Shown here: in pieces, positions 1 to 27,955 of the stretch
Position numbering within the stretch: the first letter of the stretch is position 1
How the letters are laid out: each line of letters starts with the position of its first letter
Virus record (IMG/VR): IMGVR_UViG_3300005842_000038
Span: 1-27,955 of that record
Source of the DNA: a virus
Direction: 5' to 3' (one strand)
DNA: 27,955 nucleotides
Program-made: the position numbers and the translations under genes
Notes under the pieces: model-generated
What the model was told of the DNA's origin: nothing
Seen by the model: the letters and a program-made list of their open reading frames with translations, nothing else
Database searches by the model: none

Positions 1-555
1 CAGTGTCGGAGAAACAGTCACCACGCGCATATCACCTGAACCAGCAAAACGCACGCTCAGATGCTTGATCGGCTTGAACGCATTGACAGTCAATGCGCCG
101 CTTGCAGTGAAAATAGCCGCAATGGCTTGCGGCGCCGGCACCGCAATGAATGCTCCTTGACCGGAGAGCGAAGCGACAGACTTGAGGCCAAGCTTTGCAT
201 CAGAGCTAAAAGCAGATATAGCGCTGAAGCTAGCTATTGCAGGCCATACTGTAACTGGCTGCCATGAAAGATTTTCCGCTCCGATGAAACTTACCGAAGC
301 CTTTAATACAATTCTAGCAAAGCAGCTTACCGATCCTGAGCCCGCAAAGTTAATCAGTATGTGATTGCTGGTAGCTGATGCGGTTAACGATCCTGCCCCT
401 GCAAATGCTACCGATGCACTCAGTTTAGAAAGCTTGACTGCACAAGCTAATGATCCTGCCCCAGAGAAACCTACAAACGCTCCGCGTAAAAAGATAGTAG
501 AGCATGATAAAGCGCCAGAACCATTAAGCCGGGCAACGCCGTTAAAAATTGTCAA
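1..555 (-). CDS. 20-residue-repeat virion protein, N-terminal part (runs off left edge)
   Basis: An open frame of 185 codons continues past the left edge, so the C-terminus is missing. It begins at a TTG (553-555): the frame has an upstream stop at 568-570 and no ATG or GTG between. A strong AGAGGAAG ribosome site (562-569) lies 6 bases before the TTG, inside the end of the preceding gene. The protein carries degenerate repeats of the form F-x-G-x-G-x-L-x-x-x-A, for example VAFAGAGSLTASA and VRFAGSGDMRV. These are the same type of unit as in the 1093-residue protein at 6912-10193, so the two are paralogs or share a repeat family. It follows the tape measure and a small tail protein, the usual place for tail-tip or fibre proteins. 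A surface-exposed beta-rich adhesin or fibre is a reasonable inference; no enzymatic motif is visible. Confidence 0.8.
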   Translation of the reverse strand, partial: MTIFNGVARLNGSGALSCSTIFLRGAFVGFSGAGSLACAVKLSKLSASVAFAGAGSLTASATSNHILINFAGSGSVSCFARIVLKASVSFIGAENLSWQPVTVWPAIASFSAISAFSSDAKLGLKSVASLSGQGAFIAVPAPQAIAAIFTASGALTVNAFKPIKHLSVRFAGSGDMRVVTVSPTL

Positions 556-569
556 GTCAAACTTCCTCT
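556..569 (-). promoter_or_regulatory. Ribosome site that fixes the TTG start at 555
   Basis: On the minus strand AGAGGAAG (569-562) is followed after 6 bases by TTG (555-553). It overlaps the last codons of the 557-1003 gene. It is the only plausible initiation signal for the downstream repeat protein, whose frame is closed by TAG at 570-568. Confidence 0.65.
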
Positions 570-1003
570 AGCGAAAGTGTCCAACTCGTCTCGCTGGCAT
601 ACTCCTTAAAGCTGATCTGGTAATCGATTATCTTGAAGACAATCTGTGGACGATAGGACGTGAAGTTGCCCACAACATAGCTGCTGCCAGCGACCACAGG
701 ACGCGACGGAGTGCCGCCTGTCAGGTAACAAAGCTCGGCAGCGCAATCTACCGTCAACACCATCCCCGGCCAGAAGCCATCGAACGGCGGTGAATTCCAA
801 TCGGTACAGGAAATCTCCGAAGCAAACTTGCGGAACGTTACCTGATCACTCAGGTCAACCAGCACACCGCCAACCGTGCGCGCCATGTCTGCTGACGCCT
901 GAATTGGCTTTAACGTCTGCGTAGCATCGCGGGTCGAATAAAGCGGAGTGCCGCCCGGTTCATAGAAGTTGATGACCGTTTGAAAGTCAGCAGGCAGCGT
1001 CAT
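557..1003 (-). CDS. Small tail protein of unknown function downstream of tape measure
   Basis: This 148-residue protein begins with MTLPADFQTVINFYEPGG and ends with SWTLSLEEV. Its start overlaps the tape measure stop by 4 bases, indicating translational coupling. It has no signal peptide or membrane segment and looks beta-rich with several aromatic residues. Phage genes in this position usually encode distal tail or baseplate-associated proteins, so a tail-tip role is inferred from position only. I do not recognise the family with certainty. Its last codons contain the ribosome site of the next gene, a repeat protein. Confidence 0.75.
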   Translation of the reverse strand: MTLPADFQTVINFYEPGGTPLYSTRDATQTLKPIQASADMARTVGGVLVDLSDQVTFRKFASEISCTDWNSPPFDGFWPGMVLTVDCAAELCYLTGGTPSRPVVAGSSYVVGNFTSYRPQIVFKIIDYQISFKEYASETSWTLSLEEV

Positions 1004-3951
1004 CGCCGACCCACAAAAGATTGTGCGATACCGGTGGAAGATATACCAGCAAGTGCAGCTTCGCGCTCTAGCGCAGCTATGACCTTTGCCGGGCCAGTCG
1101 TGGTGAAGGTCTTTCCACCCAGCACAAGATTCAACGTGCTGACATTACCAGCAGCAGTGACAGCTCCGCCTTCAGCAAAGCGTGGCATGACCATTCCGCC
1201 GAACCGGAAGCCACTGAAGTCTCCCATCAACATACGCACGGAATCAGTTGACAGCATGCCTCTGCGGATCGCCTCCATGAAGTCCATGCCGTACTGATGC
1301 ACGCGGAAGGCTGGCTGAACAAATTCGTCGCGCGAAAGCCACGCTGGAATGCTGTCGCTGGTCCATGACCCTGGACCACTGACACGACCACCAGCGGCAA
1401 ACTGCAAGCCAAAACTATCTGAGGATTGCGCCTGTTGAGCGCTCTGGATTGCCTGCAAAGCCTGCTGCATGGCGGCAGCTATACGCTGTGCAGTCTGTTC
1501 TGCAGCTTCTGCAATGGATGAAAAAATAGCGGATATTTCATCCTTTGCATTGCTGAAAGGAGCAACAAGCGCATCCTTATTAACGATAGATGTAAAATCA
1601 ATTGCAGATAACAATGCCGGAAGCTGGGTCCAGATTGCTACTATTTGATCAGATGCCTGCTGGAATGCCTGAACAGCAACTTGCGCTTGTTGTTGAGTTT
1701 GTTGCTGAATCTGCTGCTGCGGTTGTTGCGATTGCTGCGTCTGTCCGGGTTGCTGTAAGCCAAACTGTTGCAATCCTTGACGCGTAGCATCAAAGCCGGT
1801 TCCTGTTATGAAAGAAGGCGTAGCCACGCCACTGAAAACTTGAGGCTGCGCTACTGGTATCTGACCAAGCGCACCCTTCATTATCGTCGCGTTATTTTCT
1901 ACTGACTGGGTTAGTTGCTTTGAACTTTGATTAGCTGCATCAATGCTGGTCTTGACCTTATCAAAGCCAGCTGCAACTTCTCCACCGGCTTTCTCTCCGG
2001 TTGTTCCTAGCTGATTTGCCTTTTCAATAAGTCCATCAAAATTATTCTCTGCAGCCTTTGTCGTATCCTCTACTGGCTTGCCGAAATTGTTCAGCATCTT
2101 CTTGCCCAGATCAACCAGATCAGAGCCAAGCTGCTTAAGACCTTCGAACGTAGCTTTATCGACCAGCGCCAAGATGGCAAGAAATGCCAGAGCAATAGCG
2201 CTAATGGAAATCAATACTGGAGCTAGCGCAATTCCTGTTCTAGCTGCAAATGCTGTGAACGCTGCAACCAGCAAATCAATACCAACACTAATAAGCTTAA
2301 ACCCGCCAAGTATCTTGGTAACCCAAACCAAGAATATCAAAGACGTAGCATCAAGGTTTGTGCCGAAAAGTTTATTAATCTCTTGCGCAATAAACCCGAT
2401 GATATCAATCAGGCTCTTAAACGCAGGAACAACAATGCTAGAAATCGTCGTGCCGAGATTTTTAAAAGTAGCAATAATGTCCAACAACCATTTATCGTCT
2501 ACTTCATTCGCCTGACCAGACAGAACGCGAATGATGCTATCTAAAGTCGGCTTGACTGTGCTGGCTAATGTTTGCGCCCAATTTAAGAAAAGCGTCCTGT
2601 TCTGTGCAAGCAGATTTCCCAGCGTTTCAAAGAAAGGACCAAACACCGGAGCGAACGTTGCACCGATCTGATCCTTGAGCCGAGATAGCGTATCTTCAAG
2701 CGTAAATAGACTTCTGCGAAACTTCTGCGTGGCCTCAGCCATGCCTGTAGAGAATTCAAGACCAAGCGCCTTGACATCAGCGATGTGTTTTTGAATTGCC
2801 GCGCTGCCTTGCGACAAAAAAGCAACTTCTTCCTGTCCTACAGTCCGTCCTAACAATTTAGATGCCAGCGCTGTCTTGTCAGTCTCGCTGGACATATTCT
2901 TTAAAACGTCTGACAACTTGAAAAGAGTATTCAAGACAGTCGGCGAAGCTATTTTGCTGATATCGCCTTCAATCGGGCCAAGCGCAGCATCCAGTCCGCC
3001 TGCAGACGCGACGATACCTCTGAAAATATTTTCAACCGTGGCATTTACGGCGCGGCCAGTATTGGTCAAACCGTTGGCAAGATCGTTAACAAAGCCGACT
3101 AAGTTGGTAACAGAGTTTTTCTGATCCTCTGAAGCCTGCAAGCGAGCCTTGTCTAAGGCAAGCTGCGCAGTTTCTGCTGCTATAGCTGATTCAGCGGCAC
3201 GCTGCTCAGCCAGCGCAGCATCCTCTTTCGCCTTCTGTTGCGCCTGCGCCAGTTGCAGACGCGCCTTGGCAATCTGTTGTTCTTCCCGCGCTTGCGCACG
3301 TTCTTGCTCTAATAACGGATCACGTGCGCCACCCTGTGCTATGCGCTGTTTTTCTAATAGATCATCTAAATTCGCTTGTGCATCTGCGACAGCAAGAGAA
3401 TCTGACTGGCGCTGCAAGGCAGCGTTGTGTTCCTGCTCTGCCGCTGCCACATTCGCTTTAGCCAAGTTGTTCATGGATTGCTCAACCGCGATATTGTTTG
3501 CGATTGTTTTCAATCCTGCTTCACGCACGCTATTCTGAATCTGTGCCCACTCAGCGCTTATACTTTGAGCCGCGCGCCGCAACTGCCCGGACAATCCCTG
3601 AATATCCGCACCGGCACGTGCAAATGACGATATCAATGCAGAAGCGGTTTCAGTAGTCGTTCCCAGCTGTGTCGCTAGATTTTCAAATTCCTCTCCCGCA
3701 TTGGAAGCAGAAACGGTAATGCCGACAAGACCACCTGTAATCCCTGCAAATACAGTAACCGCACCGGTAAGGCTGGTTAACGCTTTTCCAATATTTAGAA
3801 TATTACTCGCAATGCTTTCCAGACCGCTACCGCCGCCCTCGACAGCGGCGCGAATTCGTTCAAATGCAGATTCACCTACATCAGCAAGATTTTTTAGTTC
3901 TTCCTGGACAGTCTGTAGACCATCTAAAGATATGGTTTGTTTAATTGCCAT
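1000..3951 (-). CDS. Tail tape measure protein
   Basis: At 983 residues this is the second-longest gene in the window and lies just after the tail tube and chaperone genes, as tape measures do. Tape measures set tail length and help form the DNA or membrane channel on infection. Visible parts are an N-terminal helical region, a long Ala/Gln/Glu-rich coiled coil (about 150-280), a strongly hydrophobic stretch (about 535-597), a glutamine-rich linker (about 727-765), and a C-terminal segment from about 852 with AAGGRVSGPGS, SDSIPAWLSRDEFV and GGMVMPRFAEGG. That last Gly-rich SDSIPA/LS-EFV pattern is typical of tape measure C-termini in proteobacterial phages. By the usual rule of about 1.5 angstrom per residue, the tail would be near 150 nm (inference). 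The start lies 3 bases after the preceding gene. Confidence 0.93.
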   Translation of the reverse strand: MAIKQTISLDGLQTVQEELKNLADVGESAFERIRAAVEGGGSGLESIASNILNIGKALTSLTGAVTVFAGITGGLVGITVSASNAGEEFENLATQLGTTTETASALISSFARAGADIQGLSGQLRRAAQSISAEWAQIQNSVREAGLKTIANNIAVEQSMNNLAKANVAAAEQEHNAALQRQSDSLAVADAQANLDDLLEKQRIAQGGARDPLLEQERAQAREEQQIAKARLQLAQAQQKAKEDAALAEQRAAESAIAAETAQLALDKARLQASEDQKNSVTNLVGFVNDLANGLTNTGRAVNATVENIFRGIVASAGGLDAALGPIEGDISKIASPTVLNTLFKLSDVLKNMSSETDKTALASKLLGRTVGQEEVAFLSQGSAAIQKHIADVKALGLEFSTGMAEATQKFRRSLFTLEDTLSRLKDQIGATFAPVFGPFFETLGNLLAQNRTLFLNWAQTLASTVKPTLDSIIRVLSGQANEVDDKWLLDIIATFKNLGTTISSIVVPAFKSLIDIIGFIAQEINKLFGTNLDATSLIFLVWVTKILGGFKLISVGIDLLVAAFTAFAARTGIALAPVLISISAIALAFLAILALVDKATFEGLKQLGSDLVDLGKKMLNNFGKPVEDTTKAAENNFDGLIEKANQLGTTGEKAGGEVAAGFDKVKTSIDAANQSSKQLTQSVENNATIMKGALGQIPVAQPQVFSGVATPSFITGTGFDATRQGLQQFGLQQPGQTQQSQQPQQQIQQQTQQQAQVAVQAFQQASDQIVAIWTQLPALLSAIDFTSIVNKDALVAPFSNAKDEISAIFSSIAEAAEQTAQRIAAAMQQALQAIQSAQQAQSSDSFGLQFAAGGRVSGPGSWTSDSIPAWLSRDEFVQPAFRVHQYGMDFMEAIRRGMLSTDSVRMLMGDFSGFRFGGMVMPRFAEGGAVTAAGNVSTLNLVLGGKTFTTTGPAKVIAALEREAALAGISSTGIAQSFVGRR

Positions 3952-3954
3952 TCA

Positions 3955-4632
3955 TCAACCTTGTAAAAGCTTCTGCGCATCGAGCTTGCGCAATTCGTCT
4001 TCATAGAATTGTGGCATATTATCTGCTGCCTTTTGCAAGGCCGCAGTCACATCCCATTTCTTGCCAATGTGGACAGAAGGCACGCCGACATAAAGTGGAA
4101 TGATCTGTACCGATCCTGTCTTGGCTGTAGTGCCGCGCTTCAATTGGCCGCGCGTGGCAAACTTACCGAATGGTTGCGCTTTAGCACCACGTCGAATGGC
4201 TGCAGCAAGAAGCGGAGCCTTGCCAGCACGGCGTATGGTTATCAGTGGGCCTATGTTCTTGACATACTGCGCTGGTGTCATATGCCTGCGCGAACCTTTT
4301 CCTGGAACGGCGGGCAGTGGCAGCCACAACAAAGGATTGCCGCTGATATCTCCGCCAGTTTCAAAGATATCAGCGTAATTGATTGTAGTGTGGATATAGG
4401 CAACTGGGTTTAAGGACTCAGGCGGAGTGATCATCTTGCTGCGCAAGGAATTCTGCCAGCGCTTTGAAAAACCAGCAACTGCAATATTGGCCCGACCGGC
4501 CAACACACCAGCATCAGCTGCGTCCTTGACAGCTTTATTGGCGGCACTCACAACAACGTTGCTGGCAAAAATAAAAGCTTTCTTGAACTCTTCTGTCTTG
4601 GCATCGAAGCGCCAGGAAAAGCCTGCCATCAT
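3955..4632 (-). CDS. HK97 gp10-like / DUF6441-like neck or tail protein
   Basis: This 225-residue protein has an N-terminal amphipathic helix region (FDAKTEEFKKAFIFASNVV), a central YADIFETGG with LLWLPLPAVPG, and a basic C-terminal half. The FETGG/LLWLPL pattern recalls phage proteins annotated DUF6441 or HK97 gp10-like, which sit at the head-tail interface or act in tail assembly; this assignment is from memory. It lies between the chaperone frameshift product and the tape measure. Its ATG overlaps the stop of the chaperone -1 frame in ATGA, which argues that the -1 frame really is translated. No membrane segment is seen. Confidence 0.75.
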   Translation of the reverse strand: MMAGFSWRFDAKTEEFKKAFIFASNVVVSAANKAVKDAADAGVLAGRANIAVAGFSKRWQNSLRSKMITPPESLNPVAYIHTTINYADIFETGGDISGNPLLWLPLPAVPGKGSRRHMTPAQYVKNIGPLITIRRAGKAPLLAAAIRRGAKAQPFGKFATRGQLKRGTTAKTGSVQIIPLYVGVPSVHIGKKWDVTAALQKAADNMPQFYEDELRKLDAQKLLQG

Positions 4633-4856
4633 CGATCCTTCAACAGCGACTTGGTGATTTTCCCAATAGCCTTTGGATTGGCGCGCGAGGCCATGGCATT
4701 CATGTTCAGCTCTGTTGCCTTCTCAATCCTGATCCTGTTGTCGGATAGGATCATGTAAGCCGCAATCTGGCGTGGTGTCATGCGCCAGACATCGGTTGCT
4801 GAATGACTGGCCCTGCCGATGAGGAATTCAATGGCTTGGCAGATTGCTTCTTCTTG
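4629..4856 (-). CDS. -1 frame extension of tail assembly chaperone (gpT-like, G-T fusion)
   Basis: In the -1 frame relative to the chaperone gene (4778-5275) an open stretch of about 75 codons runs through its 3' end and on to a TGA at 4629-4631. It encodes EEAICQAIEFLIGRASHSA, then DVWRMTPRQIAAYMILSD and a Lys-rich end. The VWRMTP-QIAAY segment matches the typical C-terminal T domain of phage tail chaperones, which is made only by programmed frameshifting. No good independent start precedes it. The AAG AAG AAG run at 4847-4855 joins the two frames to give a natural-looking sequence; GAA AAG at 4874-4879 is another candidate. Neither is a textbook X XXY YYZ heptamer, so the slip site is unresolved. 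The fusion would be about 216 residues. Confidence 0.72.
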   Translation of the reverse strand, partial: QEEAICQAIEFLIGRASHSATDVWRMTPRQIAAYMILSDNRIRIEKATELNMNAMASRANPKAIGKITKSLLKDR

Positions 4857-5275
4857 GCCTGAGCCTCTGCGACCTTTTCGGCCAATGTCACTGGCGGACT
4901 GAGAGTGGCCTTGATGCTGTTCAGCCGCTCTACGAAAGGGTCAAGACCTTTCGTCAGCGTCTTGCGCAAGACGGCATCAAGCAGATCAGCTTGCGCCTGA
5001 ATGTTCAAGCCTAACGCCTTCTTGATCGCATCAGGATTGCCTGGATAGCCACAGCCAGCCGCGATGATCGAGGCGATCACCTGCGGACCTAGACTAAACA
5101 GGACTGTCGCCAGGTCCTTGCTCCCTTCTCCCAATAGGTTTTGCAATTGCGCAAATTGAGGGAACTGCTGCAACAGATAAGCAATCCCCTCAACGCTGAC
5201 TCCGCTCACCGATACTGGCTGACCTTCCACATCAACGCTCTCTGTGATCGGAGCGATATCCAGTAAACCTACCAT
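4778..5275 (-). CDS. Tail assembly chaperone (gpG-like)
   Basis: This 165-residue protein lies between the tail tube and tape measure genes. That is the conserved position of the chaperone that coats the tape measure during tail assembly. It is mostly helical and starts MVGLLDIAPITESVDVEG; this style of N-terminus, followed by regions such as IAYLLQQFPQFAQL and PDAIKKALGL, is common in this family. The last about 22 residues (QSAKPLNSSSAGP onward) are low in complexity and probably replaced by the T domain when ribosomes shift to the -1 frame (see 4629-4856). Its ATG overlaps the tail tube stop by one base (TGATG). Confidence 0.85.
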   Translation of the reverse strand: MVGLLDIAPITESVDVEGQPVSVSGVSVEGIAYLLQQFPQFAQLQNLLGEGSKDLATVLFSLGPQVIASIIAAGCGYPGNPDAIKKALGLNIQAQADLLDAVLRKTLTKGLDPFVERLNSIKATLSPPVTLAEKVAEAQAKKKQSAKPLNSSSAGPVIQQPMSGA

Positions 5276-5781
5276 CAGGTTGCCGTCGCGGCTTCGGTGA
5301 TTGTCGTCTCGCCATAGAAGCCATTAGAGTCAACCAAAACGTCTGCTGTTAGCAGGATTTCTGTCAGGTCTTCCTTAAGGAAGTCAAAATCACCGGAAGG
5401 CGTGAAGCTGACTTGACCAGACCATGCCAACTGATTGCCGACTGAGTTGGTGCCGGTAAACTCCAGCAATCCCTCTTGCGCGAGATTGGACAACCCAGCA
5501 ATAGTCGATGTGTTGGCGCTGTCACCTTGCATGAAGATGCCGATATTCTCGAAGGTTATTTCCTCCAGCGTCAGTTGCACTGTGGCGCTGATCTGACGAA
5601 TGAATGTCTTGTCCTTCGTCCGCACAGGCGTCATGCGGCTGAAGTGCTCGAGCTTGTCCACGGTAGGCGAGTAGAGAAACCGCGTGCAGTTTCCCATATG
5701 GAATTTGCTTCCGCCGCTTGGCGTGAAGTAAACGTTGCCCTGCGATAGCACATAGTTAAGGGTGTCAGGTGAGTTAGCCAT
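5275..5781 (-). CDS. Major tail (tube) protein
   Basis: This 168-residue protein has an N-terminal segment (LNYVLSQGNVYFTPSGG) and a following CTRFLYSP-x9-HFSRMTPVRTKD, which resemble tail tube subunits reading YVLGRGRVYF ... EKLEHFSS ... R-KD in related phages. It would polymerise into the tail tube around the tape measure. It is beta-rich and ends in Ala/Thr residues. A clear AGGAG ribosome site lies in the 14-base gap before its ATG, as expected for a highly made structural protein whose upstream neighbours are mostly coupled by overlap. Confidence 0.87.
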   Translation of the reverse strand: MANSPDTLNYVLSQGNVYFTPSGGSKFHMGNCTRFLYSPTVDKLEHFSRMTPVRTKDKTFIRQISATVQLTLEEITFENIGIFMQGDSANTSTIAGLSNLAQEGLLEFTGTNSVGNQLAWSGQVSFTPSGDFDFLKEDLTEILLTADVLVDSNGFYGETTITEAATAT

Positions 5782-5795
5782 AGATTTCTCCTAAG

Positions 5796-6248
5796 TTAAG
5801 GATGAGATGGAAACAACGGGTAGCGAATTCGAAAGATCATTTGCAGATCGCAGTCCATTGCCAGACTGTGATTCAAGCGATAGTCAGTGCGTTGATAATA
5901 GACGCCTCCATTCGTCGTCACTATATCGTTTAATTCTTGGTCGAGCATGACAGCGGTGATGATACGCGCCATCAACTCATTGATGTCAGGACCAACATCC
6001 TCCGGACGACCTCCCATTGAAACGACGATCAACGGCAGCATGTTGACGATGATAACTGCACGGCCCTTTTTCCAAATGTGCTCTAACTCCGGTGCAGCTT
6101 CCTCATCACCGTCCAGAAGGATTGCCATAGGTCTAACAGTTTCTGGAAACTCATCCAGATTTCTCGCCACATTTTTTATGTCTGTCACACCGTTCAATAT
6201 TTCTACCAATCTCGCTAATATATCTTCGCGCTTGCAACCGACCATCAT
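5796..6248 (-). CDS. Tail terminator-like protein (gpU-type)
   Basis: This 150-residue protein lies between a head-closure-type gene and the tail tube, where tail terminator genes sit. Terminators cap the finished tube and dock it to the head. The N-terminus (REDILARLVEILNGV) is the helix typical of this group. After that come a NLDEFPETVRPMAILLDGDE segment and a mid region with GPDINELMARIITAVMLDQEL, consistent with the alpha/beta fold of gpU-like proteins. The ATG overlaps the previous stop by 4 bases. Assignment rests on position plus general resemblance. Confidence 0.72.
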   Translation of the reverse strand: MMVGCKREDILARLVEILNGVTDIKNVARNLDEFPETVRPMAILLDGDEEAAPELEHIWKKGRAVIIVNMLPLIVVSMGGRPEDVGPDINELMARIITAVMLDQELNDIVTTNGGVYYQRTDYRLNHSLAMDCDLQMIFRIRYPLFPSHP

Positions 6249-6598
6249 GGCGCTTGCTCATCGCTGAGTAATAAAAGAATTTCACCTTGACCAGCCGGCG
6301 AGGGGGCCATCTGGTAGCTCTTAATTCGCCAACGTCTACCATTGATAATCAATTCTCCCTTATAAAAATATTCCTTTAAGTCGGTCACACCAGAGTTAGT
6401 AATGTCAGCCTGCCTAACAAACGCCGATGGACGCTGCGTCTGCATGTCTATGAAGCTATGCGTCGGCAGACTGGTGCCATCAGTGTAATCAATGGCACGC
6501 AAGGAAGTCCGCTCACCGGTCGTGCGAATGAATGTGGCATCCACCGCAATATCGCTGGCATAAATCGGGTCAAGAAGATTGTCCTGCCAGATAGTCAT
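6245..6598 (-). CDS. Head-tail joining / head closure-like protein
   Basis: This 117-residue beta-rich protein contains YFYKGELIINGRRWRIKSYQ followed by a polar stretch and EILLLLSDE. A small beta-barrel with a G-x-x-W-R-I/V segment near the end is typical of head-tail joining proteins of the lambda gpFII / Gifsy-2 type, which seal the connector and accept the tail. It lies between an unknown 105-residue protein and the terminator. Overlaps of 4 bases on both sides indicate a coupled translation unit. Confidence 0.65.
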   Translation of the reverse strand: MTIWQDNLLDPIYASDIAVDATFIRTTGERTSLRAIDYTDGTSLPTHSFIDMQTQRPSAFVRQADITNSGVTDLKEYFYKGELIINGRRWRIKSYQMAPSPAGQGEILLLLSDEQAP

Positions 6599-6912
6599 GA
6601 TGTTGTCGTGTCAGAAACGTTGGCCAGATTTCCAGCCAATTCAAAAAAGCCATCCTCAGCAGAATCAGGACTGAATGACCGAACAGTCCAGTATGTGCGC
6701 GCTGGTTCTGCCGCTTGGCTGTCCCAGGTGCCATACCATGTGTCATCAGTCTGATTAGCTAGCTCTACTTCTTCATTTTCCCGCGTACCTGATTGATTGA
6801 GAAAATTGATTGTAACCGTTGCCGAGCTTGGCAATAGCGGCGTTCCATCCCGGTTCAAAAATTGAACCGTAAACTCGACTTCGTTTCCTCTATCAATGGT
6901 TTCAACCAGCAT
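6595..6912 (-). CDS. Small beta-rich protein with Ig-like look, unknown function
   Basis: This 105-residue protein begins MLVETIDRGNEVEFTVQF and continues with SSATVTINFLNQSG, WYGTWDSQ and TYWTVRSF. The alternating strand pattern suggests a single Ig-like beta sandwich, as found in phage baseplate or fibre accessory proteins such as the BppU N-terminal domain. I cannot place it in a family with confidence. The ATG overlaps the stop of the giant repeat protein by one base and its end overlaps the head-closure gene by 4 bases, so it is made together with virion proteins. Confidence 0.7.
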   Translation of the reverse strand: MLVETIDRGNEVEFTVQFLNRDGTPLLPSSATVTINFLNQSGTRENEEVELANQTDDTWYGTWDSQAAEPARTYWTVRSFSPDSAEDGFFELAGNLANVSDTTTS

Positions 6913-9900
6913 CAGGCAACTCTTTTCTTGTGTGGATAATCAATGACCGTAGATGGCTTCAGCCTTGGAGCAACGCCCACTTGTGCCGCAGTCTTGACGG
7001 TCACAAGCGTTTGCGGCGTACCATGTCCTATTCCGACCGTAACCGTCTTGATAATATTTCCAGCGCCGATCAGGTATTTGGATCGAACCAACAACGACCC
7101 AGTGCCATTGAGCGTTGCAGCAGCGACCATAATCTGCTGCGCATAGGCAGCAACATCGCCTGAGCCAACAAAGTTAATGCTAGCCCCAACGCCTTGATCT
7201 GCCGTTGCCGACAACGATCCATTGCCCAGCAACCGTGCAGAAATACGCAATCGCAAGGTGTCTGCCGCTGTAAGCGATCCTGCACCGGCAAACTGTGCCA
7301 CAGCATAGCGAACACGGATAGCCGACGCTGACAGGCTACCTACGCCATTGAACGCTACGATTATTGGCTTACGCAGTCCGGCACGGAATAGCGCATTGCC
7401 AGTTCCGGCAAACGTACTTGCTGCTGCCATCCTCTCGTGCGCAGAACAAATTATAGAGCTGGATCCTGGCAACATTGCCAGAATTACCATGCGCTGGCGT
7501 GCAGAGGCAGAAATACTACCAGAACCAATAAATGATGCACTGGACCGTAACCGAAGCTGCGCCGAAACTGACACATCGCCATGACCAATAAATGATATTA
7601 TGGCGAACAGTTTTTGCCGAGCAACGGCGCTTAAATTTCCCTCTCCGGCAAATAACGCGGAAGTGACTTTAACTGTGGACGATAGAATGTTTGCGGATAA
7701 GCTGCCAGCGCCAGAGAAGGCCGTAACCGCGACCATTCGCTGCCGCATGGCAACAGACAAGTTGCCAGACACAACAAGTGTGGCAAAGGCAACCATTCGC
7801 TGCCGCATGGCAGCAGACAGATTGCCGCTACCAGTAAATATAGATACTCCAGAAAGATACCGCAGTGCGGACGCGGACAGGCTTCCTGCGCCGTTGAACG
7901 TTGCAATAGCTGGCAACCGACGAATTATAGTTGCAGAAAGATTACCGGAACCATTGAATGCGGAAGATGCAGCGAGCCTAAGTCTAGCGATAGAATTAAG
8001 ACCACCAGCGCCAATGAACAAAGCTGAGGAAATTAATCGAAGACGCGCAGAAGAATTCAGATCACCTGCGCCATTCAATGATGCTACTGCATCATAAAGA
8101 TTTGCAGCAAAGGACAGATTTGTCGATAGCGATCCAACACCGTCTAAAGTCGCAACAGCGTTTAGATTTAATGTAGCAAAGGATGTTAGAGCGCCACTAC
8201 CGTTAAACGTGGCAATAGCAGGTGTTACTCTGATCGCATCGATTGAGAAATCGCCGCTACCAACGAACGTAACGCTTGCAGCAAAATTCTGTAATGTTGC
8301 AGCCGATAAATCACCTGCACCAATAAATGCAGCGTTGGCTACTAGCCGTAGTCTTGCTGAAGTATTTAGATCGCCGGTACCAGTAAGGAGTACTGTGCCG
8401 TCCCACAATGTCGCGGCACCGACAATCGTGGCCATCGCATCAAGATTGCCGACGCCGTTGAATGTCGCAGCAGAGAACAATCTAAGTCTAGCCGAGGTAT
8501 TTAAATCACCAGCGCCAATAAATGTAGCGCTAGCAGCAAGCCTCAAGTTTGCAGTCGTATTTAGATCGCCAGCGCCATCGAACGTGGCCAATGCTGGAAT
8601 ATAACGAATGGCATCAGCAGAAAGATCGCCAGCACCGTTAAATGTCACGAAGGCAATTAGTTTCTGCAGCGCAGAAACATTTAGCTCGCCAACGCCAACA
8701 AACGAAGCTGAAGTGACCAATCGCAGCGAAGCTATGGCTGAAAGACTTCCTGCTCCGTTGAACGTCGCAATCCCCGGCATAAGCCGGATCGCATCTACGG
8801 AAAGATTTCCGCTGCCAACGAAAACTGCAGATGCAGCAAGACGAAGAGAAGCCAGAGCAGATAGATTTCCAGCACCAACAAACGTAGCTGACGCAACAAG
8901 CCGCAACGAAGCCGTAGCGGAAAGATTTCCAGCACCGTTAAATGTCGCCAATCCCGGCATAAGCCGGATGGCATCGGCAGCTAGATTTCCCGCTCCGTTG
9001 AATGTCGCTGCTGCGACCATACGCAGCGAAGCAGGAACAGAAAGATTGCCAGTACCATTAAAGACCGCCGTACCGCTTAATAGGTTGGCACCGGAAACAA
9101 TGCTGGCATCGACGTTTAGATTTCCCGAACCTGCAAACAGCGCAGAGGCATTGATAGCATGCGCTGGAACGGTAATGACTGGAGTTACGGAGTACTGATC
9201 AAGCGGAATGCCGTTGACATAAACACGGAAGCTTAGTGTGTCTCCGGTATTTAAGCTGCCATCAACGTCGAGCTTTAAGCCAAACTCCAGCTCTGTCAGA
9301 GCAGAAGCCGGGAAAGCAAGGCTGGCAACCTCGCCAGTCTCATCATACTCACCGACCGCAAAACGCGAAGCCTGAACTGACAGGCTTCCCGATCCAGCAA
9401 ACAGCGCCGAACCAACCAGCGGAACACGCGCAGGTATCGTGGCATCAGCAGAAAGATTGCCGGATCCTACAAATATCGATCTGGCAGTTAAGATAAGATT
9501 TGCTAATGAATTAAGATTACCAACACCGTTGAACGTCGACAGTGCTGGCATATAGCGGATCGCATCGACAGAAAGATTTCCGATGCCAACGAACGCCACA
9601 ACAGCGCGCAGACGTAACAGCGCCGTTGTGTTGAAGTCTCCAGCACCGACAAAAGCAACCTGCGCCGCCAGGCGCTGACGTGCTGTTACGTTGAAATCTC
9701 CAGCGCCGACAAAAGAAACCTGCGCGGCCAAGCGCAGCCTGCCGACTGCGGAAAAATTTCCTACGCCATTGAATGATACAGACCCTGCACGCGTTAGCGC
9801 CGGAATTGTTATAGTCGGCGTGACGGAATATTGATTGATCGCAAGACTGTTGACGTAGATGCGAAACTGTAAGGTGTCAGTCTGATTTAATGTATCAAGA

Positions 9901-10193
9901 TCGAGCTTTAAACCAAACTCCAGCTCAGTCAGCGCATTGCCAGCAAATGAAAGACTGGCAACCTCACCCGTCTCATCATATTCACCGGTCGTGAATCGAT
10001 CTACACTCGCTCTTAGACTTCCGGCACCAGCAAAGGAAGCAACACCAGACAATGCTGGCTTTGAAGCTATAGTCGCATCGACATTTAGATCGCCTGCTCC
10101 AGTACCGGTAAAATCAGCATCAAATTGCTGTATAGTATTAACAATAAGCGTACTGGAAAGACCAGAAGTGCTGCTGCCTTGCCTGACTGTCAT
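6912..10193 (-). CDS. Giant 20-residue-repeat virion protein (1093 aa)
   Basis: The protein is built of about forty tandem units close to 20 residues, consensus roughly A-T-F-x-G-A-G-N/D-L-S-A-x-A-x-x-R-L-x-A-x, from about residue 26 to 1035. The regular Gly and hydrophobic spacing suggests a beta-solenoid or similar elongated fold; this is inference. Two copies of a different module (about 66-132 and 277-346) interrupt the array; each starts with EYDETGEVASL and ends QYSVTP-ITVPA. The last about 55 residues (IKTVTVGIGHG onward) differ and may anchor or trimerise the protein. There is no signal peptide or enzyme motif. It lies between a tail-fibre-type gene and tail genes, so a fibre, spike or capsid decoration role is likely. 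A second member of the same repeat family starts at 555. Confidence 0.88.
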   Translation of the reverse strand: MTVRQGSSTSGLSSTLIVNTIQQFDADFTGTGAGDLNVDATIASKPALSGVASFAGAGSLRASVDRFTTGEYDETGEVASLSFAGNALTELEFGLKLDLDTLNQTDTLQFRIYVNSLAINQYSVTPTITIPALTRAGSVSFNGVGNFSAVGRLRLAAQVSFVGAGDFNVTARQRLAAQVAFVGAGDFNTTALLRLRAVVAFVGIGNLSVDAIRYMPALSTFNGVGNLNSLANLILTARSIFVGSGNLSADATIPARVPLVGSALFAGSGSLSVQASRFAVGEYDETGEVASLAFPASALTELEFGLKLDVDGSLNTGDTLSFRVYVNGIPLDQYSVTPVITVPAHAINASALFAGSGNLNVDASIVSGANLLSGTAVFNGTGNLSVPASLRMVAAATFNGAGNLAADAIRLMPGLATFNGAGNLSATASLRLVASATFVGAGNLSALASLRLAASAVFVGSGNLSVDAIRLMPGIATFNGAGSLSAIASLRLVTSASFVGVGELNVSALQKLIAFVTFNGAGDLSADAIRYIPALATFDGAGDLNTTANLRLAASATFIGAGDLNTSARLRLFSAATFNGVGNLDAMATIVGAATLWDGTVLLTGTGDLNTSARLRLVANAAFIGAGDLSAATLQNFAASVTFVGSGDFSIDAIRVTPAIATFNGSGALTSFATLNLNAVATLDGVGSLSTNLSFAANLYDAVASLNGAGDLNSSARLRLISSALFIGAGGLNSIARLRLAASSAFNGSGNLSATIIRRLPAIATFNGAGSLSASALRYLSGVSIFTGSGNLSAAMRQRMVAFATLVVSGNLSVAMRQRMVAVTAFSGAGSLSANILSSTVKVTSALFAGEGNLSAVARQKLFAIISFIGHGDVSVSAQLRLRSSASFIGSGSISASARQRMVILAMLPGSSSIICSAHERMAAASTFAGTGNALFRAGLRKPIIVAFNGVGSLSASAIRVRYAVAQFAGAGSLTAADTLRLRISARLLGNGSLSATADQGVGASINFVGSGDVAAYAQQIMVAAATLNGTGSLLVRSKYLIGAGNIIKTVTVGIGHGTPQTLVTVKTAAQVGVAPRLKPSTVIDYPHKKRVA
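9156..9365 (-). repeat. Second copy of the EYDETGEV module inside the repeat protein
   Basis: Residues about 277-346 of the giant repeat protein match residues about 66-132 closely (shared EYDETGEVASL, ALTELEFGLKLD, QYSVTP). The copies are offset by 211 residues (633 bp). The module looks like a small beta-sandwich, probably a binding or spacer domain. Confidence 0.75.
9798..9998 (-). repeat. First copy of the EYDETGEV module inside the repeat protein
   Basis: Residues about 66-132 hold the first copy, with FRIYVNSLAINQYSVTP as its C-terminal part. It is the partner of the copy at 9156-9365. The DNA of the two copies remains recognisably similar, for example around 9961 and 9328. Confidence 0.75.
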
Positions 10194-10194
10194 A

Positions 10195-10575
10195 TCAACT
10201 GATCGTTATTTTTAACGCGCCAGCGGAAAAGCATGGATTGTCCGTTGCCGACTTGCAGCCCAAGCCTGCCGCCAATGTGCCGAACGCCAAACGATTTCCG
10301 CCAGCAACAGCGTCATATAAATTGAACCCAACCGCAGTCGCTGCAGCCGTCGCCGATGCTCCGGTCACAGCCGCCACATTGGTAGCCGAGCCTGTAGGCG
10401 AATTGGCCGCTGCAAAGGTGCAAGTTACGCGGCTGACAAAGGGACCGTCCGAAGCACCATTGACATTCGGCGTGCCTGTAGCGAATTGCAGAAAGCGTCC
10501 AGCAGGTCGCGTAGCCGCTGCTGCACCCGTCCACCAGTCAATCGTTTGTTTCGACAGATAAGACGTTATCGGCAT
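10195..10575 (-). CDS. Short tail-fibre-type protein, paralog of 12926-13321
   Basis: This 126-residue protein starts MPITSYLSKQTIDWWTGAA and ends ALKITIS. It is built like the protein at 12926-13321: both have YLSKQT-x-DW, a central Ser/Arg-Val-Thr stretch (FVSRVTCTF against FSRVTALFG), and a C-terminal ALTI-S. The family resembles small beta-rich phage proteins often annotated as tail fibre protein (N-terminal LS-x-Y-L pattern, an x-GLS/QFATG strand, then repeated Ala/Thr-rich strands). It probably forms trimers or rings on the virion. It abuts the YkgJ-like gene upstream with no gap and lies 1 base before the giant repeat protein. Confidence 0.75.
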   Translation of the reverse strand: MPITSYLSKQTIDWWTGAAAATRPAGRFLQFATGTPNVNGASDGPFVSRVTCTFAAANSPTGSATNVAAVTGASATAAATAVGFNLYDAVAGGNRLAFGTLAAGLGCKSATDNPCFSAGALKITIS

Positions 10576-10977
10576 TCACAGTGTCCAATCGAGCAGAAGC
10601 TTTTCCGGCATCTGCATGTTATCTCCGCAAAGGAAATTAATCTGCTGCTTGTGATGCACGATAACGTGGCCCTTGCTCCTGGCATAGCGTATAACCTCAA
10701 AACCTATGCCTTCAATCTTCTCATCGACGCAGGCTTTCAAGCAATCATTCGACTTGGCGATGTACACCCCTGCACGATCCGGACGCATCGCATCAGGCAT
10801 ATCCAGATCATCGAGCCACAGACAGCGGAAGTAATTGCATGCTTTCGGCTTGGCTGAGTATATCTTGCATCCGACGCCAATATCGCAATGCTGGCACCAA
10901 TTCCACGAAGGCTTGTCAATCTCCTTGATGCTTTCCAGCTTGCAGCAAAGCGTGCATTCGCCGCAAACGCGTGCCAT
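10576..10977 (-). CDS. YkgJ-like cysteine-cluster (metal-binding) protein
   Basis: This 133-residue protein has a dense N-terminal cysteine pattern: C5-x2-C8-x2-C11-C12, C28-x2-C31, C37, C47 and C52. Further cysteines lie in SNDCLKAC and FLCGDN. CxxCxxCC followed by C-x-IY-x-x-K-P-x-x-C matches the YkgJ/CxxCxxCC family, thought to bind zinc or an iron-sulfur cluster; its role is unknown. Such genes occur in many tailed phages near tail or fibre genes. It overlaps the 10977-11336 gene by one base. It may be a metal-dependent modification or assembly factor; this is inference. Confidence 0.78.
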   Translation of the reverse strand: MARVCGECTLCCKLESIKEIDKPSWNWCQHCDIGVGCKIYSAKPKACNYFRCLWLDDLDMPDAMRPDRAGVYIAKSNDCLKACVDEKIEGIGFEVIRYARSKGHVIVHHKQQINFLCGDNMQMPEKLLLDWTL

Positions 10978-11336
10978 TAAGTAAATCCGCCGATAGGATA
11001 ATGCGATCCACAGAAAATCGGTGAGCAGGCTACATCGGTGATTATCCCGCCGATGTTATTTTTGACGATATAAGGCGGACCGTTCCTGTCGAGCGCAAAC
11101 TGTAGCGCCGCGGCATTCAACAAGACCTGAACTTGGTTCTGCGTGGAGACAATCGCGAACCATCCGGTCAGGAATGTATGCACGCCGCCAACATCCTGCG
11201 ACGGTCGCCACGCCTGCACGTTCGGCAACACATGATCGCGCGCCCACTCTCCGGATATTTCAAATTTCTGTGCAACGGAAAATGCGTCAGCTTTTGCTGC
11301 AGCTTCATCGGTCCATTTGAAGAAATAATCGATCAT
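10977..11336 (-). CDS. Hypothetical protein of phage tail-fibre region
   Basis: This 119-residue soluble-looking protein begins MIDYFFKWTDEAAAKADAF and includes HTFLTGWFAIVSTQ and a C-terminal YPIGGFT. I do not recognise a named domain. The acidic/aromatic N-terminus followed by a predicted beta region is compatible with a fibre assembly or tip protein. It overlaps the spike-like gene upstream by 4 bases and the YkgJ-like gene downstream by 1 base, placing it in a tightly coupled group of four genes between two tail-fibre paralogs. Confidence 0.65.
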   Translation of the reverse strand: MIDYFFKWTDEAAAKADAFSVAQKFEISGEWARDHVLPNVQAWRPSQDVGGVHTFLTGWFAIVSTQNQVQVLLNAAALQFALDRNGPPYIVKNNIGGIITDVACSPIFCGSHYPIGGFT

Positions 11337-12925
11337 GGCGCGGTAAATCCTTGCAGCGTGGCGTCGGCAAGCTTACTGTTCCAGGCGCTAATACGTTTAA
11401 CATAAGCATAAATAAAATTCGATGTCCCACTAGCGCTGCCTAATTTTTGCGTTGATGATGGGGTTTGCGCACTAGCATCGGTAACAATCGTTCCATTGTT
11501 CAACACCAGACTGCGACCGGCAGCGCTCCAAGCCAAACCCAACTTATCATCAATGGTACTCCTATTTGCTGTATTTCCTGTCGCTAGTGTTGCAATTAGA
11601 GATGCTAATCCGTGATTAGTGGCATCAAAACCAACGATATTCGTTCCATTGCTATCAACAATATTAGCTGCAAAATTACTTCCCTCTGAGTTGCCAATTT
11701 GAGAAACAATTGTGCCTGTGGCTGCCGCAATTGTTGTTTGCAATAATCCTCCCAAAGTAATGCTGTCAGCCGCCCGCGTCGCCGATATGGCCGTGGTGGG
11801 GATATAAGACGAAACAAACGAACCGGCTTCCATCTGAAAGCCCCAGACAATGAAGCCTACGCCATCGGTTGCCGGAGATGTAAAAACGGGAATGGCGTTG
11901 CTGTAGCCACCGGATGGAACGGCGGCGTCCGACATGAATGCGCCAATCAGCGTGCTCTCGGCAGCCAAATCCATCGTGATCCACAGGCGCACCCAGCCGT
12001 TAGCCAAAACTTCCGTCCCTGTGGACACATTGGTCGGCGAGCCTTGAGAGTTGGTGCTGGTAATGACCCCCGTCGTCAGATCGGCGACAATCGTCTGTGA
12101 CTTGACGCTGCCGCGAACAACAAGTGAGCCGTAATTGTAGCCGTTTGCTTTTAGATAGATGCTCGAAGTCCACGCAGCGGCTGTCGTCGTATATGTTTGG
12201 TACATGCCGTGGTTTGTTGCGGCAGTATTACGAGAATCGATCTGCGCCGTATTTGTGCCATCAGGAGCAGTCGTCGCGGCACCCTTGTCTGCGCCAAGGT
12301 CGCTCCAATTTACCGGCAGTGTAGTAATTGCACTATATAAGACGATGTTCGTCCGCGCATCTTCGATCAGTAGTCCCAGATCGGTGATGCGCAAAGTATC
12401 CGTTCCGAACGATATCAGCGACCCTTTGCTGTCTTTCGCATAACCTGTACTAGCACGCGATATGCTAAGAAAATCCGCGAACGCTGCAGACCACGGATAA
12501 ATCCTATTCCCGGCAAAATCCAGATCAACCGAAGCGCCGGATAACGTCCAGTCCGCCGTGGACTCAAACGGATAAAGTCGTGGCACCAAGACCTGCGTGT
12601 CATCGGCACTCGCCCCAGCATCGACCGACTGCACACCGTTGGCCAACACCGTCGTCACCGGAGCATACGCACCGCCATTCTTGGAAACATATAATTCCCA
12701 AGGTTGGGCGACAACTGCCCCCGCATTCAGCAACTGCATTCTCAGCCTGAAGTTAGACGAGCCAGGGTAGTAGCTCTGATCCTCTACCGCTCCCCAAGTC
12801 GGGGAAGCGTCAGCGGCTCCAGCATCAGTCCGAAAACGATAGTGAAGTTGACGTAGATCGGTGCTCCATGCGGAGCTTAGTCGGCCAGCACCGGCACCGA
12901 CAAACGTACCCTGGAAGATCGTCAT
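11333..12925 (-). CDS. Spike/fibre protein with carbohydrate-binding-like jelly-roll domains
   Basis: This is a 530-residue protein. Residues about 1-120 form a beta-rich domain (QLHYRFRTDAGAA, WELYVSKNGGAYAPV) and open with TFVGAGAGRLSS, reminiscent of the 20-residue repeats nearby. Residues about 183-390 resemble the phage head-spike/carbohydrate-binding domain: GLLIEDARTNIVLYS, then APDGTNTAQ, VLANGWVRLWIT and the typical exit GFQMEAGSFVSSYIPTT followed by ATRAAD. Residues about 390-530 look LamG/concanavalin-like, with LGSASG and ISAWNSKLADATLQGF near the end. It probably recognises a surface glycan as a receptor-binding or decoration protein. It starts directly after the 12926-13321 gene without a gap. 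Confidence 0.85.
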   Translation of the reverse strand: MTIFQGTFVGAGAGRLSSAWSTDLRQLHYRFRTDAGAADASPTWGAVEDQSYYPGSSNFRLRMQLLNAGAVVAQPWELYVSKNGGAYAPVTTVLANGVQSVDAGASADDTQVLVPRLYPFESTADWTLSGASVDLDFAGNRIYPWSAAFADFLSISRASTGYAKDSKGSLISFGTDTLRITDLGLLIEDARTNIVLYSAITTLPVNWSDLGADKGAATTAPDGTNTAQIDSRNTAATNHGMYQTYTTTAAAWTSSIYLKANGYNYGSLVVRGSVKSQTIVADLTTGVITSTNSQGSPTNVSTGTEVLANGWVRLWITMDLAAESTLIGAFMSDAAVPSGGYSNAIPVFTSPATDGVGFIVWGFQMEAGSFVSSYIPTTAISATRAADSITLGGLLQTTIAAATGTIVSQIGNSEGSNFAANIVDSNGTNIVGFDATNHGLASLIATLATGNTANRSTIDDKLGLAWSAAGRSLVLNNGTIVTDASAQTPSSTQKLGSASGTSNFIYAYVKRISAWNSKLADATLQGFTAP

Positions 12926-13321
12926 TTACGAAAGCGTAATAGTCAACGCTCCGATAGCGATCTGCAGGCTGTCGCCAGCGAGGAAGCTGCGCGCTGTTTG
13001 CAGCGTGCCGTACCACAACATGTTCGATGAGTTGATCGGCGATCCGTCAAACAACACGATGCCGGACGCGGCACCCGGAGATGAAAACGGTCCAAACAGA
13101 AGCGAAGCTGTATTCGAAGCCGACTGCGTTGGCGAAGCAGCCGCCCCGAACAATGCCGTCACACGGGAGAAATTTGTTTGGCTTCCCATTTCCGAAGCGC
13201 TGACAGAAGTCGGCGCGCCGTTGGAAAGTCCAACCCAGCGGTTGGCTGGCTGGGTTGCCGAAGCGCCACCAAGCTGCCAGTCAAGCGTCTGTTTCGAAAG
13301 ATAAGCAGATACGTTAGCCAT
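12926..13321 (-). CDS. Short tail-fibre-type protein, paralog of 10195-10575
   Basis: This 131-residue protein starts MANVSAYLSKQTLDWQLGG and includes NRWVGLSNGAP, SRVTALFGAA and a C-terminal ALTITLS. It is homologous in layout to 10195-10575. The VGLS-NGAP strand after a short N-terminal helix is typical of small phage tail-fibre proteins. It is the first gene after the sugar cassette, with an AGGAG ribosome site about 8 bases before the ATG, so translation restarts efficiently here. It may be a trimeric adaptor or cap on the virion surface. Confidence 0.78.
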   Translation of the reverse strand: MANVSAYLSKQTLDWQLGGASATQPANRWVGLSNGAPTSVSASEMGSQTNFSRVTALFGAAASPTQSASNTASLLFGPFSSPGAASGIVLFDGSPINSSNMLWYGTLQTARSFLAGDSLQIAIGALTITLS

Positions 13322-13350
13322 AGTTTAGTCTCCTAGGTTGAAATTGTTAA

Positions 13351-14118
13351 CTACTCAGCAGCTTGCAGTTGATTCCGGCTGACCAATTCCCGTATTAGCT
13401 CCGGATATTTTTCACTAAATGCCTTCATCATGTAGCTGTCGCGTATGTACTCCGATGATGCGGCAATTTCCAAACGCGCAAACAGGTCCTCCTTGTCCAG
13501 CACCACCGGCCAATTGAACATGGCATGAAAGCCGAAATGGCGTGAAATCTCGCTGGGGCGGCAGCACTCAAAGGCGAACTCGTGCGCGATCCGTTCTGGT
13601 GCCCAGATAAATCCTGTCTGTTCTAATTGAAAGCGATATTTCCGGCAGAGCAGATCGTCATCAATATGCGTATTGCAGGGAAACTTCTGCCTGTGATCGT
13701 AAAGGTAACGTTTAAGACGCGTCGAAACTAAGGAGAAGCCGCCGTTGCCAACGTTCTTACCGTCCTTGTACCACCACGGAGCGCCGATATAGTCATAACG
13801 TAGATAGTCTTCGCGCCACATCGATGTGTCCCAAATCCAGCTATCCCACTGGATGTTGAGTGTGTGGCTGGTGGAAACCATAGGCGGTATATCGTACCAC
13901 CACGAGCGCGACCAGCCGAGTTTGCTGGGCCAGTCAGGTACGGTCTTGACCTTCGGCTTCAGATAATTGAAATTGTAGAATTCCGAAGGACGGTCGGTGA
14001 CGATAATCAAGTCACCGAAGTCTGCCTTGTCTATGCAGTCCTGGATCGCCAGCCTTGCTAGCTCGTGCTCACGCGTCTCAACCATGACCAGCGTGACTTC
14101 AGGAAGGTTCAGCTTCAT
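13351..14118 (-). CDS. DUF5672-like glycosyltransferase
   Basis: This 255-residue protein contains QWDSWIW (90-96), YDYIGAPWW (108-116) and VGNGGFS (123-129), followed by HIDDDLLCRKY and FAFE (181-184). That set is the signature of the DUF5672 group of putative GT-A sugar transferases, where the D-x-W and GNGGFS segments surround the donor site. No membrane segment is seen, so it should act in the cytoplasm. It is the last gene of the sugar cassette and overlaps the methyltransferase gene by 4 bases. Donor and acceptor cannot be read from the sequence. Confidence 0.82.
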   Translation of the reverse strand: MKLNLPEVTLVMVETREHELARLAIQDCIDKADFGDLIIVTDRPSEFYNFNYLKPKVKTVPDWPSKLGWSRSWWYDIPPMVSTSHTLNIQWDSWIWDTSMWREDYLRYDYIGAPWWYKDGKNVGNGGFSLVSTRLKRYLYDHRQKFPCNTHIDDDLLCRKYRFQLEQTGFIWAPERIAHEFAFECCRPSEISRHFGFHAMFNWPVVLDKEDLFARLEIAASSEYIRDSYMMKAFSEKYPELIRELVSRNQLQAAE

Positions 14119-14828
14119 TGCTTAACCTTCATTACGAGCCAATTCATCGTGCAGGGTCGCCCCTCACAAACTGCCATCCAGCGATGCAGCGATTCACGCT
14201 GCCGCAGAAATAAATATTTATTCGGATCGCGAGCGCCTTCAAAGATTTGTTCTATATTGTGCGTCCCACAAAATCGATCATACAAAATTCTTGACATATT
14301 ATAATCTTCGGTATCGTGACACTCGACAATAATGTCTGCTTTCAATAAATCCGAAAACCAGTCCGGCCTCAGATAATTAATCTCATCACCTTCTACATCG
14401 CAAATGACAAGGTCCATGTTGCGCATGAATTCATCGACTGTCGTATCAACATTGACATGCACGGCATTCAGTTTGGCTGCCTTCTGCAATATGGCTAATG
14501 ATTTTTTTGAAATATCAACTCCGTAAATATCAGCCTGCGGCAATCGTCGCGCCAACCCAATAGCATAATATCCTTCAGCACATCCAAGGTCGATAATCTT
14601 TGGTTGGCTCAATTTGGCAAGCCGCTCGATCTGATATTCAATAGCCGGATGCAGTTCTTCTTCATAGCATCCAAGACACTCTGTACTCAGATTGCCATCG
14701 TCCCAATCTTTTTCATCCAGCAATAGCATTCCAGCAAATGGACCACTTTGCACGATGCCAGAAGTCTCTGAATAAATCCAATGATCGACGGAATTATAAA
14801 GCTTCAATTCCTTGGTCATTGTTTCCAC
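14115..14828 (-). CDS. FkbM-like SAM-dependent methyltransferase
   Basis: This 237-residue protein has the SAM-binding motif I as KIIDLGCAEGYYAIG (77-91), an acidic ribose-binding turn GVDIS (103-107) and DLVICDVEGDE (139-149). The last matches the D-V-E-G-x-E motif of FkbM-type sugar O-methyltransferases. It most likely methylates a hydroxyl on a sugar added by the neighbouring glycosyltransferases; this is inference from context. The gene looks more AT-rich by eye than its neighbours, especially about 14200-14720, which hints at separate acquisition. It overlaps the GT9-like gene by 13 bases and the DUF5672-like gene by 4. Confidence 0.83.
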   Translation of the reverse strand: METMTKELKLYNSVDHWIYSETSGIVQSGPFAGMLLLDEKDWDDGNLSTECLGCYEEELHPAIEYQIERLAKLSQPKIIDLGCAEGYYAIGLARRLPQADIYGVDISKKSLAILQKAAKLNAVHVNVDTTVDEFMRNMDLVICDVEGDEINYLRPDWFSDLLKADIIVECHDTEDYNMSRILYDRFCGTHNIEQIFEGARDPNKYLFLRQRESLHRWMAVCEGRPCTMNWLVMKVKQ

Positions 14829-15871
14829 AATCGTTCGATGTTTGTCATCAAACGCTCCGCAGAAATATCCGCCATGCAGGACGCAACCTGCGTTTCCTTT
14901 CCCTCCTCCTTAAACGGTACGCAAGTATCCAGCGTGTTATGTAAACGGTGACAAGGCCAGCAAGGAACGTTGTCTGTATCAGCATGTAGCGTCGTTGTGT
15001 TCACCCAATGCTTGGTGATATTTTCATCGGACGCATGCGACACCATGACGATCTTCGGCATTGGCTCCATGGCCGTCGCCCAAGCTAGACCGGTGTCTGG
15101 AGACACAACCAAATCAGACAACAAGACTTGCGTCAGGCTGCGGCGCGTGGACCAGTGCTGATGACCGCCTGGATCGGAGTTATCTGGTGATAGAGCCAAA
15201 TGCAGTCCGCCGGTTCCGCTGTGCGCGCGCTTGACATCCTCCATGACCGACTGCGCCATTTCGAATTGCTTGCCGCCGATCCCAAACAGCACAACAGGAA
15301 TTTTCAATTCCTTAATGACGCGGCAAATAACCTGCGGTGAATATGGATAAACCTTGTCAACGCGCGAGCCGCCAATAATCCAAGCCAGATATCTGCCGCC
15401 AATTTGCTCACGCGTCTTCTTGGCACGCTCAACTTCTTCCTCCGTAGGATAAAACAGCGGTGCGCCAAACTGGTATGGCTGGGGCAGTCCGACTATATCC
15501 CAAGCTGTTTCCAGATACGAACCCTTGCACAGCTTACGCCTGTAATCTTGCGGCCACCAGAAGTTGGTATCGGTTTCAAACAGCGCGTGCTGCTTTTCCA
15601 CCGAATGGCTTAAATTCCACAAGCCGCCCATGTACTCGTGCGAACGGGCAATGAACCATTTGGTCCACTCTCCCGGACCATTGGGAATGTCCTTTTCGCC
15701 CTTGACCGAAAGCTTGTCCACGTTTGGATTGTTGAGGTAGACCACATGGAATGACTCCGATGTGATCACCTCGACAAGATAACCCAAACGCTTCAATGGC
15801 GCGAGAACGGAAGCCGCGATAAGATTATCGCCCAGACCGCCAAGGCGGCAGACACATGCCCAGCCAGCCAT
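14816..15871 (-). CDS. GT9-like (heptosyltransferase-type) glycosyltransferase
   Basis: The N-terminus reads CRLGGLGDNLIAASVLAPLKR (from residue 8), the classic GT9 G-x-x-GD start seen in ADP-heptose LPS transferases. Later DLVVSPDTGLAWATA (253-267) corresponds to the GT9 D-T-G-x-x-H/W-x-A-A donor loop. The C-terminus has cysteines at 304, 307, 317 and 332 in a CWPCH ... C ... SCM arrangement, which also occurs in LPS-core-type members. Length (351) is normal for the family. The enzyme should be a soluble cytoplasmic GT-B protein. Whether it uses a heptose donor is unknown. Confidence 0.85.
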   Translation of the reverse strand: MAGWACVCRLGGLGDNLIAASVLAPLKRLGYLVEVITSESFHVVYLNNPNVDKLSVKGEKDIPNGPGEWTKWFIARSHEYMGGLWNLSHSVEKQHALFETDTNFWWPQDYRRKLCKGSYLETAWDIVGLPQPYQFGAPLFYPTEEEVERAKKTREQIGGRYLAWIIGGSRVDKVYPYSPQVICRVIKELKIPVVLFGIGGKQFEMAQSVMEDVKRAHSGTGGLHLALSPDNSDPGGHQHWSTRRSLTQVLLSDLVVSPDTGLAWATAMEPMPKIVMVSHASDENITKHWVNTTTLHADTDNVPCWPCHRLHNTLDTCVPFKEEGKETQVASCMADISAERLMTNIERLWKQ

Positions 15872-16104
15872 CAGCCGACAACCTTGCCACCGCGAATGAT
15901 GCTGATTTTGCTCTCATCGATCTTCATGGTTCCCAAACCTCCGACACCGGCAACTGGTACTTGCTGCTTGGCTCTGACCAGATGATGTATCGAACAAGGC
16001 TGCGTTCCTGGGACAATATCCCACTTGTCATCGATCAGCTTCTGCACTTCCTGTTGCCAGTTCTGATCAATTGGCAGCGTTACCGTCTTATATTCCATTT
16101 CCAT
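15871..16104 (-). CDS. Small protein of sugar cassette, DUF1737-like N-terminus
   Basis: This 77-residue protein reads MEMEYKTVTLPIDQNWQQEV then LIDDKWDIVPG. A short Y-K-x-V start, helix and G/K-W-x-x-x-x-G motif resemble DUF1737-type small domains, but the match is loose. The C-terminal half includes VAGVGGLGTMKIDESK. It is followed immediately by the GT9-like gene (one-base overlap). The function is unknown; it may be a small regulatory or adaptor subunit, but nothing in the sequence proves that. Confidence 0.65.
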   Translation of the reverse strand: MEMEYKTVTLPIDQNWQQEVQKLIDDKWDIVPGTQPCSIHHLVRAKQQVPVAGVGGLGTMKIDESKISIIRGGKVVG

Positions 16105-16118
16105 TTTCTGTCCTTCCT

Positions 16119-16832
16119 TTATTTATAGTTTTGTTGAACCCATGCGATCTGCGGTGGCAGACTATTCCAAGGCACTCCATGAAAGAAAACAATGCGTGCA
16201 TTTTCCGGAAGTACTTTCGAATTCCTCAGATGCTTACGCCAAGAGTAAACCCCGTCTTCCGTCGTCCACATCTTCTCTCCCTTGCCGAGAACATAAGTGA
16301 TCCAGCCTTGATCACTCCCCTTGCGTCCCGCCCGATTGGCCTCCTGCGGCGATTTCAGCGGATCAAAACGCTCCCAAACTTGGCTGCGCGAACCAGCAGT
16401 CATCATCCACATGCTGCCATTGTAGCCGGGCAGATTGTTATCCTGCTTAAGAAACGTATCGCCCCAGACGATGAAATCATCGTCGCGATCCCAGAGCGGA
16501 GCCAGATCGCCTGTGGCGACAAAGTCAAGATCAAGCGAAACAAAGCGTTCACCAATAATGTCTTTCGCTTCCTTGCTGAACGCCTTCAGACGGCAATAAC
16601 AACTTGGCCCAGAGGTGAATGATGGATTTCGTAAATTTCTGTAATCTGACCACAAAGGAATGATGCGGATCGATTTGTCAATTCCACTCGCATCATCAGT
16701 AATGCAGTTGATACGATGTTGTCCGCTGTAGTGCCGCCGCACCATAGAGGCCGCGATATTGACATGCTGAGCAGAGAAGTGTGAACGGTAGCCTCCTCTT
16801 GGCTTCCACTTCCAGAAGACGACATCAAGCAT
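16119..16832 (-). CDS. GT-A fold glycosyltransferase with DxD motif (GT8/GT32-like)
   Basis: This 237-residue protein has FVSLDLDFVATGDL with an LDLD metal/nucleotide motif at 100-103, a DDDFIVWGD strand, SMWMMTAG, then GSDQGWITY (172-180) and a final VFFHGVPWN (215-223). DxD followed by SDQ and a late H-G motif is characteristic of retaining GT-A enzymes such as GT8 and GT32. There is no signal peptide. A short gap of 14 bases separates it from the 77-residue gene, containing a purine-rich ribosome site. It overlaps the 16825-17454 gene by 8 bases. Confidence 0.8.
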   Translation of the reverse strand: MLDVVFWKWKPRGGYRSHFSAQHVNIAASMVRRHYSGQHRINCITDDASGIDKSIRIIPLWSDYRNLRNPSFTSGPSCYCRLKAFSKEAKDIIGERFVSLDLDFVATGDLAPLWDRDDDFIVWGDTFLKQDNNLPGYNGSMWMMTAGSRSQVWERFDPLKSPQEANRAGRKGSDQGWITYVLGKGEKMWTTEDGVYSWRKHLRNSKVLPENARIVFFHGVPWNSLPPQIAWVQQNYK

Positions 16833-17454
16833 AGGCCAGCAAATTTTGTTTTATCGTTGGCCATTCCTTATCGCGCCAGCGCTCAAACACCGGTTTTTCA
16901 TCCAGTTGCTTTGGCCGACCCTTTGATGTCTGGTCGTACTTGCCAGGATTTTTCTTGTTGGCATAGTGTCGGTGTTCGACAATGATATCCTCTTGCAATC
17001 CGGCAAACTTCATCTCGCGGGAAATCAATTCCAGCATCGTATCTCCGTAGTAATGAATAAACTTTGGATTGAATATATAGCCAAGCTTTCGAACAAGATC
17101 ACCGTGAATAACAAAAGCACCGCAGCGGCGGGTAAACAGATCATTGGCATAGGCGATCCCGCTCTTGGCGCGCATGATCAACATAACATCCCAGTGTGGC
17201 GTGATCGGCACCATGTCGTCGCTCAACGAACCGTACCAGGCGCAGTCGGGAAACCTCTTGAAGATGTTGTTGTGCTTCTCGACGTACTTGCACTGCCTGC
17301 CGATATCGAATTGCCACTGTTCAGGCAAGGAAACATTTGAGTAGAGTTTAGCCTGATCCTTATCTATAGCCACAATGCCTGGAGTTGACGGAGGAGCCGT
17401 GTCGAACATGTGCCTCAAACGATCCGGACGGTTGCGCGAAGGCAGTATCCACAT
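16825..17454 (-). CDS. GT-A-like glycosyltransferase (GT2-type)
   Basis: This 209-residue protein begins MWILPSRNRPDRLRHMFD, the SRNRP-type start of GT2-like enzymes. It carries YGSLSDDMVPITPHWD with the acidic D-D pair at 79-80, a cysteine-containing RRCGAFVIHGD, and YYGDTMLELI with a later VEHRHY. The S-D-D-M-x-P placement matches the catalytic DxD region of GT-A transferases found in phages. It overlaps the neighbouring genes by 8 bases and 1 base. Substrate unknown. Confidence 0.75.
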   Translation of the reverse strand: MWILPSRNRPDRLRHMFDTAPPSTPGIVAIDKDQAKLYSNVSLPEQWQFDIGRQCKYVEKHNNIFKRFPDCAWYGSLSDDMVPITPHWDVMLIMRAKSGIAYANDLFTRRCGAFVIHGDLVRKLGYIFNPKFIHYYGDTMLELISREMKFAGLQEDIIVEHRHYANKKNPGKYDQTSKGRPKQLDEKPVFERWRDKEWPTIKQNLLAYA

Positions 17455-18146
17455 CAGTCATTTTTTCCTGCGCGCTTGAACCTTTCCATTCCCAGTCGCA
17501 TGAACGTTCCTGTGTGACCGATGTCAATGGCATGCACGCCTTTGTTTGCCAGCCTTGCCGCCAAGATCGTCGCTGTCGCTCCCAGACATAGCAGCACCGT
17601 CCCTTGCGGCTTGCCTATCTCCGCCTCAATGCGATCAATCTCCGCATAGGCATGGAGTGCCGGACCGCGCACCTCGCGCACGCTAGCTGCATCGCTCAGC
17701 GCTTCTGGCGTGAAGGAAAGATCAGCAGACGGTTTATCCTCCCAGACCAGCGTGATATTTTTGCCGCGCCATAGCCGCTTAACCTTGTCCCAGTAATCAG
17801 TACGATCAATCCAAGGCGCGCTATCAGGCCGAGAAATGAAAGCAGAGCCATAAACAGGTAGTTTGTAAAGCTTGGTATATTGCCGCTCCGTATAAGGTCG
17901 CCAACTGTGCACTCGCGGTGTCTTTTGTATATTCGGAATGCAAATTAGAGCAGCAGTTGGCGTAACCAGCAGGTCACGCAATTCGTTTCTCAGTTCATCA
18001 GATGGCCGCTGCGAACGCGCCATTCCCCACAGACATAAGCGCAGTTCACCATCCCCATAGCGCGCAATCGACTTGCCAGCCAACGCCAGGTCCAGCGTCT
18101 CGTCCTCTGACAAGACTTTCGGGTAAGTCACAGAACACGGTCCCAC
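17454..18146 (-). CDS. GT-D-fold (DUF1792-like) glycosyltransferase
   Basis: The protein of 230 residues has ARYGDGELRL (28-37), the R-x-GDGE motif that marks GT-D (DUF1792) transferases known from bacterial adhesin glycosylation. It also has LICIPN, YGSAFISRPD, and a Rossmann-like C-terminal TVLLCLGATATILAARL with DIGH (208-211). The GT-D fold was described in an enzyme that extends glycans on a serine-rich surface adhesin, which fits a protein acceptor here, though that is inference. It overlaps the GT2-like gene by 19 bases. Confidence 0.8.
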   Translation of the reverse strand: MGPCSVTYPKVLSEDETLDLALAGKSIARYGDGELRLCLWGMARSQRPSDELRNELRDLLVTPTAALICIPNIQKTPRVHSWRPYTERQYTKLYKLPVYGSAFISRPDSAPWIDRTDYWDKVKRLWRGKNITLVWEDKPSADLSFTPEALSDAASVREVRGPALHAYAEIDRIEAEIGKPQGTVLLCLGATATILAARLANKGVHAIDIGHTGTFMRLGMERFKRAGKND

Positions 18147-18844
18147 TCAAAGTCCAGAGTTGTTATCTTCCCAGTGCGCCCCAAACTTCGCTTGCGCGCC
18201 ATGGTTTGCAAGCGCCGCTGGTCATTGATCGGTCCGCGCCGCTCATAATTTGTCGTGCTGGCATCATCGATCACTTCACGCGGATAACGAATGACCGGAC
18301 AGGTTTTCAACACAACATTGGTTGCGTGCCTGAGCAATCTTCGCCGTGGTGCACCGTCGCTGCCGTACTGGCCGCACATATCTTCGTCATAGCCGCCCAT
18401 CTTGTCCCAGTACATCTTTTTGGTCAGCGCGAAGATGTTGTGGCCTGGACCTTTGGCATTCGGCGTCATGTGCGGCGCATCGATACGCGGGAAGGTAAAG
18501 AACACTCTTTCGTTAGTCTGCTCTAAAAGTTTCTGCAGCGAACCAGTCGGCAAAGCGTGATCCATATCGGAGAGAAACAGCCAGCCTTCATCAGCTTGAT
18601 AAGCACCTAAATTCCGCGCCCCATCCTGATGCCATGGCATGTCAACCTTGACGCGGTAAATGGAAAGCTTCGGCAACACAGGTCTGACAACATCGAGCGC
18701 CGCCCAGCGCGGCGAAGCATCGTCAACAACAATGACGGAAACCTTGTCCTTCAATTCATCCGGGTAATTCGACCAGATGCGATATTGCTCGGACAGCATC
18801 AGTGGATTGTCATAATAACTATAAACAAGCGTCAGCGAATTCAT
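18128..18844 (-). CDS. GT2-like glycosyltransferase
   Basis: This 238-residue protein opens MNSLTLVYSYYDNPLML and has SVIVVDDASPRW (36-47), then GARNLGAYQAD (75-85) and FLSDMDHALP (90-99) as the DxD site. GGYDEDMCGQYGSDG (150-164) acts as the second acidic motif. This order is that of inverting GT2 enzymes. A C-terminal basic region follows. The gene overlaps both neighbours (19 and 4 bases). It would be cytoplasmic. Confidence 0.85.
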   Translation of the reverse strand: MNSLTLVYSYYDNPLMLSEQYRIWSNYPDELKDKVSVIVVDDASPRWAALDVVRPVLPKLSIYRVKVDMPWHQDGARNLGAYQADEGWLFLSDMDHALPTGSLQKLLEQTNERVFFTFPRIDAPHMTPNAKGPGHNIFALTKKMYWDKMGGYDEDMCGQYGSDGAPRRRLLRHATNVVLKTCPVIRYPREVIDDASTTNYERRGPINDQRRLQTMARKRSLGRTGKITTLDFEWDRVL

Positions 18845-19491
18845 GCCGCAACGGTTTCTAGTTTCGTATCCTGTCTGATCATTTCTTCAAAATCGACTAT
18901 GGGCCACAAATCGGCCCAAGCGCTGTCCGGACTGGCGTTGACGCACTCCACGCCAAGTTTAACCAAATCCTTGGCTACCGGCCCAAGGTCGCGCCGCTGC
19001 TTGTCGAACGTTCCGGGCATCTGCTTCCACTGGTGCGGATAATCAGTATGATGATGCGTCTGCTTGCCGTCCGCTCCGCCATTCTTGCCGTCAGCACCAA
19101 CCAACACTACCTTCTTGACGCCGAGATGAACGGCAATATTTATAGCACTTGCCAGCGTGGTATATTTAATCACGACATAACCAGGATCAGGAGAGAGGCC
19201 GGGAGGGCTTTTTCGCTTCATGCGCAGCAGTCGAGGGTGCCGGGCCAGCGATGAAGCGCAGATGATCTTCCCCTTGAACCGTTCTATTTTCTTAACGTTG
19301 GCATCCCACCAACGTGTATCCGAAAACATCAAATAATCAGCCCAAGGCGCGCGGTAGAAACTGGAATTAATCACAATCAGCTTGTGGCCTTGCAGCTTGT
19401 CGATATCCAGCAATCCTACAGACGGTCCACCGCACAAAATGAAACAAGTTTCCCCTTCCCAGTCCTTCTTGAAAACGTGGTAAGTAGCCAT
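18841..19491 (-). CDS. DUF115/GT42-like Rossmann protein, first gene of sugar cassette
   Basis: This 216-residue protein contains FILCGGPSVGLLDI (17-30), APWADYLMFSDTRWW (48-62), VVLVGADG (128-135) and a His run at 146-148. The C-G-G-P-S start and the ADYL-x-x-x-D-x-x-WW segment occur in a set of phage proteins. They resemble DUF115 (MptE-like) and bacterial CstI/II sialyltransferases. I infer a nucleotide-sugar-using enzyme, but the family link is from memory and uncertain. It lies directly downstream of the connector gene with no gap beyond its ribosome site inside that region. Confidence 0.7.
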   Translation of the reverse strand: MATYHVFKKDWEGETCFILCGGPSVGLLDIDKLQGHKLIVINSSFYRAPWADYLMFSDTRWWDANVKKIERFKGKIICASSLARHPRLLRMKRKSPPGLSPDPGYVVIKYTTLASAINIAVHLGVKKVVLVGADGKNGGADGKQTHHHTDYPHQWKQMPGTFDKQRRDLGPVAKDLVKLGVECVNASPDSAWADLWPIVDFEEMIRQDTKLETVAA

Positions 19492-20115
19492 CTAGGTGAC
19501 AACCCGCTTGAATGGTTTTATCAAATCGGCAACCGAAGCTGGCAACGCTGCGTTGCTGCCGCTCACGTTGGCATTGAAATAAGAAACACGACGGTCACCG
19601 TGCTGGATGTCGCGGATCGACACATCACGCTCGCCAGAAACGCGGCCATCTTCGATCAGCTCGATAACGGCGCGCGACAGCGAGGCAGGCGCACCTTCAG
19701 GAAGCTCATAGCCACCGGTATAGGTGACAACAATCTCGCCATTAAAACCCCATCCCCAACCCCAGCTTGAATTCGGCTTGCGCCACAACAAACCATTCTC
19801 ATGGTTCAACCGATAATCATTGGTCGTCAGCTGAGTATGATTCGATTCAATTGAAATAATTTCCACAACCGGATAGCGCGAAAGCGCTAACGCCTTTGCA
19901 TAAGTACAGCCGAAGAATGTTTCTACAACGGTCTGCTTGGCAAAAACGCGGTCGCAGACTTCACCCAGCAGGATTGAATAGGATGTAATCTCGCTGGCTG
20001 TAACTGCATCGTCTGCCGTGTTGCCGGTGATGCCCAACTCTTCGTTAACAGCCTCAACTGTTGTCAAGTCATAGACGAGTGCGGTATTTGCATCTGGCTC
20101 GACAATCGAGTGCAT
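19492..20115 (-). CDS. gp6-like head-tail connector protein
   Basis: This 207-residue protein begins MHSIVEPDANTALVYDLTT with VEAVNEELGITGNTADDAV, the helical N-terminus of HK97 gp6-like connector proteins. That part is followed by SYSILLGEVCDRVFAKQ and a beta-rich middle (YPVVEIISIES). Connectors of this type bind beneath the portal and prepare the site for closure and tail docking. It lies between the collagen-like gene and the sugar cassette; in typical genomes the head-closure gene would follow immediately. The closure-type gene here is about 12.9 kb away at 6245, so the module has been split by inserts. Confidence 0.82.
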   Translation of the reverse strand: MHSIVEPDANTALVYDLTTVEAVNEELGITGNTADDAVTASEITSYSILLGEVCDRVFAKQTVVETFFGCTYAKALALSRYPVVEIISIESNHTQLTTNDYRLNHENGLLWRKPNSSWGWGWGFNGEIVVTYTGGYELPEGAPASLSRAVIELIEDGRVSGERDVSIRDIQHGDRRVSYFNANVSGSNAALPASVADLIKPFKRVVT

Positions 20116-21213
20116 TTAAAGCGCCCTGCCGTCAAACCCAACCATGCGGCCATCCTGGCCTTTCGGACCCATCGGACCGGCTGGACCTAGTGCTCCATCC
20201 TTTCCATTGCGTCCGCACTTGACCGCAAGTCGCCAATGCTTAGCACCACCAACGGTGCCCGGACGCTCAATCGTTTCCTGCTTGCAGATGAATAACGATC
20301 CACCGGTCGTGACCACTGCACCACGCGGATAGGTGATCCCTTCACGCCAAATCTCATGGTCGAAGTCTGCAAGCGTTGCTTTGTTGTACCAGAATTCCTT
20401 GACCTGATCCGCACGGCGGAAGCGATAACCGAAGCGCAAGCCTTCTTCCATCGCTTCCATGTCATCAAAGCCAAAGCCATCGCGCCCAGGAACGCCGTCC
20501 TTACCAGTCTCACCCTGCGATCCGTCCTTACCGACCACAATACCGAGGTTCTGTGTACCGCCATCCGTCTTGGTAATGACAAGTTCACCGGATCGATTGA
20601 TGATCGCCCCTGCAAGACCCACTCCATCTTTTCCTGGCGCGCCGTCCTTGCCATCCTTCGGCATCTGGATGGACTTGAGAACCAGCGCAGCGATGTCCGC
20701 AATATCCGGTGCAACGGCATCCTTGCCGTTCGCTCCGTCTTTGCCGTCAGCTCCGTCTTTGCCATCCTTCGGCATTTGAATTGACTTAAGAACTAGCGCC
20801 GCAACGTCTGCGATATCTGGCGCAACAGCATCCTTGCCGTTCGCGCCGTCTTTTCCGTCAACGCCGTCTTTGCCATTGACTGCCACTGGCAGTTTTTCAA
20901 ACAACTCGGCAACCTTGCTGTCCACCATTGCCGTAAGGCTAGGCAGCAAGTCATCGATGCTGACGCTTTTGCCGTCCTGCCCGTCCTTGCCCGGAGCGCC
21001 ATCTTTTCCATTCTTCGGCAACTGCAAAGACTTGAGCACCAGCGCAGCAACTTCGGCAGGATCGGCATCCTTACCATCGCGGCCATGCTTCAATTCGCGC
21101 GCCTCTAGGTCAGCAATCTTCTTTTGCAACGGCGCAACGCACTCTTTCATTAGCGCCACAATGCCTGCACTAAATTCTTTTTGAAACTCGGTATTATCTA
21201 GCATTGGTGTCAA
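20116..21213 (-). CDS. Collagen-like virion protein with carbohydrate-binding-like C-terminus
   Basis: This 365-residue protein has an N-terminal helical segment (residues 8-42). After it come several G-x-y blocks, mostly GKDG units, at about 44-50, 67-83, 113-128, 150-167, 187-198 and 228-247, with a final GPAGPMGPKGQDG at 344-356. Between them sit repeated PDIAD-V/I-AALVLKSIQMP elements. Residues about 280-333 (WREGITYPRGAVVTTGG, then HWRLAVK) resemble the CBM5/12-type carbohydrate-binding module often seen in such phage proteins. It probably forms a trimeric fibre on the capsid or neck. It overlaps the portal gene by 20 bases and abuts the connector gene. Collagen-like proteins of some viruses are glycosylated, which is interesting next to the sugar genes. 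Confidence 0.83.
   Translation of the reverse strand: MTPMLDNTEFQKEFSAGIVALMKECVAPLQKKIADLEARELKHGRDGKDADPAEVAALVLKSLQLPKNGKDGAPGKDGQDGKSVSIDDLLPSLTAMVDSKVAELFEKLPVAVNGKDGVDGKDGANGKDAVAPDIADVAALVLKSIQMPKDGKDGADGKDGANGKDAVAPDIADIAALVLKSIQMPKDGKDGAPGKDGVGLAGAIINRSGELVITKTDGGTQNLGIVVGKDGSQGETGKDGVPGRDGFGFDDMEAMEEGLRFGYRFRRADQVKEFWYNKATLADFDHEIWREGITYPRGAVVTTGGSLFICKQETIERPGTVGGAKHWRLAVKCGRNGKDGALGPAGPMGPKGQDGRMVGFDGRAL
20635..20856 (-). repeat. Tandem 111-bp duplication in collagen-like gene
   Basis: Two copies of a 37-residue unit (residues about 120-156 and 157-193) containing GKDGANGKDAVAPDIAD then AALVLKSIQMPKDGKDG differ by only a few residues. A more diverged third copy lies at residues about 46-78. 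The near-identity suggests recent duplication that changes fibre length. Confidence 0.8.
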
Positions 21214-22561
21214 TCATTTCTCTGCGAATGTCCCACAGCAGTGCGCGGGCCATCTGCGCAGCGTTTACTGGTGCCGGAGTTTTCGGCGCGGGTAATGCAG
21301 GAGGAGTGAATGGATTGGCTTGCGCATCGCGCTTGTTCAATGCTTCAAGTGAATAATTCTGCTGCTGCAGATATGGACTGTCGCCGCCGGAAACTGGCTT
21401 ATATCCAAGCACGGCGCGCGCCTCGTTAGGCGCGGTGATCCCGCGCGATACCTGCTCAGCCAGCACATTGGTCTGCGTCAGCGTATCCATACGCAGCAAG
21501 TTATCCAAATCGAACTCAGAGCCAAATCCTGCATCGAGCAGCCCAAGACCTTCATCCAACAGCGCCTCAATCGACTCGACGTGAATCTGCACGCAGTCGG
21601 CGTAATAGGCTTGCGTAAGCGCCTGAATGTTATTGTAAGCCGGAGTTGGACCGACACCGGCCTTGAATGTCGGCACGCCGTAGGTCGTGCAGATTTGCTC
21701 TGCCGTCAGTTTCAATTGCTCGATCAATTGTGAGTCAACAGCGTTGATCACCAGCGGCTGCCAGGTCAAGCCACTCCCGGCCACCGCTACCTTGCCGAAA
21801 TTTTCACCGCCATAGTTGCTCTCCCACTGCTCCTTGACTCGGTCGGCAGTGGTCTGCGGAATGTCCCCAGGCGCGGTCAGAATTCCGGACGGTCTTGCCT
21901 GATTGCGGAAGAAGCGGTCAGAAAACCTCTGGATGCGCAACCCGGAAATGGCGGGAAGGAAGCTGGCGTAAATAGGTGATAGTCCGACCAGATGCGGGTA
22001 AAACAGCGGCGCATTCCTATCGTGAATAATCTCGCTGGCTGGCAGGACAAGATTTTCCTCAAATTGTCCGGCCAGATTATCGCGATAGAGCTGATAAAAA
22101 ACTCCGCCATCGGGTGCAACCAACGGCTTGGTGCGCGTCGGATCGAGAATATATAATTCGGTAACGACGTTGCGATTGTCGCGCCCCTTGAGGACATAGG
22201 TGTTGCCGTAAGCCAGCTTGGAAATCATCCACTGCTGATAAAACTGCACATGGTTCTGATAGCCGTTCGGCTTGCGCAATACTGGAGAAAAGGCAGGATT
22301 GTCCACCTCCTGCCAGATATCGTTGGCATCCTCCTGCACCAGCTTGACGCGCATCTTCGCCACGTCGGACGCAATCAGCGTCACGCAACGATAGACTGCA
22401 TAGTTGGATAATACGTTGTCATAAGGCAGCGGATCGTTGCGCTGCCACGCGCCCGTGTAAGGCTCATTGACAACAGGATACCAGCCGCGATCAGCACTCT
22501 CCAGTTGATACGGGAGTTGCTTGCGCCGGAAACTGATTTCACCGATAAGCGGAAGCTTCAT
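21194..22561 (-). CDS. Portal protein (HK97 family)
   Basis: This 455-residue protein has the layout of HK97-type portals: an N-terminal YAVYRCVTLIASDVAKMRVKL, a central YGNTYVLKGRDNR, HDRNAPLFYPHLVGLSPIYA, and a C-terminal region with CTTYGVPTFKAGVG, DCVQIHVESIEALLDEGLGL and RGITAPNEARAVLGYKPVSGGD. The portal forms the dodecamer through which DNA enters and leaves the head. Gene length is typical. The small membrane protein gene is one base upstream and the collagen-like gene starts inside the portal's end. Confidence 0.93.
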   Translation of the reverse strand: MKLPLIGEISFRRKQLPYQLESADRGWYPVVNEPYTGAWQRNDPLPYDNVLSNYAVYRCVTLIASDVAKMRVKLVQEDANDIWQEVDNPAFSPVLRKPNGYQNHVQFYQQWMISKLAYGNTYVLKGRDNRNVVTELYILDPTRTKPLVAPDGGVFYQLYRDNLAGQFEENLVLPASEIIHDRNAPLFYPHLVGLSPIYASFLPAISGLRIQRFSDRFFRNQARPSGILTAPGDIPQTTADRVKEQWESNYGGENFGKVAVAGSGLTWQPLVINAVDSQLIEQLKLTAEQICTTYGVPTFKAGVGPTPAYNNIQALTQAYYADCVQIHVESIEALLDEGLGLLDAGFGSEFDLDNLLRMDTLTQTNVLAEQVSRGITAPNEARAVLGYKPVSGGDSPYLQQQNYSLEALNKRDAQANPFTPPALPAPKTPAPVNAAQMARALLWDIRREMIDTNAR

Positions 22562-22562
22562 A

Positions 22563-22736
22563 TCAGTTTACAGGCTTGCCAAAAACCTGCCAGCCGAGGA
22601 TGGCTATGACACAAAACAGCAAGAGACTTCCGCCGATATGGATCATGCTGCCGCCATACCCGGCATAGATGGGACCACCTATGCCGAGCACGAGCCACAG
22701 CAGCATCAAGATCCAGAATGCCAATCCTTTGGACAT
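22563..22736 (-). CDS. 57-residue membrane protein, two predicted segments
   Basis: A short frame begins at ATG 22734-22736, overlapping the preceding stop as TGATG, and ends with TGA one base before the portal ATG. It encodes MSKGLAFWILMLLWLVLGIG, then a GGPIYAGYGG turn, and HIGGSLLLFCVIAILGWQVF. Two hydrophobic stretches (about 5-20 and 34-51) make it a likely inner membrane hairpin. Similar tiny proteins occur between capsid and portal genes in many phages. Its role is unknown; host membrane interaction, superinfection exclusion or a holin-like activity are possible, none shown by the sequence. Confidence 0.8.
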   Translation of the reverse strand: MSKGLAFWILMLLWLVLGIGGPIYAGYGGSMIHIGGSLLLFCVIAILGWQVFGKPVN

Positions 22737-23029
22737 CAGGCGGACGGCGTGTTGGCAGTCACCGCATCGGCCAGCTTCTGCTTCTGCCGGTCAATCTCGG
22801 CGGACAGCGCGGCCAGCTTGGTCTGATCAGTGCCAGCCGCATCGAGCTTGGCCTTGATATCGGTGAGCAGCGCCACCACTGAATCCTCTACGGTATCGAG
22901 TTCCGTAACCTTGGTCACAACATCGTCAAGCAGAGCCATGATCTTCGTCTCCATTGTGTTAAGTTTTTCAAGAATTTGCGTAAGCAAATCCTTGTTGTCG
23001 TCAAAGTGATGATAGACATCAAGACGCAT
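22736..23029 (-). CDS. Small coiled-coil phage protein
   Basis: I chose the ATG at 23029 (97 residues), preceded by GAGG six bases upstream, rather than the longer frame starting at 23101. The latter adds a basic stretch overlapping the previous gene. The protein begins MRLDVYHHFDDNKDLLTQI and forms a coiled coil with DTVEDSVVALLTDIKAKLDA, then LAALSAEIDRQKQKLADAV and ends NTPSA. Such short V-x-S-x-V-x-L-L proteins ending in NTP-A are frequent near capsid genes of tailed phages; role unknown, perhaps scaffold or fibre component. It overlaps the preceding gene by 11 bases and the 57-residue membrane gene by one base. Confidence 0.78.
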   Translation of the reverse strand: MRLDVYHHFDDNKDLLTQILEKLNTMETKIMALLDDVVTKVTELDTVEDSVVALLTDIKAKLDAAGTDQTKLAALSAEIDRQKQKLADAVTANTPSA

Positions 23030-23219
23030 TGTGATCCTCAGCCACCAGATCGCGCCGGTTATAACGCTTCGGCTTTTCTTGTTGTATTTCCTCGACAACA
23101 AGTTTAGCCATCTTGCGCTTGATCAGAATTCGCCCATAGGAATTGGTTGTCTCAAACGCGTCGCCAGCTTTCAACTCCTTGCCGCTGAACCGCTGCCGCT
23201 TGGTCGCTATCAGTTTCAT
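23019..23219 (-). CDS. Small basic phage protein
   Basis: This 66-residue protein begins MKLIATKRQRFSGKELKAGD and ends KRYNRRDLVAEDHNAS. The GDAFET-x-x-x-x-x-R-x-L-I turn followed by a Lys/Arg-rich tail with RYNRRD occurs in small phage proteins between major capsid and portal genes. No function is known to me. It is preceded by a 3-base gap after the membrane-anchored protein and overlaps the coiled-coil gene by 11 bases. Confidence 0.72.
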   Translation of the reverse strand: MKLIATKRQRFSGKELKAGDAFETTNSYGRILIKRKMAKLVVEEIQQEKPKRYNRRDLVAEDHNAS

Positions 23220-23222
23220 CGT

Positions 23223-23468
23223 TCACCTTCCTCGTTGTAATTCTTCCAGACGATAACGCACAGCATCACAAGTGCGCGTCAATTCCCTGATAATCGTTTC
23301 TCGCTGCAGGTCCATTCGCTCATTACGCAAGTTTACTTCGCGCATGACATAGCCAAACAAGATCAGAAATAAAACATTCAGTACTAAGATAGCTAAAGTC
23401 AGCGGTTGATTCTTAAGGCTTTCAACTATGCCAACGGCAACCTTGGTGCCGTTTTGTTGAAGGCTCAT
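23223..23468 (-). CDS. Membrane-anchored small protein
   Basis: This 81-residue protein has one clear hydrophobic segment (LTLAILVLNVLFLILFGYVM, residues about 23-42). A charged helical tail follows (NLRNERMDLQRETIIRE onward). The topology suggests an inner membrane anchor with an amphipathic coiled-coil tail, as in many phage proteins found near portal genes. It could be an assembly, exclusion or lysis-related factor; sequence alone does not decide. Its start overlaps the previous gene by 4 bases. Confidence 0.75.
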   Translation of the reverse strand: MSLQQNGTKVAVGIVESLKNQPLTLAILVLNVLFLILFGYVMREVNLRNERMDLQRETIIRELTRTCDAVRYRLEELQRGR

Positions 23469-23701
23469 TCAAACGACTTTCGCCCATAGGCCATATCACG
23501 AAAGTCATCACCATCGAAGTCTTTGGCACCTTCCGGACTGGCGATGATCGCCCATTCGAAGCGGTGCAGGACCTGATCGAACGCCTCATCGTCCGGCTTG
23601 AACTGCGACCGGATCGACATGGCGACTTCTGCGAGATGAATGAAATCCTGTTTGACCATTTTGAAAGAAACGGGGCATTTGCGCCCCGCCTCCTGCCCCA
23701 A
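23465..23701 (-). CDS. Hypothetical protein downstream of capsid fusion
   Basis: This 78-residue protein begins MGQEAGRKCPVSFKMVKQDF and includes HLAEVAMSIRSQFKPDDEAF and DFDGDDFRDMAYG. It looks helical and acidic, with no recognised family. It starts 3 bases after the protease-capsid gene and overlaps the next gene by 4 bases. It may begin at the internal M15 (KMVKQD), but the upstream ATG fits the close spacing. Confidence 0.62.
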   Translation of the reverse strand: MGQEAGRKCPVSFKMVKQDFIHLAEVAMSIRSQFKPDDEAFDQVLHRFEWAIIASPEGAKDFDGDDFRDMAYGRKSFE

Positions 23702-23704
23702 AGA

Positions 23705-25876
23705 TCAGGTACCAGTTCCAATGCCGCCGTAGTCGGCACCGGTGATCACATAGACAGCCTCGTCACGCCGACGCCGCCAATTGATGAAACGCTCGACACG
23801 AACGCCGATCATGTTCGACTGCCACAGCGAAACCGACTGTTGCTCGCCGGATGATGGATCGTCATCCATCTGCAGCGAAGCTTCAGTACTGACATCGACG
23901 CTCACGCCACCGTCATCCGCCACCATGACTTCACGCGGAACGATGAAGATCACGTTGCCGGAAGGCGTGTTGTTGGACGTGACAACCGGGAAGCCGAGAA
24001 TTGTCCCGCCATTGACCGTAATGTCGGGGAATTCCGGCAAGCCGGACTGCGCATGCCGCAACGAGCCAAGCGCAACAGCCTGTCCCGGCGTCATGATCCA
24101 GTATCCACCAGCCGCGCTGACATTGTCGATAGCCAGGGAAATCATCACAGTCTTGGCATCGGCAATGAACGCCGCCGCCGTTTCACCGCTCGCCGCACTG
24201 GTCGGTGCACCGTAGGTGATCGATGCTGGCGAAACATTCGCCACTTCGTTCTTCGACGGATCGAGGAACTGTTCATCGATGAACTGCGCCACCGCCGCAG
24301 TCAGGTCAGCACGAATGACCGCCTCAGCCGAAGGATTGCTGAAACGTACAAGCTCCTGCGTGAAAGCAACGATGCCAGCCACTTTCGAAAAGCGCAATTG
24401 CACGCGATCAAATGCACCCTTGGTCAGCGGCTTGGGCTGACCTTCCCCGACCCAGTTCACTGACGTACCTGCCGTCATGCGCGGCACGTCGATGTTGAAC
24501 GGTACGCGGCGGAAGCCGGTCAGCTTGTCGAATACCGTGTTGGCGCGGATCAGGTCGATGAACTCTGACGCCATATTGGTATATTGCACCAACGGTCCGG
24601 CCCAAGTTGAATCTGTCGAAGTTCCCGCGTTCACGCCAGTGCGGAGAATTTCCACGAGCTGCGGAGTTTCATGCATCCATCGGTCGTTCTGCTGGGCATA
24701 ATTCGCCGCCTCAAACTTGTTGCCTTTCGCCATCATCATGACCTGACAATAGCGGAAGAAGGTCGTGCCTTTCTCGATTGTCGGCTGACGCACGGTGATG
24801 ATACCGCTGCCGCCGTTGCTCTTGGTTTGCACCACAGGCGTCACTTCGACCGCCTGCTTCTTGTTTTCCGCATCGCGCTCGCGCAAGCGGGCTAGATGGT
24901 CGTTGATATTCTTGATTTCGATGCTGAGCGTATCGTAGCTCTCCTTGCCAGCCTCATCGAGCGTTTCGCCCTTTTCCGCTGCAACGTCCATCAAGTCGTC
25001 ACGCTGCAAGGCTTTCGCCGCCAGCGTAGCTTCAAATGCGGAAATCTGGTCCGCAATTGTTTTCTTCATAGCCATAGGTTTGCTCTCCTGAGCTTTAACA
25101 GATTTGGATGAATGTCGTGTCGCCGACAATGATTCAGTTTGCTCTGACGCGAGCGTAATGGAAACAATTCTGTCGCCATTAAAAGCAATGTTAAAGTCAC
25201 CATGCCCAGTCGCGGACCGAGTATCGAAGTTGCGAATGTTTAGGATTGACGCATCCACATTCGCCGGAATGGTTACAGCGCTGAGCTCTAACCATTCCCA
25301 TTTCTTGAAACGCGTACCACCGAAAAAGTCCTTCGGATTTACTGGCTCTGCCTCCAACGCGCGGAAACCGATAGAGACGGCGCGCACCAGTCCTAGCTTG
25401 ATGGACTGCCACGCCTCATCGAGCCGATCTTTCAGCGTGCCTGCTTCGGCAGACTTGGCGATCACCGCGCGAAACTTGATCCCTTCCGGCGTAGCCTCCG
25501 CCCAGCTGACATGGCCGATCGGCTTTTTCGCATCGTGCTGCCACAGCAGCGGCATTGGTACACTGAACTTGCCGCCCATCGGCTCGACCACATCATCGAC
25601 GCGATCCGGCGTCGGAGTGCTGGCGATGCCTTCAATGACGCGCGCATCCTGCTCGGAAATCGACTTGATCTGCAGCGTCGAATAGGCGCGCTGTGGCCCG
25701 AGCGTGCCATCCGACCACTGCTTCTTCGCATCCCGCCACTGGCTGAAGCAGGCAGCTGCTGCTTGCGAGCGTCCGGCCTCAGTATTGTCAAAGGTATTGT
25801 CATCGATGGAAGCACCGATACAGCGGGACACGAAGTCCTGCTCGGCTTCGCCTTTATGTGGTTTGGGTAGTGGCAT
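23705..25876 (-). CDS. HK97 prohead protease-major capsid protein fusion
   Basis: This is a 723-residue protein. Residues about 65-230 are an S78 prohead protease: LLWQHD with the catalytic His at 114, VRAVSIGF with the Ser at 168, and ELSAVTIPAN (197-206) as the characteristic third segment. From about 270 a delta/scaffold-like coiled coil (DQISAFEATLAAKALQRDD) leads into the HK97-fold capsid protein, with TFFRYCQVMMMAKG, then FDRVQLRFSKVAGIVAFTQEL, SAEAVIRADLTAAVAQFIDEQF and WIMTPGQAVALGSLRH. The C-terminus ends GGIGTGT. Fused protease-capsid genes exist in phages and prophages. An internal start at 25075 with its own ribosome site could supply extra capsid subunits. Cleavage would release the mature capsid protein; the cut position, perhaps near residue 340-360, is inferred. 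Confidence 0.92.
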   Translation of the reverse strand: MPLPKPHKGEAEQDFVSRCIGASIDDNTFDNTEAGRSQAAAACFSQWRDAKKQWSDGTLGPQRAYSTLQIKSISEQDARVIEGIASTPTPDRVDDVVEPMGGKFSVPMPLLWQHDAKKPIGHVSWAEATPEGIKFRAVIAKSAEAGTLKDRLDEAWQSIKLGLVRAVSIGFRALEAEPVNPKDFFGGTRFKKWEWLELSAVTIPANVDASILNIRNFDTRSATGHGDFNIAFNGDRIVSITLASEQTESLSATRHSSKSVKAQESKPMAMKKTIADQISAFEATLAAKALQRDDLMDVAAEKGETLDEAGKESYDTLSIEIKNINDHLARLRERDAENKKQAVEVTPVVQTKSNGGSGIITVRQPTIEKGTTFFRYCQVMMMAKGNKFEAANYAQQNDRWMHETPQLVEILRTGVNAGTSTDSTWAGPLVQYTNMASEFIDLIRANTVFDKLTGFRRVPFNIDVPRMTAGTSVNWVGEGQPKPLTKGAFDRVQLRFSKVAGIVAFTQELVRFSNPSAEAVIRADLTAAVAQFIDEQFLDPSKNEVANVSPASITYGAPTSAASGETAAAFIADAKTVMISLAIDNVSAAGGYWIMTPGQAVALGSLRHAQSGLPEFPDITVNGGTILGFPVVTSNNTPSGNVIFIVPREVMVADDGGVSVDVSTEASLQMDDDPSSGEQQSVSLWQSNMIGVRVERFINWRRRRDEAVYVITGADYGGIGTGT
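25073..25090 (-). promoter_or_regulatory. Possible internal ribosome site and start for capsid half
   Basis: Within the fusion gene, CAGGAG (25085-25090) is followed after 9 bases by an in-frame ATG at 25073-25075 (residue 268), with a second ATG two codons later (25067-25069). The start falls exactly at the protease-to-scaffold boundary, which fits an independent capsid product. Confidence 0.5.
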
Positions 25877-25887
25877 GAATTTATCCT

Positions 25888-27558
25888 TTAAACAAACGTC
25901 AGCGAGAAGTCAGCGGCCTTCGCTGGATTGAGAGACATGACAGTCACAGCATTGAACAGCGCCATCACAGGATCGATCTTTGCATCCCCGGCATTCTGCT
26001 TGGTCGCCCGGATCGCAGTGGCGGTCGGCTCGATCTTCACATTGCCCACAGCCCAGGTCATCAAACCAGAACCGTTGTGCCAGAGCGTCCCGTTGGCCAG
26101 TTTGCGCTCCGCAGTCTTGATCGCATTCATCATCGCGTAACCCTGCGGCGCGCCGAGCACCTTTTTGTTCTCAGGTGACAACCCGATATTGGCCAGCTCA
26201 TCGACGAACTCGCCGATGCCAGCAGGGTCAACGGAAACGGCGGCCAGTATGCCGCGATCCTTTATAGACTTGATCAGCCCGACGATCTCTGAAACGTCAT
26301 CAAGTTGGTCCGATACTATCGTCAGCTCGTTGGCGTTGGCAAAATCCTGCAGCGTACTCGCGATGGTTTGCCGTCTATCCAACACTCCGACATGACACCA
26401 TGCGTGGGACCAGGCCAGCCAATCCTTCGTCTCCCTGTCGCGGCCAAGCACGCATAGCCCGAACAAGTCATCCAATCCGCCGCCGTCAATTCCGACAACG
26501 ATCGCCTCAGAGCGATCGAGGATCGCGGAGATAGATAAATCCGACTTGATTTGCTTTTGCCAGAACTCCGCACCTGCCCACCGATCTGATCTTAGCGCAA
26601 TACCAATTTCAACGTTGAAATGTTGCGAGGCGAACAGTGCCATATCAGCATTGCCTTTACGCTCCGCATCGATCAGGCTGGAGCGCAAAAAATCAATATC
26701 GACCGAGCGCCCTAGATTAGGATTTATGAAGTGCCAATATTTTTCCTTCTTCCAGCCACCTTCGCACGCCAGCTTTGTAGGCAGTTCATATAGCACCGGC
26801 AAAAGTGGCTTGGGCAGTTTCAACAATCCATCCCGCACATCGCGCGCACGCTGCAGTTCAGACTTGAAGACACCGGCTGGCGGAGTCTTCGACTGTGTGG
26901 TAATCTGGATCAAGAAGCCGTCCGGTCGCGCTGCCAATGCACCCCTGATCTCAACAAAAATATCTGAGGCTCGCGACTTAGTCGAAAACACATGCGTTTC
27001 ATCGATCAGCGTACCCAGTGGCTTACCGCCCGTCACCACATCAACATCAGCCGCCTTAATCTGCAAAAATGCGCCAGTTTTGTGGCGAGTGATGCGCCGG
27101 ATATTATCTTGAATGTGAAAAATCTTCCTCAGCTCTTCATCTTGCTTTATGATGCCGCGCGCTTGGCGGAAGCTGATGCCGGCGACTTCGATAGTCGGAG
27201 CCAGAAAAGTGAATTCAGCATCCGGACGGCGGTTCAAGATTATGGCAGTGACCATCAATGCTGCGGCATTTGTCGATTTACCATTCTTCTTCGGCACCAA
27301 CAAAAAGTACTCTTGGATTAACCTACGTTCCTGCTTAATATCATATGATCCAAACATAGCCTCGACTATGGGCCAAAACCACTCGCCGCCTGCATCACCT
27401 ATTCTTGGACACCCAATGACGTCTGGCAGACGGAGCAACTTGAAAACATCTATGGCGGCCTTGGCCTGATCAGCGAATAATGGTAGTTCAGGGACCAGCG
27501 ACTTACCTGCTAGAAGTCGAGCCTCCCAATCAGGAACTGAGGTATCCCAAGCGGTCAA
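25888..27558 (-). CDS. Terminase large subunit
   Basis: This 556-residue protein has a Walker A-type PKKNGKS (89-95) and Walker B TLIDETH (183-189) with the catalytic Glu at 187. A coupling motif LIQITTQS lies near 216-223, and the C-terminal nuclease domain has VVGIDGGGLDD (354-364) and a late KIDPVMAL with an acidic metal ligand. It matches the Terminase_1 (HK97-type) family that packages DNA into proheads and cuts at the end. Its ATG overlaps the small terminase stop by 4 bases, so the two are translationally coupled. Confidence 0.95.
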   Translation of the reverse strand: MTAWDTSVPDWEARLLAGKSLVPELPLFADQAKAAIDVFKLLRLPDVIGCPRIGDAGGEWFWPIVEAMFGSYDIKQERRLIQEYFLLVPKKNGKSTNAAALMVTAIILNRRPDAEFTFLAPTIEVAGISFRQARGIIKQDEELRKIFHIQDNIRRITRHKTGAFLQIKAADVDVVTGGKPLGTLIDETHVFSTKSRASDIFVEIRGALAARPDGFLIQITTQSKTPPAGVFKSELQRARDVRDGLLKLPKPLLPVLYELPTKLACEGGWKKEKYWHFINPNLGRSVDIDFLRSSLIDAERKGNADMALFASQHFNVEIGIALRSDRWAGAEFWQKQIKSDLSISAILDRSEAIVVGIDGGGLDDLFGLCVLGRDRETKDWLAWSHAWCHVGVLDRRQTIASTLQDFANANELTIVSDQLDDVSEIVGLIKSIKDRGILAAVSVDPAGIGEFVDELANIGLSPENKKVLGAPQGYAMMNAIKTAERKLANGTLWHNGSGLMTWAVGNVKIEPTATAIRATKQNAGDAKIDPVMALFNAVTVMSLNPAKAADFSLTFV

Positions 27559-27893
27559 TTCTTATGACCAAAACTATCAGGCAACTCCAATGAATCGCCC
27601 CACTCAGTATTCTTGCCGGCCATGGAGGCAGCAATCTCGCGCACCTCTTTTTTACCCAGCTTTTGCTTTTCTTCATCATAGCGTTTATGCAAAAAAGGTG
27701 CTGCGGCGCGTGCCATTTTGTCGCGTCGAACAGGGTCGATTTTCGGATCGCGTATGAGTGCGAGCATATAATCCAGCGGCGAACAGTCTTTGGGAACCTG
27801 AACTTGGTCCTTCCAAATCTTTCTAACAGGCTTTGTCATGAGCTTAGGGCGCACACCTCTTGGGCTCAATTGGACTTCATCATCTTCATCCAT
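27555..27893 (-). CDS. Terminase small subunit
   Basis: This 112-residue protein has SPLDYMLALIRDPKID followed by RRDKMARAAAPFLHKRY. The pattern of S-P-L-x-Y-M-L then R-R-x-x-M-A-x-A-A-A-P-x-x-H is characteristic of small terminases or DNA-recognition subunits of HK97-like phages. The acidic N-terminus and the KNTEWGD-type end are ordinary. The ATG at 27893 is preceded by AAAGG at suitable spacing. It is the first gene of the transcribed block visible here. Confidence 0.85.
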   Translation of the reverse strand: MDEDDEVQLSPRGVRPKLMTKPVRKIWKDQVQVPKDCSPLDYMLALIRDPKIDPVRRDKMARAAAPFLHKRYDEEKQKLGKKEVREIAASMAGKNTEWGDSLELPDSFGHKN

Positions 27894-27921
27894 ATGTTAC
27901 CTTTTCTATGGTTCTAATGGG

Positions 27922-27937
27922 ACTTGTTATCACAAGT
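27922..27937. promoter_or_regulatory. Palindrome upstream of terminase genes
   Basis: ACTTGT-TATC-ACAAGT is a perfect 6-base inverted repeat with a 4-base centre, located 29 bases before the small terminase ATG, next to a seven-A run (plus strand). On the minus (coding) strand the T run precedes rather than follows the stem, so it does not look like a terminator in that direction. It might be an operator or a packaging-related recognition site; function is not shown. Confidence 0.4.
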
Positions 27938-27955
27938 AAAAAAAGTGCGCATTGG

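Follow-up and report, generated by a model that had tools for sequence, protein, structure and literature searches.

Glycosylation of virion proteins by phage-encoded transferases has been described for mycobacteriophages Che8, Corndog and Myrna, in which, according to the account of Freeman et al. (2023) cited in PMC12363180, the acceptors are the capsid and tail tube proteins. Among bacterial enzymes, those of the Maf group O-glycosylate Ser and Thr residues of flagellin, with CMP-Neu5Ac and CMP-Kdo accepted by some (PMC11339370), and the TibC/BAHT autotransporter heptosyltransferases are GT9-related proteins that carry a C-terminal multi-cysteine motif and have a repeat-rich protein encoded next door. 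In TibC the iron-finger cysteines are C339/342/358/370 (PMC4358343).

Several sequenced phages carry genes of related kinds. Phages D3 (orf7, orf12 and orf13) and PAJU2 (ORF010-012) have a small set consisting of a GT42/Maf-like, a GT9-like and a methyltransferase gene, and P1 has a GT42/Maf-like gene with a glycosyltransferase-like partner among its late morphogenetic genes (pmgO-pmgP-ppp-pmgQ); the records call these genes hypothetical, structural or 'putative morphogenetic'. A literature search of partial coverage found no description of a phage GT42/Maf cassette.

Here we analyse an IMG/VR viral contig of 27,955 bases, referred to below as the window, which is incomplete and in which nine genes for glycan-modifying and associated proteins lie in the head-neck block. 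We propose that they form a cassette for glycosylating virion protein with sugar-nucleotide donors of the host and one methylation step, a reading to which we assign a probability of about 0.6. The window resembles Che8, Corndog and Myrna, as these are described in PMC12363180, in encoding its own transferases and in its putative virion acceptor, but differs from those phages of actinobacterial hosts in having a multi-gene cassette with a GT42/Maf-like anchor within the head-neck block, and in being known from its genes alone. The three enzyme genes of D3, PAJU2 or P1 likewise make up a smaller set than that of the window.

Organization of the cassette

All assigned genes of the window are on the minus strand, as are all window features whose coordinates follow. 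Reading from the right, genes for the terminase, a protease-capsid fusion and the portal are followed by that for a collagen-like (GXY repeat) protein adjoining the portal (20116..21213; PF01391, E 6e-8) and by the head-tail adaptor gene (19492..20115; phrog_442, E 1.6e-26), which forms the upstream border of the cassette. The nine genes occupy 19491 to 13351, and beyond them lie a phrog_240 head/fibre gene as the downstream border (12926..13321; E 3.8e-12), a tail protein gene matching phrog_5939, the gene for a 1093-aa repeat protein, and the head closure gene Hc1 (6245..6598; phrog_82, E 0.00099), the far border of the insertion slot. Genes for a gp10-like protein, the major tail protein and the tape measure follow Hc1. 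Two contigs from other IMG/VR samples are 100% identical in nucleotide sequence to parts of the window; one (L002) spans the entire cassette and the other (L011) the portal region only.

The original prediction placed nine tightly packed genes between the connector and fibre genes, and all nine ORFs are present between the adaptor and phrog_240 genes, overlapping by 1-19 nt or abutting, with a widest internal gap of 14 nt. The absence of transmembrane segments is borne out by a Kyte-Doolittle 19-residue mean that peaks at 1.67, and flippase, polymerase and other membrane proteins are likewise absent from the cassette. The further statement that sugar-nucleotide synthesis genes are lacking applies only to the 28 kb analysed here, the viral contig being incomplete. 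A search of the window detected neither tRNAs nor RNA families, and promoter-like matches near the cassette did not exceed those in shuffled sequences. As judged from sequence families, the cassette is confirmed to encode seven glycosyltransferase-like proteins, one SAM methyltransferase and one conserved 77-aa protein.

The GT42/Maf-like anchor protein

The anchor gene of the cassette (18841..19491) encodes a GT42/Maf-like glycosyltransferase of 216 aa that matches phrog_4603, 'alpha-2,3-sialyltransferase' (E 3e-23), and retains a GPS motif. A profile search of the PDB with the family matched CstII/CstI (E 0.003-0.017). The structure model (pLDDT 90.7, from an alignment of 21 sequences) found CstII with Foldseek (E 7e-5), while VIA-align placed the flagellin-glycosylating Maf 5mu5 at the top (Z 16.0 over 189 residues, rmsd 3.3), followed by CstI/II (Z ~12; Cst-I 12.3). 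The phrog_4603 match and the model confirm the GT42-like identity suggested for this protein at the outset. The HPPK (MptE) fold of the archaeon M. jannaschii scores nearly at the CstII level (Z 11.7), and thus the anchor fold by itself is no proof of sugar transfer. We consider that the anchor enzyme probably transfers a sugar of the ulosonic acid type. While it shares the Maf fold, it is a stand-alone domain without the extra Maf domains, and flagellin is not its expected acceptor.

With the PAJU2 member as query, the family comprises 72 phage records at E 1e-3, among them PAJU2, D3, P1/P7, Klebsiella phage Eowyn and Caulobacter jumbo phages. PAJU2 ORF010 (L008 7780-8349) is annotated as a 'structural protein' yet is a GT42/Maf-like homologue. 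In P1 (L013 5941-7127 and 7798-8499) both pmgO and pmgP are GT42/Maf-like, while pmgQ belongs to the phrog_1962 glycosyltransferases, all three being 'putative morphogenetic' in GenBank.

Other cassette proteins

Four transferases make up the remainder of the first half. A GT2-type (GT-A) protein with a DxD motif (SDMDH; 18128..18844) matches PF00535 above the cut-off (E 7e-6); its D93 and D95 are retained in homologues, and it is 40% identical to TVGG_00044 of Tetraselmis viridis virus S20. The GT-D glycosyltransferase with a DGE motif (17454..18146) is firmly assigned by PF08759 (E 1.6e-22; 80.8 bits against a curated cut-off of 27), with RYGDGE retained, and is 45% identical to S20 TVGG_00047; its nearest solved relative is GalT1/DUF1792 (4pfx, E 7.2e-18), and in single-protein PDB searches with the GT9, GT2 and GT-D proteins a meaningful match was obtained for GT-D only. 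A glycosyltransferase of phrog_14945 follows (16825..17454; E 2.6e-18), with homologues in 63 Streptomyces phage records, most of them annotated as glycosyltransferases. Of the two GT2-like proteins originally proposed, therefore, the product of 18128..18844 is upheld by PF00535, whereas that of 16825..17454 matches a PHROG glycosyltransferase family and not a Pfam GT2 model. The fourth, a GT-A glycosyltransferase of phrog_1962 with a DLD motif (16119..16832; E 1e-10), is 48% identical to S20 TVGG_00041, and its D101 and D103 are at least 90% invariant among 21 homologues that include P1 pmgQ.

The second half begins with the gene for the 77-aa protein, s77 (15871..16104), a real ORF to judge from its syntenic, 61% identical counterparts in two other contigs (L146 and L147) and a dN/dS of ~0.22. 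The adjoining 351-aa protein (14816..15871) has no Pfam match of its own, but its 51% identical homologue in contig L099 reaches PF01075 (23.4 bits against a cut-off of 22), and this homologue points to a GT9 relationship. A structure model of this protein was discarded (two sequences in the alignment, pLDDT 34.5). The class I SAM methyltransferase (14115..14828; PF13649, E 1e-8) had been described as FkbM-like, a label that is weak, as PF05050 scores 14.5 bits against a cut-off of 22.7 (E 0.039) and generic SAM methyltransferase models fit far better. The last gene (13351..14118) encodes a DUF5672 protein (PF18922, E 1.4e-14) with the GT-A-like motifs GNGGFSL and DDD.

The GT9-like protein carries C-terminal cysteines at C304, C307, C317 and C332, a CX2C-X9-C-X14-C spacing that differs from that of TibC. 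It has no significant direct sequence match to TibC/BAHT, and the similarity to TibC is weak, appearing at E 0.3 and only with a family related to the window GT9 protein. We treat a TibC-like role for it as a lead only.

Occurrence in other phages

The same gene set was sought in other phages in two ways. The first set comprised 98 portal-neighbourhood loci, of which 88 remained after removal of nine reference phages and the window, each with at least 4 kb downstream; as they were ranked by similarity when fetched, they are a non-random sample. Of these 88 loci, 24 (~27%) have a GT42/Maf-like gene on the downstream side of the portal, followed by varying glycosyltransferase and methyltransferase genes. 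When 71 cassette ORFs were searched against Pfam, the matches were to GT9 (4), GT2-type (two models, 3 each) and several methyltransferase models (up to 8 members each), along with DUF5672, GT8, MptE-like and an HNH endonuclease. The GT42/Maf-like gene is gained and lost on the portal tree in a nearly random pattern (15 changes, against 17.8 when shuffled). The second set, obtained with the GT-D protein as query, consisted of 50 further contigs, some of them near-duplicates, and the GT-D gene was recovered in 49. Thirty-eight of these 49 have a GT42/Maf-like gene, in 30 cases together with GT2 and phrog_1962 genes; 21 cassettes have head genes upstream and neck or tail genes downstream, with inserts of 4.8-7.8 kb, and a match on the opposite strand was seen in a single locus.

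Related cassettes occur in S20, PAJU2, D3, Psp6 and dozens of IMG/VR contigs, where they fill the same slot. The cassette is a real, recurrent module that is not unique to the window, and the original view of it as unusual for a proteobacterial phage has to be given up. In S20 (NC_020840, L152) GT42/Maf-like, GT-D (45%), GT2 (40%), phrog_1962 (48%) and methyltransferase genes lie in the interval between the major capsid protein (MCP) and Hc1 genes; unlike the window, S20 possesses a pair of GT42/Maf-like genes along with further, different transferases, and shows no match to the s77-GT9-methyltransferase-DUF5672 half or to phrog_14945. One contig from a Hydrogenedentota MAG (L114) has a GT42/Maf-like gene and several glycosyltransferase-like genes in its portal-adaptor interval, so this type of cassette may reach beyond the Proteobacteria.

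Alternative targets

Host LPS and phage DNA are both less likely targets than a virion protein. For LPS, the enzymes might act late in infection to alter this or some other glycan of the host surface, perhaps keeping progeny from re-adsorbing to debris or excluding other phages. Enzymes of the LPS core and of lipooligosaccharide are found in families GT9 and GT42 (CstI/II; the profile of a related phage GT9 family matches WaaF, E 1.2e-4), and D3 is seroconverting, although by a different gene set (PMC12373910). O-antigen seroconversion genes of the D3 type (iap, beta-polymerase, O-acetylase) have no family match in the cassette and bring no transmembrane segment to it, and the lack of any membrane protein, flippase or polymerase argues further against this reading, as does the overlap of the genes within the structural operon in many phages, which is not the layout of an independently placed moron. 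On balance we think a host-glycan target unlikely.

The nine genes might also represent two adjoining systems, one (GT42/Maf, GT2, GT-D, phrog_14945 and phrog_1962) acting on a head or neck protein and the other (s77, GT9, methyltransferase and DUF5672) on the fibre proteins (phrog_240 and the 1093-aa protein). Contigs L146 and L147 retain the second half (s77 61%, GT9 83%, methyltransferase 75% and DUF5672 56% identity) and the fibre genes, and have a D3-type pair of GT9-like and methyltransferase genes in place of the window's GT2, GT-D, phrog_14945 and phrog_1962 genes. In L099 the GT9, DUF5672 and methyltransferase genes lie with phrog_240 and a repeat protein gene on the portal side of the adaptor, apart from the GT42/Maf-like gene, which is truncated at the contig end. 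These arrangements show that the cassette is built from exchangeable modules, and with the two halves exchanged separately there may be two acceptors or two glycans; the single methylated multi-sugar glycan originally envisaged is one possibility beside others. The many repeats of the 1093-aa protein, in most of which the eighth residue is Ser or Asn, would suit a separate fibre acceptor, and the four cysteines of the GT9 protein resemble the TibC iron finger (PMC4358343). Against this, the independent cases are few (the window, L146/L147 and L099), L146 and L147 were obtained with a GT9 query, and the sequence similarity to TibC is as weak as noted above. Two separate systems therefore seem to us distinctly improbable.

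A role of the transferases in base hypermodification, with phage DNA as the target, is very improbable. While the relative L146 has a TET-associated glycosyltransferase (PF20691, E 8e-40), that gene sits elsewhere in the contig, outside the cassette. The PF20691 family was not found in D3, PAJU2, P1, Psp6 or any further cassette-bearing record tested, apart from one weak sub-threshold match, and a late structural operon would be an odd location for DNA modification. A Tet_JBP search, run without a positive control, gave no match. The PF20691 gene lies near a ParB-like gene (L150 8734-9669, G001:44776-45411, the contig of L146).

Selection and candidate acceptors

Comparison with L146 showed that the cassette proteins are under purifying selection: synonymous sites are near saturation and the proteins are conserved, with NG86 dN/dS values, rough because of this saturation, of 0.07 for the GT9 protein and ~0.02 for phrog_240. 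The window has two copies of phrog_240, at 12926-13321 and 10195-10575, the first being 96% identical to its L146 counterpart, against 40-83% for its neighbours.

The MCP and the neck proteins are candidate acceptors; loci of the S20, D3 and PAJU2 types all have them as neighbours of the cassette. In the present lineage the 1093-aa protein (6912..10193), which repeat analysis indicates to be solenoid-like with ~40 repeats of 20 residues, is a further candidate. Its excess of NxS/T (26 against 11.5 expected) was rejected as a sequon signal, being a by-product of the repeat. A partial ORF at 1-555 of the window, also on the minus strand, has the same F-x-G-x-G repeat as the 1093-aa protein and represents a second repeat protein cut at the contig end. 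The collagen-like protein was considered and rejected as an acceptor. Cassette-bearing loci have a median of 82 GXY residues against 21 (p 0.006 before phylogenetic correction), but the difference disappears once the portal tree is taken into account by phylogenetic GLS (p 0.49), and PAJU2 has the GT42/Maf-like gene without GXY runs, so that a collagen-like acceptor is not supported.

Proposed function

Glycosylation of virion protein remains the best-supported reading of these enzymes, which are soluble, as predicted, and encoded in a virion operon, with acceptor and product proposed from that context. That the genes lie in a morphogenesis operon speaks for late expression and does not point to the substrate. 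We suggest that the cassette would be expressed late with the structural genes, and that its soluble cytoplasmic transferases would attach sugars to a structural protein of the phage, either ahead of assembly or while it proceeds, much as Maf acts on flagellin. The GT-D, GT2, phrog_1962 and phrog_14945 enzymes may then extend or vary the glycan, one cassette enzyme would methylate it, and the half containing the GT9-like protein, methyltransferase and DUF5672 protein could be a second set added to the first. The donors would be host sugar nucleotides, the simplest candidates being CMP-Kdo and ADP-heptose, which are found in LPS-making Gram-negative hosts, and the benefit might be shielding or the tuning of adsorption. 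A CRISPRi screen (PMC10695390) showed that P1 does not need pmgO or pmgP to grow lytically, which fits decoration rather than assembly.

A bolder proposal, which we regard as doubtful, is that this is a widespread modular protein-glycosylation system of tailed phages, proteobacterial and other, with a stand-alone Maf/GT42-fold anchor and including the P1 and D3 genes; it would coat virions with Kdo and heptose, sugars of the host LPS core, giving the particles host-like sugars. It would further hold that in the window the second half O-glycosylates the 20-residue-repeat fibre in the manner of TibC.

If virion glycosylation is indeed the function of these genes, it would extend from the characterized mycobacteriophages to many phages of Gram-negative hosts, including P1 and D3, and the 'putative morphogenetic' P1 genes pmgO, pmgP and pmgQ would gain a definite role. 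The question would thereby become testable in a laboratory phage, and the answer would have a bearing on phage adsorption and on antibody recognition.
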